Program-made: the position numbers and the translations under genes
DNA from: Thermococcus sp.
Lineage (GTDB): Archaea; Methanobacteriota_B; Thermococci; Thermococcales; Thermococcaceae
DNA: 61,399 nucleotides
Direction: 5' to 3'
NCBI RefSeq assembly: GCF_026991495.1
Contig: NZ_JALXBJ010000040.1
Span: forward strand, 1 to 61,399
In this document: positions 1-61,399 of the stretch, piece after piece
Layout: every line of letters starts with the position of its first letter
Position numbering within the stretch: the first letter of the stretch is position 1
Notes under the pieces: generated by a model
Databases searched by the model: none
What the model was told of the DNA's origin: nothing
What the model saw: the letters and a program-made list of their open reading frames with translations, nothing else

Positions 1-71
1 AATTCATTCTAACGTGGGTTTTCCACTTAGAACCGATCAAAAGAAGGCCAAGTAAAAAAGTTGTATGGGTG
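1..71. repeat. Imperfect direct repeat, copy A
   Basis: This stretch aligns in the same orientation with 2218..2287. Shared blocks include AATTCATTC, CTTAGAAC, CAAAAGAAG, AGTAAAA and AGTTG. It lies just past the stop of the minus-strand gene at 119..673. On the minus strand it has several T-rich runs, so it could be a transcription-end element or a small dispersed repeat. It may extend to the left of the window. Confidence 0.6.
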
Positions 72-118
72 TATAACAGGATGAAAAGGATTGGTCAAGA
101 TCTGTAGCTCCCCCAGCT

Positions 119-673
119 TCATTCGGCCAGCTCGAACCTCGCCACCGTCTCGTAAATCGGCCCCTTCGGCGTCAGCGTGCTCTTCTTCAGCTCTATCGCG
201 TTAACCTCGAACTCCCCGAAGTCCTCGTTGGCGAGGTCTTTAAGGGCCATCGCGAGCTTGGTCTTATCCCTGACGAACTTAACGCGGCCAATGGTGATGT
301 GCGCCACGAAGTCCTTGTCCTTCTTGAAGCCGAGTCTCCTCATCTCCCTCTCCACATCCTGGGCAATCGCCTTTATCCCTTCGTCGTTCTCTATTCCGGC
401 CCAGATGACGCGGACGTAGTTTGGATTCGGGAAGACGCCTATTCCCTTAACGCGAACGCGGTGCTTCTTGTACTTCTTTGCTATCTCCGCCAGGGATTTC
501 TTGACCTCTTCAGCTAAAGCTTCGTCTATCTCCCCGAGGAACTTCAGCGTTACGTGGAGGTTCTCCCTTTCAACGAACTTTATCTTCGCTGATTTAGTCC
601 CTATTCTCTCCTGCGCTTTGAGGAGGTTGTCCCTAACTTCTTCGCTGACATCTATAGCTATGAACGCCCTCAT
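119..673 (-). CDS. thpR: RNA 2',3'-cyclic phosphodiesterase (2H family)
   Basis: The 184-residue protein belongs to the LigT/ThpR branch of the 2H phosphoesterases, which open 2',3'-cyclic phosphates on RNA and can ligate tRNA halves in vitro. Both catalytic HxT motifs are visible, HVTL near residue 40 and HITI near residue 125, one in each half of the bilobed fold. The N-terminus MRAFIAIDV is the standard family start, and GGTGGTGCT sits directly before the ATG. Length is normal for the family. It is transcribed alone on the minus strand; its natural RNA substrate in archaea is not settled. Confidence 0.93.
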
Positions 674-732
674 AGCACCACCGGGAAAAGTTGGGGAAGG
701 GGGTTAAAGGGGTTTTGGAAATAAAAAGCAGT

Positions 733-2115
733 TCAACTGTAGTCGGCTTCCACGTAAAGACCGATTGGAACGTTCACATCCTCGTGCGATGTCCAGAACC
801 AGTGTTTCACTGGAATCTCGACCTTATACTTGCTCTCCATCGCGTGGAAAGTTACGGTGCTGGAAGGCCCTTTGTTTTTTACGTGGCCAAGCATGACGTA
901 GCTGGAGTAATCGCTGACACTGAAGCCGACCGTTACCGTTGCAAACCATGGTGGAAGACTGCCATCTGCCAGAGCATCTAAGATTGCCCCAACGGGTACG
1001 CCCACACAGAAACTGCAACCGTTACTTCCCGTATAGATTTCTCCATAGAAGTCCGCAACATAAATCGGTCTGTTGAGGGTTCCATTAATTCCACTTGATC
1101 TCTCCATCCAGCTGCTTGGAAAGTTGTATGGTGGCTTCCCGAGTGTTGAACCGCTCGTTATGTGTTTGACATTCCCACTGACCCTGTCTATGGTGAAGCT
1201 GTCTATCTTTGCAAAGTATCTTTCATTTCCGGTAAATAGGCACGTTGGCTGTGGGTGATAAGCGCTTTTGTAGCAGAAGTACTCTTTCTGGTAGATGTAG
1301 TGAACGGTCCCTTTAATCCACACATAGCCCCACCGGTATTCTTTGGGCACTGTAATGTCGTCCCCTCCAGCGTAGTAGTCTGTTATCGACCTTTCAAGGA
1401 CTTTAACTTTTATGGAGCTCGGATCAAACTTAACCTTCTCCGATATCATGTCTCCAAATGCCACTGTAACGTCCGGCCCCCAGTACTTCAGGGCAGTTAT
1501 CCCAATATCTGCCGTGCCAAAGATGTCACTCCAAACGTTGTTGTGGATGATGAGAATAGGTATCTTGACGTTTTGGAACCTCTGCTCCCTTATTGTTCTC
1601 CATTCATACCAGTGCTTTGTTGGGCTCTCTGGTGTGATTCCTTTTGATAGAGTTTTTATCCTCGCATGAGGGATGGGTACTGCGGAAGCATCTTTTAAGT
1701 TTAGCGTGAGTTCTATGCTCTTCTCAAATCCCCATCCACTTAAGGCACTCAGGGGCTTATCAACCCCATCAATCAAACTGTACACTTTACCATCCTTTTC
1801 TATCCACAGATCCACCCCTATGAAGGAGGTTTTTGAGCCAATGGTCTCCGCACTATTTTTAATCTTCTGAAGTTCACCTTTAGACAGATAAATACTGTTT
1901 TTAAAGAAGAGGTGACCACCGAGCGTGCCCCTCTTTATGACTACAATGCTTCCATTCTTGGTGAATGTCCATATGTCGTAGTACACTTTGGCTCCCTGTA
2001 AACCCTGCGGTGTGGAAACTTTTACATCAATCTTACCAATTGGTGTGGCACTTGCTATTATAGTTAGGAAGATGGAAGCTGTTAATAAGACTCCTACGAG
2101 TAGCTTCCATCGCAC
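733..2115 (-). CDS. Secreted protein of unknown function
   Basis: The protein has about 460 residues and I do not recognise its family. I prefer the GTG at 2115 because GGAGGTGAGC lies just before it. From there it begins MRWKLL followed by a hydrophobic stretch ending in SASA-like residues, a convincing signal peptide. An ATG at 2142 would fall about at the transcription start given the TATA-like TTATAAG at 2163..2171. The mature part is rich in Tyr, Trp, Gly and Ser, with four Cys in its middle and C-terminal parts (FCYKS, PTCLF, GCSFC), which fits an extracellular beta-rich fold. The gene is more AT-rich than its neighbours, suggesting an accessory surface or exported protein. Confidence 0.75.
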   Translation of the reverse strand: MRWKLLVGVLLTASIFLTIIASATPIGKIDVKVSTPQGLQGAKVYYDIWTFTKNGSIVVIKRGTLGGHLFFKNSIYLSKGELQKIKNSAETIGSKTSFIGVDLWIEKDGKVYSLIDGVDKPLSALSGWGFEKSIELTLNLKDASAVPIPHARIKTLSKGITPESPTKHWYEWRTIREQRFQNVKIPILIIHNNVWSDIFGTADIGITALKYWGPDVTVAFGDMISEKVKFDPSSIKVKVLERSITDYYAGGDDITVPKEYRWGYVWIKGTVHYIYQKEYFCYKSAYHPQPTCLFTGNERYFAKIDSFTIDRVSGNVKHITSGSTLGKPPYNFPSSWMERSSGINGTLNRPIYVADFYGEIYTGSNGCSFCVGVPVGAILDALADGSLPPWFATVTVGFSVSDYSSYVMLGHVKNKGPSSTVTFHAMESKYKVEIPVKHWFWTSHEDVNVPIGLYVEADYS

Positions 2116-2162
2116 CAAGCTCACCTCCGAAAGTTTTTGCATTATATTTTGACCAACTTCAT

Positions 2163-2195
2163 CTTATAAGTTTTTCTTTTTACTATACGTAAAAG
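2163..2195 (-). promoter_or_regulatory. Promoter with palindromic upstream element
   Basis: On the minus strand a TATA-like TTATAAG at 2163..2171 is placed about 25 bases before the expected start of the secreted-protein mRNA. Immediately upstream at 2178..2194 is an inverted repeat, TTTTAC and GTAAAA separated by TATAC. Its place next to the BRE/TATA suggests an operator. It only partly resembles the heat-shock regulator Phr consensus, so the regulator is unknown. Confidence 0.5.
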
Positions 2196-2217
2196 CTCTT
2201 CCTTTTTTTCGGGTATA

Positions 2218-2287
2218 AATTCATTCCGAGTTTCATTTTTCTCTTAGAACAAACCAAAAGAAGCCTGAGTAAAAGAGTTGCATGGTG
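2218..2287. repeat. Imperfect direct repeat, copy B
   Basis: This is the second copy of the element at 1..71, with most of the last 45 positions shared. Like copy A it lies a few tens of bases past the stop of a minus-strand gene, here the phosphoribosyltransferase. Read on the minus strand it contains a 16-codon open frame starting MQLFYSGFF; copy A has the corresponding frame interrupted by a stop. Confidence 0.6.
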
Positions 2288-2318
2288 ATGCAAAGAAAGA
2301 GCAAGGGGTAAAAAGAGC

Positions 2319-2783
2319 TCACCCCCTCACGACAACCGGGAACTCCTCCCAGGGGAAGACGATCCACTTGTCGGTCCTGAAGACGTAGAAGTCGGGAACG
2401 ACCTTCGTCCAGGGCTTCATGCTGAGGCAGGCAACCTTGACCTCGCTCGCCCCGGCCTTCTTGACCTCCTCGATGACGACCTCAAGCGTCTTTCCGGTGT
2501 CGCTGACGTCGTCCACTATTACAACTTTCTTCCCTTCCAGCGAGCCGTGAAGGGGGATCGTTATGACCGGCCTCTCCATCCTCTCGTTTATGTCCTTGTA
2601 GAACTTGACGTCTATGACCTTGACCTCGACGTCGCCGAGGATGTGACTGAGCCTGACCGCTGGGATCAGGCCCCCCCGGGCTATGCCTACAATGACGTCC
2701 GGGGTGAAGCCCTTCCTCAGCTCGTCCGCTAAGGCAAAAACTGCCCTATCAACCTGCCACCACGTGAGGTAAACCTTGTCCAT
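2319..2783 (-). CDS. Phosphoribosyltransferase (xanthine/guanine type)
   Basis: This is a cytosolic type I phosphoribosyltransferase of about 154 residues that joins a base to PRPP, probably in purine salvage. The PRPP-binding loop VIVDDVSDTGKTL is clear, preceded by GIARGGLIPAVRLS, which holds the pyrophosphate-binding loop. The start MDKVYLTWW at 2783 is chosen because GGGGGTGAGG precedes it; an upstream in-frame ATG at 2822 would swallow this ribosome site. The length fits archaeal XGPRT-like enzymes. The exact base (xanthine, guanine or hypoxanthine) cannot be read from the sequence. It is a single gene between the repeat copy B and the ribonucleotide reductase. Confidence 0.88.
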   Translation of the reverse strand: MDKVYLTWWQVDRAVFALADELRKGFTPDVIVGIARGGLIPAVRLSHILGDVEVKVIDVKFYKDINERMERPVITIPLHGSLEGKKVVIVDDVSDTGKTLEVVIEEVKKAGASEVKVACLSMKPWTKVVPDFYVFRTDKWIVFPWEEFPVVVRG

Positions 2784-2932
2784 CTCCTCACCCCCGAATG
2801 GCGGGAGCCATCCCGACCCCACCTAAGGCTTTCCTTTGGATAATGGACGTTGAAATATTGAGGTTAAAAAGGCTATCTTAACAGGAAGCTGTCAACCCAG
2901 TCCGGAAAATGGGAAGGGGAGAAAAGGTGAAC

Positions 2933-6826
<3,894 letters not shown>

Positions 6827-6881
6827 TTACCCTTTTCCCCTGTTATTGGTAGAATCAACAGCACAGGGCGGTTCGTCTAAA

Positions 6882-6895
6882 AGGTAAATATACCT
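6882..6895 (-). promoter_or_regulatory. Promoter of the ribonucleotide reductase gene
   Basis: On the minus strand GGTATATTTACC forms a TATA-like box about 80 bases before the ATG, predicting an untranslated leader of about 55 bases. The box is embedded in a short inverted repeat, AAGGTA and TACCTT separated by AATA, which could serve as an operator. Confidence 0.45.
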
Positions 6896-6981
6896 TGCCC
6901 CCTCCCCAACTGCCACAGTGACAACTTTTTAGAAGATTTGCTGCCTATGGTCTCAGCTTCCTGGGGAAAATATGGGATAAT

Positions 6982-7428
6982 TTATCCATCTAATTCGAGG
7001 CCCTCGTAGATAAGCCTCAGCCTGTAGGCGTGCTTGAGCTCCTCCCCGGCCATCATCCTGAAGATCTGGGAGAGGGAGCCCCCTGTTACCTCGGAGAGCT
7101 TTGTGTACATCTCGTAGGCGTGCTTTTCCCTCACTATTGCCTCTACGACGAGCTCCCTCAGGCTCGCTGGTTCAGCCCTTTCATCGGCGAGCATCGGCTC
7201 CAGGGAGAGGACATCGGTGTAGGCTCCGACACCGGCTTTCTCCAGGCTCTCGTTGGACAGGAGGTCTTCCATCGTCTTCCTGTGCCTCAGCTCCTCCTCC
7301 GCCATCAGCTTGAAGGTCTCGACGAGTTCTGGCCTCTCGAAGGTTGCGAAGGTCTCACCGAGCTTGTGGAGGTTGTAGAGCTCGTTCTCCTGCCAGATCA
7401 CCCTCTCCAAAAGCCGCCCCAATCTCAT
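6982..7428 (-). CDS. Ferritin-like / rubrerythrin-type diiron protein
   Basis: The 148-residue protein looks like a four-helix ferritin-like bundle. It has paired Glu and Glu-x-x-His motifs (ENELYNLHK, EEELRHRKTM, EKHAYEMY, GEELKHAYRL) spaced as in rubrerythrin-type diiron proteins. It lacks the Cys-x-x-Cys rubredoxin domain, so it is an erythrin-like short form. A role in peroxide or iron handling is inferred from the family only. Its ATG overlaps the stop of the upstream HAD gene by four bases and its ribosome site lies within that gene's end, so the two are translationally coupled. Confidence 0.83.
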   Translation of the reverse strand: MRLGRLLERVIWQENELYNLHKLGETFATFERPELVETFKLMAEEELRHRKTMEDLLSNESLEKAGVGAYTDVLSLEPMLADERAEPASLRELVVEAIVREKHAYEMYTKLSEVTGGSLSQIFRMMAGEELKHAYRLRLIYEGLELDG

Positions 7429-8240
7429 CCTTCTTCACCCAGCTCCGCCTCAATGTACCCTGGGAGCTCCCCTATTCCAGTCAGCACGAGGTCGGGCCTT
7501 ATTCCGCTCCCTTCGACATCTTCAAGGCTGCTCACACCGGTGAGGACCATTACCGCCTTCATTCCAAAGCGCTTTGCGAAGGCGATATCGGTGTCCAGCC
7601 TGTCGCCGACCATCCAGATTTCTTCAACCCCATCGAGCTTCTCCCTGGCAACATCGTAAGCCGGTTCGTTGGGCTTGCCTATTATGAGGGGCTCCGCACC
7701 GGTTGATGCCTTCAGCGCGGCTATTATCGCGCCCGCGCCCGGGTAGAGGCCCTCCTCAGCCGGGTAGGTCGTGTCCGGGTTGGTGCCTATAAACCGGGCC
7801 CCTTTTCTTACCGCCAGCGTCCCGTACTTGAGCTTCTCGTAGGTTAAATCGGGGTCGAGGCCGACGACGACGTATTCGACATCTCTCCATCCGCCCTTTT
7901 TAGCCCCTTCAACGTCCACAACGCCCCAGCCGAGGCACTTCATCTCCTCCAGAAGGCCTTCTCCCCCGATGACGAAGGCTTTTCCCGGTTTGAAGTGTTC
8001 CTCCATGTAGAGCCTCGTCGCGAGGCCTGAGGTGACGATCCTCTCCTCAGAAACTTCTATGCCCATCCTGAGAAGCTTCTCGCGGTAGCTCCCCGGGGTC
8101 TTCGTGGAGTTGTTGGTCAGCAGGACGAAGGGGATCCCCCTCCCCTTCAGGAATCCTACTGCTTCCCTGGCCCCCTTGATGGGCTCCTCACCCCGGTAGA
8201 GCACTCCGTCCATGTCGAGGATGATGCCGAGCTTCATCAT
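7425..8240 (-). CDS. HAD-family sugar-phosphate or nitrophenyl phosphatase (NagD-like)
   Basis: The 271-residue protein is a haloacid-dehalogenase phosphatase of the NagD/AraL type. The nucleophile motif DMDGVLYRG is at the N-terminus, LLTNNSTKT follows as motif II, the lysine lies in IIGKPNEPAY, and MVGDRLDTDI is the acidic motif. Members remove phosphate from small sugar or glycerol phosphates; the substrate is not predictable here. Two adjacent ATG codons follow GGGGGTGG, so the start may be 8240 or 8237. It is coupled with the downstream ferritin-like gene, and the chimeric membrane protein gene ends nine bases upstream. Confidence 0.88.
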   Translation of the reverse strand: MMKLGIILDMDGVLYRGEEPIKGAREAVGFLKGRGIPFVLLTNNSTKTPGSYREKLLRMGIEVSEERIVTSGLATRLYMEEHFKPGKAFVIGGEGLLEEMKCLGWGVVDVEGAKKGGWRDVEYVVVGLDPDLTYEKLKYGTLAVRKGARFIGTNPDTTYPAEEGLYPGAGAIIAALKASTGAEPLIIGKPNEPAYDVAREKLDGVEEIWMVGDRLDTDIAFAKRFGMKAVMVLTGVSSLEDVEGSGIRPDLVLTGIGELPGYIEAELGEEG

Positions 8241-8248
8241 TCCACCCC

Positions 8249-9259
8249 CTAAGGTCTCACGTGCACGTTGAGCTTTAAACTCTGGACGGTTCCGTTGACG
8301 GCCCCAAGGATGAGCCTCTCGGCGGCTGTTCCCGCGTAGTCCCCGTTCGCGGGCTTCGGAGGCAGCCCCGGCTGCCCGTCCTTGAAGAGGAGGAACCAGA
8401 CCTGCCAGTCCCCGGGTTTCCCGATGCTGAAGGTGTAGTTCCTCTCGAACTCCGGCGTCCAGTTTCCTCCGATGTTCACAGGGACGGGTGGAAGCGTGAC
8501 GTTGAACCAGCCGGGCATCGGGTACATCTCGTGTATCAGCGTCATGTTAGTCCTGTTGTCCCATGTGAGGTTCACCAGCCAGATCTGGACGTAGTAGGTG
8601 ATGTTCCTGCCCTCGTGGTTGGCTATGCCTATGACCACCGTCCCGTTCTGGCCAACCCTGAGGTCGGTTGGGTAGCCGGCCGCCTTTCCCCCCGGTCCGA
8701 GGATGTAGAACTCGGTGAACTTCTCCCCGGGCTTCGGGTGGGTTATGACGTAGCCGAGGGTTCCGATGGAAGTCAGGATGGCTACTATCAGGACAACCGT
8801 CAGGGCCTTGTCGAGCCCGCTCGATTCCTCCCACTCCAGCCACCTCTTGACGTCCCCCATTTCCACCCGCGGAATCCACGGGTCGAAGGCCCGCTCCCTC
8901 CTGTAGATCCCGACCACCGAGAAGGTGATGTTGAAGACCGTCAGGCTGACGAGTATCGGGGTCAGCCTTATCCCCCAGGGGGTGTAGTTGAGGGCGAGGC
9001 CGATCAGGGGGACGATCGCTATGCTCAGGCCAAAGCTTAAGGCCAGGCGTTCGAGGTTGTCGAGTTCTTTCCTGTTGGGGAAGAGGGCAGTTATGAAGAC
9101 GTAGCCCGGGAAGGAGATGATGAAGGAGTACTGACCGAGACCGGTATCTCCAACCGTCCTGCTTATGATAAGAATTATGAGGTAGGAGATGAGCTTGTAA
9201 AGGCTCTGACCCACCAAAAGCCAGCTTGCGTTGGTTATGAGCCTCTGCTTTAAACTCAT
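8249..9259 (-). CDS. Chimeric membrane protein: flippase N-terminus fused to DUF1616
   Basis: The 336-residue protein has two parts of different origin. Residues about 1-50 read like the start of a polysaccharide flippase (NASWLLVGQSLYKLISYLI, then GLGQYSFIISF). From about residue 51 it becomes a DUF1616 protein, with PGYVFITALFP, LERLALSFGLSIAIVPLIG and NYTPWGIRLTP. It then has a further membrane segment near residues 155-175 and a long outward domain with many N-x-S/T sites. The junction is in frame without a stop. The usual first membrane segments of DUF1616 and the remaining membrane segments of the flippase are missing. The ATG follows GGGGAGAG. Function of DUF1616 is unknown. Confidence 0.8.
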   Translation of the reverse strand: MSLKQRLITNASWLLVGQSLYKLISYLIILIISRTVGDTGLGQYSFIISFPGYVFITALFPNRKELDNLERLALSFGLSIAIVPLIGLALNYTPWGIRLTPILVSLTVFNITFSVVGIYRRERAFDPWIPRVEMGDVKRWLEWEESSGLDKALTVVLIVAILTSIGTLGYVITHPKPGEKFTEFYILGPGGKAAGYPTDLRVGQNGTVVIGIANHEGRNITYYVQIWLVNLTWDNRTNMTLIHEMYPMPGWFNVTLPPVPVNIGGNWTPEFERNYTFSIGKPGDWQVWFLLFKDGQPGLPPKPANGDYAGTAAERLILGAVNGTVQSLKLNVHVRP

Positions 9260-9393
9260 TCTCTCCCCGGAGGAGATAGGGAGAACGTTTATTAGAATTT
9301 TGGTAAGGTGCCTTTTGGTTGTTCATTATTTTACTCAGCTTAGGCCTGTTTAATGTTTCTTGTTTTGATTTGTTTTTCAAACCTTTTGAAGCA

Positions 9394-9412
9394 CACGTGA
9401 GTTTTTCACGTG
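9394..9412. promoter_or_regulatory. Perfect inverted repeat in divergent intergenic region
   Basis: CACGTGA and TCACGTG face each other across the five bases GTTTT. The element lies between the divergent genes at 9259 and 9481 and about 25 bases upstream of a TATA-like GTTTTTAAATTA at 9438..9449. It could be an operator, possibly for the winged-helix product of the right-hand gene, or an RNA hairpin. Confidence 0.5.
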
Positions 9413-9480
9413 ACTTCATGTTCTCTTTTGAGCTAGGTTTTTAAATTAGCAAGTTTGACATCTAATTAGGTGATGATTTT

Positions 9481-10236
9481 ATGGGAAATGCACTACTGGA
9501 TTTCAGGAAGTTACTTAAGCTTCTCGCCAAGCTGTACGGTGAGAATGAATTCGATTCTCGAACTGTTGCGGAAGACTTGCAACATTTTTTCCAGCAAGTC
9601 GATGATCCAGAGGTTAGGTCAAGGCTCCTTGAGAGGATAACGCCAAAGCTGATATCCAACGATCTCCGCAGGTTATATATGATGGGCTTCCTCAGGCGCC
9701 GGAAGGTTCCGAGGGAGTGTGAAAGCAAGAAGGGAAAGAGATACAACTGTGGCTATAAATATATGTACAGCATAAACAATCAGGGGTGGAGTTATCTGAG
9801 AAAACTTGTGAAGAACGAAGAAAAACATTCCCTTCTATTTTCCACTGTTTCCGAGGACATCGAAGAAATCTTGGAGAAGATGAGGGTTGGTATGATGAAA
9901 CTTAAAGTGGTGACTGCCTTGGAAAAAGGAAACATTGAATTGGCAATGATCCTATGGGACCTTTATGGGGGTGAGTCAGAGAAAAAATTCCAGTCCAGGG
10001 GGTTTAGACGGTTCATCCGAAAGAAGGAGTTATTTAAAATGGATACAAACTGCTGGATGAATATGTTCTACTTGGGGAGGCAGATATTTTCTCTCAAAAG
10101 GGAAATACGGCTGAAAGATTTAATGATAGACCAGCTTAAGAGAGAACTCGAAGCGTGTATTAAATCCAAGCGTGTGGGGTTTAGAGAGATTCTAGAAATG
10201 TCCAAGAACCTTCACCCGATTAATGAAGAACTTTAG
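9481..10236 (+). CDS. Winged-helix-like protein of unknown function
   Basis: I do not recognise a named family. The first 105 residues of this 251-residue protein read like a winged-helix DNA-binding unit: helices in DFRKLLKLLAKLYGEN, a recognition region near ISNDLRRLYMMGFLRRRKV, and a wing with KGKRYNCGYKYMYSI. The rest is helical and charged, with a likely coiled-coil stretch near IRLKDLMIDQLKRELE. Codon use is AT-rich compared with flanking genes, hinting at recent acquisition. The ATG follows GGTGATGATTTT. It may regulate itself or the divergent chimeric gene through the inverted repeat upstream. Confidence 0.65.
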   Translation: MGNALLDFRKLLKLLAKLYGENEFDSRTVAEDLQHFFQQVDDPEVRSRLLERITPKLISNDLRRLYMMGFLRRRKVPRECESKKGKRYNCGYKYMYSINNQGWSYLRKLVKNEEKHSLLFSTVSEDIEEILEKMRVGMMKLKVVTALEKGNIELAMILWDLYGGESEKKFQSRGFRRFIRKKELFKMDTNCWMNMFYLGRQIFSLKREIRLKDLMIDQLKRELEACIKSKRVGFREILEMSKNLHPINEEL

Positions 10237-10285
10237 CGTCTTTGGGTTCTTCTGTAATCCTCAGATTCAAAAAACAGAAAAGACA

Positions 10286-10963
10286 TCAAACCTCAAGCTC
10301 CTCTCCAGGTTTGAGGATGACAACTTCGGCTTTATCGCCAACGAGCCTCTTGAACTCCTCCGGGTCCTGAGCTATCGGCGGCCAGGTGTTGTAGTGCATC
10401 GGCACGACCTTCTTCGGCTTCAGCAGTTCGACAGCCTTTGCCGCTTCCCTCGGCCCCATCGTGAAGTGCCCGCCTATCGGGAGAAGGGCAACGTCAATCG
10501 GCCCGTAGAGCTCGCTGAAGAGACCCATGTCGAGGAACACGAAGGTGTCTCCGGCGTGATAGATCGTCTTCCCGTCGAGCTTGACTATGAAGCCCGAGGC
10601 GTTGCCTATGCTGTGAACTCCGTCACTGCTTGAGTGCCAGGCCGGAACCTGGACTATTCCAATGCCGTCAATCTCAGTCGGCCCGTAGTTCATCCCTATT
10701 GTCTCAACCTGCCCGTTGGCCTGCCCGCTGATGTAGTTGGCAACGTCGTACATTGCCACTATCTTTGCACCGGTTCTCCTGGCGATCTCTATGGAATCGC
10801 CTATGTGGTCGCCGTGGGCGTGGGTAACTAAAATCAGGTCTGCCTCAAGCTCATCCGGCTTGGCGGCCGCCTGCGGGTTGCCGCTGAGGAACGGGTCTAT
10901 CAGGATCTTCTTGCTCCCCTCGATGTAAAAAGCTGCGTGTCCTAAAAAGCGCACCTTCACCAT
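10286..10963 (-). CDS. MBL-fold metal-dependent hydrolase (UPF0173 type)
   Basis: The protein of about 225 residues is a metallo-beta-lactamase-fold hydrolase. The zinc-binding motif THAHGDH is near residue 55, with further metal ligands in IYHAGDT and PMHYNTW. The start MVKVRFLGHAAFYIEG at 10963 directly follows GGAGGTGGTGG, so the ten extra in-frame codons upstream are unlikely to be used. The family is widespread in archaea and bacteria and its natural substrate is unknown. The gene is convergent with the winged-helix gene and divergent from acdA. Confidence 0.88.
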   Translation of the reverse strand: MVKVRFLGHAAFYIEGSKKILIDPFLSGNPQAAAKPDELEADLILVTHAHGDHIGDSIEIARRTGAKIVAMYDVANYISGQANGQVETIGMNYGPTEIDGIGIVQVPAWHSSSDGVHSIGNASGFIVKLDGKTIYHAGDTFVFLDMGLFSELYGPIDVALLPIGGHFTMGPREAAKAVELLKPKKVVPMHYNTWPPIAQDPEEFKRLVGDKAEVVILKPGEELEV

Positions 10964-11083
10964 CTCCACCACCTCCAACTTAAAATAACCCAAGCTTACT
11001 TAAAGCTTTCGATGGCCCAGAAAAGCCCACTGATGCACTTGTTAAGCTCAATGATGTCCCAACTATCTCCGATGTCCGTTTTG

Positions 11084-11099
11084 GGAAAGCTTATATACG
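11084..11099 (+). promoter_or_regulatory. Promoter of the acdA-iorAB operon
   Basis: GGGAAAGCTTATATACG provides a BRE-like purine stretch and a strong TATA box about 35 bases before the ATG at 11129. The expected transcription start is about ten bases before the start codon. In-frame codons further upstream, from 11012, would be untranscribed and are therefore not part of the gene. Confidence 0.6.
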
Positions 11100-11128
11100 A
11101 TTCCACGGAGATTTTAACGGTGAGGTTC

Positions 11129-12508
11129 ATGACACTCGACTACTTCTTCAGGCCAAGGGGCATAGCTGTCATCGGCGCATCGAACGACCCCTTAAAGCTC
11201 GGCTATGAAGTCTTCAAGAACCTCAAGAAATACAGAGACGGGAAGGTTTATCCGGTAAACGTTAAGGACGAGGTCGTTCAGGGCGTTAGGGCCTACAAGA
11301 ACGTCAAGGAAATCCCCGGTGAAGTTGACCTCGCGATAATAGTTGTTCCCAAAAGATTCGTGAAGCAGACGCTTATTGACTGTGGGAAGAAAGGCGTTAA
11401 AGGAGCGGTAATCATAACGGCAGGTTTTGGCGAGACGGGCGAGGAGGGCAAGAAGGAGGAGCGCGAACTGGTGGAGATTGCCCACCGGTACGGCATGAGG
11501 CTCATCGGCCCGAACTGCGTCGGCGTTATGAACACCCACAACGAGGTGAACGCGACCTTCATAATGGACGCAAGGAAGGGAGATATAGCCTTCGTCAGCC
11601 AGAGCGGAGCTTTGGGAGCGGGAATAGTCTACAAAACTGTGAAAGAAGGAATAGGCTTCTCCAAGTTCGTAAGCGTTGGGAACATGGCCGACCTCGACTT
11701 CGCGGAGCTAATGGAGTATTTAGCGGACACCGAGGAGGACAAGGCGATTGCCCTCTACATCGAGGGGGTTAAGGATGGCAGGAAGTTCATTGAGGTGGCG
11801 AAAAGGGTTACAAAGAAGAAGCCAGTCATAGCGCTAAAAGCCGGGAGGAGCGAGAGCGGAGCAAGAGCTGCATCGAGTCACACGGGTTCTTTAGCAGGAA
11901 GCTGGAAGATTTATGAAGCTGCTTTCAAGCAGGGCGGTGTCCTCATAGCCGAGACCATAGACGATATGCTCAGCATGGCGAGGGCCTTCACACAGCCACT
12001 GCCCAGAGGAAAGCGCGTCGCGATAATGACGAACGCAGGCGGTCCGGGAGTTTTAACGGCGGATGAGATAGACAAGCGCGGGCTGAAGCTGGCGAACCTT
12101 GAGGAAAAGACGATAGAGGAGCTACGCTCCTTCCTTCCGCCGATGGCGGCAGTAAAGAACCCGGTTGACATGATAGCCTCCGCTCGGGGAGAAGACTACT
12201 ACAGGGCAACCAAGGCCCTTCTGCAAGATAAGAACGTTGACATGCTCATAGCGATATGCGTCGTTCCAACCTTCGCTGGAATGACACCGACGGAGCACGC
12301 TGAGGGAGTCATCCGGGCAGTTAAGGAGGTAAACAACGGAAAGCCTGTTTTAGCACTCTTCATGGCGGGCTACGTGAGCGAGAAGGCCAAAGAACTGCTT
12401 GAGAAGAACGGAATCCCAAGCTATGAGAGGCCGGAGGATGTGGCAGCCGGTGCCTACGCCCTCGCCCAGCAGGCGAAGAACGCCGGCGTTTTGGGGAGGA
12501 GTGAGTGA
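11129..12508 (+). CDS. acdA: ADP-forming acyl-CoA synthetase, alpha subunit (aryl-type context)
   Basis: The 459-residue subunit binds CoA-thioesters and conserves their energy as ATP. It shows the CoA-binding Rossmann start FFRPRGIAVIGASNDP, the succinyl-CoA-synthetase-like LIGPNCVG, FVSQSGALG, and SSHTGSLAGS, whose His is the phosphorylated residue. The start at 11129 follows GGTGAGGTTC. The beta subunit is not in this window, as usual in Thermococcales, where it is encoded elsewhere. Its position directly before iorA and iorB parallels the ACS II alpha gene of Pyrococcus, so arylacetyl-CoA from aromatic amino acids is the likely substrate. Confidence 0.93.
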   Translation: MTLDYFFRPRGIAVIGASNDPLKLGYEVFKNLKKYRDGKVYPVNVKDEVVQGVRAYKNVKEIPGEVDLAIIVVPKRFVKQTLIDCGKKGVKGAVIITAGFGETGEEGKKEERELVEIAHRYGMRLIGPNCVGVMNTHNEVNATFIMDARKGDIAFVSQSGALGAGIVYKTVKEGIGFSKFVSVGNMADLDFAELMEYLADTEEDKAIALYIEGVKDGRKFIEVAKRVTKKKPVIALKAGRSESGARAASSHTGSLAGSWKIYEAAFKQGGVLIAETIDDMLSMARAFTQPLPRGKRVAIMTNAGGPGVLTADEIDKRGLKLANLEEKTIEELRSFLPPMAAVKNPVDMIASARGEDYYRATKALLQDKNVDMLIAICVVPTFAGMTPTEHAEGVIRAVKEVNNGKPVLALFMAGYVSEKAKELLEKNGIPSYERPEDVAAGAYALAQQAKNAGVLGRSE

Positions 12509-12654
12509 TGGAGGTCAAAGCGGATTCCCGTGAAAGAAAAGTTCCCAAGACCCCCACCAATCCCGTTACTATAGACGACCTCTACGGGAGAATGAAGGCT
12601 CTGGTAGGTGAAGTTAAGGAGGATTCACACTTAGTTTTGGCGGAAATTAGATGA
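12508..12654 (+). CDS. Small protein of 48 residues between acdA and iorA
   Basis: An ATG overlaps the acdA stop codon in the form TGATG, the standard coupling arrangement, and GGAGGAGTGAGTG lies just before it. The product is charged, starts MEVKADSRERKVPKTP, has PVTIDDLYGRMKAL in the middle and ends in VLAEIR. It has no membrane segment or Cys. iorA begins 19 bases after its stop with its own ribosome site. I know no function; a small accessory or regulatory partner of AcdA or IorAB is only a guess. It is short enough to be missed by standard gene callers. Confidence 0.6.
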   Translation: MEVKADSRERKVPKTPTNPVTIDDLYGRMKALVGEVKEDSHLVLAEIR

Positions 12655-12672
12655 GTTGGAGGTGCCGTTTAG

Positions 12673-14616
12673 ATGGCGAAGGTTACAGAGGTAGTGTTGT
12701 GGGACAGGCCCGGGGAGAGGGTTCTCCTCCTCGGAAACCACGCGATAGCAAGGGGAGCGCTCGAAGGCAACATAGCGGTTTTTGCAGCGTATCCCGGAAC
12801 GCCCAGCTCAGAGCTTACTGACACGATGGCGGCAGTTGCAAAGAAGGCGGGCGTTTATATGGAGTACTCCACCAACGAGAAGGTGGCATTTGAGACAGCT
12901 TTGGCGGCGGCCTGGAGTGGCGTTAGAGCAATGACGGCAATGAAGCACGTTGGCCTAAACGTCGCCATGGACAGCTTCATGACGGCAAGCTACATGGGCG
13001 TTGACGGCGGGCTGATAGTTATGGTCGCCGATGACCCGAGCATGTGGAGCAGTCAGAACGAGCAGGACACGAGGGCGATAGCCAAGAACACCGGGGTTCC
13101 CGTCTTAGAGCCTTCGAGCGTTCAGGAAGCGAAGGACATGGTGAAGTACGCCTTTGAGGTGAGCGAGAAGTACGGCCAGATGGTGATACTCAGAACGACG
13201 ACGAGGAGCTCCCACATGCGTGGCGACGTCGTTCTTGGAGAACTGCCCGAGGAGATAAAGAACGCAAAGAGAAAGTTCGGGAACTTCAAGAAGAACCCGG
13301 AGAGGTACGTTGACATACCCGCCTTCCAGAGGAAGAAGCACCCCTGGCTGCTCGAAACTATCGAGAAGTTCCGCGAGGAGTTCAACGAGAGCCCATTCAA
13401 CTGGATTGAAGGCGATGAGAACGCAAAGGTCGGTATAATCGCTCCGGGCCTCAGCTACGCCTACGTGAAGGAGGCTTTAGCATGGCTCGGCGTCGAGAAC
13501 GTCAAGTTGCTCAAGCTCGGAACGCCTTACCCGGTTCCCTACGGCCTGCTTGAGAAGTTCTTCGATGGGCTTGAGAGGGTTCTCATAGTTGAGGAGCTTG
13601 AGCCGGTCGTTGAGGAGCAGGTGAAGGTCTGGGCCTACGACAAAGGCCTGAGAATCCCAATCCACGGGAAGGACATCGTGCCAAGGGTCTATGAGATGAC
13701 GACGAGGAGGGCTGTGGAGACCGTAGCAAAGTTCCTCGGACTGGAAACTCCGATAAACTTCGAGGAGATAGACAGAAAGTACGAGAAGGTCTCAAAGATA
13801 GTCCCGCCAAGGCCACCGAGCCTCTGTCCAGCGTGCCCACACAGGAACACATTCTACGCGATTAGGCGCGCCGCATCGCCAAGGGCCATATTCCCGAGCG
13901 ACATAGGCTGCTACACCCTCGGCGTTCTGCCACCGCTCAAGACAGTTGACACCACAATAGCGATGGGCGGCTCGATAGGAATGGCTCACGGCCTCGACGT
14001 CGCTTTGAACGGCGTTCCAGGCGAGGAGGAGAGAAAGACCGGCAAGGAGAAGAAGATAATCGTTGCTACCATAGGAGACTCGACCTTCTTCCACACCGGT
14101 CTGCCGGCTTTGGCAAATGCCATCTACAACCGCTCCAACGTGGTCATAGTCGTCCTCGACAACCTCGTTACAGCGATGACGGGCGACCAGCCGAACCCCG
14201 GAACCGGCGATACACCTCACGGACCGGGCAAGAGGATACTCATTGAGGAAGTCGCGAAGGCGATGGGAGCTGACTTCGTCAAGGTCGTTGATCCGTACGA
14301 CATAAAGGCAACTGAGAGGGCAATCAAAGAAGCTCTGGCCGTTGAAGGCGTAAGCGTCGTCGTTTCAAGGCAGCCCTGTGCACTCTACAGGATAGGCCAG
14401 ATGAGAAGGAAAGGAGAGAAGTGGCCTATCTACCACGTCATCGAGGACAAGTGTACCGGCTGTAAGATCTGTATCAACGCCTACGGCTGTCCGGCAATAT
14501 ACTGGGACGCCGAGACAAAGAAGGCCAAGATAGACCCGACGATGTGCTGGGGCTGCGGCGGCTGTGCTCAGGTGTGTCCGTTTGACGCTTTTGAGCCCAT
14601 GGAGGAGGGTGAGTGA
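12673..14616 (+). CDS. iorA: Indolepyruvate ferredoxin oxidoreductase, alpha subunit
   Basis: The 647-residue subunit oxidatively decarboxylates aryl-pyruvates to aryl-CoA with ferredoxin as acceptor. The N-terminal pyrimidine-type domain has [13 protein letters not shown], the thiamine-diphosphate domain has [15 protein letters not shown] and [10 protein letters not shown]. The C-terminus carries a double cluster motif [14 protein letters not shown] and [12 protein letters not shown] for 4Fe-4S centres. The ATG follows GGAGGTGCC. Length and domain order are those of archaeal IorA. iorB starts one base after its stop. Confidence 0.97.
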
Positions 14617-14617
14617 G

Positions 14618-15226
14618 ATGAGAGAGTATAACATCGTTATCACCGGAGTAGGCGGTCAGGGAATTCTCACTGCGGCCAACCTGCTCGGCTGGGCGGCTTT
14701 GAGGGCAGGCTATAAAGTCCGCGTTGGAGAAGTCCACGGCATGAGCCAGCGCTTTGGGAGCGTTATCGCCTACGTCCGCTTTGGCGAGGACGTTTACGGA
14801 GCGATGGTTCCCGAGGGAAAGGCCGACGTTGTACTCTCCTTTGAACCTGTCGAGGCTTTACGCTACATCAACTACCTTAAGAAAGGCGGTCTTGTCTTCA
14901 CGAACGCCCGCCCGATTCCGCCTGTTCAGGTCTCAATGGGACTCGCTACCTACCCGACGCTGGAGGAGATGAGGAAGATCATCGAGGAGGACTTCGGGGG
15001 CAAGTTCATGGCCTTCGACGCTGAAGAGTTAGCCCTCAAGGCGGGGAACATCGTTACTACCAACGTCGTCCTCATCGGGGCTCTAACCCAGACGCCGGGC
15101 TTCCCGCTCTCAGCCGAGCACGTCAGGGAAGTTATTAAGGTAAGCGTTCCGCCGAAGACGATAGAGGTAAACATGAAGGCCTTCGATTTGGGGGTTGAGG
15201 CCGCGAAGGAGATGCTGGGGCTTTGA
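14618..15226 (+). CDS. iorB: Indolepyruvate ferredoxin oxidoreductase, beta subunit
   Basis: The 202-residue gamma-type domain completes the oxidoreductase. It starts [20 protein letters not shown], the glycine-rich motif of this subunit, followed by [13 protein letters not shown]. The start at 14618 is preceded by GAGGGTGAG inside the end of iorA, showing tight coupling. Earlier in-frame codons overlap the iorA cluster-binding region and are unlikely to be used. It closes the operon; a T-rich tract follows. Confidence 0.96.
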
Positions 15227-15239
15227 AGGCTCTCTTGTC

Positions 15240-15254
15240 CCTTTTTCCTTCCCC
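15240..15254 (+). terminator. Probable terminator after iorB
   Basis: The pyrimidine tract CCTTTTTCCTTCCCC begins about 14 bases after the iorB stop. Archaeal RNA polymerase stops at T-rich runs of this kind without needing a hairpin. The next gene has its own promoter. Confidence 0.4.
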
Positions 15255-15296
15255 TGGCTGAGCCTTTTACTGCCCTTTATCTCACGAAACCCTTAT

Positions 15297-15335
15297 AACT
15301 TACCCCCCGGTAAGTAACTTACGGTGGGGTAAGTT
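15297..15335. promoter_or_regulatory. Long palindrome over the ATPase promoter and start
   Basis: The outer arms AACTTACCCC (15297..15306) and GGGGTAAGTT (15326..15335) are exact inverted copies. The interior, with GTAAG and CTTAC, continues the symmetry with few mismatches. A TATA-like CCTTATAAC lies at the left edge, and the TTG start codon begins at 15334 inside the right arm. A protein bound here would block both transcription start and translation start, so autoregulation is a natural idea. Confidence 0.65.
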
Positions 15336-16440
15336 GCTGTTCGATCTTCAGCCAAAAACCCGGCGTGAGGATCTGTACGACAGGGAGAATGGACTGAGGG
15401 AGTTTCAGAGCGCAGTGAACCTGGGTGAGAACCTGATCCTCCTGCTCGGCATAAGACGCCTCGGGAAAAGCTCCCTCCTCAACGTTGCGCTCGCAGAGTC
15501 TGGAATGCCCTACGCAAAAATCGACGTCCGCTCCCTCTACTTCACCCACGGCTCAATACCCCAAGAGATTCTTGCCCGAAAAATCCTTGATTCTCTCCTC
15601 TCAACCGTTTCGGCCCGTAAGTCGCTAAGGCTTAGGCTTGAAAAGGCCTTGAGTTCCATCCGCGGGCTGAGGGTCTCGGGCCTGAGCGTGGAGTTCGAGA
15701 GGAAACCTGACCTTGCAGAAATCCTTGAAAAGATAAGCTCATGGGCTGAGAACGAGAACCTGAGGGCGATAATTGCCTTTGATGAGGCCCAGTACCTCAG
15801 GCTTTCGGGGATTCGCTACGACGGTTTAATAGCTTATGCAGTTGATAACCTCCCCGGGATAACCTTTGTTTTAACCGGCTCAGAGGTTGGAGTGCTCCAC
15901 GACTTTCTTGGCCGTGAGGATCCCAAAAAACCCCTCTTTGGCAGATACGCGAGGGAGATAGTGCTTCAAAGGTTCAGGCGGGAGGAAAGCGTGGACTTCC
16001 TCAGAAGGGGTTTCGAAGAGGTCGGCATTGAACCGGGTATGCAAGAGATCGAGGAGGCCGTTGAGAGGCTCGACGGCATAGTCGGCTGGCTCACGATGTA
16101 CGGTTATCTCCGCGGGATTAGAAAGCTTCCCCATGTCCAAGCTATGGACGAACTCTTCAACATGGCCGAAAAGCTGATCCGGGAGGAGCTTTCGTCCCTC
16201 ATCCAGAACAGTAGGAGGTACGGGGTTATACTGAAGGCAGTCGCCATGGGAAACGTTAGGTGGAGCACCATAAAGGAGTACGTGGAGTTCAAGATGGGGC
16301 CGATAAACGACGCAAAGTTTTCCATTCTCCTAAAGAACCTCCTCAAGTACGGCTACCTTGAAAAGAGAGGAAACGAGTATGCAATCCCCGATCCGGTCGT
16401 TAAGGAAGTCGTGAAGAACCTTCAACTTGCCCCCTGGTAA
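15334..16440 (+). CDS. Archaeal P-loop ATPase (COG1672-like)
   Basis: The 368-residue protein belongs to the archaeal ATPase/STAND-related group. The Walker A region reads GIRRLGKSSLLNVAL, with RREDLYDRENGLREF before it as the family's N-terminal hook. Walker B is AIIAFDEAQYL, and SEVGVLHDF with PLFGRYAREI is the sensor region. The C-terminal third looks like a winged helix (WSTIKEYVEFK, then LLKYGYLEKRGNEYAIPDP). The start is a TTG with GGTGGGG shortly before it. The family has many copies in Thermococcales genomes and its cellular job is unknown. Confidence 0.85.
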   Translation: MLFDLQPKTRREDLYDRENGLREFQSAVNLGENLILLLGIRRLGKSSLLNVALAESGMPYAKIDVRSLYFTHGSIPQEILARKILDSLLSTVSARKSLRLRLEKALSSIRGLRVSGLSVEFERKPDLAEILEKISSWAENENLRAIIAFDEAQYLRLSGIRYDGLIAYAVDNLPGITFVLTGSEVGVLHDFLGREDPKKPLFGRYAREIVLQRFRREESVDFLRRGFEEVGIEPGMQEIEEAVERLDGIVGWLTMYGYLRGIRKLPHVQAMDELFNMAEKLIREELSSLIQNSRRYGVILKAVAMGNVRWSTIKEYVEFKMGPINDAKFSILLKNLLKYGYLEKRGNEYAIPDPVVKEVVKNLQLAPW

Positions 16441-16441
16441 T

Positions 16442-17443
16442 CTACAGCTCCCACCACTGCCCTTGTACCTCTTTTACGGCCGAGACCGTCCTTAGAGCCT
16501 CATAGGAAGGCGTAATAGGAACTTCCCTTATCTCCCCCGACAGGTAGCCCTTGATGAATGCCGGCAGGCCTTTGTCAAGGCCAACGGAATAGCCACCCTC
16601 GAAGATTACAGCGAGCGGATAGCGGGAGAGCGTTGAGCCGGCGTAGGCAAAGAAAACCTCGCTTAACCTGAGTGTCGTCAGGTTCTCGCCGAGAAAGCCG
16701 TCGAAGCCGGCCGAGACAACGATGAGCTTTGGTCTGAACTGGGCTATTATTGGCAGGACGATTTCCTCCCAGGCGTAAACGTAGTCATCGTCTCCAGCGT
16801 AGTGGGGCATGGGGATGTTGATTTTCGTCCCCTCTGCTCCCCTGCCCCCGACCTCGTATTCGTACCCGCTCATCGGGTAGATGTCGCGCTCGTGGAGGTC
16901 TATGTGAACAGCTTTGCCGTCGTTCCAGAGTATCTCCTGTGTGCCGTTACCGTGGTGGGCGTCGAAGTCTACAACCAAAACCTTTCCGAGCTTTTCCTCC
17001 GCCACTTTGGCCGCGTAGGCCGAGTTGTTGAAGATGCAGAAGCCAAGAGTCGGAGCATTTAAAGCCCTCCCGTTTCTGCCCGCGTGGTGTCCGGGGGGTC
17101 TGACAAGGGCCAGGTAAAGCCCCTTCCTCTCAACTGCCAATTCAGTGGCTTTTTTAGACGCTCCGAAGGCCGTAAGGGAAGCCTTCCACGTTCCTGGGGA
17201 AACGTAGGTGTCCGGGTCGAGGTGGGAGAAGTCCCTGGCCATGTCCTTCACGAGCCTGACGTAGTCCCCATCATGAACCCTCAGAAGTTCCTCCTCCTGA
17301 ACCGGCTCCGGTTCGATCGGCTCCCAGAGGCCGGTCCTCTTAAGGGCTTCTATCGCCCTTAAAAGCCTCCCGGGGTTCTCGGGGTGGTATTCCTTCGGCC
17401 TGTGCTCGAGGAAAGTGGACGAATAGAGGACTCCAAACCCCAC
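16442..17443 (-). CDS. Histone-deacetylase-superfamily amidohydrolase
   Basis: The 333-residue enzyme has the zinc deacetylase fold shared by HDACs, acetoin-utilisation proteins and acetylpolyamine amidohydrolases. The tandem His are in RPPGHHAG, the zinc ligands in VVDFDAHHGNG and SAGFDGF, and the catalytic Tyr in FEGGYSVG. The GTG start directly follows the stop of the 200-residue gene upstream, so both are one unit. The window also encodes a histone, but the nearby ureohydrolase of polyamine synthesis makes an acetylpolyamine or other small amide an equally good substrate. Confidence 0.88.
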   Translation of the reverse strand: MGFGVLYSSTFLEHRPKEYHPENPGRLLRAIEALKRTGLWEPIEPEPVQEEELLRVHDGDYVRLVKDMARDFSHLDPDTYVSPGTWKASLTAFGASKKATELAVERKGLYLALVRPPGHHAGRNGRALNAPTLGFCIFNNSAYAAKVAEEKLGKVLVVDFDAHHGNGTQEILWNDGKAVHIDLHERDIYPMSGYEYEVGGRGAEGTKINIPMPHYAGDDDYVYAWEEIVLPIIAQFRPKLIVVSAGFDGFLGENLTTLRLSEVFFAYAGSTLSRYPLAVIFEGGYSVGLDKGLPAFIKGYLSGEIREVPITPSYEALRTVSAVKEVQGQWWEL

Positions 17444-18046
17444 TCAGAAGTACCCCCTGTCCTCCTCCTTCATGGACTTCTTTATCTCGCTCAGGAGCGC
17501 CTCCGCCTCCTCGGGCTTCATCCCCACCTTCTGGGTCAGGAACTTTACTATCTCCTCCTCGCTTGCCCCTTTCTTGATGCGTTCTAAGACCATCAGTGCT
17601 ATCCTCTCAAAGATGGCCTCGTTAAACTGCTCCGAGAGCCCGAGGGTATCCATCAGGACGCCCATCCCGACGAGGAGGGCCGTGAGAGCGTCGTTGAACT
17701 CCTCCTTTCCAAGGGTCTTCTCGTCGAGGTCGACACGGAGCGTGACCTCATCGTTCACACCGCTCAGGGTGAACTTTATGAGGTTCAGGCGCTCGTTGAG
17801 GACGAGGAGGGCGTGGTAGGTCTTGACCCTCTCCTCAAGGTTCATTGCTATCGTCTCGATCCCTGAGGGCACGGCGAGCCTCACGAAGCCGTCTGGAAAG
17901 AGGACGTTCAGCAGAAAGGGCACCTTTGGGTGTTCCGCCACGTACTGCCCCTTCCCCACCTCCTTGACGCTCCATGGTAGGTCCACGGGGTCTTCCGCAT
18001 CGTCCCTTCCAGCCCTGAGCCACCCGAGCACGGTATCCTCTATCAT
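17444..18046 (-). CDS. Conserved hypothetical protein, possible YbjN-like fold
   Basis: The protein of about 200 residues starts MIEDTVLGWLRAG at 18046 after GGTGATTCC; longer in-frame codons upstream run into the promoter of the divergent gene. Residues about 20-140 have alternating strands (FLLNVLFPDGFVRLAV, LNLIKFTLSG, EVTLRVDLD) that recall chaperone-like YbjN/TY3 domains. The end is a helical, charged UBA-like segment with FLTQKVGMKPEEAEALL. The fold idea is weak. It shares a transcript with the deacetylase gene, whose start touches its stop. Confidence 0.7.
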   Translation of the reverse strand: MIEDTVLGWLRAGRDDAEDPVDLPWSVKEVGKGQYVAEHPKVPFLLNVLFPDGFVRLAVPSGIETIAMNLEERVKTYHALLVLNERLNLIKFTLSGVNDEVTLRVDLDEKTLGKEEFNDALTALLVGMGVLMDTLGLSEQFNEAIFERIALMVLERIKKGASEEEIVKFLTQKVGMKPEEAEALLSEIKKSMKEEDRGYF

Positions 18047-18121
18047 GGAATCACCATGGGATGTAGGCTCAACCCCATAAAGTTTTTTTGCCCTTCGCCC
18101 TCTCATGGCCGGGTGGTGCAC

Positions 18122-18982
18122 TTGGATTTCCTGTACACGTACCGCACGTTCAGCCTTGAGCTCCCGCTCACGGAGCCTGAAAAAGCTCGCTTCGTCATCC
18201 TCGGTGTTCCATTCGACGGCACGACGAGCTTCAAAGGGGGCGCCCGTTTCGGGCCGACTCTGACGAGGCACGCAACCCTGAACCTTGAGAGCTACATCCT
18301 CGACTACGGCCTGGACATCGCCGACCTTCCCGTTGCAGATATCGGCGACATCGCGGTCGTAGCAGGGGATCCGAGAAGGACAGCCGACAGGGTGAGGGAG
18401 ACCATAGAGGAGCTCAAAGAGGCCAACCCGAAGGCGGTGCCCGTACTCCTTGGAGGGGAGCATTCGCAGACGTTAGGGGCCGTTGAGGCTCTGAAACCTA
18501 AAAGCTACGTTGTCTTCGACGCGCACCTCGACCTGAGGGACAGCTACGGCGACAACCCCTACAACCACGCCTGCGTCGCCAGGAGGATAAGCGAACTGGG
18601 CGTTGGAGAGGCCATGTTCGGGATAAGGAGCGGAACTGGGGAGGAAGTGGAGTATGCGGACGCGAGGGGCATAAAGTGGGTTCACGCGAGAGATTACAGC
18701 TTCGATGCATTCATAGAGCTTGTCAGGCCCCTCCCAGAGCCGGTTTACCTTTCGATCGACGTTGACGTCTTCGACCTCGGCCTCGTCCCATCAACGGGGA
18801 CGCCGGAGGCCGGCGGCCTCTCCTTCTGGGACGTGGTGGAGGCGGTGGAGTGGCTGACCGAGAAGAAGTCCGTGGTCGGCGTTGACATAATGGAGGTCGC
18901 TGGTGAGGCCTTGGGTGACCCAACTTCCCTGACCGCTGCTAAGCTGCTCTTCTACCTCCTCGGGGCCATGGGCAGGCTGTGA
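18122..18982 (+). CDS. speB: Agmatinase-family ureohydrolase (probable aminopropylagmatinase)
   Basis: The protein of about 286 residues is a binuclear manganese ureohydrolase. Metal ligands are visible in GGEHSQT, DAHLDLRD and SIDVDVFD. In Thermococcus the homologue acts on N1-aminopropylagmatine to give spermidine, which is the most likely role here. The start is uncertain: I prefer the TTG at 18122, with GGGTGGTG just before it, giving MDFLYTYRTFSLE; a GTG at 18113 or 18116 is possible. It diverges from the deacetylase operon with about 75 bases between them. Confidence 0.87.
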   Translation: MDFLYTYRTFSLELPLTEPEKARFVILGVPFDGTTSFKGGARFGPTLTRHATLNLESYILDYGLDIADLPVADIGDIAVVAGDPRRTADRVRETIEELKEANPKAVPVLLGGEHSQTLGAVEALKPKSYVVFDAHLDLRDSYGDNPYNHACVARRISELGVGEAMFGIRSGTGEEVEYADARGIKWVHARDYSFDAFIELVRPLPEPVYLSIDVDVFDLGLVPSTGTPEAGGLSFWDVVEAVEWLTEKKSVVGVDIMEVAGEALGDPTSLTAAKLLFYLLGAMGRL

Positions 18983-19165
18983 GCCGGTTCTATGGTTTGG
19001 CTTTCGTGTTTTCCCCTCCTTACCCTTTGATATTTTCGATCAGGCTGGATGAATGGCCCAAACTTCCATCGGCGTCTTGCAATGTACCCATTGTTCCATC
19101 GGTGGACTTTCCTTTCCATAAACCCTTAAATAGGCCTTTTCCAATTATCACATCGGTGAGGTAGT

Positions 19166-19660
19166 ATGGGTCTCGAAGAAACCCTCGAAACCTTCCATTC
19201 ACTTAAGGTCAGGGCCGTAACCCCCAGACCGGACTCAATGCCGATAGTTGAGGAGGGAACGGGTATCTTAGACGTCCTCAAGATACTCAGGACGAGGCAC
19301 CACGTCTGGGTCGTTGAGGACAGGGAGACCATGAAGCTGACGGGTGTTATAAGGTACTTGGATGTCATAGACATCCTCCTCCCCCCCGAGGCGCACCGCT
19401 TCAGACTGGGGATGACGGGGAGAACAATGAAGTCGGCCCTCGGCGGCGCGAGCAGCGCGGGGGACGTTGCCGAGAGGCATCCCCTAACCATCAACGCCGA
19501 CGCCACGGTTCTCGACGCCCTGATGAAGATGAAGAAGTACAAGATACAGGTCTTGGCGGTCGTAGACGACGGAAAGCTGGTCGGTGAGGTCAGCCTGAGG
19601 ATACTGATAGACGAATTGCTAAGACTAAGCCGGGTGGGTGGTGCCCAATGGAAACCGTGA
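19166..19660 (+). CDS. CBS-pair protein
   Basis: The 164-residue protein consists of two CBS repeats, with motifs SMPIVEEGTGILDVLKILR, VWVVEDRETMKLTGVIRYLD, PLTINADATVLDAL and VLAVVDDGKLVGEVSLR. CBS pairs usually bind adenosine nucleotides and adjust the activity of a partner. Its last codons overlap the start of the cation antiporter gene by 13 bases, so it is probably the sensor subunit of that transporter. A good GGTGAGG site precedes the ATG. Confidence 0.9.
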   Translation: MGLEETLETFHSLKVRAVTPRPDSMPIVEEGTGILDVLKILRTRHHVWVVEDRETMKLTGVIRYLDVIDILLPPEAHRFRLGMTGRTMKSALGGASSAGDVAERHPLTINADATVLDALMKMKKYKIQVLAVVDDGKLVGEVSLRILIDELLRLSRVGGAQWKP

Positions 19661-20964
19661 CGTGGCTGCTCTTCACGATAGGCATCGCCCTCATCCTCGC
19701 CAAGATAGGGGACAGCATAATAGAGCGCTTTGAGCTCCCCGGAGTTTTGGGGGAGCTGATAATGGGTATGATACTTGGAAACCTCGTCTACTTCGGCCTC
19801 GTTTCCCCCCACTACCTGCCAATAGTGAGCGGGCAGGGCTTTACGACGGACATAACCCAGATATCCGAGTTTTTAGCAAAGCTGGGAATAATATTCCTGC
19901 TCTTCCTCGGTGCCCTCGATACCGACATCGATCAGCTTAAGAGCACCGGGGTCACGGCAACCGTTTCAACTGTCTTAGGCGTTTTCACGCCCCTCATAAT
20001 AGCCTGGTACGCCCTCATGGCGATGGGCTACCCGAGCAGGGAGGCTTTCGCCGGCGGCGTCCTCCTCACGGCCACGAGCATAGGCCTCACCGTTCGCGTC
20101 ATGATGGATCTCGGGGTGCTCAAGAGTGAGGTTGGGGCGGCCTCCCTCAGCGCGAGCGTCATGGACGACTTCCTCGGCATAGCCCTCGTCATCTTCGCCG
20201 TCGGGACCGGGAGTCTGCTCAACCTGACTGTCAAGATAGTGGCGTTCTTTGTAATAACGGGTGTAATCTGGTGGTACCTCGTTGACTACTACATCAAATT
20301 CGCCGAAAGGCTTCACGTTGAGAAGGGAATCCTCGGGATGGCCCTCGGGATGATGTTCCTCTTCGCGGCTTTAGCTGAAGGCTGGTTTGCAGCTGCTATT
20401 GAGGGCGCATTCATGATGGGCCTGACCCTCTCAAAGCTCCCAGAAGGAAAGCGCATGATGGACGACGTTAGGGCCATAGGCTACGGTCTGCTTATACCTT
20501 TCTTCTTCGTGCACACAGGCGCTATGCTCAACCTCACCGTCTTCGAGCACAGGAACGCCCTCGTCCTCGCGACCGTGATGAGCCTAATAGCGGTCATTGG
20601 GAAGATAATAGGCAGGGGATTCGGAGCCTGGATAACGGCCTGGGGTAGAGGAAGGAGCTTCCTCACGACGAGGGAGAACTTCTGGATGTCCCTGCAGATG
20701 GGCATAGGCTCTATCCCGAGGACCGAGGTCGCGCTGGTTGACCTGATGGTTGCGATACAGGGGAAGGCCATACCACCGAAGGACGCGCCGGACTTTGTAG
20801 CGGCAACGCTGATCTTCATAACGGTCTCCGTCCTGATAACGCCGCCTCTCCTCAAGTGGGCCTTCAAGGCGGAGATAGAGAAGGCGAAGAGGGCGAGAGC
20901 GGAGGAGAAGATAAGGCGCGTCCAGGAGACGAAGGAAAGGATAAAAGAACTCAAGGGGCGCTGA
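19648..20964 (+). CDS. Cation:proton antiporter (CPA2 family)
   Basis: The 438-residue membrane protein has about twelve hydrophobic segments. GELIMGMILGNLVYFG is the typical early motif, and SASVMDDFLGIALV holds the paired aspartates of electrogenic CPA2 exchangers, so sodium/proton exchange is likely. The C-terminal 40 residues are charged and helical (EIEKAKRARAEEKIRR) and probably cytoplasmic. No TrkA-N domain is attached; the overlapping upstream CBS protein may supply regulation. A T-run follows the stop. Confidence 0.9.
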   Translation: METVTWLLFTIGIALILAKIGDSIIERFELPGVLGELIMGMILGNLVYFGLVSPHYLPIVSGQGFTTDITQISEFLAKLGIIFLLFLGALDTDIDQLKSTGVTATVSTVLGVFTPLIIAWYALMAMGYPSREAFAGGVLLTATSIGLTVRVMMDLGVLKSEVGAASLSASVMDDFLGIALVIFAVGTGSLLNLTVKIVAFFVITGVIWWYLVDYYIKFAERLHVEKGILGMALGMMFLFAALAEGWFAAAIEGAFMMGLTLSKLPEGKRMMDDVRAIGYGLLIPFFFVHTGAMLNLTVFEHRNALVLATVMSLIAVIGKIIGRGFGAWITAWGRGRSFLTTRENFWMSLQMGIGSIPRTEVALVDLMVAIQGKAIPPKDAPDFVAATLIFITVSVLITPPLLKWAFKAEIEKAKRARAEEKIRRVQETKERIKELKGR

Positions 20965-20969
20965 GCCCC

Positions 20970-20977
20970 TCTTTTTT
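20970..20977 (+). terminator. T-run between convergent genes
   Basis: CTTTTTT follows the antiporter stop within ten bases and reaches the stop of the convergent gene. It is a plausible archaeal terminator for the antiporter transcript. Confidence 0.45.
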
Positions 20978-21447
20978 CACCCGAAGAAGGCCCCCATCAT
21001 GTCCATCTGCTCGTCGCTCATGCTCTTTATTTTGAACTCCGGCATCTCGGGGAGAAGCTTCTCGTAGTCCTCCTTCGTTACCTCCTTAGCTTTTCCGTTC
21101 TCGACGAGGTAGAAAACCCCGTAGTCAGGATCGCGGTAGGCAACGAGGAACCTCTCAACTTCGATGTCGTCGAAGTTCACGAAGATGACGTTTCCCCCGG
21201 TATATGGGCGTTTGCACTTGAAGGGGAAGCTTGAGGAGTTGAGCATCGCATCGCCGAGGGCCTGGTTTGCCCTCTCGCCGTTTATCTCGGTCCAGAATTT
21301 CCTCCCCTCGAAGTCTCCCTCAACGACTATCAGGAACCTCTGACCGTCGAGTTCAACTATGGGGGCACCCTTCTCCTCGAGTATCTTGAACAGCTCGCCG
21401 ATTGTCTCGGCGTTCCTAAGCGAGGCAACGAATCCTTCAACCTTCAT
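20977..21447 (-). CDS. Hypothetical protein, 156 residues
   Basis: I do not recognise a family. The start MKVEGFVASLRN at 21447 follows GGTGAACGCT. The chain looks like a small alpha/beta domain: a helix (NAETIGELFKILEEKG), strands (IVELDGQRFLIVVEG, NVIFVNFDDIEVERFLVAY, YGVFYLVENG) and a Met-rich helical end (MSDEQMDMMGAFFG). It has no signal peptide or membrane segment. It is transcribed alone, convergent to the antiporter and divergent from the chloride channel gene. Confidence 0.75.
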   Translation of the reverse strand: MKVEGFVASLRNAETIGELFKILEEKGAPIVELDGQRFLIVVEGDFEGRKFWTEINGERANQALGDAMLNSSSFPFKCKRPYTGGNVIFVNFDDIEVERFLVAYRDPDYGVFYLVENGKAKEVTKEDYEKLLPEMPEFKIKSMSDEQMDMMGAFFG

Positions 21448-21524
21448 AGCGTTCACCGCTACCCATTGAAAGGCCGGGTATAAAAGCTTAAGTATCGCCC
21501 ACCCTATTTATTCGAGGGGCCGGC

Positions 21525-23243
21525 TTGGCCTGGGAAAAACACTACGTCAGAAAGTGGACTGAAGTCCTCGTCTTCTCATTCCTCGCGGGCTTAGTTGGGG
21601 GACTGGGGGCCGTGGTTTTTAGGTTCCTCATAGCGGTTATCCACGGGTTCTTCTTTGGTAAGCTCCTGCCCCTCGTAACTCTCCAAGCCGGAAGATTTAA
21701 CCTCGGCTACATCCTTCTTCCTGCAACTGGGGCCCTCATCGTGGGCCTAATAATCCTTAGGTATCCCGAAATCAAGGGCAACGGCATACCGGAGGTGATA
21801 GAGGCAGTTATCTTCAAGGGAGGGAACATCCCCGGGAGCTTTACCATAGCCAAGATAGTGGCGACCTCGATAACGATAGGCTCCGGCGGGAGCGCGGGCA
21901 GGGAAGGGCCGATAGGTTTCATTGGGGCTTCCCTGACTTCACTCTTAGCCAAGTGGTTCGGCCTCTCAAGGGAGATGAAGAAGCTCCTCGTCACCTGCGG
22001 TTTAGCTGCCGGAATCGCAGGAACCTTCAACACGCCCTTGGCTGGGGCGATGTTCGCCCTGGAAGTTGTTTACATGGGTGCCTTCTCGATAAACCTCGTT
22101 CCGATATTCCTCTCAGCTATAACGGGCAACGCCGTAACTCTGGCACTCCTCAAAAGGGCCTTTGAGGTAGAGATACCAACGAACCTTGGAAACACCCTCG
22201 TGGAGCTTCCTTTCTTCTTTCTCCTCGGGATAATCCTCGGCGTTCTCGCGGCTTTCTACGCCCGCTTTCTCTATGGCATCTTTGATAGGTTCTCGGCTTC
22301 AAGGGTTCTAGAGTGGACCAAACCATTCCTCGGCGGACTGGGGGTTGGTCTAATAGGCTTCCTATTCCCGGGCTACGGTGTCTTTGGCATAGGCTACGAT
22401 GGGATGAGACTGGCCTTCTACGGGAAGCTCGGGATAGGTCTTCTCCTCATCCTGGCGCTCGCCAAGATGCTCGCGACTGCCCTAACGATAGGTTCGGGCC
22501 AGAGCGGTGGAATCTTCGCGCCGAGCCTCTACATAGGGACGATGTTTGGGGCGTCTTTTGGTGAAATGCTAAACCTTCTCCTCCCGTCAATTCACGCTAA
22601 TCCCGCGGTTTACGCCCTCGCCGGAATGGCGGCCTTCTTCAGCGGGATGACGCAGGCGCCTATAACCCAGATTCTTATGGTGACGGAGCTTACGAAGAGC
22701 TACGCTGTTTTACCTGCCGTCATGACCTCCGCGACCATGGGCTTCCTAAGTGCGAGGCTATTCCTGAGGGGCGACTCAGTTTACACCATGAAGCTCACGA
22801 GGAAGGGCTACCACATAAAGACCGGGAAGCCGGTCATCCTTGAGACCATCTCGGTGGGTGAGATAATGACGGGGGAGCCAGTTTACGTCACCGCTGACAT
22901 GACGCTCTTCGAGGTGGAACGTCTCATATCCGAAACCGGCCACGACTGCTTTCCAGTGGTGAACGAGGGGATGAAGGTCATTGGAGTTATCGGCGTCAAG
23001 GACATTCTGAAAAAGCCAACGTCCCTCAAAAGGATCAAGGTGGGTAGGGTTCTCGGTCAGGATTATGGAGTTACCTTTCCGGCCGAAACGGCCCAGGATG
23101 CCCTCGAAAAGCTGATGAACTACGACCAGAACCTCCTGCCTGTCGTGGAGAGCCCAGAAAGCAGAAAGCTCATCGGCGTGGTCACCAAAAGGGACATATA
23201 CCGCGCCTACTACCGCGGACTGGAGGGCATGTACATAGAATGA
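21525..23243 (+). CDS. ClC-type chloride channel or exchanger with CBS pair
   Basis: The 572-residue protein has the ClC membrane core in residues about 1-420, including GSGGSAGREGP with the gating Glu, then GSGQSGGIFAPSLY. A cytoplasmic CBS pair follows (SVGEIMTGEPVYVTADMTLF, then LLPVVESPESRKLIGVVTK). The gating Glu is kept, which allows proton-coupled exchange. The start is a TTG at 21525 before AWEKHYVRKW, with GAGGGGC upstream. EndoQ begins nine bases after the stop, so the two may share a transcript. Confidence 0.92.
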   Translation: MAWEKHYVRKWTEVLVFSFLAGLVGGLGAVVFRFLIAVIHGFFFGKLLPLVTLQAGRFNLGYILLPATGALIVGLIILRYPEIKGNGIPEVIEAVIFKGGNIPGSFTIAKIVATSITIGSGGSAGREGPIGFIGASLTSLLAKWFGLSREMKKLLVTCGLAAGIAGTFNTPLAGAMFALEVVYMGAFSINLVPIFLSAITGNAVTLALLKRAFEVEIPTNLGNTLVELPFFFLLGIILGVLAAFYARFLYGIFDRFSASRVLEWTKPFLGGLGVGLIGFLFPGYGVFGIGYDGMRLAFYGKLGIGLLLILALAKMLATALTIGSGQSGGIFAPSLYIGTMFGASFGEMLNLLLPSIHANPAVYALAGMAAFFSGMTQAPITQILMVTELTKSYAVLPAVMTSATMGFLSARLFLRGDSVYTMKLTRKGYHIKTGKPVILETISVGEIMTGEPVYVTADMTLFEVERLISETGHDCFPVVNEGMKVIGVIGVKDILKKPTSLKRIKVGRVLGQDYGVTFPAETAQDALEKLMNYDQNLLPVVESPESRKLIGVVTKRDIYRAYYRGLEGMYIE

Positions 23244-23252
23244 GGTGGTTCC

Positions 23253-24509
23253 ATGCAGGTTGATGCCGACCTTCACATCCACTCGCGATACTCCAAAGCG
23301 GTTTCGAAGGCCATGACGATTCCAAACTTAGCGGAAAACGCGCGCTTCAAGGGTCTCGACCTGGTGGGAACAGGAGACATACTGAACCCAAAGTGGGAGG
23401 AAGAGCTTCTCAGATACGCAGAAAAGGTCGATGAGGGAGCCTACGAGAGGAACGGAACCAGGTTTCTCCTCACGACGGAGGTCGAAGACAGTAGAAGGGT
23501 TCACCACGTCCTGATCTTTCCGGACATAGAGACCGTCCGCGAGATGCGCGAGAGGCTGAGGCCCTATTCGAGCGATATTGAAACGGAAGGAAGGCCACAC
23601 CTGAGCCTTTCAGCTGGAGAGATAGCGGACTTAGCGAACGAGCTGGACGTTTTAATAGGCCCGGCCCACGCCTTCACTCCCTGGACGAGCCTCTACAAGG
23701 AGTACGACAGCCTTAAGGAGGCCTACGGCAACGCGAAAATCCACTTCCTTGAGCTGGGCCTCTCTGCTGACAGTGAGATGGCAGATAAAATCAAAGCTCA
23801 CCACAGGCTCACCTACCTCAGCAACAGCGACGCCCACTCGCCAATGCCCCATCGCTTGGGCAGAGAGTTCAACCGCTTTGAAGTTAAGGAGGCAACCTTC
23901 GAGGAAATCAGGAAGGCAATTCTGAAGCGCGGTGGGAGGAGAATCGTCCTAAACGCGGGTCTCGATCCTCGCCTTGGTAAGTACCACCTTACAGCCTGCT
24001 CCCGCTGCCACACGAAGTACAGCCTTGAGGAAGCGAAGGCTTTCCACTGGAAGTGTCCGAAGTGTGGAGGCCGAATAAAGAAAGGCGTGAGAGATAGAAT
24101 TCTTGAGCTTGCCGATACTGACGAGAGGCCGAAGGACAGGCCCCCATACATACACCTCGCCCCCCTTGCGGAGATAATAGCGATGGTCATCGGGAAGGGG
24201 GTTGAGACGAAGGCAGTGAGGATTGTATGGGAGCGCTTTTTACGGGAGTTCGGGAGCGAGATAAGGGTTCTCGTTGACGTCCCGGTCGAGGCTCTGGCAG
24301 GTGTTCACGAGGACGTTGCAAAGGCTATCTGGGCCTACAGGAACGAAAAGCTAATAGTCATCCCCGGCGGTGGCGGAAAATACGGGGAGATAAGGCTGCC
24401 CGAGGAGATAAGGAAGGCTGAGATTGAAGAGCTTGAGAGCGTTGAGGTTGAGCTTCCCGAGGAGAAACCAAAACAGAGGAGCATAACGGAGTTTTTGGGA
24501 GTTAGGTAA
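23253..24509 (+). CDS. Endonuclease Q (PHP-domain DNA repair nuclease)
   Basis: The 418-residue enzyme cuts DNA 5' of deaminated or abasic bases such as hypoxanthine, uracil and xanthine. The PHP metal-binding start DADLHIHSRYSKA is clear, with SNSDAHSPMPHRLG further on. A zinc-binding element with CSRCHTKYS and CPKCGG lies near residues 248-270. The last residues, KQRSITEFLGVR, form a PCNA-interaction (PIP) box, matching the known PCNA stimulation of EndoQ. The Thermococcus and Pyrococcus homologues are biochemically characterised. Confidence 0.95.
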   Translation: MQVDADLHIHSRYSKAVSKAMTIPNLAENARFKGLDLVGTGDILNPKWEEELLRYAEKVDEGAYERNGTRFLLTTEVEDSRRVHHVLIFPDIETVREMRERLRPYSSDIETEGRPHLSLSAGEIADLANELDVLIGPAHAFTPWTSLYKEYDSLKEAYGNAKIHFLELGLSADSEMADKIKAHHRLTYLSNSDAHSPMPHRLGREFNRFEVKEATFEEIRKAILKRGGRRIVLNAGLDPRLGKYHLTACSRCHTKYSLEEAKAFHWKCPKCGGRIKKGVRDRILELADTDERPKDRPPYIHLAPLAEIIAMVIGKGVETKAVRIVWERFLREFGSEIRVLVDVPVEALAGVHEDVAKAIWAYRNEKLIVIPGGGGKYGEIRLPEEIRKAEIEELESVEVELPEEKPKQRSITEFLGVR

Positions 24510-24608
24510 AGTTGCCGGATATGAGTGGCAAAATTTGACAAAAGTTGTTAGGTAGAATTGGCAAGATTTAACGAAAAATGCGGAATATGAGTTGCAAGAT
24601 GGCAATGC
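24510..24608. repeat. Three degenerate 33-bp tandem copies
   Basis: Copies at 24510..24542, 24543..24575 and 24576..24608 share a TGGCAARATTT-type core recurring at exactly 33-base spacing (24526, 24559, 24592). The first two copies agree at roughly 23 of 33 positions. The block is AT-rich and fills the gap between EndoQ and thiL. Read on the minus strand it gives an 11-residue periodic pattern, but no start signal supports translation. Confidence 0.6.
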
Positions 24609-24623
24609 ACCGGAGGTGAAACC

Positions 24624-25559
24624 TTGAGGGAATCGGAAATAATCCGGCTCTTCATGAGGCGTCTAAAGAACCAGGGGGATTTGCCCCTCGGCGACGATGC
24701 TGGAGCTATTAGGCTCGGCGACGTATGGCTCGTAGCTACAGACGACATGCTCGTCAGGAAAACCGACGTTCCAGATATAATGACGCCGGAACAGGTCGGC
24801 TTCAAGGCGGTAACGATGAACGTGAGCGACGTTGCAGCGGTGGGGGCAAAGCCCTTAGGCTTTCTCTTCTCCCTCGGCGTTCCATGGGATGTGAATGAGG
24901 ACTACCTCGAAGGAATCGCTGAGGGGATTGAAAAAGCCCTTGAGTTCTATGACGTTCCCGTTTTGAGCGCTGACACGAACGAGGCTGACGACCTGATAAT
25001 AGACGGTGCTGCCCTCGGAGTTACGGAAAGGCCGCTCACCCGCTCGGGGGCAAAGCCCGGTGATCTAGTGTGCGTTACCGGTGATCTGGGAAGGGCCTTA
25101 GCGGGCTACCTCGTCTGGAGGGAAGGCCTTGAAGCGCCCGAGAAGACCCTTAAAGTCCTTTACGAGAAGTTTCTTGAGCCCAAGGCGAGGGTGAGAGAAG
25201 GGATAAAGCTCAGCGGAATAGCCAATTCTGCCATAGACGTGAGCGATGGCCTCTCCAAGGAGCTCCACCTCCTGGCGAGAATGAGCGGTGTGAGGATAGA
25301 GCTCGGCTCCGAAAGCCTCCCGATAAGGGATGAGGTAATTGAGGTTGCCGGGCTTCTCGGGAAGGACCCCGTTGAGCTGGCCCTTTTGAGCGGGGAGGAG
25401 TTCGAGCTCGTTTTCACCGTCGAGCCTGAAAAGGCACCAAGTTTAGACTTCGACTTCTCGGTCATCGGGAGGGTCGTTGAGGGTGAGGGCGTTTACCTCG
25501 ATGGAAAGCCGCTTTCCCCCCTCGGCTGGGAGCATATGGAACACATGAACGTTTATTAA
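24624..25559 (+). CDS. thiL: Thiamine-monophosphate kinase
   Basis: The 311-residue enzyme phosphorylates thiamine monophosphate to the diphosphate cofactor. Family motifs are LPLGDDAGAI, VSDVAAVGAKPLGF, VTGDLGRALAGY, DVSDGLSKEL and LLSGEEFELVF, the AIR-synthase-like fold. The start is a TTG preceded by GGAGGTGAAACC. The gene begins a small plus-strand run with an ArsR regulator and a MazG-like enzyme. Confidence 0.95.
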   Translation: MRESEIIRLFMRRLKNQGDLPLGDDAGAIRLGDVWLVATDDMLVRKTDVPDIMTPEQVGFKAVTMNVSDVAAVGAKPLGFLFSLGVPWDVNEDYLEGIAEGIEKALEFYDVPVLSADTNEADDLIIDGAALGVTERPLTRSGAKPGDLVCVTGDLGRALAGYLVWREGLEAPEKTLKVLYEKFLEPKARVREGIKLSGIANSAIDVSDGLSKELHLLARMSGVRIELGSESLPIRDEVIEVAGLLGKDPVELALLSGEEFELVFTVEPEKAPSLDFDFSVIGRVVEGEGVYLDGKPLSPLGWEHMEHMNVY

Positions 25560-25589
25560 GGATAGCGACAAATTGATACGGTGGTCACC

Positions 25590-25967
25590 GTGAAGGTGGG
25601 GGAACTCCTCAAGACCGTAGAGCCGGGGCAGAGGAGGAGCGTTGAGAAGTGCATGGAACTGTGCGATCTCAAGGACCCCAACCAGGAGATAGTGAGGGAG
25701 CTCAACGAGGACGTCGTGAGGTTCGTGAAGCTGCTCTCCAATAAGCTGCGCTTTCAGATACTCAGGATGCTCCTGGACAGGTGGCTCTGCGTGTGCCTCA
25801 TAGCGAACGCGCTCGGTCAGGATCAAACGCTGATAAGCCACCATCTCCGGTCCCTGAAGTCCCTCGGCCTCTTGGAGGAGAGAAAGGAGGGGAAGCTGAG
25901 GCTCTACAGGGCCAAGAGGTCAGTGGTTGAGGAGTACCTCAACATGCTTTCCTCCGAGCTCCTGTGA
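25590..25967 (+). CDS. ArsR/SmtB-family transcription regulator, metal-sensor type
   Basis: The 125-residue protein has the ArsR winged helix: LSNKLRFQILRMLL, then LIANALGQDQTLISHHLRSL as helix-turn-helix, and a wing with RKEGKLRLYRA. The pair CVC in RWLCVCLIANAL is where ArsR/SmtB proteins bind soft metals, and a second pair, CMELC, sits in the N-terminal extension, so metal or thiol sensing is plausible. The GTG at 25590 follows GGTGGTCACC. The gene lies between thiL and mazG; its targets are unknown. Confidence 0.88.
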   Translation: MKVGELLKTVEPGQRRSVEKCMELCDLKDPNQEIVRELNEDVVRFVKLLSNKLRFQILRMLLDRWLCVCLIANALGQDQTLISHHLRSLKSLGLLEERKEGKLRLYRAKRSVVEEYLNMLSSELL

Positions 25968-25976
25968 GGTGTTCCA

Positions 25977-26252
25977 ATGAAACTCCAGGGGATGGTGGAT
26001 GAATTCGTCCGCGGCTCAGGAGGCTACTGGGAGCCCTTTGAGATGTTCGCAGCATTGGTTGAGGAGGTCGGTGAGCTCGGAAGGGCACTCCTATCCAAGG
26101 AGGGCGTCAAGGGCTCCCCGGAAGCTTCGAACCTCGGTGAGGAAATGGGGGACGTACTCTTCGCCCTCGCGTGTCTGGCGAATTACTACGGTGTAGACTT
26201 GGAAAAAGCCCTCGCCAGCACCGTTGAGAAGTACCGGAGCCGAGAGATCTAA
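25977..26252 (+). CDS. MazG-like nucleotide pyrophosphohydrolase
   Basis: The 91-residue protein is a single-domain all-alpha NTP pyrophosphatase. The metal-binding Glu cluster is in EEVGELGRALLSKE and GEEMGDVLFALACLANY. Such enzymes remove abnormal or excess nucleoside triphosphates. It starts nine bases after the ArsR gene with GAGGTGTTCC as ribosome site, so the two are co-transcribed. Confidence 0.88.
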   Translation: MKLQGMVDEFVRGSGGYWEPFEMFAALVEEVGELGRALLSKEGVKGSPEASNLGEEMGDVLFALACLANYYGVDLEKALASTVEKYRSREI

Positions 26253-26342
26253 CGCGGCCTTTCGATTTACGTGGAAATGAAGGTTTTTTAAGGCACTCCC
26301 CAACATCCCTTGGCTGTCTATCCTACCGGCGGGGGCAAGATC

Positions 26343-27503
26343 ATGGAAACTTTAAGGGTTGCACTGGCATCGGACTGGTACTACCCCAAGATCGGCGGCG
26401 TCGCGGTTCACATACACAACCTCGCGATACACCTCTCCCGCCTTGGTCACGAGGTTGACATCATAACAAACGACGTGAAAACCGGCAAAGAGAGGGAGCT
26501 CGAAGAGCTTGGGATCGGCCTTTTAAAGGTTCCCGGGCGTGTTCTCAATGGTTTAAGCCTTAACGTGGGAGTTTTTTCGAGGGGAGCCTCGGCCCTTGCG
26601 CCCCTCCTCAAGGACTACGACGTGATCCACGGACAGCACGCCTTCACCCCCCTCTCGCTGAAGGCTACCTCAGCCGCTAAGAAGATGGGTAAGGCAGCCC
26701 TCATAACCACCCACAGCGTTGACTTTGAGAACTCCAACGCCATCAAGCTCCTGGCTAGAACATCCTTCCCCTACTACAAGTACTACCTCGGAACCCCCCA
26801 CAGGATAGTGGCGGTCAGCAAGGCCTCGAGGGAGTTCATCAAAAAGTTCACCAACGTTCCGGTTGAGGTGATCCCGAACGGCATAGACACGTCCTTCTTT
26901 CACGACGGCTGGAATAAGGAGGCCGTTAAGGATGAGCTCGGGCTCTCCGGGAAGATCGTCCTCTACGTTGGCAGGATAGAGCCGAGGAAAGGCCTCAGCT
27001 TCCTCATCTCGGCGATGAAAGATGTTAATGGAACGCTTTTGATAGCCGGAAAGGGGAGCACGATGCCCCTGCTAAGGGAGCGGGCGAGGCTCTTAGGTTT
27101 GAAGGACAAGGTTCGGTTCCTCGGCAACGTGGACTACTCCGAGCTTCCAAAGCTCTACGGGGCGAGCGACGTCTTCGTCCTTCCGAGTCTGAGCGAGGCA
27201 TTTGGCATAGTACTCCTCGAGGCCATGGCCTCCGGCGTTCCAGTGGTCGGAACGTCCGTTGGGGGGATACCCGAGATAATAGACGGATGCGGTGTTGTGG
27301 TACCCCCGGGGAGTTCGAAGGCCATTGCCCGGGCAGTAAACCTCCTCTTAACAGACGAGCGCCTCTCCAAGAGGCTCGGCACGCTCGGGAGGAAGAGGGT
27401 TGAAAGGCTCTACGACTGGAGTATGATAGCGAGAAAGGTCTCGAACCTCTACTTCCACGTCCTCGACGAGGTGGCTGCTAATGATGGTCACCCTCAGCTT
27501 TGA
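26343..27503 (+). CDS. Glycosyltransferase family 4 (GT-B fold)
   Basis: The 386-residue enzyme transfers a sugar from a nucleotide donor. DWYYPKIGGVAVHIHNLA is the N-terminal acceptor-side motif, VEVIPNGIDTSFF the hinge, VGRIEPRKGLSFLI the donor-domain start, and SLSEAFGIVLLEAMASGVPVVG the EX7E donor site. It is cytoplasmic and probably membrane-associated. The ATG at 26343 is chosen over in-frame upstream codons because family homology begins at METLRVALASDW. Its end overlaps the start of a deacetylase gene, so the two probably act in sequence on one glycan or glycolipid. Confidence 0.92.
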   Translation: METLRVALASDWYYPKIGGVAVHIHNLAIHLSRLGHEVDIITNDVKTGKERELEELGIGLLKVPGRVLNGLSLNVGVFSRGASALAPLLKDYDVIHGQHAFTPLSLKATSAAKKMGKAALITTHSVDFENSNAIKLLARTSFPYYKYYLGTPHRIVAVSKASREFIKKFTNVPVEVIPNGIDTSFFHDGWNKEAVKDELGLSGKIVLYVGRIEPRKGLSFLISAMKDVNGTLLIAGKGSTMPLLRERARLLGLKDKVRFLGNVDYSELPKLYGASDVFVLPSLSEAFGIVLLEAMASGVPVVGTSVGGIPEIIDGCGVVVPPGSSKAIARAVNLLLTDERLSKRLGTLGRKRVERLYDWSMIARKVSNLYFHVLDEVAANDGHPQL

Positions 27504-28197
27504 CGTTGAGCAGGACTGCCCACCTTTCGCATCGACCTTCAAAGGACTCCGCGAGGGCCTTCCCGAGGTTATGGACATCCTCGAGGGGTACGGCATCAGG
27601 GGCACTTTCCTCTTCACGGGCCGGGCGGCAGAGGCTTTTCCCGAACTCGCGAGGAGGGCTGCGAAAAAACACGAGCTCGGCTGCCATGGCCTTGAGCACG
27701 AGCGCTTTGACAGACTTACGGCCTCCGAGGCCGAAGGGCGCCTCCGCAAGGCCCTCTCCATACTGAGGCGCTTTGGAAGGGTAGTCTCCTTCAGGGCCCC
27801 CAACTTCCAGTTCCCTGACGGTTATTACCCCGTCCTTGAGAACCTCGGCATCCTCGTGGACTCGACCAAGGCCAGGCACAAGGGGTGGAGGGGGGGAGTC
27901 ACTCCAATAGGCGGTCTGCTTGAGGTTCCAGCTTCGATGACGTCGATAGTTACCCGCCTCCCCTGGCGCATCCAGCTTAGGGTGCACGAAAAACTCGAGG
28001 AGCCGGCCGTTTACATTTTCCACCCCTGGGAGTTCGTAAGGATGCCGCGGAACCTTAGGCCTGACTGCTGGTTCGGCACCGGAAAGCCCGCCCTCTCCAA
28101 GCTGAGGCGCCTCATCGAGTACCACGTCGAGAAAGACGCCACATTCCTGACTCTCGCCGAGTACCTCGATGTCTACCAAAAGCTTAAACGCGGGTGA
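27481..28197 (+). CDS. Polysaccharide-deacetylase-family (NodB-like) protein
   Basis: The 238-residue enzyme has the NodB carbohydrate-esterase layout: SFDVEQDCP as the metal/acid motif, HGLEHERF with the two metal-binding His, FRAPNFQFPDGY as the active-site groove and FHPWEF near the end. It lacks a signal peptide, so it works in the cytoplasm, which fits removal of an acetyl group from a lipid-linked sugar made by the coupled glycosyltransferase. ATG codons at 27481 and 27484 are both possible, inside the previous gene. Confidence 0.9.
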   Translation: MMVTLSFDVEQDCPPFASTFKGLREGLPEVMDILEGYGIRGTFLFTGRAAEAFPELARRAAKKHELGCHGLEHERFDRLTASEAEGRLRKALSILRRFGRVVSFRAPNFQFPDGYYPVLENLGILVDSTKARHKGWRGGVTPIGGLLEVPASMTSIVTRLPWRIQLRVHEKLEEPAVYIFHPWEFVRMPRNLRPDCWFGTGKPALSKLRRLIEYHVEKDATFLTLAEYLDVYQKLKRG

Positions 28198-28220
28198 TGC
28201 GAGGTCTAACCGGTGAGACC

Positions 28221-29270
28221 ATGAGGGAGGCCATGTACTGGGAGCCCTTGGGGGACGGGAGGGTTCGCTGTAAGCTCTGTCCCCTCAACTGCATCATCAA
28301 CGAGGGCCAGAGGGGCTCCTGCAGGGTCAGGAAGAACATCGGCGGCAAGCTCTACACCCTCAACTACGGCAAAGTCTCGGCCATTGGGACCGACCCGGTC
28401 GAGAAAAAGCCCCTCTTCCACTTCTGGCCGGGTTCCTGCGCCCTCTCGATAAGCACCGTGGGCTGCAACATGCACTGCAAGCACTGCCAGAATTGGGAGA
28501 TAAGCCAGTCGGATGAGAGCTTCCCCTACCTCCACGACATGACGCCGGAGATGGTTGTGGAGATCGCAAAGCGCTACTCCTGCGAGAGCATAGCCTACAC
28601 CTACAACGAGCCGGTAATCTGGTACGAGTTCGTCCTCGACACTGCGAAGCTCGCTAAGAGGGAGGGCCTCTACAACCTTCTCATAACCAACGGCTACATA
28701 AACGAAGAGCCCTTCCGGGAGCTCGCGCCCTACATCGACGCCATGAACATCGACATAAAGGCCTTTGATGATAAATTTTACATGAAGATAGCGAGCGTCC
28801 CGAGCGGGGAGCCGAGCAGGAGGACCGCGGTGATAGCGAAGAAGGACTACGGGATTCACGTCGAGCTGACCTACCTGATAATCCCGACCCTCAACGATAG
28901 GGAAGAAGAAATCCGCGCCTTCGCCCGCTGGGTGTTAGAAAACCTCGGCGACGACACGCCGGTGCACTTCTCGCGCTTCTTCCCCCACTACAAGCTCACC
29001 CACCTCCCGCCGACCCCAGTGGAAACGATAGACATGGCTTACAGGGCCGCGAGGGAAGAGGGCCTGAAGTTCGTCTACGTTGGGAACGTTCCAGGTCATC
29101 CCGGCGAGAACACCTACTGCCCGAACTGCGGCAGGCCGGTGATAGTAAGGCAGGGTTTTGAGGTACTTGAATACCACATCACAGAGGACGGAAGGTGCGA
29201 GTACTGCGGTGAGAAGATCCCCATCGTTGGGACGTACAGGGGAAAGAGGTACCCCGGGATGTGGTGGTAG
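28221..29270 (+). CDS. amrS: AmmeMemoRadiSam-system radical SAM enzyme
   Basis: The protein of about 349 residues is a radical SAM enzyme formerly annotated as a pyruvate-formate-lyase activator. The iron-sulfur motif is CNMHCKHC, preceded by CKLCPLNC, and the C-terminus has a zinc-ribbon-like pair CPNCGRP and CEYCGEKIP. The start at 28221 follows GGTGAGACC. The AmrA and AmrB partners are not next to it. Function of the system is not established. The next gene starts directly after its stop. Confidence 0.92.
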   Translation: MREAMYWEPLGDGRVRCKLCPLNCIINEGQRGSCRVRKNIGGKLYTLNYGKVSAIGTDPVEKKPLFHFWPGSCALSISTVGCNMHCKHCQNWEISQSDESFPYLHDMTPEMVVEIAKRYSCESIAYTYNEPVIWYEFVLDTAKLAKREGLYNLLITNGYINEEPFRELAPYIDAMNIDIKAFDDKFYMKIASVPSGEPSRRTAVIAKKDYGIHVELTYLIIPTLNDREEEIRAFARWVLENLGDDTPVHFSRFFPHYKLTHLPPTPVETIDMAYRAAREEGLKFVYVGNVPGHPGENTYCPNCGRPVIVRQGFEVLEYHITEDGRCEYCGEKIPIVGTYRGKRYPGMWW

Positions 29271-30041
29271 GTGAGGGCGATCTTCTACGTTGAGGTCCTC
29301 GGCAGAACCCGCTGGGACGTGAAGGAGGAGGTGGAGAGAATAGTAAGCTACCTCAAGTGGAGGAACCTGAGGCCGAGGGAGGTTGGGGAGACCATAGAGG
29401 ACGAGTCAATGGCGCCGGCGAAGTTCTCCGCGTACGTAGAAGCCGAACTCAGCGGCAGCCTCGGAGATCTCCTGAACGCTGCGGTTGATCTCTCGCCCAC
29501 GATGGTTGAGGTTCTCTCACCGTCCAAGCTTGAGATCCCGGCTGGAGAGCTCTCGGGGATCCTTAGGGGAGTGGCTGAAAGGGTAAGGGGGCTGATGAGG
29601 GAGCTCGGCTTCTCCCCCCTGATTCAGGACATACCAGACCTGCCAACGCCGGCAGTCGGCTTCGATGAGGATGAGCTCTGGGATCTCGTATACCAAGACA
29701 GGAAGCTGCTCGTCAGGATGGGCTTGGATGTACCGGGGTCAGAGGAGATGGAGCGGGCCCTCGTGAAGCTGCTCGCTATAGACGGCTGCGGTGTAAACTC
29801 CATAAGCCGGAGCGAGGGGGGTCTGACACTGGAAGTCATCGGTTCCTTCGAGTCCGTGCTCGGCTTCATCTCCAAGTATCCTCCAGCGGAGTTCGAGGTT
29901 CTTGAGCCGGCGGCTGTTGAGCTTACAGCCTACGAGCTCCAGAACGCGATGAGCGACCTGGGCGGCTTCCTCAGGGGGGTCAGGCAGAGGGACATCTTGG
30001 GTGAGGCCTATGAGAGCGACGCTTTCTCCTTTAAGCTCTGA
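29271..30041 (+). CDS. Hypothetical protein, 256 residues
   Basis: I do not recognise a family. The GTG start touches the TAG stop of amrS, so translation is coupled. Two similar-looking halves each contain a small alpha/beta unit: IFYVEVLGRTRWDVKEEVER then FSAYVEAELSGSLGDLLNA, and later GGLTLEVIGSFESVLGF. It is acidic, has no signal peptide or membrane segment, and is probably cytoplasmic. The strong S-layer promoter follows within 20 bases of its stop. Confidence 0.75.
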   Translation: MRAIFYVEVLGRTRWDVKEEVERIVSYLKWRNLRPREVGETIEDESMAPAKFSAYVEAELSGSLGDLLNAAVDLSPTMVEVLSPSKLEIPAGELSGILRGVAERVRGLMRELGFSPLIQDIPDLPTPAVGFDEDELWDLVYQDRKLLVRMGLDVPGSEEMERALVKLLAIDGCGVNSISRSEGGLTLEVIGSFESVLGFISKYPPAEFEVLEPAAVELTAYELQNAMSDLGGFLRGVRQRDILGEAYESDAFSFKL

Positions 30042-30046
30042 ACGTC

Positions 30047-30058
30047 GAAAAGTATATA
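30047..30058 (+). promoter_or_regulatory. S-layer gene promoter
   Basis: GAAAAGTATATA is a near-ideal BRE/TATA combination about 50 bases before the ATG. It predicts a leader of about 20-25 bases carrying GGAGGG as ribosome site. A strong promoter is expected for the main cell-envelope protein. Confidence 0.7.
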
Positions 30059-30104
30059 GAGGTGGAGGCGGAAGGGAGAGTAGTAAGCAACGGAGGGTAT
30101 ACTC

Positions 30105-31979
30105 ATGAGAATTGGGGGAGTAATCAAGCTTTCGGCTCTGATCTTTGGGTTCCTCGTGCTTACGTCCATAGGAGCCTCGGCAGTGCCTTCCTACATAGTC
30201 CCAAGTGGCCTCCACGACATAAGCGAAGTTCCAAGGAGCTTTTTCGTCTCTCCGGACGGCAGTCCAAACGTTAAAATAGTCGTTGGCAGCTTTTCAAGCG
30301 CGAACGATGTTGCCAGCGCGGCCGATATAGCGGCTGCCCTCGGCAGCATCCTCTACCGGGAGGAAGAGGCTAAAGACATATCCGTCAGGCTGAGGAAAGC
30401 CGGGGACACAAGCGTTGTCTTCAGGCAGGTCATCTACCGCTACGACTACGACACCATGACCTCCGACCACAACCTCCCGTACAACGGCGGCCTCGTTGGT
30501 TGGGCCCGCTCCTACGATGAGCTTCCGGCCAACTACTGGTACAACGGCGTCAAATACACGGGCAACTACAGCACCTGGGCCAAATCCTTCCACGTTTCGC
30601 TCAGGGTCAAGAACGGGGACTCCGTGAACGGGAACTCCCTCTACGGATGGGACATAGAGGTCAAGGGGCTGTCCCTTCTCCCGCGCGACCCGGCAAACTG
30701 GAACGGGACGGCACCCCCCAAGAAGGCCGACATCGGCATACCCCCCAGGGGGATTGAGGTGTCCGTTGATTACAGGCTCTACAACTACACCGTCACCTAC
30801 GAAAAGACCGTGAGAGAGGCCTACTCTGAGTGGGGTGTTCCTGCTGAGAGGGAAGTTGTCAACGAGACGAGGATAGGGAACCTCGTTGACGTTCTCGTCG
30901 ACACCGGCGGCAACTCCAGCATAAACTCCGTTGTGAGCCCCGGCGTCCAGGCGGGGGACGAGTTCACCCTCCTTAGAACGAAGTACCACGTCTTCTCAGT
31001 CGGCCTCAACAACTTCACCGCCGGCGAAGTCCTCGGAACGGGCTGGTTCGCCCAGAACGAGACCAAGCTCCTCGGGGACAGGTGGAAGATAACCCTCATA
31101 GGTGCGGATCCCCTGGAGCAGAAGGCCATAGTCACGGTCGTCGACTCCAAGACCGGTGAGCTCTACGGGCCCGCGGTTTTGGAGCTCGGCCAGCCCGAGG
31201 ATGTAGTCGTCAGCGGCGATACCGTCGTGCTTCAGCTCAAGCTCGACGCCATATCAGAGAACCTGATACTCGGCAAGATAGCCCAGATAAGCGGCTACTC
31301 CAACATAAGAACCTACGCCAGCGGTGGGGAGGTGAGCTACGGCAACCAGGAGTGGTACATAACCGTTGACTCGGATGGGCAGTACATAAAGTCCATCGGC
31401 CTAACCAACGCCAACGAACTCGTGGGCAACCCCTTGGGAATACTCGGGGTCTACACCTTCAACTACTCCTTTGAGATGCGCTCCCTAAACGAGAGGGACG
31501 TTGACTACGACATAAACCAGGACGGAAACGTAACTGACACGAGCTTCGTCGTTGCAAACGCCGCCATCACAATAACCGAGAACGCCCCGGTGATCCACGA
31601 GGTGAGCGTCCCAGTGGGCGGGACTGTACCGGGAACGGACTACGTGATCGAGGGCGTTGAAGGGGTTAAGAGGATAATAATCCACACCCCAACCGAACCC
31701 ATAGCCATACTCGACAGGGAGGTCAACCTTGAGAACCCGACCTCCAACTACATCCTCGTGGGCTCCAGCGAGGACAACATCCTGACGGCCATGATATTCG
31801 GCCACTACCACCTGCCAGCCGACTTCAGGGTCTGGTTCGGCAACTACCCCGTCCTCGGTTACATACCGAAGTGTAGCCTGCTGAAGGGCAAGGGGGTCAT
31901 AATAGTTGCCGGTTCAAGCCCAGAGGTAACGAGGAAGGCTGCAGTGATCCTGATGCGCTACATAGCCGGCCTCTCCTGA
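30105..31979 (+). CDS. S-layer glycoprotein
   Basis: The 624-residue protein is the Thermococcales S-layer protein. An N-terminal signal peptide (IKLSALIFGFLVLTSIGASA) is followed by PSYIVPSGLHDISEVPRSFF and the domain IVVGSFSSANDVASAADIA typical of archaeal S-layer N-domains. Many N-x-S/T sites suggest glycosylation. The C-terminal IIVAGSSPEVTRKAAVILM resembles the family's C-domain, which repeats the N-domain fold. No C-terminal membrane anchor is present; the protein probably holds to the cell by lattice and lipid contacts. Confidence 0.93.
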   Translation: MRIGGVIKLSALIFGFLVLTSIGASAVPSYIVPSGLHDISEVPRSFFVSPDGSPNVKIVVGSFSSANDVASAADIAAALGSILYREEEAKDISVRLRKAGDTSVVFRQVIYRYDYDTMTSDHNLPYNGGLVGWARSYDELPANYWYNGVKYTGNYSTWAKSFHVSLRVKNGDSVNGNSLYGWDIEVKGLSLLPRDPANWNGTAPPKKADIGIPPRGIEVSVDYRLYNYTVTYEKTVREAYSEWGVPAEREVVNETRIGNLVDVLVDTGGNSSINSVVSPGVQAGDEFTLLRTKYHVFSVGLNNFTAGEVLGTGWFAQNETKLLGDRWKITLIGADPLEQKAIVTVVDSKTGELYGPAVLELGQPEDVVVSGDTVVLQLKLDAISENLILGKIAQISGYSNIRTYASGGEVSYGNQEWYITVDSDGQYIKSIGLTNANELVGNPLGILGVYTFNYSFEMRSLNERDVDYDINQDGNVTDTSFVVANAAITITENAPVIHEVSVPVGGTVPGTDYVIEGVEGVKRIIIHTPTEPIAILDREVNLENPTSNYILVGSSEDNILTAMIFGHYHLPADFRVWFGNYPVLGYIPKCSLLKGKGVIIVAGSSPEVTRKAAVILMRYIAGLS

Positions 31980-32001
31980 TTTCATTTTTGGTGGGGTGCG
32001 G

Positions 32002-32640
32002 ATGAGGCGAAAGCTCCTGGCCCTCCTCTTTATTCTCCTCCTCATCCCGCCTTACGTTTTGTACTCATGGTACTCCTCATACACGGCCCTTTTCACAAAA
32101 AAACCCGTTTCTGAGGTCTTCGTTAAGGGGCCCGCCGGGACGGTGGTGGTGGAGGGCTATAGAGACGATCCCCTGAGGGAGCTCAACCTGACAGTCTACC
32201 ATGTCTACGACAGGGTCATCATAGTCCCAGGTAGCGACGCGGTGAAATCCTACTGCGACAGGACTGGGAAGTGCCAGTACCTCCTGATGGCGGTCTCCGA
32301 GGTTTCCTGCACCGTGGGAAAGGTTCTCGGCGCCCATTACTACGAGATCTCCAGGGAAGCCGGCCACAACTCCTCCCGGGCTAAGATGATCGCCTTCGAA
32401 AGGGTCTCAAAGAGCGTTTCAACCCTCTGGCTCTCCCTGGGCTTTAAGCTCTCGCTCGGGAGGGGAAGCGCTGGGAACGGAAGGGTTCTGGTCGTCATAT
32501 TCAGGGGTCCCTTGGACGGGGCTGAGGAAAACAGGATATACTCACCGAGGATGGGGGTTCTCGTCTTTGAGGGGAGGAGTTACAGGGATCTATACAACGA
32601 GGCCCTAATCTTTGGGGCCCTGACTGGAATAAAATGTTGA
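32002..32640 (+). CDS. Membrane-anchored hypothetical protein
   Basis: The 212-residue protein has a positively charged start, MRRKLLALLFILLLIPPYVL, that reads as a membrane anchor or uncleaved signal. The rest is outside, with a Cys pair in YCDRTGKCQY and N-glycosylation sites. The ATG at 32002 follows GGTGGGGTG. It starts 22 bases after the S-layer gene and may ride on that strong transcript, but I do not recognise its family. Its role in the envelope is inferred from location only. Confidence 0.72.
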   Translation: MRRKLLALLFILLLIPPYVLYSWYSSYTALFTKKPVSEVFVKGPAGTVVVEGYRDDPLRELNLTVYHVYDRVIIVPGSDAVKSYCDRTGKCQYLLMAVSEVSCTVGKVLGAHYYEISREAGHNSSRAKMIAFERVSKSVSTLWLSLGFKLSLGRGSAGNGRVLVVIFRGPLDGAEENRIYSPRMGVLVFEGRSYRDLYNEALIFGALTGIKC

Positions 32641-32645
32641 GGGGG

Positions 32646-33221
32646 CTACCACTCCTCCTCTTCCTCTATGAGGCTGTACTTCTCCAGCTCCCGAATTAGC
32701 TTCTTGACGGCGTCCCATGCGTCGCTTTCACTCTTTGCACCGGAGCAGACGATCTTTCCGGAGGAGAAGAGGAGTATGACGGCCTTGGGCTGCTTCACGC
32801 GGTAGATGACACCGGGGAACTGCTCGGGCTCGTACTCGCAGTTCGGCAGGCTCAGGGCGACCGCATCGAGGTTGAACTCCATCCCTATGTCGCCGCTGAA
32901 GACCATGTTCTGGATGTCTATCTTGGGCGGTTTGGTGAACTTCGTCCCGACCTTCCTCTTGAGCATCTCGGTGAGCTTGCTAACCGCGTTCTCGATGTCC
33001 TCAACGCTCTTGGCCCCCGTGACGACGAGCTTTCCGGAGCTGAATATAAGCAGGGCCACCTTCGGTTTCTCAAAGCGGCATATGATTCCCGGGAACTCCT
33101 CGGGGTTGTACTTGGAGTTTGGACATATCTCTATTACCTTCTCAAGGTTCAGCTGCGCAAAGAGATCCACAGAAGCGACTATGTTTTCTATTCTGAGCTT
33201 AACGTTGCTCATGTTGACCAA
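32646..33221 (-). CDS. tbp: TATA-box-binding protein
   Basis: The 191-residue general transcription factor has two direct repeats of the saddle fold: [20 protein letters not shown] with [19 protein letters not shown], then [20 protein letters not shown] with [19 protein letters not shown]. It ends in an acidic tail, EEEEEW. The TTG start at 33221 is supported by GGAGGTG six bases before it, and the known MV-MSN N-terminus of Thermococcales TBPs matches. The gene has its own TATA box, so it can control itself. Confidence 0.97.
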
Positions 33222-33239
33222 GGCTTACACCTCCGGCGG

Positions 33240-33264
33240 TGGGTTTAAAAACCCTTTATAAATG
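33240..33264 (-). promoter_or_regulatory. Promoter of tbp
   Basis: On the minus strand TTTATAAAGGG is a consensus TATA box about 34 bases before the TTG start, giving a short leader. Next to it, downstream, GGGTTTTTAAACCC is a nearly perfect palindrome over the likely transcription start. Confidence 0.6.
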
Positions 33265-33349
33265 GGTTACACCACTTTTTAAGCTTTTAGGTCAAAATCC
33301 CCGTTCCCCTTCGAGCCGCCGCCCGCCACTAAAGGAAAAGGATAAAGGA

Positions 33350-34198
33350 TCAGTGGCTCTCCTGCTTCGAGGGGTAGGGCATGAACTCGACGGTTCCCCT
33401 CTGCTTTATCGGCTGCTTGTAGAGGTCCATGAGGGCGTAGACCTCCTTCGGGATGTCCGTGCTGACGTGGAGTCCGAGCTCCTTCGCGTGCTCGTACGTT
33501 ATCGGGTAGTCGTGGGTCCACCTGCCCTCGGTCAGTATCTCCGAGAGCTCCTTGGCTTTCTCCTCGCTGTACCTGCCCTTGAGGAGGTTGTAAAGGAGCT
33601 CCTGCACCTGTTTTATTGCCTTTTCCGCGACGTCCGCAAGGATAAGGGTCTGATCGTCCACCTTCTCCGGGCCCTTCTTCTCCACGGCCTTCACAATGCT
33701 CGGGGCGGGGTACTGGCCGAGCTGGGGGTCAACGGGGCCGAGCACCGCATGGGGATCCATGATTATCTTGTCCGCGGCGAGCGCTATTAAGGTGCCGCCG
33801 CTCATGGCGTAGTGCGGCACTATGACCCTCGTCTCCGCGGGGTGATCCCTCAGGGCTTTGGCTATTTGGGTCGCGGCGAGCACGAGCCCTCCTGGTGTGT
33901 GGATTATCAGGTCAATGGGCTTATCCTTAGGGGCGCTCCTGATGGCCCTCAGAACCTCCTCGCTGTCCTCGATGCTTATGAACTTGTAGACTGGTATTCC
34001 GAAGAGGCCTATGCTCTCCTGCCTGTGTATCATGGTTATTACCGTTGAGTTCCTCTTCCTCGAAAGGGCCTCCATGATCTTGGCCCTCGCGATCTGAAGC
34101 TGCCTGTACTGCATCTGCGGCCAAAGCGGCAGGAACAGCAGGTAGAGGAAGAACAGCCACCAGATCAGCGACCCCATCGAAACTCCCGCCGGGTTCAT
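33350..34198 (-). CDS. Membrane-anchored ClpP-class serine protease (SDH proteinase family)
   Basis: The 282-residue protein has an N-terminal membrane segment (GSLIWWLFFLYLLFLPLWP) followed by a Clp/crotonase-fold protease domain. IDLIIHTPGGLVLAATQIA is the oxyanion region, and HYAMSGGTLIALAADKI holds the probable nucleophile Ser. The family includes archaeal SppA-like and serine-dehydrogenase proteinases acting at the membrane. The start at 34198 is set by GGAGGTGGTGTC; open codons upstream to 34549 are antisense to another gene. Confidence 0.88.
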   Translation of the reverse strand: MNPAGVSMGSLIWWLFFLYLLFLPLWPQMQYRQLQIARAKIMEALSRKRNSTVITMIHRQESIGLFGIPVYKFISIEDSEEVLRAIRSAPKDKPIDLIIHTPGGLVLAATQIAKALRDHPAETRVIVPHYAMSGGTLIALAADKIIMDPHAVLGPVDPQLGQYPAPSIVKAVEKKGPEKVDDQTLILADVAEKAIKQVQELLYNLLKGRYSEEKAKELSEILTEGRWTHDYPITYEHAKELGLHVSTDIPKEVYALMDLYKQPIKQRGTVEFMPYPSKQESH

Positions 34199-34307
34199 GA
34201 CACCACCTCCAGTTCTTATCCCGGCCTCCTCCCCCTTCCCCAGGGGGATAAAGCCCTTAGCCTCCCAACCTTTAAAAGGCCTTCCCTCAACTTCCGCCGG
34301 TGGGAGG

Positions 34308-34727
34308 ATGAGAAACACGATAGTGCTCGTGAGGGCCGACAGCTTCCACAAGGCGAGTACAGCCCTATCAGACCTCGTGAGATACGGGGGGATGGAGATC
34401 AGGGGTGACCCGAGGATAATACCGCCCTCCCTGTCTGAGTGGGCCTTTGAGAGTATAAGCGGGGAGAGGCCGAAGAAGAAGTTCAGGGCCCACGTGGTGG
34501 CGCAGGTAGACCTTCCACCTAAGAAGGCCATAGGCAGACTTATGGACATTCATCCCCCTGCTCACGTCCTCGTAATCCCGCCTGGCACCGAGGCCTGGGA
34601 GGAGCTGCTGCGCCGCTGGAGGACGTTCGAGAAGCTCCGCGGATTTCACCCGCCAAAGAGGACGAAGGTAGGGGAGCTGGGTAAAAGGCGCGAGAGGGGA
34701 AAAAGAGAGAGCCCAGAGAAGTTTTAA
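34308..34727 (+). CDS. DUF356-like hypothetical protein
   Basis: The 139-residue protein begins MRNTIVLVRADSFHKA and contains GGMEIRGDPRIIPPSLSEWA and DIHPPAHVLVIPPG, a layout I associate with DUF356, an archaeal family of unknown role. The end is very basic (KRTKVGELGKRRERGKR), suggesting nucleic-acid contact. The ATG follows GGTGGGAGG. It diverges from the protease gene. Confidence 0.72.
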   Translation: MRNTIVLVRADSFHKASTALSDLVRYGGMEIRGDPRIIPPSLSEWAFESISGERPKKKFRAHVVAQVDLPPKKAIGRLMDIHPPAHVLVIPPGTEAWEELLRRWRTFEKLRGFHPPKRTKVGELGKRRERGKRESPEKF

Positions 34728-34890
34728 GTTCTCTTTTCTGGCTGCATTTTTCAAGTCCCCCTCAAGGGCTGCGGCCCTTTCAATCTCATTCGGTCTTTAA
34801 ATTTCCTGTTTCCTCGAGTCCATTGGCGCGCTCCTCACAATACCCCCATAACCTCCCGCAAGCAAAGGTTGATGGGGAGAATCTGAACCC

Positions 34891-35430
34891 TCACTTTTTC
34901 CGCTTCTTGATCCTGATGTTGGCTATCTCCCCTAAGGTCGGCTCGTAGTCCCTCGGGATGGTCTTCCTGCCCTCCAACGGCTCCTCTCCACCGCTTTCTA
35001 TCAGCTTTATCCCGAAGTACCTCTCGAGCTTTCTGGCCTCCTTTATCGTAGGCTCGCGGTAGCCGTGGGATATGGAGCGTAGGTCGTTGACCGACAGCCC
35101 GACCTCGTGCGAGAGCTCCTCGTAGCTCTTCCCGCTCCTCTGTATGGCCCTGTAAACCCTTTCGGCGTAGTCTTCGACGATCTCCTCTGTATAAAGCGGC
35201 CTTTCGCGCCTTGGTTTAGGCTCCCGCTTTGGCCTTGGGCTCGGCCTTGGAACCCTCCTCGGTTCCCTGCCGGTCGGCATTATGCTGAAGGTTCCCGGTT
35301 TCTTCTTTCCGTATTTCTCATAACAGCGATCGCAGACGAGAAGTTCCGTCCCCTCGATCCTTATCCTGTGTCCCGGGCCCTTTATCGGCGCCCCGCATAT
35401 CTCGCAGTACCTGGGCTTCTTCTTCCCCAT
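34891..35430 (-). CDS. mbf1: Archaeal multiprotein-bridging factor 1 (Zn-ribbon plus HTH)
   Basis: The 179-residue protein pairs an N-terminal zinc ribbon (CEICGAP, CDRCYEKYG) with a Pro/Arg-rich linker and a C-terminal helix-turn-helix (AIQRSGKSYEELSHEVGLSVNDLRSISHG). This is the aMBF1 arrangement; the family links transcription factors and in archaea also binds the small ribosomal subunit. The start at 35430 follows GGTGGTGGAA. Confidence 0.93.
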   Translation of the reverse strand: MGKKKPRYCEICGAPIKGPGHRIRIEGTELLVCDRCYEKYGKKKPGTFSIMPTGREPRRVPRPSPRPKREPKPRRERPLYTEEIVEDYAERVYRAIQRSGKSYEELSHEVGLSVNDLRSISHGYREPTIKEARKLERYFGIKLIESGGEEPLEGRKTIPRDYEPTLGEIANIRIKKRKK

Positions 35431-35498
35431 TTCCACCACCACTCGGCTGATTATCTTAAGGGCGAGGCTTTTTAAACTCCACGATCAGTCCCATACCG

Positions 35499-36002
35499 AT
35501 GAGCGGGGTCAGGATCGAGAGGCTTAAGGGCCTCGACCAGGAGACTCTTGAGAAGCTAGTGGAGATCTACATGCGCGGTTACGAGGGTATGCGCGAGTAC
35601 GGCGGCGAGGGAGAGGGCTACGCCAAGCGCTATCTCCGGTGGTGCTGGAACAAAGCCAAAGACGGCTTCTTCGTGGCAAAGGCCGGGGAGGAGATAGTCG
35701 GCTTCATAGTCTGCGACCGCGACTGGTACAGCAGGTACGAGGGCAGGATCGTTGGGGCCATCCACGAGTTCGTCGTTGACAAGAAGTTCCAGGGGCACGG
35801 AATTGGCCACATGCTCATGGGGAAGTGCCTCGAATACTTGGGAAAATACAACGACAGGATAGAGCTCTGGGTTGGGGAGAAGAACTACAATGCCATGAGG
35901 TTCTACGAGGAGTACCTCTTCAGGCGGGCTAACAGGAGCGGCATCTGGGTGAGGATGGTGAGGGATCTGCGAAAAGATGATAAGGGTAGCCAGCAACTTT
36001 AG
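35499..36002 (+). CDS. GNAT-family N-acetyltransferase
   Basis: The 167-residue protein has the acetyl-CoA-binding fold: EEIVGFIVCDRDWYS and AIHEFVVDKKFQGHGIGHMLM, where QGHGIG is the pyrophosphate-binding loop, and NYNAMRFYEEYLFRRANRSG near the end. The substrate is unknown; protein N-termini or small amines are possible. No clear ribosome site is seen, and a TATA-like TTTTTAAA about 30 bases upstream suggests a nearly leaderless mRNA. Confidence 0.86.
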   Translation: MSGVRIERLKGLDQETLEKLVEIYMRGYEGMREYGGEGEGYAKRYLRWCWNKAKDGFFVAKAGEEIVGFIVCDRDWYSRYEGRIVGAIHEFVVDKKFQGHGIGHMLMGKCLEYLGKYNDRIELWVGEKNYNAMRFYEEYLFRRANRSGIWVRMVRDLRKDDKGSQQL

Positions 36003-36016
36003 TTGGGTGCAGAAAA

Positions 36017-36310
36017 ATGCCGTGCATAAAACCGGCCCAGCCGGAGAACGTGAAAGGGATAAACGAGGAGACCTTCATAAGGGAGGGGAAGGGAAAGCTC
36101 AAGGTCATGGTGGAGAGCGGCGACGAGACCATGGAAACCACCATGAACGGTTCCCTGAAGAGCGTTGAGGAGATTGCCGAGATGCTTGGAGTTGAAGCCA
36201 GGGACGGGAAGATAGAGGCCGTTGTTGACGGGGTCAAGGTCAGGATGGAGCGCGGGAAATTAGAGCTTGAGTTCGAGAGCGGGGACAGGATGAAAATAGA
36301 AAAGGCGTGA
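36017..36310 (+). CDS. Small hypothetical protein, 97 residues
   Basis: I recognise no family. The protein starts MPCIKPAQPENVKGINEE and is highly charged, with alternating strand-like pieces (GKLKVMVESGDETMETTMNG, KIEAVVDGVKVRMERGKLEL). This suggests a small beta-rich cytosolic domain. GGGTG precedes the ATG by a few bases. It begins 14 bases after the acetyltransferase and is probably co-transcribed. Confidence 0.75.
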   Translation: MPCIKPAQPENVKGINEETFIREGKGKLKVMVESGDETMETTMNGSLKSVEEIAEMLGVEARDGKIEAVVDGVKVRMERGKLELEFESGDRMKIEKA

Positions 36311-36311
36311 T

Positions 36312-36541
36312 ACTAAAACCCTCTCGATTTTCGTTCCTCGGCGTTCCAGTATTACCGCGCTTCCAAGGAGCTTAAAGTGGTGGCCTGTCGTCAGGACTAC
36401 CGCGTTGTATTTTCTTCTTTAAACTCAGGGGCGTTTCGGGCAATTCCGAGTAGCTTTGGTCATGCCCCGCGTTTTTCTTCCCCTTTAGAATCCCTCTGAG
36501 TTCCTCCTCGCTGGCCGGAACTTAACCTCAAGAACCTCCAT
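36312..36541 (-). pseudogene. Relic of a VapBC-like toxin-antitoxin locus
   Basis: Minus-strand translation in different frames gives pieces resembling a toxin-antitoxin pair. An ATG at 36541 starts MEVLEVKFRPA, continued after a frame change by ASEEELRGILKGKK, similar in style to antitoxins. Near the left end YNAVVLTTGHHFKLLG followed by SAVILE is very like the C-terminus of PIN-domain VapC toxins. Stops and frame changes separate them and most of the PIN core is missing, so no working protein is expected. Confidence 0.5.
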
Positions 36542-36586
36542 TATCTACCATTAAAAGGTTAGGAAGAAAAGATAAAGGCTTGCGCC

Positions 36587-36991
36587 TCACTTCAAAACCG
36601 GCCTGAACTTGTATGCGTAGAGGATTATGCCGTCCTCGTCGAACTCCCTGACCTTCCTCGTTACCATCTCGACCTCCATTCCGAAGTCTATCCCGTCCGG
36701 CTCGACGTCTGTGAGCTGTGCTAAGACGACAGGCCCCTCCTCGAGCTGAACCAAAGCGAGGGGGTAGGGCTTGTAGTACTCGAACCCGCTCGGCGGGTTC
36801 CTCACTATCGTCCAGCTTATCACCTTCCCCCTTCCGCTGAACTGGTAGTCCTCGACGTTTCTTGAGCCACAGACCGGGCAGACGGGCCTCTTCGGGAACA
36901 TAAGGTGGCCGTTCTCGCACTTCCCGCCTATGAGGGCGTACTTCTCACGGAAGTGCCTCCAGTGCCTGGCAACCTGCATCGGCTTCCCCAT
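36587..36991 (-). CDS. Zn-ribbon/OB-fold DUF35 protein, partner of thiolase and HMG-CoA synthase
   Basis: The 134-residue protein has a rubredoxin-like zinc ribbon (CENGHLMFPKRPVCPVCGS) and a C-terminal OB fold (GRGKVISWTIVRNPPSGF, ALVQLEEGPVVLAQLTDV). In archaea the DUF35 protein bridges thiolase and HMG-CoA synthase into one complex with a shared CoA site. Its gene starts one base after the thiolase stop, giving the operon order synthase, thiolase, DUF35. Confidence 0.94.
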   Translation of the reverse strand: MGKPMQVARHWRHFREKYALIGGKCENGHLMFPKRPVCPVCGSRNVEDYQFSGRGKVISWTIVRNPPSGFEYYKPYPLALVQLEEGPVVLAQLTDVEPDGIDFGMEVEMVTRKVREFDEDGIILYAYKFRPVLK

Positions 36992-36992
36992 T

Positions 36993-38159
36993 TCAGACCC
37001 TCCTCAATATGTTGACGGTTATGTTTGAACCAGTTCCACCTATGTTCTGGGTCAGGCCGATTTCGGCATCGGGAACCTGTATCCCGTCCGGCGCCTCCCC
37101 GCGGAGCTGGAGGACAGCCTCGACCGTCTGGTAAACGCCGGTGGCTCCGACGGGGTGTCCCCTGCTCTTAAGTCCGCCCATCGTCTGTATCGGGTAGTCG
37201 GCATCTATCACTATCTGCCCCTCCTTGGCTAACTTAGCTCCCTCACCCTTCTTCGCGACGCCGATGGCCTCCAAGCTTAAAGCCGCCATCACGGTAAAGG
37301 CATCGTGAACCTCGAAGAAGTCTACGTCCTTAGCTGTAACGCCGGCCATCTCGTAGGCCTTCTCCGCCGCTACCCTGGCCGCCGTTAGCGTGAGGAAGTC
37401 CTCCCTGTTGGCGAGGTTTATGGTGTCTATCGCCCTCCAGAAGCCGGCCAGCTCGACCATCTTATCCTTCGGAACTCCAAGCTCTCTGGCCTTTTCCTTC
37501 GAGGTTATTATAACAGCCGCCGCTCCATCGCACATCGGCGCGGCGTCGAAGAGCTTTATCGGATCCGCAACGTAGGGGCTCTTGAGAACGGTCTCAACGC
37601 TGACCTCCTTCTTGAACATCGCGTAGGGGTTTTTGGCGCCGTTTCTGTGGGCGTTGACCGAGAAGTATGCCAGGTCCTCCTCGGTGTAGCCGTAGGTCTT
37701 CATGTAGAGCCTCATGATGAGAGCGTTGAGGGCGACGAAGCTGGCCCCGTGGAAGAGCTCGTACTCCGCGTCCGCCGCGTACCCGAGGTACCGCGTCGCA
37801 TCGGTTGGCCATGCATCCGTCATCTTCTCGACGCCAACTACTGCAACAACGTCTTCGAGTCCGGCCATGACCGCCTTTGCACCCTCCTGGACTGCTGCAC
37901 CACCGCTACCGCAGGCTGCTTCAATTTTGACGGCCGGGATGTGGCCGAGGCCGGCCCAGTCGGCTATCAGGGCCCCGAGGTTTTCCTGTTCTATGAAGGA
38001 GCCAGAGGCCATGTTGCCGACGTAGAGCGAGTCAACCTTGTCTATCCCTGCGTCATCCATCGCGTTGAGAAGGGCTTCCGTTGCCATGTCCCTAAGGCTA
38101 ACCCTCCAGTGCTCGCCAACGGGCACCATTCCGGCACCTATTATAACGGGCTTCTCCAT
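36993..38159 (-). CDS. Acetoacetyl-CoA thiolase (archaeal thiolase)
   Basis: The 388-residue enzyme joins two acetyl-CoA to acetoacetyl-CoA, the first step of the mevalonate pathway. The nucleophile Cys is in KIEAACGSGGAAV and the active-site His in GGLKSRGHPVGATGVYQ; VHDAFTVMAALSLEAIG is the region before it. The typical bacterial C-terminal catalytic Cys is absent, as in other archaeal thiolases of this operon. The ATG at 38159 follows GAGGTGATTGAG. It sits ten bases after the synthase gene. Confidence 0.94.
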   Translation of the reverse strand: MEKPVIIGAGMVPVGEHWRVSLRDMATEALLNAMDDAGIDKVDSLYVGNMASGSFIEQENLGALIADWAGLGHIPAVKIEAACGSGGAAVQEGAKAVMAGLEDVVAVVGVEKMTDAWPTDATRYLGYAADAEYELFHGASFVALNALIMRLYMKTYGYTEEDLAYFSVNAHRNGAKNPYAMFKKEVSVETVLKSPYVADPIKLFDAAPMCDGAAAVIITSKEKARELGVPKDKMVELAGFWRAIDTINLANREDFLTLTAARVAAEKAYEMAGVTAKDVDFFEVHDAFTVMAALSLEAIGVAKKGEGAKLAKEGQIVIDADYPIQTMGGLKSRGHPVGATGVYQTVEAVLQLRGEAPDGIQVPDAEIGLTQNIGGTGSNITVNILRRV

Positions 38160-38169
38160 CTCAATCACC

Positions 38170-39222
38170 TCAGACGATGTACTTCCTCCTCGCCTTTGCG
38201 TAGAGGGCGTAGTCTATGTACTTCTTCCTGTTCACGTAGTCCATGGTCTTCGGGGCTAAATCGCGCTTCTCCTCTATCGCGTCCTGAACGACGACGCTGA
38301 AGGCGTCGCTTCCCGCTCCTGAACCGAAAGAAACCCATAGAATCCTGTCTCCGGGCTTGGCTATGTCGAGAACCGCGGAGACGCCAACCAAAGTTGCCCC
38401 GCTGTAGGTGTTGCCTATTACCCCGCTGAGGAGCCCGGGAAGCACCTTTTCCTTGGGGATTCCGAGTATCTTCGCCACCGTAAGCGGGAACTTGACGTTG
38501 GGCTGGTGGAAGACCGCGTAGTCGAAGTCGTTTGGGGAGTAGTCGAGTTCCTCCATGAGGGTCTTGGCGGCGCTTATTATCTGGTGGAAGTAAGCCGGTT
38601 CACCCGTGAAGCGGTTTCCGTGCCTCGGGTAGTGCTCGTGCTGCCTCCTCCAGAAGTCCGGTGTGTCCGTAACGTATGAGTAGCTCGCCTCGAAGTAGGC
38701 AACCGTTTCAGAGCTCTTCGGGGTGAGGATGTAAGCTGCCCCACCGGCCGAGGCGGTGAACTCAAGGTGGTCACCGGGCCTCCCCTGGGAGGTGTCCGCT
38801 CCAATCGCCATCGCGTAGTCTGCCATTCCTGAGCCAACAAAGCCGATAGCGGCCTGTATCGCCTCGGTTCCGGCCTTGCAGGCGAACTCAAAGTCGGCGG
38901 CGTTCAAATCGGGGGTTGCGCCTATGGCCTCCGCGACGACGGTTCCGCTTGGCTTTACCGCGTAGGGCTTGCTCTCCGTTCCGAGCCAGATGGCCCTTAT
39001 CAGCTTGGGGTCTATTCCGGCCCTTCTGAGCGCGTTCCTTGCCGCTTCAATGCCGATCGTTATAGCGTCCTCGTCCAGTCCCGGGACAGACTTCTCCTGG
39101 ATGGGGAAGCTGCTTATGCCCCAGACCCTTCCTATTTCCTCTGCCTTGATTCTATACATCGGCACGTATGCACCGTAGCCGAGTATGCCCACTTCGCGTT
39201 TCGGCTTCAGCAATTTTTCCAT
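38170..39222 (-). CDS. hmgS: Hydroxymethylglutaryl-CoA synthase
   Basis: The 350-residue enzyme condenses acetoacetyl-CoA with acetyl-CoA to HMG-CoA for isoprenoid lipids. [20 protein letters not shown] is the start of the fold, the nucleophile Cys is in [12 protein letters not shown] and the His in [12 protein letters not shown]. The start [12 protein letters not shown] at 39222 follows GGGTGATGGCG and gives the normal archaeal length; in-frame codons further upstream cross the TATA box. Confidence 0.96.
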
Positions 39223-39269
39223 CGCCATCACCCGAAAAAGTTGAAAGTAACTTCGCCTAAGGTTGAAAC

Positions 39270-39284
39270 GGCCCTTATAAAAGT
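39270..39284 (-). promoter_or_regulatory. Promoter of the HMG-CoA synthase operon
   Basis: On the minus strand ACTTTTATAAGGG gives a clear TATA box about 55 bases upstream of the ATG. The divergent plus-strand gene has its own TATA-like GCGTATAAG at 39350..39358, so the gap holds two opposed promoters. Confidence 0.55.
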
Positions 39285-39393
39285 CTTTCGGTGAAAGTGA
39301 AAGGGGATTTCGACGATTGCCTGTCACCCGTCCATTAGACCATCGAAAGGCGTATAAGTCCATCTCCTGGAAAGTAAAATTGGGGATGCTGTC

Positions 39394-40800
39394 ATGAAGA
39401 AAATCTACGCATCCGTGACCATATTAACGCTTCTCGCTGGTTTTGTACTTCTGCCGGGCGCATTTGCGGCCGAGGCCCCGTACTGGATCGGGACGTACAG
39501 TGGAACGGTTTTGATCTCGCCGTCGCCTGTTCTCTTCTTCTCAGACGGAAGCGCGGTTTTCGTCTCGTACATTAAGGAGGATAACATGGTGAAGTACAGC
39601 GTCCTGAGGAAGGTTGCGCCCAATGGGAGCGTGGAGTGGGCTGTGAAGTACGGGAGCGGGTTTATCGTAAGCGCCCTCGCCAAGAGCCCCGGCCGGGATA
39701 TGGTGGCGGCCGGTGCCTGCCTGCCGAAAGGCCTTGCCAATCCAGACGGCTTTTTGATGAAGTTAGACAAGAAAGGAAGGGTTCTCTGGGCGAAGCGCTA
39801 CGGCGGCAGCGGCACGGATTCCTTGACGGCCCTCACCGTCCTTGAGAACGGGGACATCTTGGCCGCTGGGATGACCACGAGCTTTGGAGACGGCAGGGGC
39901 GATGTGTGGCTTCTGAAGGCCGATGGGAAGGGGAACGTCATCTGGGAAAGGACTTATGGTACGGGCTGGATGGATGAGCCGCTGAGCATCCTTGTGGAGC
40001 CGAACGGAGATATCCTCATAGGCGGGGTCTCAATTCACGACAACGTCCCCTATGGCTTGATCCTTGCCGTGGAGGGCAACGGGAATCTGAAGTGGGCGAA
40101 GGAGTACCGAATCGGCACGGGGCTGGTTATCCGTGGCCTCTCCTACCTCAACGGTGATGTCTACGCTTCCGGCTACACCAACCCGGGCAACGACACCATC
40201 GCTGCAGTCTTGATGAAGCTCGATGGAGAGGGGAACCTCCTGTGGAGCGGCTCCTACTACAGGAAGGGCTTCTTCCTGCTTGGGGGGAACGTGGTCTCTG
40301 ACTCCAGCGGTCTTTGGATCCCCGGGGCCCTTGTGGGGTTTCTCAACGGAACTGCCTACTACGGGGTTCTCCTCCACGTCTCCAGCGGCACTCCCGTGGG
40401 GGTTAGGTCCTATGGGCCGGGCATGTCCTTCAGAGCCCTAAGGATAGCTCCCGACGGGAGCATTCTCGTCTCTGGGGTTATGGCGAACAACGGGAGTGGC
40501 GGCCCTTTGCCGTTACTGGCGAGGCTTCCCGAGAACGGCAGCCTTCCCAACTGCAGGTACCTCGCGAACCTCACCGTTGAGGAAGGCACTCCGAAGGTCA
40601 TGGGTTCTCCAATTAACCTGAGCACGGGTGAGCCAAAGTTCACCGTGGGGGATGCCTCGGTTGCGTTCGAGGGGATGACCGGCAGCGCATCGCTCATCTG
40701 CACCTACACGCCGCCGGCCGAGAAAGGAAAGGGTATATGCGGGCCGGGGTTTATCGCCCTCTTAGCCCTCTTCGCCGCCTTCTCGTCCAAGAGGCATTAA
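39394..40800 (+). CDS. Secreted beta-propeller-like protein with CGP-CTERM tail
   Basis: The 468-residue protein has a signal peptide ([16 protein letters not shown]) and repeated blade-like segments with the theme [39 protein letters not shown] and [17 protein letters not shown]. It ends with [15 protein letters not shown] and a basic SKRH tail, the CGP-CTERM sorting signal of Thermococcales. This points to processing and lipid attachment at the cell surface. A role in binding or scaffolding is likely; no catalytic motif is seen. Confidence 0.9.
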
Positions 40801-40809
40801 TCTTTCTTT

Positions 40810-41490
40810 TCATGGTTTTCTGACCACAAAGAGCGCGTGGTCCTTCTCGTATGGCTCCAGCGAAAGCCTCTCAACGACTTCAAAGTACGTCGAGAGCTCC
40901 TCCTCGACCCCCTCAAAGACCTCCTCCGGCTCCTTGGTGACGTCAATGCTCCTGCTCTTGACAGATATCATCCCGTAGCCGCCGTTCTTGAGGTAAACCT
41001 TAGCGTTGTCTATCAGGATCTTCGCCTGGGTGGGCTGGGCGACGTCCTCGAAGACCACGTCAACCTTGGGAACGAGAGCGCGGTAGCCTTCGGGCTTGGT
41101 TGCATCCCCTAAGATTGGCACTATGTTCCTCCTCTCCTCAACCAGAGGGACGAGCTCCCTCAGAACCCTCGGCGAGAACTCAACGCCGAATACCTTCCCA
41201 CTCCAGCCGACCACGTCGCTCACGTGGGAAGCGGTGGTTCCGCTCGCTATTCCGAGGTAGAGGACCGTTGAGCCTGGCCTTATCGGGAAGTTCTCCAGAC
41301 CGTTCAGTATGGCGGCGGCGAGCTTCGACCTGCTCGGGTTCCATATTCTGTACTCCTCCCCATCGAACTTGACGACCCTCTCGCCGTAGACCCTCTGCCC
41401 TGGAACGAGGTTTTTGGTTGCTATCTTCTCGTTCCCGTCCTCGTCAATGAAGACGTAGACGCCAGGGAACCTGCCCTTCCTAACCCTCAT
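40810..41490 (-). CDS. flpA: Fibrillarin, rRNA/tRNA 2'-O-methyltransferase
   Basis: The 226-residue SAM-dependent enzyme is the catalytic subunit of the C/D box s[23 protein letters not shown] is the SAM-binding motif [12 protein letters not shown] and [13 protein letters not shown] follow, and the catalytic Lys lies in the latter. The ATG at 41490 follows GAGGTGATTGGG, five bases past the end of nop5. A C/D box sRNA that would use it is encoded about 2.5 kb away. Confidence 0.97.
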
Positions 41491-41495
41491 CCCAA

Positions 41496-42764
41496 TCACC
41501 TCTTACCTCCCCTGGACTTCTTTTTCTTTGACTTCTCCTTCTTTCCTTTCATGCCCCTGCCCTTCTCCCTCTTCTCGAACTTCCTGCCCTTCTTCTTGGC
41601 CTTGAACTTCTCCTTCTTTTTCTTCTCTGGCTTGGACTTCCTCTTCGGTGGGTTCGGGTACTTCTTCTTTATCTCCTCTATCCTCGCTTCCAGCTCTTTC
41701 TTCAGCTCCTCACCTATGTATTCGCCCGAGAAGTAGTCAACGCGCGCCGCTATGGCGAGCTTTCCGGCGAGGGCGCGGGCGATCTTGCCCCTCTGCCACC
41801 AGGGTGAGCGGTTTATCGCCGGGTACTGGAAGATGACGCCGTGCTTGGGCGGCTTGGCGCCGCTCCGGAGGTGTCTGAAGAGGGCCTTCTCTGCCCCGAG
41901 GACTTGGATGGTTGAGGCCGGCATCATCGCCAGCTCTCTCAGTCCCCCCGAGAGACTCAGGAGCCTTGCGCCGAGCTTCGCGCCGACCAGGGCTTTGAGG
42001 TTCGGAGCGACCTCGGCCATCGCGTTCTCAAGGTAGTCCTCTATCTCCCCCCTGAGCCTGTAGAGGTCGATTATCTCCCCGGCGAGCTTCCTTATAATTT
42101 CGCTGTCGAACCTGCCCAGTTCTGCCCCCATGGACTTCTCCGCGGCCTTCAGGATCTTCTCCGCCTTGGCCTCCGGGAAGCCTAAGGATCTGAGTTTTTC
42201 GGGGGTGAGGTTCTCACGGGCCCCTATCTCAGCCACAAACGTCACGTACTGCTCGTGTTTTGGAAGGAGTTCATCGAGCTCCGGGAAGTGGAGACCGTAC
42301 CACTCCCTCAGACGGGAGACGAGGAGGTTCGTGACCTTGTCAATGTCGTCGAGGGCTTCTATTGCCTGGATTATCATCTTGTCCCTTGCGCCGCTCTGCT
42401 CCTGTATGCGGAGCCTCGTCAGTGAAACCCCTATCCTGTAGTACTCCCCGAACCAGTTTTCACCGAGGAACTCCTCCGGGCTGGAGCGGAGCCTCTCCCC
42501 TGCGACGTTCGGAAACTCTGAGGTTGCGCTGTAGCCGAGCTCCTTGAGGTTCCTCGCGAGCTCTGAGTCCTCGACGACGAACTCAGTGTAGCCGGATGCG
42601 CTTAGCCCTTCGAGCAGTCCGGTGAGCTCATCAACGGGCTTTCCCTTCATGAGCCTGTCGATCTTTGCAGCCGGATCTCCGGTGAAGTGTGCGCTTGAGA
42701 TCAGCCTGCCGTCGCCGTCAAAGGCGTAGACGCCCCTGACGTTCTCAGCTATGTAGACCCTCAC
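41496..42764 (-). CDS. Nop5/Nop56-type C/D box sRNP core protein
   Basis: The 422-residue scaffold binds fibrillarin with its N-terminal domain, dimerises by a central coiled coil, and holds L7Ae and guide RNA with the Nop domain ([41 protein letters not shown]). The last 65 residues are an extreme Lys-rich tail typical of the hyperthermophile proteins. The start is a GTG with GGGGTGATAG before it. It is coupled to the fibrillarin gene. Confidence 0.96.
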
Positions 42765-42867
42765 TTTCTATCACCCCTACACTCTTTGCGGTGTTCGTAT
42801 AAAAGCTTATAGATTTCCGAACCTTAACTTTAAGAGCCCCCGGGTCAATGGTCTGGGGGTGCTGGCT

Positions 42868-43929
42868 GTGAACGGCAAAAAGTTCATTTTGAAGACGCAG
42901 AGGGGCATGGAGGGCGTGGCGGCCGGCTACGTGAGGGACGTCCTACCAGACGCTTCCGTCTGGCCCTCCCCGATGGGGTACTCCGGGCTCGTAATAGTTG
43001 AGACCGGTGATGAGTCCGCTCGGGAAAAGCTCCTCGGAATACCGGAGGTCGAGAGGGTCATACCGGTTCTTGTGGAGACGGAGGCAGACCTTGAAAGGAT
43101 AGCCGGAGCTGCCGAGGAGATAGCCCGTCTGATAAGGGAAGACGAGACCTTTGCAGTGAGGACGAAGAGGCGGGGGAAGCACGACTTCTCGAGCATCGAC
43201 GTTAACAGGGTTTTGGGGGAGAGAATGAGGGAGCTCACCGGGGCCGACGTTGACCTAAGCTGGCCCGACAAGGTCGTTCAGGTTGAGATAATCGGGGACA
43301 GGGCTTACATCTCGGTGCTTCCGGGAGAGGAGTTCAGGAAGTACACCCCGGAGAAGATAGACGCGAGGAAGCTTTTCCGCAGGCTCACCGTTGTCCAGAT
43401 GCCCTACTGGGGGGACTACAAGGCCTGCCGTTCCTTCGGCGAGAAGATAGGTCGGGCCGCCCAGGCCTTTGAGGTGAGGGAGCTTATAATAGCGCCGAAG
43501 GAAAAGATGGACGCCTTCGAGCTCATGGAGTTTCTGCGCGGGCTTAAGGTTGGCCAGGAGAGCAGGTACAGCATACAGAGGGAGGCATACCCCTGGAAAG
43601 TCGAGAAGGTGCCTGTCTCGGTCTGGGATCTCTACCAGGTCATCAGGGATAAGAGGAGGAACAAGAGGCTGATCATAATCACAGACCCGAAGGGCCCCAC
43701 CCTGGCGGAGGTTAAGGGGAGGCTCGTTAGGGACATGCACCATGCCAAGGAGATCGTGGTTTTCATAGGCTCCCGGGAGGGGATTCCACGCGGGCTCTTC
43801 CGCTTCGCTGACTACGTCATCGACCTCGCGCCGTACATGACCTTTGCCACCGAACACGGCATTCCAGCGGCTCTGGTCTCGCTGTGGGAGGTCTATGAAG
43901 AGTTCCTCAGGGAAAATGGGGAAGGATAA
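42868..43929 (+). CDS. SPOUT-family RNA methylase with THUMP-like N-terminus
   Basis: The 353-residue protein combines a THUMP-like RNA-binding part (TQRGMEGVAAGYVRDVLP, KVVQVEIIGDRAYISVLP) with a C-terminal SPOUT-type alpha/beta knot (VVFIGSREGIPRGLFRFADYVIDLAP, FATEHGIPAALVSLWEVYEEF). It should methylate tRNA or rRNA, but the target is not known to me. The GTG at 42868 is six bases after GGGGGTG; an upstream GTG at 42859 overlaps this site. Confidence 0.87.
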   Translation: MNGKKFILKTQRGMEGVAAGYVRDVLPDASVWPSPMGYSGLVIVETGDESAREKLLGIPEVERVIPVLVETEADLERIAGAAEEIARLIREDETFAVRTKRRGKHDFSSIDVNRVLGERMRELTGADVDLSWPDKVVQVEIIGDRAYISVLPGEEFRKYTPEKIDARKLFRRLTVVQMPYWGDYKACRSFGEKIGRAAQAFEVRELIIAPKEKMDAFELMEFLRGLKVGQESRYSIQREAYPWKVEKVPVSVWDLYQVIRDKRRNKRLIIITDPKGPTLAEVKGRLVRDMHHAKEIVVFIGSREGIPRGLFRFADYVIDLAPYMTFATEHGIPAALVSLWEVYEEFLRENGEG

Positions 43930-43935
43930 AGCCTT

Positions 43936-43996
43936 TGGCGTCAGACCCTAAGGTCGTCCTCACCGGTCGGGAATCCGCCGTAGTCATCATCCGCCG
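43936..43996 (-). ncRNA. C/D box guide sRNA
   Basis: Minus-strand order is stem GGCGG, box C ATGATGA (43990..43984), a 13-base guide, box D' CCGA (43970..43967), a three-base gap, box C' GTGAGGA (43963..43957), a 12-base guide CGACCTTAGGGT, box D CTGA (43944..43941), and closing CGCC. All elements have the spacing of archaeal C/D RNAs. The 5' part overlaps the last codons and stop of the DUF92 gene. By the box-plus-five rule the D guide would direct 2'-O-methylation at the U of target ACCCUAAGGUCG; I cannot place that in an rRNA or tRNA with certainty. Confidence 0.8.
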
Positions 43997-44703
43997 AGGA
44001 GGAAGAACGCCAATCCACCGGTTAATCCCCCGATAACGGATGCTATGAGGTTCGTGGTGTTGTTGTCGGTTATCCCCCTGTTCTCAAGGGTCGCCCCGAT
44101 GAGGCTGTCGGCGTTAACCCCGATGAGGCCTCCCAGTCCCACTGCAAGTGCCACCTGGAGCCAGTGGGAGGTGAGCGGAAGGACGAATGGCACGATCATG
44201 CCCACGCCCAAGAGGGCCGCGAGCTCTCCCTGAATGGTTATCCCGCCGTTTGTCCCGGGGTGGACCGGTTTCAGGTTCGTTATCAGCCTCGGCCTCTTCC
44301 CCAAGACCTTCCCGAGCTCACTCGCCAGCGTGTCCCCGTTGACGGTCGCTATTGCCGAGAAAGTAGCCGCCCAGAAAACGTCCCTACGGGTAAGCATTTC
44401 GATTATCAAGAAGAGGAGAACACCAAGTCCGTTTCCGAGAACGTTTCCGGCGCTCCTGGTCTTCTCGTATCTCTGGGACGAGCCCATCCTCACCTTCTCA
44501 CTGAACCTGTAGCGCGTGGCCACAACCCCCGCCACAACGAACGTCACGAGTGCGAGGAAGGGGTATATGCCACCGAGGAGGAGAACGAGGGAGCCGATTA
44601 CTACGGAAGTAGCGATTCCCTTGTCATCCAGTGCTCCCGTCCTGTACGCTGCGGCGGCGAGGGCCGCTATGAGACCAAAGCCCACTTCTGTTGAAGTCTG
44701 CAT
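43987..44703 (-). CDS. DUF92 integral membrane protein
   Basis: The 238-residue protein belongs to DUF92 (TIGR00297), a family of small membrane proteins related to phytol/dolichol kinase-like enzymes. Motifs are TGALDDKGIATSVVIGSLVL, RTRSAGNVLGNGLG in the form KTRSAGNVLGNG, NGDTLASELGKVLG and HPGTNGGITIQGELAALLG. About seven membrane segments are visible. CTP-dependent lipid phosphorylation is suggested by relatives only. The ATG at 44703 has a poor ribosome site; a GTG at 44712 is possible. Its stop codon is part of the sRNA box C. Confidence 0.88.
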   Translation of the reverse strand: MQTSTEVGFGLIAALAAAAYRTGALDDKGIATSVVIGSLVLLLGGIYPFLALVTFVVAGVVATRYRFSEKVRMGSSQRYEKTRSAGNVLGNGLGVLLFLIIEMLTRRDVFWAATFSAIATVNGDTLASELGKVLGKRPRLITNLKPVHPGTNGGITIQGELAALLGVGMIVPFVLPLTSHWLQVALAVGLGGLIGVNADSLIGATLENRGITDNNTTNLIASVIGGLTGGLAFFLLGG

Positions 44704-44809
44704 ACATGGCACCCCGGCTTATTTTAATCGCCGGCCTAAGTCCGCTGTTGAAGTTTATTACCCTTTCCCTCGACTATTAACGAAGAAAAGTTAACCGTGA
44801 AAAGAAACG

Positions 44810-45259
44810 TCAGAAGATCTCGTGCTTGCAGTCCTCGGTTATGAACGTGACGTCTATGTGCTCTATTCCCGGTGTGCTCTTCGAGATCTCGTTGATGATC
44901 CTCTGGATCTCCCTCATCTCCTTTGGAGCGATTATGTGGGCGACTATGTGGTGTGCCCCTAAGGCTTTCTGGACTATCTTGACGTCGTCCATCTTTGCGA
45001 GGGCCTTGGTTATCTCATCGACGTCAACCCCGGCCTTCAGAGTGATTCCGAGGACGACGTGTGAGTAGCCGAGCCTGTCGTAATCCGGCACTATGGTGTA
45101 CTTTTTGATTATCCCTATGCGCTCAAGCTTGTCCATTCTCCTCGAAATCCTCTGCCTCGTTGTTCCGAGGGTCTCGGCGAGCTCCTTGTAGGTCATCCTC
45201 GCGTTCTTGGCAAGAAGCTCGATTATTTTAATATCGATCTTGTCCACCCTGTTCGCCAT
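44810..45259 (-). CDS. Lrp/AsnC-family transcription regulator
   Basis: The 149-residue protein has the Lrp layout: an N-terminal helix-turn-helix (DIKIIELLAKNARMTYKELA, TTRQRISRRMDKLERIGII) and a C-terminal RAM ligand-binding domain (YSHVVLGITLKAGVDVDEI, KALGAHHIVAHIIAP, TPGIEHIDVTFITE). The ATG at 45259 follows GGGTGATGGTT. Regulated genes and ligand are unknown. A TATA box (TTTTATAA, 45299..45306 on the minus strand) lies about 40 bases upstream. Confidence 0.93.
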   Translation of the reverse strand: MANRVDKIDIKIIELLAKNARMTYKELAETLGTTRQRISRRMDKLERIGIIKKYTIVPDYDRLGYSHVVLGITLKAGVDVDEITKALAKMDDVKIVQKALGAHHIVAHIIAPKEMREIQRIINEISKSTPGIEHIDVTFITEDCKHEIF

Positions 45260-45531
45260 AACCATCACCCTACATATTGCATTAAAGTGGGAGAGGAGTT
45301 ATAAAACTTTCGGAAAATTTTCAACATGTTGGTATTAGCATATTATTGTCGTTCCTAAAAGTTTGAGTATTTTATTTAATAGGCCCTTTTCTTCAGATGT
45401 GATGTCACATTATGTTACATGTTTTTGGTGTGATTATTTCAAAAGGTCTTCCTGTAGTCATTGTTTACCTTTTCAAATCGTCACTGCTTAATTCCAAGAC
45501 CATGCATGAAAAGCAGGAAAAAATGAAGAAT
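45260..45531. other. AT-rich intergenic region between lrp-like gene and lonB
   Basis: This 272-base gap holds the promoter of the Lrp-type gene at its left end and otherwise shows no convincing gene. It is markedly AT-rich. A symmetrical TGTGA-TG-TCACA occurs at 45398..45409 and several ATTT/AAAT stretches follow, which could be sites for the Lrp protein itself or the lonB terminator. An open frame running right from 45412 is antisense to lonB and is not a gene. Confidence 0.5.
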
Positions 45532-47430
45532 TTAAGGAGACCACAGCGGAAGTGCGGAACGTATTCTACCCAGGAGTTGCTGCTTCTTCGGACTGTCAAC
45601 AAGTGCTATTTCGAGCACTTCATCTATCCTTTCGACCGGGATGATCTCTATCTTCTCCGCCCTGTCCCTGCTCAGGAAGACGTCCCTCTCGTTGGACTTC
45701 GGGATTATAACGGTCTTGATGCCCGCCTCAATGGCGGCCTCTATCTTCGGCGTTGCACCCCCTATCGGGAGAACTTCCCCGCGGACACTCAGGGATCCCG
45801 TCATCGCGACGTCCTGTCTTATTGGAATCCCCTCAAGGGTGGAGATGACGGCCGTTGCAACGCTTATGCTCGCCGAATCCCCCTCGACCCCCTCGTAGGT
45901 CTGGAGGAACTGGACGTGTATGTCGTACCTGCTTATATCTTCTCCCTTATAGCGCTTTATTATCGCCGAGACGTTCTGGACGGCCTCCTTGGCAATCTCA
46001 CCGAGTTTTCCAGTGACTATGATCCTTCCCTCCTCCCTGCTGGCTGAGGGGGCCACTATGGCCTCTATCGGGAGGACTATGCCGCTCTGCTCGCCTATGA
46101 CGGCCAGGCCGTTCACCCTTCCTATCTCTCCTCCCTCAGTTTTTATCACCTGGTACTCCTTCTTGTTCTCGATGTACCAGTCTGCCAGCTGCTTTTCGAG
46201 CGGCTTTGCCATCTCCATTGCCTCAAGCACGTCCTCCCTCTCAACGTACTTCTTCCCCTTCTTGACGGCGATGTCGCCGGCTGCCCTCACTATCCCGCCG
46301 AGGTCACGGAGGCGCAGTGTGAGGTGTCCCTTCCTTCCGCCCCTTCTTTGGGCTTCCCTCACTATCTCCTCAACCGCATCGCGGGTAAAGTGCGGTATCT
46401 TTCCATCCCTCTTTACCTCCTGGGCCACGAACTGAACGAGCTTGCGTCTGTTCTCCATCGTGTCCGGCATCGTCGTCCTCATGTAGACCTCGTAGCCGTA
46501 GCCCCTTATGCGGGAGCGCAAGGCCGGGTGCATCTTGTCAACGGTGTCGAGGTTTCCGGCTGCGACGAGGATGAAGTCGCACGGCACGGGCTCGGTTCTC
46601 ACCATGGCCCCGCTTGAGAGCTCGCTCTGGCCGGTTATTGGGAACTTCTTCTCCTGCATGGCCGTCAGTAGGTTCTGCTGCATCTTGAGGGTCAGCGTTG
46701 CTATCTCGTCTATGAAGAGAACACCTTTGTGGGCGCGGTGTATCATACCCGGCTCAACGCGTTCGTGGGCGGGCGTGCCGAGGCCGCCAGACTGGAACGG
46801 GTCGTGTCTCACATCGCCGAGCAGCGCACCTGCATGGGCCCCGGTTGCGTCGACGAAGGGCGCCTTGCCCCTCCCGCAGTTGTCGACCAAGAGCTTCGGG
46901 ACGAGGACGCTGGTCTTCAGACGCATGTTGGAGAGCACCATTATGGTGAGGATTATGACGAAGAGGCCCATCAGGAAGTTGGTGGTGCTGTACTGCATCA
47001 TTACCGCTATCATTACCATGAACACTATCGCCATCAGGAGGTAGGACTTGATGTTCTCCTGGCTCTTAGCCCTCTCCCTGTACTTCTGGACGATCCTCTT
47101 CCCCTGGCAGGCCGGAACGGTCTTTATCTTGGGCATGTTCTCGTCCTCTGGGTTGGGGAAGACGAGTATGTCCTCAAGGCTCTCCGTCGGCAGGAGCTCC
47201 GCCATCGCCTGCCCGAGCATTGACTTCCCGGTTCCAGGTTCGCCGATGAGGAGAACGTGCCTCCTCTGCCCCGCGGCAGTCTTTATGACCTCCACCGCAT
47301 GTTCCTGGCCTATGACCTGATCTATGAGCCTCTCAGGAACTTTAATCTCCTCTGTTGTCTCAAAATCAACGCCCAGCTCAAGGGTCCCGCCCATTCCTTC
47401 GTCTGGCAGTGAGGGTTCCCTCTCACCCAT
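45532..47430 (-). CDS. lonB: LonB membrane-bound ATP-dependent protease
   Basis: The 632-residue protease degrades damaged and regulatory proteins at the membrane. Walker A is [12 protein letters not shown] and Walker [10 protein letters not shown]. Between them is the LonB-specific insertion with two membrane segments ([31 protein letters not shown]). The catalytic pair is Ser519 in [10 protein letters not shown] and Lys562 in [10 protein letters not shown], 43 residues apart as in all Lon proteases. No intein is present. The TATA box is at 47478..47488 on the minus strand. Confidence 0.97.
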
Positions 47431-47586
47431 TTTATTTCCCTCTTCTCAATGCTCCAATACCGGATACAGCCGGCGGCTTATAACTTTATCTTTTCCCTTG
47501 AAAACCTCGCCGTTCACTGGGATAGAAGGTCGGCTTTGGGACAAAGCTAAAATACCCGGGGAGCGTAGCTTTGAGTGGTGGGCGAG

Positions 47587-48378
47587 ATGGTGGTTCAGGA
47601 TCATATAGTATTCACGGCGAAGCACAGGGAGTGGAAGGTTGGGGAGAAGATAATCTCCATGGACGACAACGAGAAAATAGCGCACTTCTTAGCGAGGGTC
47701 TCCAACACCGTGGTTGACAGGATTCCGTCCTACCTCACCGGTGTCATGAACGTGGCCGGGATAATGAGTTTGGCGGAGAGTACAGCCGGGGATGACCTCA
47801 TCCAGGCGGTGGTAAAGCTTAAGTCCCCCTCAATCCCAAAAAAACTTGGTCAAATGGTTTTCGAGGAGGACAAAAAGCTGAGGAAGCTTCTCATCGACGT
47901 TGCCAAGGCCCTTCTCGTGAGGGCGGTTCTCTCAAGGTTTGAGGACATCTCCTACCCAGAAGGGGTTATAAACGAACTTGGAATCGTACTCCCCTACACC
48001 GCCGACCACGTTAACTTCACGGCCAAACACGGAAGGTGGGTGGTCGTTAAGAGGCTGGTCATAGACGAGGCCACTCCGAAGGTTGACGTCGCCCGCCTGC
48101 TCGCGAGCATCAACGAGACGGTCACTTCCAAGCTCCCCGTCTACGCGGGGATAGACGTTGAAGGCATTGCCTCGATCTTTGCCGGCTTCAAGAGGGTCAG
48201 GAAATCGGAGGTACCCCTTGTGATGGAGCGCTACCTTCAGTTCCAGTCGGTTCCCTATGCCCCGAAGCCTTTTGAGCGGCACGCGAGGATATACGCACTC
48301 CAGAAGGCTATCGAAACCATCAGACTGCCCTTCCATGTTCCAGCGAAGAGCCTTGAGAAGTACCTCGAGAAGAAGTGA
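47587..48378 (+). CDS. DUF2666-like protein with internal duplication
   Basis: The 263-residue protein has two related halves: DHIVFTAKHREWKVGEK with SYLTGVMNVAGIMSL, and DHVNFTAKHGRWVVVKR with PVYAGIDVEGIASIF. This matches my recollection of DUF2666, an archaeal family without known function. The ATG at 47587 follows GGTGGGCGAG, and a TATA-like AAGCTAAAATAC lies about 35 bases upstream. It is soluble and helical and is followed after 12 bases by a JAMM-protease gene. Confidence 0.78.
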   Translation: MVVQDHIVFTAKHREWKVGEKIISMDDNEKIAHFLARVSNTVVDRIPSYLTGVMNVAGIMSLAESTAGDDLIQAVVKLKSPSIPKKLGQMVFEEDKKLRKLLIDVAKALLVRAVLSRFEDISYPEGVINELGIVLPYTADHVNFTAKHGRWVVVKRLVIDEATPKVDVARLLASINETVTSKLPVYAGIDVEGIASIFAGFKRVRKSEVPLVMERYLQFQSVPYAPKPFERHARIYALQKAIETIRLPFHVPAKSLEKYLEKK

Positions 48379-48390
48379 GCGGTGGGGGGA

Positions 48391-48759
48391 ATGAAGGTTC
48401 TGATACGAAAGGAGCTCTTAGACTACCTCATAGAGCTCGCCTGGGAGTTCTATCCAAACGAGTTCGCCGGTTTCCTCAGGGAAGTGGATGGGGTTTTCGA
48501 GGAGGTTCTGATCGCCCCTGAGGGGAAGTTTGGCTCTGGATCCGTTTACTTTAACCCATGGAGCCTTCCGCTCGACACGTCGATCAAGGGCACTGTCCAC
48601 TCCCATCCGAGCAACGTTCCATGGCCTTCAGAGGCTGACAGGTTCTTCTTCTCCAAGTTCGGCGGGGTTCACTTCATACTCGCCTACCCCTACTCCCCCG
48701 AGAACGTTTACGCATACTCCAGTGACGGAAGCCCGGTGGAGTTTGAAGTGGTTCAGTAG
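48391..48759 (+). CDS. JAMM/MPN+ metalloprotease (Mov34/PAD-1 domain)
   Basis: The 122-residue protein is a single MPN+ domain. The catalytic Glu is in PNEFAGFL and the zinc motif is HSHPSNVPWPSEAD, with both His and the Asp kept, so it should be an active peptidase. Archaeal JAMM proteins release ubiquitin-like SAMP modifiers, or process sulfur-carrier proteins. The start at 48391 follows GGTGGGGGG. The link with the preceding DUF2666-like gene is translational, which hints at a shared task. Confidence 0.92.
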   Translation: MKVLIRKELLDYLIELAWEFYPNEFAGFLREVDGVFEEVLIAPEGKFGSGSVYFNPWSLPLDTSIKGTVHSHPSNVPWPSEADRFFFSKFGGVHFILAYPYSPENVYAYSSDGSPVEFEVVQ

Positions 48760-48808
48760 CCCGAAAATTACTTAAATCTTTTTGGTCATCCTAATTCAGG
48801 TGAGATCT

Positions 48809-49246
48809 GTGAAAGTCACCAAGAGGGAGGAGGAGTATCTGGAGACCATGTATCTCCTTCACAGGGACAGGGGCATCATCAGGGTGAAGGATATAGCCAA
48901 GTCCCTTCGTGTAAAACCCCCCAGCGTCGTTGATGCCCTGAAAAAGCTCTCCGAAAAGGGCCTTGTGAAATACGAGAAGTACGACAGGATTCTGCTGACG
49001 GACGAGGGCTTGAAGATAGCCAAGGAGACTTACTCAAAACACCAGCTCCTGACCGAGTTCTTCGTGGACATCCTCGGGATCCCACCGGAGATAGCCGAGG
49101 AGGACGCCTGCCAGTTCGAGCATTACGTTCACCCCATGACTGTGGAGCGGATCAGGGAGTTCGCAGCTTTTATACAGGAGCAGTGTCCCTACGTGCTGAA
49201 GCAGTTCCTCAAGGAGAGGCTTGGAGGGGAAACCACCGATCCCTGA
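48809..49246 (+). CDS. DtxR/MntR-family metal-dependent regulator
   Basis: The 145-residue protein has the iron/manganese repressor layout: KREEEYLETMYLLHRDRGII, a winged helix (VKDIAKSLRVKPPSVVDALKKL, GLVKYEKYDRILLTDEG) and a dimerisation/metal domain (KHQLLTEFFVDILGIP, EEDACQFEHYVHPMTVERI). No SH3-like C-domain is attached. The GTG at 48809 follows AGGTGAGATC. It probably controls metal transporters, but no target is next to it. Confidence 0.92.
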   Translation: MKVTKREEEYLETMYLLHRDRGIIRVKDIAKSLRVKPPSVVDALKKLSEKGLVKYEKYDRILLTDEGLKIAKETYSKHQLLTEFFVDILGIPPEIAEEDACQFEHYVHPMTVERIREFAAFIQEQCPYVLKQFLKERLGGETTDP

Positions 49247-49328
49247 GTTCCAATAATGAACCTCATCGTTTATGCTCTACAAATTTATGGTTTATGTGTG
49301 CTTCCTTATAAAAACCTTTCGCGAGAAC

Positions 49329-49368
49329 CGAAAACTTTATAAGCAAAATCAGCGAAAAACTTAAAAGG
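49329..49368 (+). promoter_or_regulatory. Two tandem promoter-like boxes before gar1
   Basis: CGAAAACTTTATAAG at 49329..49343 and GCGAAAAACTTAAAAGG at 49352..49368 are similar BRE/TATA sequences 24 bases apart. The second is about 25 bases before the ATG and would give a nearly leaderless mRNA; the first gives a leader of about 25 bases. A third TTATAAAA occurs at 49306..49313. Confidence 0.5.
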
Positions 49369-49389
49369 AATGCCCTTTGGGGTGGGGCC

Positions 49390-49695
49390 ATGCGAAAGTT
49401 GGGAAGGGTTTCTCACTATGCAAAGCCAGGTTTCCTGATAGTCAGGACGAACTGGGTTCCCAGTATCAACGATAGGGTTGTGGATAAGGAACTCACTCTC
49501 ATTGGAGTCGTGAAGGATGTTTTTGGGCCCGTGAGAGCCCCGTACGTTGCCCTGAAACCACTCGTCAAGAACCCTGAGGAGTACGTCAACTCAATTCTCT
49601 ACGTGGACAGCCGGAGGGGGAAACACGAGGGCCGGAAGAAGGCCCGTGGCAGCGGTTCGAGGAGGAGGCGCCCCGCCCCCAAGAGGAGGGGGTGA
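49390..49695 (+). CDS. gar1: H/ACA RNP component Gar1
   Basis: The 101-residue protein is archaeal Gar1, which binds Cbf5 in the pseudouridine-guide RNP and helps substrate turnover. The beta-barrel core reads GRVSHYAKPGFLIVRT, LTLIGVVKDVFGPVRAPYVA and YVDSRR, followed by a basic Gly/Arg/Lys tail (RKKARGSGSRRRRPAPKRR). It ends three bases before the TFB start, and the two genes share a promoter. Confidence 0.96.
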   Translation: MRKLGRVSHYAKPGFLIVRTNWVPSINDRVVDKELTLIGVVKDVFGPVRAPYVALKPLVKNPEEYVNSILYVDSRRGKHEGRKKARGSGSRRRRPAPKRRG

Positions 49696-49698
49696 GGA

Positions 49699-50613
49699 GT
49701 GTTGGCTGATAAACTTGTGTGCCCCGTTTGCGGGTCGACCGAGTTCTTCTACGATAGGAGTAGGGGAGAGCTCGTCTGCAGGGTTTGCGGTTACGTAATC
49801 GAGGACAACATAATAGACGACGGGCCCGAGTGGCGTGCCTTCGATCCGGATCAGCGGGCCAAGCGCGCCAGAACCGGTGCGCCGATGACCCTGATGATAC
49901 ATGACAAGGGCCTTTCCACGGACATAGACTGGCGCGACAGGGACATCCACGGCAACCAGATAACCGGGATGTACAGAACAAAGATAAGAAGGCTGAGGAT
50001 GTGGCAGAGGAGGATGCGCATAAACGACGCCGCCGAGAGGAACCTTGCCTTTGCCCTCAGCGAGCTCGATAGGATGGCCGCTCAGATGAGGCTTCCAAAG
50101 AGGGTCAAGGAGGCCGCGGCCGCCCTTTACAGAAAGGCCGTCATGAAGAAGCTCATCCGGGGCAGGTCTATAGAGGGAATGGTCTCGGCTGCCCTCTACG
50201 CCGCCTGCAGGATGGAGGGCATCCCTCGGACTTTAGATGAGATAGCCAGGGTCTCAAAGGTCTCCAAAAAGGAGATAGGGAGGAGCTACCGCTTTATGGC
50301 GAGGGGTCTCAACCTTAACCTGCGTCCCACGAGCCCGGTGGACTACGTTGACCGCTTCGGGGACGCCCTAAACGTGAGCGCCAAGTCCAAAAAGCTCGCC
50401 AAGGACATACTCCATGAGGCTATCGGAAAGGGGATAACCAGCGGTAAGGGCCCAACGGGACTCGCAGCGGCCGCCCTCTACATAGCCTCCCTGCTCAACG
50501 GCGAGCGCAAGACCCAGAGAGAGGTAGCTGAGGTCGCCAACGTAACTGAGGTTACGGTGAGGAACCGCTACAAGGAGCTCGTAGACAAGCTCAACATAAA
50601 GGTTCCCATATGA
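49699..50613 (+). CDS. tfb: Transcription initiation factor TFB
   Basis: The 304-residue general factor recruits RNA polymerase to TBP-bound promoters. The zinc ribbon ([20 protein letters not shown]), the B-reader region ([19 protein letters not shown]) and two cyclin-like repeats ([39 protein letters not shown]) are complete, and the BRE-contacting helix [14 protein letters not shown] is present. The start is GTG 49699 or TTG 49702 right after GGTGAGGAG. Thermococcus has two TFB genes; the Gar1 neighbour suggests this is the TFB1 type. Confidence 0.96.
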
Positions 50614-50622
50614 GGGGATACC

Positions 50623-51114
50623 TTGAAGCTGGCCGTGGTAAGCGACACCCACGTGGGGGACAGACTTCGATGCCTTCCGTCCCCTCTCCTTTCTTCCCTG
50701 GAAGCAGAAAAGCCCGACCTCATACTTCACGCCGGGGATGTGGCCTCGGCTGAGGCGCTTGAGGTTCTCGAGGACATAGCCCCGACGGTAGCAGTCCGGG
50801 GCAACGCGGACCGGCTTCACCTACCCGAGGAGGAGACAGTAGCCGCTGGCGACTTCAGAATAGGCATCATCCACGGCCACCAGCTCTTCTCCCTCAACGC
50901 CCAGTCCCTGACCCTGAAGGCGCTTGAGATGGGGGTTGACGTTCTGATCTTCGGCCACACCCACCGCTATTATTACGACTCGTACTCCCTCCACGGCCGG
51001 AGGGTTACCCTCCTCAACCCGGGCTCCCCGACCTTCCCGAGATTCGAGGGGCCGGGTTTTGCTGTGCTGAAGGTGGGGGGCGAAATCGAGGTCAGAAGGG
51101 TTCTCCTGTATTAA
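50623..51114 (+). CDS. YfcE/MJ0936-type metallophosphodiesterase
   Basis: The 163-residue protein is a calcineurin-like phosphoesterase. Metal ligands are in AVVSDTHVGD, LHAGDVAS, VRGNAD, IIHGHQLF and FGHTHRYYY. The family cleaves phosphodiesters such as cyclic nucleotides in vitro. The TTG start at 50623 follows GAGGGGATACC, nine bases after the TFB stop, so it rides on the gar1-tfb transcript. Confidence 0.92.
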   Translation: MKLAVVSDTHVGDRLRCLPSPLLSSLEAEKPDLILHAGDVASAEALEVLEDIAPTVAVRGNADRLHLPEEETVAAGDFRIGIIHGHQLFSLNAQSLTLKALEMGVDVLIFGHTHRYYYDSYSLHGRRVTLLNPGSPTFPRFEGPGFAVLKVGGEIEVRRVLLY

Positions 51115-51151
51115 TGAACTGAAGATTGAACGAGAAAATAAAAAATGGCCA

Positions 51152-51355
51152 TCATGCCTTGATGGCGAGTTTTATGTCCTCGGCCTTGACGGTCTTCCTG
51201 CCGGCGTGCTGGGCGAGGGCGACGGCCCTCTGGGCAATCTCTATGGCCTTCTCCTCAAGGTGCTCGGCGAGAACCTTCGCGGCTTCCTCGCTAACGCGGG
51301 CGGCGCCGGCCTTCCTTATCAACCTGTCAACTGGGGCAATTGGCAACTCAGCCAT
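51152..51355 (-). CDS. Archaeal histone
   Basis: The 67-residue histone-fold protein wraps DNA in extended hypernucleosome-like stacks. The sequence [20 protein letters not shown], then [18 protein letters not shown] and [16 protein letters not shown] is typical of the Thermococcales histones HpkA/HpkB. There is no tail, so acetylation as in eukaryotes is not expected at an N-terminal tail. The TATA box CTTTATATAG lies about 65 bases upstream on the minus strand. Confidence 0.97.
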
Positions 51356-51706
51356 TCACAACACCTCCATCCTTTTGTTTTGCAGGTATCTGCGTTTTGT
51401 TTTAAGAGCAAAGCCCTATATAAAGTTTTCGGAAAAGAAGGCTTTAGCGGCTGGTTTTTACCCAGTTTCCGCTTGACCACCGAGAACTGCCCACTACCCC
51501 GCCACCCCTACATGTTATACAAAAACAGTAACCCTTCAAGCGAGATTGAAAGGACCGCTTGGACTCCTCAGATGCCCCAACGGCCGGCGTTCCATCCTTG
51601 AAATTAGCGGACTTTACTGAATTTTAATGGGTGAAAATGGCCATTCCTTTCCAGCAGGGTTTTTATAGGGTAACGGTGAATCCTTTAGGCACCGGAGGTG
51701 ATTTAG
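51356..51706. promoter_or_regulatory. Divergent promoters of histone and RuBisCO genes
   Basis: The 351-base gap carries the histone promoter (minus strand, CGAAAACTTTATATAG, 51416..51431) and the RuBisCO promoter (plus strand, TTTTTATAG, 51660..51668) with GGAGGTG before its ATG. Between them I see no gene. CAAGCGAGATTGAAAGG at 51538..51554 ends like a Thermococcales CRISPR repeat but stands alone. The middle part may hold regulatory sites. Confidence 0.6.
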
Positions 51707-53041
51707 ATGGTTGAGAAGTTTGACAGGATATACGACTACTACGTCGATAAGGGCTATGAACCGAACAAAAAGAGGGATGTGGTGGCCGTTTTCCGCGTTA
51801 CCCCCGCGAAGGGCTACACGATTGAACAGGCTGCCGGTGCCGTAGCAGCGGAAAGCTCGACCGGAACCTGGACGACCCTCTATCCCTGGTACGAGAAGGA
51901 AAGATGGGAGGACATGTCGGCAAAGGCCTACGAATTCACGGACATGGGCGACGGCAGCTGGATCGTTAAGATAGCCTATCCCGAGCACATCTTCGAGGAG
52001 GGCAACATGCCGGGATTTCTCGCGAGTGTCGCCGGCAACGTCTTTGGAATGAAGCGCGTTGAATGGCTCCGCCTTGAGGACATCTACCTCCCTGAGAGGT
52101 TCCTGCGCAACTACCCCGGCCCGAACTTCGGTATCGATGGGGTCAGGAAGAAGCTCGAAATCTACGACAGGCCGCTCTACGGTGTCGTTCCCAAGCCGAA
52201 GGTCGGCTACTCCCCGGAGGAGCTCTACAAGCTCGCCCTCGACCTATACACCGGCGGAGCGGACTACATTAAAGACGACGAGAACCTCACGAGCCCCTGG
52301 TACAACCGCTTCGAGGAGCGCGTTAAGGTCGTCACCAAGGCCATGGAGAAGGCCGAGAACGAGACCGGAGAGAAGAAAACCTGGTTCGCCAACATCACCT
52401 CGCCAATACTCGAGATGGAGGAGAGGCTTGAACTCCTCGCCGATTACGGCGTTCCTCACGCGATGGTCGATGTGGTCGTCCTCGGGTGGGGCGTCCTCGA
52501 CTACATCCGCGAGCTTGCAGAGGACTACGGCATAGCTTTGCACGCCCACAGGGCCATGCACACCGCCTTCGCCCGCTACAAGTACCACGGCATCTCGATG
52601 TTCGTCTTAGCTAAGCTCTACCGCGTCATCGGCGTCGACCAGCTCCACGTTGGAACTGCCGGTGCAGGAAAGATGGAGGGCGAGAAGTGGGAGGTCGTTC
52701 AGTACAAGAGGATAATCACCGAGGACCACTACGTCCCGGACGAGAACGACGTCTATCACCTCGAGCAGAAGTTCTACCACATCAAGCCCGTCTTCCCGAC
52801 GAGCTCCGGCGGTCTGCACCCTGGCAACATCCAGCCCGTCATAGAGGCCCTTGGAAAGGACATAGTTTTACAGCTCGGCGGCGGAACGATGGGCCACCCG
52901 GACGGGCCGAAGGCCGGGGCGAAGGCGGTGAGGCAGGCGATAGACGCCATCATGCAGGGGGTTCCGCTCGACGAGTACGCGAAGAGCCACAGGGAGCTTG
53001 CCAGGGCTCTTGAGAAGTGGGGCCACGTCACACCGGTCTGA
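51707..53041 (+). CDS. rbcL: Ribulose-bisphosphate carboxylase, type III
   Basis: The 444-residue enzyme fixes CO2 on ribulose 1,5-bisphosphate made from AMP and other nucleotides, in the archaeal nucleoside-degradation pathway. The carbamylated Lys189 with Asp191 and Glu192 is in GGADYIKDDEN, the N-domain has AAESSTGTWTTLYPW, loop 6 is in VFPTSSGGLHPGN, and the phosphate-binding loop is LQLGGGTMGHPDG. Length and sequence match the decameric Thermococcus enzyme. The other pathway genes (AMP phosphorylase, ribose-1,5-bisphosphate isomerase) are not in this window. Confidence 0.98.
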   Translation: MVEKFDRIYDYYVDKGYEPNKKRDVVAVFRVTPAKGYTIEQAAGAVAAESSTGTWTTLYPWYEKERWEDMSAKAYEFTDMGDGSWIVKIAYPEHIFEEGNMPGFLASVAGNVFGMKRVEWLRLEDIYLPERFLRNYPGPNFGIDGVRKKLEIYDRPLYGVVPKPKVGYSPEELYKLALDLYTGGADYIKDDENLTSPWYNRFEERVKVVTKAMEKAENETGEKKTWFANITSPILEMEERLELLADYGVPHAMVDVVVLGWGVLDYIRELAEDYGIALHAHRAMHTAFARYKYHGISMFVLAKLYRVIGVDQLHVGTAGAGKMEGEKWEVVQYKRIITEDHYVPDENDVYHLEQKFYHIKPVFPTSSGGLHPGNIQPVIEALGKDIVLQLGGGTMGHPDGPKAGAKAVRQAIDAIMQGVPLDEYAKSHRELARALEKWGHVTPV

Positions 53042-53221
53042 TCAGCCGCTTATGTTTTTCCAGCTTTTGTTTACGTACTCGTTCAACTGGCTCGCGGAGC
53101 TGTTTATCATCTGGCCCGTCTGCTCCGCGACCTGTTTCACGTATTTTATGACAAGCGCTACCATCATTAGCGCTACGGTTATCATGAGCAGGTACTCCAC
53201 AGCGGCCTGGGCCCGCCTCAT
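53042..53221 (-). CDS. Class III signal-peptide pilin-like protein
   Basis: The 59-residue protein starts MRRAQAAVEYLLMITVALMM, with the QAAVEY type class III signal found in archaeal type IV pilin-like proteins, followed by one membrane helix and a short polar end (NSSASQLNEYVNKSWKN). It should be cut before the Gln by a prepilin peptidase and may form or join surface filaments. The ATG at 53221 follows GGTGAGGGG; more distant in-frame codons would hide the signal. Its stop touches the stop of rbcL, so the genes are convergent. Confidence 0.86.
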   Translation of the reverse strand: MRRAQAAVEYLLMITVALMMVALVIKYVKQVAEQTGQMINSSASQLNEYVNKSWKNISG

Positions 53222-53271
53222 TCCCCTCACCGTTATACCTTGCACTCCAATGGATTTAAAGCTTTGCAGGA

Positions 53272-54480
53272 TCAGTAGAGCATCACCTCAAAGCTGAGCT
53301 CGCTTAGAAGGTCCGCGAGAACCTCACCGTCCACGTAAGCGAGAAGGTGGTGGTTTCCGGCGGTGCCGTCTACGAAATCCCCTGCGTCTTCAACTTCAAG
53401 TTTTACCTGTGTCCTGCACCTGAACTCACTTTTTTCAACCCCTATCACCTTGACTCCGGCGACAACGGCCTTCCTCCCCCTTATCTTGAAGAGACTGGCC
53501 CTGCCCGGGGGAAGTTCAACCCCGACCCCAACTCCCTTACCGCTCTCGAAGTGGCTCCTGAGAACGTACCTGCCGAGCAGGGGGGCGGTGCAGTGGGCGA
53601 GAATCAGGTAGTTCCTTCCGTAGTCCGCCACGTTGCCCATGAAGGAGGGCTTTCCAAAGAACCTCCTCACTATCATCATTCCGAGGAGTGAGTTTAGCTC
53701 CCCCTCGCAGGCCGCCGGGATCCCGCGGGTGTTGAACATGGCCAGGGCGAGGCACGGCGTTCCTCCTATCTTGCCTATGAGGTCAAAGCAGCCGATGGTG
53801 AAGCCGTCGAGCTTGTAGTCTTTGAGAATCCGCTCTATCGCCACGTATACTCTCCCTGCAGTTGTGAGGTCCCTTTCAACTGGTTCCCTCACTCCCGCGG
53901 CCCTTTCCACGACCTCCCTCACAGCCTCAATGCCCTCTTCCTCACCGATTGATTCGTAGTACTCATAGAATTTCCTCAGGCTTATCCTGGTGTAGGGGAG
54001 CTCGAACCTCTCGTTTATCAGCCAGGGGGAAACCCTTCCGATGAGTCCAAGCCTCATCCTGAGGAAGCGGTTCCATGTTTCCATCTCGTCCTCGTAGCCT
54101 AAGAGCGCCGCCCTGAGCTCTTCGGGGCTTTTGACGAGACTTGATGGGATGAGCCTCTCTCTAAGGTACTCCCTCAGCTCTATCCCGGCGGCGAGCGAGT
54201 TGTTGTAAGGATCTCCAAAAATAATGATGGGCCTTCTAAAAACTCCGAATTCTTTGAGGGCGTTCTCAGTTCCCCCCGTTAGCGGGTACAGGAGGATCAT
54301 GTCCACTTTGCTGAAGTCCAGGGACTCCCTCGCCTCCCTAAAGTCGGCCTTCGTAGTTATGAAAAAACCGCCTTCGACGTCGTGCTCTTGGGCAAGGGAA
54401 CTGAGAAACCGTGAGGCCTTTCCCTCGAACTCCTTGGGGTTGGCCAGTTCGCTGACCCCAAAGATAACTCCAATCCTCAT
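53272..54480 (-). CDS. L-fucose/L-arabinose-isomerase-like protein
   Basis: The 402-residue protein resembles the fucose isomerase fold: an N-terminal Rossmann-like part (GVIFGVSELANPKEFEG, VDMILLYPLTGGTENALKEF, PIIIFGDPYNNSLAAG) and a later FTIGCFDLIGKIGGTPCLAL with GIPAACEGELNSLLGMMIV, the metal-site region. HCTAP and GNHHLLAYVDG near the end contain likely ligands. The true substrate is unknown; a role in sugar metabolism is inferred. The start at 54480 follows GAGGTGATTCA; open codons upstream would run through both tRNA genes. Confidence 0.8.
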   Translation of the reverse strand: MRIGVIFGVSELANPKEFEGKASRFLSSLAQEHDVEGGFFITTKADFREARESLDFSKVDMILLYPLTGGTENALKEFGVFRRPIIIFGDPYNNSLAAGIELREYLRERLIPSSLVKSPEELRAALLGYEDEMETWNRFLRMRLGLIGRVSPWLINERFELPYTRISLRKFYEYYESIGEEEGIEAVREVVERAAGVREPVERDLTTAGRVYVAIERILKDYKLDGFTIGCFDLIGKIGGTPCLALAMFNTRGIPAACEGELNSLLGMMIVRRFFGKPSFMGNVADYGRNYLILAHCTAPLLGRYVLRSHFESGKGVGVGVELPPGRASLFKIRGRKAVVAGVKVIGVEKSEFRCRTQVKLEVEDAGDFVDGTAGNHHLLAYVDGEVLADLLSELSFEVMLY

Positions 54481-54540
54481 TGAATCACCTCTACAACTGG
54501 GTATCTCCCCATAATTAATGTTGCGGTCCGGCACGGGAGA

Positions 54541-54554
54541 AAAATTTATAAATA
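54541..54554 (+). promoter_or_regulatory. tRNA promoter
   Basis: AAAATTTATAAATA is a strong archaeal TATA element about 25-30 bases before tRNA-Thr. No promoter fits into the nine bases between the two tRNAs, so both are read from this one. Confidence 0.65.
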
Positions 54555-54576
54555 CCGGATACCCCCTATCAACGAC

Positions 54577-54653
54577 GCCCCGGTGGCTCAGCCTGGTGGA
54601 GCGGCCGCTTGGTAAGCGGCAGGTCGCGGGTTCAAACCCCGCCCGGGGCTCCA
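54577..54653 (+). tRNA. tRNA-Thr (GGT)
   Basis: The cloverleaf is complete: acceptor GCCCCGG pairs with CCGGGGC, the anticodon stem GCCGC/GCGGC carries loop TTGGTAA with anticodon GGT, and the T loop is GTTCAAACC. The discriminator is T and CCA is encoded. No intron is visible. Confidence 0.97.
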
Positions 54654-54662
54654 AGTTCTTGT

Positions 54663-54740
<78 letters not shown>

Positions 54741-54880
54741 TCCAGCGATTCTTCTGAGAGATCTCCACCCCCCGCGGTTTCTTCGCCTGTGGTTCTTTAC
54801 GACACCTGTTGGAGAATTTATCCAAAAGCTTAAATATGGGACTCCCCTACTGCACTTGGACAAATAATCCGGTGGTGAAG

Positions 54881-56728
54881 ATGAGGAGGATCGTGATTTT
54901 GGCGCTGTCCCTCATATTACTTGGGGCCGTGTTTTCGAGCGGCTGCATTGGAACGGGCACTCAGACTTCCAGTTCAAGCCCTTCCCAGACCCATTCAGCG
55001 GTTTCATCGAGCTCAAGTACGAGGTCTACCTCGGGATCCACCTCCCTCAGCTCCTCCAGCGCTGCCTATTACCCGATCACGGTAAAAGACTACCTGAACA
55101 GGACCGTTGCAATTAAGGCCGAGCCCATGAGAGTCGTCACACTCGCCCCCGCGATAACGGAGGATCTCTACTACCTCGGTCTCTTCGCCAGGGTCGTTGG
55201 GGTCACGAACTACGACGATTTCCCGCCGGCCGTCGGGAACGTCACGAGGGTTGGTGGTTACGGTAAGTACGCCAACCTCGAGAGGATAGCGGCTCTAAAA
55301 CCAGACCTTATAATAGCGGACACCTTTTCCCAGCCCATACTCTCCAAACTCGAGGAGATAGCCCCTGTTGTGGTTCTGAGGGCCCACAGCATAAAGGACA
55401 TCGAAGGGAACCTCCTTCTCTTAGGCAGAATATTCAACCGCGAGAACGAGGCTAAGGAGGTTGTCTCAAAGTTCAGCGCTCAGCTTAGGGAGATAAGCTC
55501 CGCCGTTGCTTCAGAACCAAAGGTCAGGGTTTTCTACGTAGTCTGGAACAACCCCATCACGACCGCCGGGGGGGACAGCTTCATAAGCCAGCTCATAAAC
55601 CTCGCCGGCGGCGTGAACATCTTCAACGATACCAAAGGCTGGCCCGCGGTGAGCATGGAGCAGGTGATAGCGAGGAACCCGGACGTAATAATCCTAACCC
55701 CCCACTGCGGCATGACGGTTGACGAGGCGTTTAAAAAGTTCAGCGGCACGAAAGCCGCCGCAACTGGGAGGATATATATGATAAAGAACGAGAACGACCT
55801 CATACATCCGAGTCCGAGGCTTACGAGGGGCCTTGAGACGCTCGCTAAGCTGCTCCACCCGGATGCCTTCAAGAGCTCCTATCCGATGAGGGTGGTTGAC
55901 TTCATGAACAGGACGGTGACAATAGAGAAGGAACCGGAGAGGATAGTTTCCCTTGCCCCCAGCATAACCGAGACCCTATTCGCCATAGGGGCAGGAGATA
56001 AAGTCGTCGGCGTTACAAAATACGCGGACTGGCCGGCTGCCGTCAGGAACGTAACGAGGGTTGGTGGTTACGGTAAGTACGCCAACCTCGAGAGGATAGC
56101 GGCTCTAAAACCAGATCTCATAATAGCTGACGATTTCGCGCTCCCGATACTCAACAAGCTCGAGGAGATAGCGCCCGTTGTCATAGTGGCTCCCAAGAGC
56201 ATTGAGGGAATATACAAGCAGATCGAGCTGCTCGGGAAGGTAACCAACAGGGAGGAGGAGGCCGACCTCGTCGTTGGCGAGATGGAGGGCGTTGTCAATT
56301 ACGTGAGGTCAAAGGTGAGCAACCTGAGCAGGCCGAGGGTTTTCTTTGTTCTGAGCTACTACAACGGCTACTGGACTGCTGGAAGGGGAACCTTCGTCAA
56401 CAGCCTGATAAACCTCGCCGGCGGCGTGAACATCTTCAACGACACCGAAGGCTGGGTGAAGGTCAGTGAGGAGCAGGTGATAGCGAGGAACCCGGATGTA
56501 ATAATCCTCCTTCCCAACGCGGGTATAAACGCGAGCGAACTCTGCGGGGGGCCGCTTTCCGGAACAACGGCCGTCAGGGAGGGCAGGGTCTTCACGGTCG
56601 AGAACGGTGACGTGTACCAGAGGCCAAGCCCGAGGATAACGATAGCCCTCCAGGAGCTCGCGGACTTCCTCCATCCAAAGGCTTTTGGCCTGTCCTACAA
56701 CTCCACCTGCGCCGTTGCCACCTCGTGA
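54881..56728 (+). CDS. Lipoprotein with two fused metal/cobalamin-binding domains
   Basis: The 615-residue protein has a signal peptide ending in the lipobox-like VFSSGCIG, a Ser/Thr-rich spacer of about 40 residues and two tandem periplasmic-binding domains of the Fe3+-siderophore/B12 type. Each has a similar start (TVKDYLNRTVAI and VVDFMNRTVTIEKEPERIVS), then VGGYGKYANLERIAALKPDLIIAD, LINLAGGVNIFND and EQVIARNPDVIIL. It captures an iron or cobalamin ligand outside the cell for an ABC importer; no permease or ATPase gene is adjacent. The start follows GGTGGTGAAG. Confidence 0.9.
   Translation: MRRIVILALSLILLGAVFSSGCIGTGTQTSSSSPSQTHSAVSSSSSTRSTSGSTSLSSSSAAYYPITVKDYLNRTVAIKAEPMRVVTLAPAITEDLYYLGLFARVVGVTNYDDFPPAVGNVTRVGGYGKYANLERIAALKPDLIIADTFSQPILSKLEEIAPVVVLRAHSIKDIEGNLLLLGRIFNRENEAKEVVSKFSAQLREISSAVASEPKVRVFYVVWNNPITTAGGDSFISQLINLAGGVNIFNDTKGWPAVSMEQVIARNPDVIILTPHCGMTVDEAFKKFSGTKAAATGRIYMIKNENDLIHPSPRLTRGLETLAKLLHPDAFKSSYPMRVVDFMNRTVTIEKEPERIVSLAPSITETLFAIGAGDKVVGVTKYADWPAAVRNVTRVGGYGKYANLERIAALKPDLIIADDFALPILNKLEEIAPVVIVAPKSIEGIYKQIELLGKVTNREEEADLVVGEMEGVVNYVRSKVSNLSRPRVFFVLSYYNGYWTAGRGTFVNSLINLAGGVNIFNDTEGWVKVSEEQVIARNPDVIILLPNAGINASELCGGPLSGTTAVREGRVFTVENGDVYQRPSPRITIALQELADFLHPKAFGLSYNSTCAVATS
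55244..55305 (+). repeat. 62-base identical segment, copy in domain 1
   Basis: This segment is base-for-base identical to 56054..56115, although the surrounding parts of the two domains differ widely. It encodes the VGGYGKYANLERIAALKP stretch. Third-codon positions are unchanged, which indicates recent gene conversion. Confidence 0.85.
56054..56115 (+). repeat. 62-base identical segment, copy in domain 2
   Basis: This is the partner of 55244..55305. A second pair of near-identical stretches around 55590 and 56407 (encoding INLAGGVNIFND) and a third at EQVIARNPDVIIL show the same pattern. Confidence 0.85.
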
Positions 56729-56805
56729 CCCTTTCACTTTCATTTTTGTGGGGGTTTATAGTAAGCCATATAAAGCAGCCCCGGTATATACCACCGGGGA
56801 GGGAT

Positions 56806-57717
56806 ATGGAGTTCAGGAAGATTCAATTTACCGGGAGGAGTTCATATATAATCTCCCTGCCCAAGAAGTGGGTCGTCGAGAACGAGCTCAAGCAGGGCGA
56901 CGTGGTGCCCCTGACTATAAACCCCGATGGGAGCATAATAATATTCCCGAAGCAGCCAAAGAGCATCAGTGAGAAGAAGGAGCTTGAGATATCGAGTGAG
57001 TTCTCCCCCGATATGGCGGTTCGCTTAGTTATATCCGCCTACATCCAGGGTTACGACGTTCTTGAGGTTCTCTTCCCTGAGGAGCTGCCCGTCTACAAGG
57101 TTAAGATAAGGAAGATCCTCCAGAGCCTCCCTGGGGTTGAGATAATCCTCGACGAGCCCCAGAGGATAATAGCCAAGAGCCTCCTCGACGAGAGGGAGGT
57201 CAACATATCTGAGATAATGAGGCGCGTGCGCTCGATAATACTCTCGATGATCGGGGACATCTCCCTTCTCACCGGGAGGGACGACGAGGAGGTTCTGAGG
57301 GACATCAACGACCTTGAAAACGAGCTCGACAGGTTTTACTTCCTCGTCATAAGGACGGTGAACAGGCTCTTGGATCAGAGAACTGTGGTCAGGGAGAGCG
57401 ACGTGATAAAGGGGCACTTCGATCTCATCGGTGTGCTCTTCATAGTCAGGAACATCGAGAGGATAGGGGATCACCTGACCCGCATAGCGGAAAACCCCGA
57501 GAGGCTCGACTACGATAAGCTCAAGGAGCTCTTCATGGAGGTAGTTGACAGGATAGAGGACCGCGACCTGCGGAAGATAGACAGTCTTATGCTCCGCCTC
57601 AAGGGGGAGATATCCTCCATGCGCTCGGCCAAGTCCCCGGCCGAGGAAAGCTACCGGAGGATCCTCGAGTACCTTGAGAACATAGGGGAGACCGTTATCA
57701 ACATGTCCCTGAGCTGA
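56806..57717 (+). CDS. AbrB-PhoU phosphate-uptake-type regulator
   Basis: The 303-residue protein joins an N-terminal AbrB/SpoVT DNA-binding domain (RKIQFTGRSSYIISLPKKWV, LKQGDVVPLTINPDGSIII) to a PhoU-like helical domain (ERIGDHLTRIAENPE, YLENIGETVINM). Archaeal proteins of this type are thought to control phosphate transport genes. The ATG at 56806 follows GGGGAGGG; TATA-like CCATATAAAG is 40 bases upstream. The D-aminoacyl-tRNA deacylase gene begins nine bases after its stop. Confidence 0.9.
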   Translation: MEFRKIQFTGRSSYIISLPKKWVVENELKQGDVVPLTINPDGSIIIFPKQPKSISEKKELEISSEFSPDMAVRLVISAYIQGYDVLEVLFPEELPVYKVKIRKILQSLPGVEIILDEPQRIIAKSLLDEREVNISEIMRRVRSIILSMIGDISLLTGRDDEEVLRDINDLENELDRFYFLVIRTVNRLLDQRTVVRESDVIKGHFDLIGVLFIVRNIERIGDHLTRIAENPERLDYDKLKELFMEVVDRIEDRDLRKIDSLMLRLKGEISSMRSAKSPAEESYRRILEYLENIGETVINMSLS

Positions 57718-57726
57718 GGTGATGGC

Positions 57727-58548
57727 ATGAAGGTTATAATGACAACCAAAGTTGACCCGGCCTCAATGAACATCCGGGAAAAGCTCGTGGAGAACTTCGG
57801 TTTTAAGGAGGCTGAAGGTGAGTTCGACGGCAACCCAGTTTACAGGAGGGGGAACGAGGTCATCCTGACGACCGAGGGGGAGATGATATACTACGACAAC
57901 CTCGACACCGCAATCGAGAGAGAGCTCGGCTTCAAGCCCGAGTTCATAGCCTTCGCATCGCGGCACTCCAGCAGGCAGAAGCTCCCCGCCCTCACGGTTC
58001 ACGTCACCGGGAACTGGGGGAAGGCCATGTACGGGGGGAGGGATGGGAGCCTTGCCGTTGCGCACCCCGTTGCCATGAAGCTCGCCCTCCTGAAGCTCAA
58101 CGAGCTGAACGACCTGGGCTGGACCGTCTGCTACGAAGCAACGCACCACGGGCCGAGCGAGCTCTCCGTTCCGAGCATGTTCATTGAAATAGGGTCGAGC
58201 AGGGAGGAGTGGGTAAACGACCGGGCAGGTGAGATACTCTCCGAGACCATCGTCCACGTCTTGGCTGAGATGGATTCCCGCTGGCCATTCAAACAGGCCA
58301 TCGGTATTGGCGGCGGCCACTACGCCCCAAAGCAGACGAGGAGGGCCCTTGAGGGCGACCTCGCCTTCGGGCACATAGCGCCCAAGTACGCACATCCAGT
58401 TGCGGAGCGTCTTATAAAAAGGGCTATCGAGAGGACTTATGGGGGAGTTGAGGCCGTCTACGTTGACTGGAAGGGGAGTAAGGGTGAGACGCGGCAGCTC
58501 GCGAGAAAAATCGCCGAAGAACTCGGACTTGAATTCATACGGGACTGA
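57727..58548 (+). CDS. dtdA: D-aminoacyl-tRNA deacylase (archaeal DTD2)
   Basis: The 273-residue enzyme removes D-amino acids wrongly attached to tRNA. Family motifs are [53 protein letters not shown] and FGHIAPKYA. It is the archaeal/plant DTD2 type, unrelated to bacterial DTD. The ATG follows GAGGTGATGGC. Confidence 0.95.
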
Positions 58549-58608
58549 ACAACCGTGACGAAAGGTTTAAAGCGTTAGACGTAGAGATATCCCAGCACCG
58601 GACATCCG

Positions 58609-58620
58609 AACATTTATATA
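58609..58620 (+). promoter_or_regulatory. ftsZ promoter
   Basis: ACATTTATATAG is a strong TATA box about 55 bases before the ATG at 58674, giving a leader of about 30 bases with GGAGGG as ribosome site. In-frame codons from 58644 lie within that leader and are not needed. Confidence 0.65.
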
Positions 58621-58673
58621 GTTTCCATCCGGAGATAGAGAAGGTGTTAAATTGCACCCCGGAGGGTCGGAAG

Positions 58674-59792
58674 ATGTTGAAACTGATTGAAGAGGCCATT
58701 GATAAGACCACTGCTCAGAACGAGGCAGCCAGGGTGGAGGCCCCCTCTTACCAGAGCGACATTGACGAAGAGCTCAGGAAACTGCTTGAGCAGATCCAGG
58801 CAAAGATATACGTGGTTGGCGTTGGTGGCGCCGGCTGTAACACCATAAACAGGATGATGCAGGTTGGGGTTCAGGGCGCCAAGATAATAGCCGTTAACAC
58901 CGATGCCCAGGATCTCCTGAAGGTTCGGGCGCACAAGAAGATACTCATCGGGAAGGAGCTCACAAAGGGCCTTGGAGCAGGCAACAACCCGAAGGTCGGG
59001 GAGGAGGCCGCCAAGGAGAGCGAGAGGGAGATAAGAGAGGCCATTGAAGGTGCAGACATGGTCTTCGTTACCTGCGGTCTCGGCGGTGGTACTGGAACGG
59101 GAGCGGCCCCGATCATAGCGGAGATGGCCAAGAAAACCGGTGCCCTTACAGTCTCCGTTGTCACGCTGCCCTTTACCGTTGAGGGCATAAGGAGAATCAA
59201 GAACGCGGAATACGGGTTGGAGAGGCTCAGAAAGGCCAGCGACACAGTAATAGTCATTCCGAACGACAAGCTCATGGAAGTCGCCCCCAACATGCCGATT
59301 CACATGGCTTTCAAAGTCGCCGATGAGATCCTCGTCCAGGCTGTCAAGGGGATAACCGAACTCATAACCAAGCCCGGTCTGGTAAACCTCGACTTCAACG
59401 ACGTCCGCGCCGTCATGAAAGATGGTGGTGTTGCAATGATAGGCATCGGCGAGAGCGACAGCGAGAAGAGAGCTTTGGAAGCCGCCCAGCAGGCCCTTAA
59501 CAGTCCCCTCCTGGACGTTGACATAAGCGGGGCGAAGGGGGCCCTGATAAGCATCAGCGGAAGCGACGTCAAGCTTGAGGAGGCCCAGCAGATAATAGAA
59601 CTCGTCACCAGCAAACTCGACCCGGAGGCCCAGGTCATCTGGGGAATACAGCTCGATGAGGAACTTGAGAAGATGCTCAGGATCCTCCTTGTCGTCACAG
59701 GGGTCAGCTCGCCATACGCGGTTTCGGAGGAGGAGACACCCCAGTACGATGAGGAGAGGCGCGTGGTCAAGCTGAGCCTTGAGGAGTTCTGA
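58674..59792 (+). CDS. ftsZ: Cell-division protein FtsZ
   Basis: The 372-residue tubulin homologue forms the division ring. GTP-binding loops are [15 protein letters not shown] and the tubulin signature [19 protein letters not shown]-like contacts appear as [17 protein letters not shown] with the catalytic Asp. An N-terminal 45-residue extension is archaeal FtsZ1-like, and VVKLSLEEF closes the protein. It leads the conserved run ftsZ, secE, spt5, L11, L1. Confidence 0.97.
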
Positions 59793-59878
59793 CCGACCGT
59801 TACCTTTTTATTTGGTCTCTTGACCTAAGACTCAGTGGGTTAGACTTTCATCTCATGAGTTGAGGGGCGTGATTCGAG

Positions 59879-60070
59879 ATGGCTGGCATTGGCGAAAAAA
59901 CGAGGAACTTCATTGCCGAGTCCAGGAGGGTTCTGATGGTCACGAGGAAGCCGAGCTGGAAGGAGTACAAGATGGCTTCCAAGATAACCGGGTTGGGCAT
60001 GATACTCATAGGCACCATAGGGCTTATAATAACCATGTTGGCCTACCTGATCCTCGGCACCCAGGGCTGA
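59879..60070 (+). CDS. secE: Protein translocase subunit SecE (Sec61 gamma)
   Basis: The 63-residue protein has an amphipathic N-terminal helix ([21 protein letters not shown]) and one membrane helix ([19 protein letters not shown]), the clamp of the SecYEG channel. Its place before spt5 is conserved throughout archaea. The start ATG at 59879 has only a weak ribosome site (GAGGGGCG upstream). Confidence 0.96.
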
Positions 60071-60083
60071 ACCGGTGGTTGGA

Positions 60084-60542
60084 ATGGGCGAGAGCAGGAT
60101 ATTCACGGTGCGCGTTACCGTGGGTCAGGAGGAGACGACAGCGAAGCTCATCTACAGCAAAGTCAAGACCTACAACCTGCCCGTCTACGCCATACTCGCC
60201 CCGAGCAAGGTTAAGGGCTACATCTTCGTGGAGGCACCGAGCAAGAGCGCGGTCGACGAGGCCATAAGGGGTATACGGCACGCGAAGGGAACCCTGCCCG
60301 GGGAGGTTAAGTTCGAGGAGATAGAGCACTTCCTTGAGGAGAAGCCCGCAGTTAGCGGCTTCGAGCCCGGCGACATCGTCGAGCTCATATCCGGGCCCTT
60401 CAAAGGCGAGAAAGCTAAGGTCATCAGGGTAGACGAGTCCAAGGACGAGATAGTTGTAGAGCTCATAGGTGCGATCGTTCCAATCCCCGTGACCGTCAGG
60501 GGAGAATACGTTAGACTTATAAGCAAGCACCGGAAGGAGTGA
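60084..60542 (+). CDS. spt5: Transcription elongation factor Spt5 (NusG-like)
   Basis: The 152-residue factor binds the RNA polymerase clamp and raises processivity. It consists of an NGN domain ([34 protein letters not shown]) and a KOW domain ([21 protein letters not shown]). Spt4 is encoded elsewhere. The ATG at 60084 follows GGTGGTTGG, 13 bases after secE. Confidence 0.97.
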
Positions 60543-60579
60543 AGGACGTAATAACAGCTCGATTTGAGAGGTGAGAAAA

Positions 60580-61074
60580 ATGGCGCAGATCGTTGAAGTG
60601 CTCGTTGAAGGAGGAAAGGCAAGTCCCGGCCCGCCCCTCGGTCCGGCTATAGGGCCCCTTGGGCTCAACGTTAAACAGGTCATCGATGAGATAAACAAGG
60701 CCACCAAGGACTTTGAGGGGATGCAGGTCCCGGTCAAGGTCATAGTCGAGGATCCAAAGAAGAAGACCTTCCGCATTGAAGTCGGTGTGCCGCCGACGAG
60801 CCAGCTTATAAAGAAGGAGCTTTCCCTTCCAAAGGGCTCCAGCGAGCCGGTTCACAGCATAAGCGGAGACCTCAGCATGGAGCAGGTGATCAAGATAGCG
60901 AAGATGAAGATCGATCAGATGCTCGCGCCTGACCTCAAGGCCGCGGCCAAGGAGGTCATGGGGACCGCCTTGAGCATGGGCGTTACCGTTGAGGGAAAGG
61001 ACCCCAGGGAAGTCCAGAGGGAGATAGACGCAGGTGCCTACGACGAGCTTTTTGCCGGGGAGGAGGGCGCTTAA
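60580..61074 (+). CDS. rpl11: Large-subunit ribosomal protein L11
   Basis: The 164-residue protein binds the GTPase-associated rRNA and supports factor binding. The N-domain has [20 protein letters not shown], and the C-domain binds 23S rRNA with [20 protein letters not shown] and [14 protein letters not shown]. The ATG follows GAGAGGTGAG. Length is normal for archaeal L11. Confidence 0.98.
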
Positions 61075-61178
61075 CCCCCTCTATCGGCGGGGAAAAGTTT
61101 AAAAACATCCCCTTTTATGCCTCTTTGATTCTCCATTCGCTTGCTGAAATCAGATGAAAAAAGAAGGAGGGCTGTAAA
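61075..61178 (+). promoter_or_regulatory. L11-L1 spacer with promoter-like box
   Basis: GAAAAGTTTAAAAAC at 61092..61106 resembles a BRE/TATA element, so L1 and following genes may have their own promoter. The spacer then has AAGAAGGAGGG as ribosome site before the GTG. Archaeal L1 can repress its own mRNA in Methanococcus; no matching structure is evident here. Confidence 0.4.
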
Positions 61179-61399
61179 GTGGCCTTCGACAGGCAGAAAA
61201 TCGTGGAAGCGGTGAAGGAGGCTAAGGCTCGGGCCCGGGCTAAGCCGCGGCACTTCACACAGACCGTCGAGATGGCAGTCAACCTCAAGGATATAGACCT
61301 GAAGAAGCCTGAGAACAGGTTCAAGCTTGAGGTTGTGCTGCCCCACGGTCGTGGGAAGGAGCCGAAGATCGCGGTCATCGCTGATGGTGCCGTTGCCGA
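61179..61399 (+). CDS. rpl1: Large-subunit ribosomal protein L1, partial
   Basis: Only the first 73 codons are in the window. The protein starts with GTG as [19 protein letters not shown], then [20 protein letters not shown] and [20 protein letters not shown], the L1 N-terminal domain that binds the mobile stalk of 23S rRNA. GGAGGG precedes the start by a few bases. The order L11, L1 continues the archaeal ribosomal cluster. Confidence 0.96.

Follow-up and report, generated by a model that had tools for sequence, protein, structure and literature searches.

Organization of the locus

We analysed a stretch of 61,399 nucleotides (hereafter the window) of Thermococcus sp. contig NZ_JALXBJ010000040.1, which belongs to a draft assembly of 92 contigs (G000) that is about 95% complete. 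An open reading frame of 336 amino acids starts with ATG at position 9259 and runs on the minus strand to 8249. This frame, its parts and its surroundings are as follows:

6982..7428, minus strand: rubrerythrin-like gene, conserved left flank (profile matches and relatives' loci)
7425..8240, minus strand: HAD-type hydrolase gene, starting 8 bp after the fusion stop (DUF1616-HAD order also in G021 and G075)
8249..9259, minus strand: fusion gene, flippase N-terminus plus DUF1616 membrane protein, 336 aa (split profile and genome matches)
8252..9109, minus strand: codons 51-336, DUF1616-derived, comprising the latter half of TM2, TM3-TM5 and an Ig-like beta domain at the C-terminus (PF07760, orthologs and AlphaFold model)
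9109..9115, minus strand: junction, from codon 49 into the first base of codon 51 (codons compared with those of eleven DUF1616 orthologs and two flippases)
9113..9259, minus strand: flippase-derived codons 1-49 (Wzx-type, PF01943), which cover TM1 and the first half of TM2 (71% amino acid identity to G016, contig C331; 70% to G015)
9260..9480, no strand assigned: putative control region between the divergent gene X and fusion, on the side of the join that comes from the flippase (divergence in G016, DNA similarity near the ATG, common palindrome)
9395..9411, no strand assigned: palindrome ACGTGAGTTTTTCACGT, candidate operator
9481..10236, plus strand: gene X, paired divergently with the flippase in a relative (46% to the G016 gene adjoining the flippase)
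10286..10993, minus strand: UPF0173 metal-dependent hydrolase, with which the conserved right flank begins (relatives' loci)

A flippase start joined in frame to a DUF1616 protein

The first-pass annotation had proposed two source families for this frame, a Wzx-type flippase and DUF1616, and separate searches with its two parts split as proposed. Residues 1-50 scanned alone matched a single family, Polysacc_synt (PF01943; 24.3 bits, E 2.5e-5), narrowly missing the cut-off of 28.2, with the full flippase transport body absent. Residues 51-336 matched DUF1616 (PF07760) with 246 bits and, besides, gave one non-significant match to DUF4870 (E 0.2). The whole protein scores 250.7 bits against a PF07760 cut-off of 31.6 and is thus a member of DUF1616. 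In searches of Thermococcus genomes, residues 1-56 matched flippase genes, the best being those of G016 and G015 listed above, and residues from about 45 to 336 matched DUF1616 orthologs in 43 other genomes (68-78% identity across the alignments of the search, and at most about 81% for the DUF1616 part). Flippase DNA similarity also extends 9-19 bp upstream of the ATG. The join was said to be in frame, and the 336 codons are indeed free of stops and frameshifts.

The occurrence of the same N-terminus in ordinary DUF1616 proteins had been named beforehand as evidence against a fusion. We looked for it and found it in none of the 43 other Thermococcus genomes with a full-length DUF1616; at six wider archaeal DUF1616 loci whose N-terminus was inspected, all proteins were ordinary DUF1616. 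A second copy of the fusion in Geoglobus (L128, aligned from residue 2) was considered and rejected, its N-terminus being that of an ordinary DUF1616. An internal start giving a plain DUF1616 protein was also rejected: the translation holds no Met between residue 51 and about 132, so the frame needs the flippase start codon. From these comparisons the flippase-DUF1616 fusion is confirmed as real.

Codon 49 (TCC, Ser) is flippase-like and codon 51 (CCG, Pro) is DUF1616-like, and codon 50 (TTC, Phe50) is compatible with both parents. The longest exact word common to the parents measures 9 bases near the junction and 10 bases over the whole genes. Since only short words (up to 9 bases) are shared there, the joining looks illegitimate or microhomology-assisted. 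The fusion occurs in a single genome, assembled as a 92-contig draft, and an artificial chimera of two loci could be suspected. Against this, the common words are too short for a k-mer overlap, the window contains no N, both flanks are collinear with the complete genome G009, and the join preserves both reading frame and helix register; we regard an assembly artefact as very improbable.

Structure of the hybrid protein

In an alignment with 21 diverse DUF1616 members, the flippase segment stands in for TM1, the loop and half of TM2, and the stretch from a tryptophan to FPGY differs in length by one residue. The AlphaFold model of the fusion places helices at residues 3-33, 41-59, 68-91, 99-123 and 148-173, followed by the beta domain, with low confidence at residues 36-50. 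The model of a normal relative has the same order, five long helices and a beta domain. An altered membrane topology had been suggested for the hybrid. The like-for-like alignment and the modelled order speak instead for a topology that is kept: the junction falls at the matching place in TM2, and the membrane topology is most likely unchanged.

An Arg before TM2, invariant in the 21 members, is missing from the fusion, as are a conserved Leu and a conserved Phe ahead of the junction; the FTEFYILG block is intact. With its own N-terminal helix and the invariant Arg gone, the N-terminus of the fusion is not that of a DUF1616 protein, and the remainder is. A fold search with the normal relative returned only generic beta-sandwich matches.

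Gene X and the divergent control region

Gene X is present in 15 of 61 Thermococcus genomes, has no Pfam family and possibly encodes a winged-helix regulator. On contig C331 of G016, its homologue lies next to, and diverges from, the flippase that is closest to the fusion N-terminus. The candidate operator ACGTGAGTTTTTCACGT, 86 bp upstream of gene X, is palindromic in relatives too. In the window and in G003, G016, G055 and G068 it takes the form (G/A)CGTGA-N5-TCACG(C/T), 78-95 bp upstream of gene X, with arms that co-vary between species. A second palindrome-like sequence, CATCTAATTAGGTGATG, lies at about 9458-9476, just before the gene X start, and is likewise a candidate operator.

In G044 (G044:C1:1314276-1316600; L115 9276-11970), about 47 codons are missing from the start of gene X, which borders directly on a decayed C-terminal part of DUF1616. 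A flippase 5' relic follows on the other strand at a distance of about 1.2 kb, flanked by two copies of the gene X palindrome. We rejected the idea that this DUF1616 relic is a decayed copy of the same fusion: with gene X truncated onto the DUF1616 relic and the flippase relic on the opposite strand, a common origin is not supported.

Gene order in relatives and origin of the fusion

The left (downstream) flank of the fusion consists of HAD, rubrerythrin and ribonucleotide reductase (RNR) genes, the HAD gene being likely on one transcript with the fusion. These three genes also lie beside DUF1616 in G012, G014, G021, G043 and G075, in some of them with one gene between DUF1616 and HAD. The right flank consists of gene X, UPF0173, an ADP-forming acyl-CoA synthetase (ACD) and IOR, and in G003 and G044 gene X is likewise a few genes from UPF0173. 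In G009 both flanks keep the relative order and orientation of the window, with UPF0173 and DUF1616 ~23 kb apart. The interval is occupied by rhamnose genes, a flippase and glycosyltransferases, and then by a DUF58/MoxR/DUF4350/DUF4129 operon; an AglB-like gene stands between DUF1616 and HAD. DUF1616 and gene X also bracket 16-24 kb in G012, G014, G055, G001 and G004, in the first three with the relative orientation of the window.

Taken together, the collinear layout of G009, the bracketing by gene X and DUF1616 and the divergence of gene X and flippase in G016 make a deletion from the interior of the flippase to the interior of DUF1616 the simplest route. The ancestral order would have been UPF0173, gene X, the flippase (divergent from gene X), a glycan island, the MoxR/DUF58/DUF4350/DUF4129 operon, DUF1616, HAD, rubrerythrin and RNR. 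Judging from synteny, a deletion of roughly 20 kb would have ended in flippase codon 49-50 and in the TM2 codons of DUF1616, joining them in frame. In the hybrid, the flippase would contribute TM1 and half of TM2, and DUF1616 the rest, including the extracellular Ig-like domain, with the DUF1616 arrangement kept. The flippase promoter and start codon would now head the DUF1616-HAD-rubrerythrin row, probably within the common control region of gene X. The in-frame join would also preserve transcription and translational coupling into HAD. The product would most likely retain part of the DUF1616 role at the cell surface, in the absence of the MoxR-system partners. We consider this account as a whole, with island deletion, promoter capture and a partly retained role, the best explanation and a probable one.

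Split homology, the missing flippase remainder, the missing DUF4350 ortholog, helix-for-helix replacement and G009 collinearity support the deletion, as do the operon losses in G043 and G075 and the broken flippase in tandem upstream of DUF1616 in G075. Counting against it are the presence of UPF0173 without an island in several close relatives (G068, G020, G002, G065), the 92-contig state of the draft, and the arrangement in G015, where 12 kb separates a close flippase from a DUF1616 gene of opposite orientation and an inversion would be needed instead. In none of the genomes did we find this exact flippase in place upstream of DUF1616 and on its strand, so the immediate ancestor is inferred. 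A deletion between neighbouring genes had been the original suggestion. Deletion stands as a simple cause, and the two genes were probably not immediate neighbours, sitting rather at the two edges of an island about 16-24 kb apart.

The G015 arrangement bears on another possibility, namely a more complex event (an island inverted, translocated or replaced through horizontal transfer) whose reciprocal product was lost or not assembled, since an inversion there would yield the same fusion. Islands beside UPF0173 vary by species, and the DUF1616 part groups weakly with G008/G066, with UPF0173 closest to G068/G044. Such an event is nevertheless unlikely in our opinion: both flanks are collinear with G009, and the assembly contains neither a flippase 3' part, nor a reciprocal DUF1616-flippase fusion, nor a MoxR-operon ortholog, the nearest flippase-like sequence being a 48% paralog on contig C2.

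Loss of the MoxR/DUF4350 partners

Makarova and colleagues (PMC5898192) placed DUF1616 (arCOG02884) in a predicted MoxR/DUF4350 complex for secretion or membrane remodelling. Both DUF4350 and DUF1616 occur in 40 genomes, and in each of them the two genes lie 3.5-9.7 kb from one another. The assembly of the window has no orthologous DUF4350, just a weak off-family match, and the association of MoxR/DUF58/DUF4350 with DUF1616 (arCOG01314/arCOG02884) is not found in this genome. Relocation of the operon was rejected, as the MoxR/DUF58 copies on contigs C23/C44 and C55 are paralogs of about 46-54% and not orthologs. The end of C44 and the start of C23 overlap by 145 bp at 99.3%; they represent one locus and should be joined inside a MoxR gene.

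The operon is also missing beside DUF1616 in G043 and G075, and in G017 the contig is broken. G043 (L218 7599-10451) retains an intact DUF1616, with a 33-residue relic left of the adjacent 259-aa gene. In G075 (L217, G075:C1:822000-841000, 7704-11606) DUF1616 is immediately preceded, in the same orientation, by a flippase broken in two pieces, beyond which lies a gene X relic. A flippase has thus come to adjoin DUF1616 in more than one genome that lost the operon, although the fusion itself is confined to one. In three Thermococcus genomes, G000, G043 and G075, DUF1616 appears to persist without the MoxR/DUF4350 genes that usually accompany it, which makes its own role, apart from that system, testable.

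Selection on the fusion

The dN/dS ratio is about 0.14 between the fusion and the DUF1616 gene of G008, and 0.09 between its N-terminal part and the flippase of G016. One-sided amino acid changes number 27-37 in the fusion lineage against 7-12 in G008 (p between 1.5e-5 and 0.005 across the outgroups tested), with no excess of synonymous changes (20-31 in the fusion lineage against 28-35). The fusion protein may thus evolve about threefold faster, a result that is provisional given a poorly resolved tree. The operon-less DUF1616 genes of G043 and G075 are not accelerated. In a comparison of 22 rows, the fusion keeps 139 of 143 otherwise invariant positions, and its private residues in otherwise invariant columns (4 of 14, p 0.18) do not differ from chance. 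This pattern fits either partial relaxation or adaptation and does not prove function.

We weighed whether a fusion born by deletion could now be a non-functional relic, not yet decayed and kept only for the transcription of HAD and rubrerythrin; this concerns the retained role, not the origin. The lost operon, the lost loop Arg and the excess of amino acid changes would agree with it, and a DUF1616 relic does adjoin gene X in G044. The 336 open codons, both dN/dS ratios and the invariant positions kept, in spite of the non-significant private-residue test, point the other way, and we consider a relic less likely than not. It is tempting to propose, if only tentatively, that the chimera is a working DUF1616 surface protein with a hybrid first hairpin, driven by the gene X/flippase promoter in the absence of MoxR/DUF4350 partners. 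If true, DUF1616 would have a role separate from the predicted MoxR/DUF4350 secretion system.

Relation to known systems

The fusion resembles the DUF1616 family (PF07760, COG4743, arCOG02884; predicted to be S-layer-associated, PMC5898192) from the second half of TM2 to the C-terminus, including FTEFYILG and the Ig-like extracellular domain, and in its position upstream of HAD. It differs in its first 49 residues, which are a flippase start, in the loss of the Arg before TM2 and in the absence of the partner operon. With Wzx/MOP-type flippases (PF01943) it shares the first helix, the loop up to GLGQYSF, the start codon, the near-upstream sequence and the divergent neighbour, whereas all but 49 of the about 390 or more residues are gone and there is no transport body. 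HVO_2173 of Haloferax volcanii, like the fusion a DUF1616 membrane protein, has been shown to be N-glycosylated, and no flippase N-terminus is reported for it (PMC8241124).

Gene fusion by deletion is an already known kind of event; the flippase-DUF1616 case is local, of modest general interest, and is no new class of system. Its value is that of a single legible archaeal case in which genes would have been fused through the loss of a genomic island, with undeleted relatives for comparison, and in which DUF1616 is separated from its predicted MoxR/DUF4350 system.

Further along the left flank, the ribonucleotide reductase frame (2933-6805 in the window, 1290 aa) appears to carry an intein, and orthologs of 1756 aa suggest further inteins.
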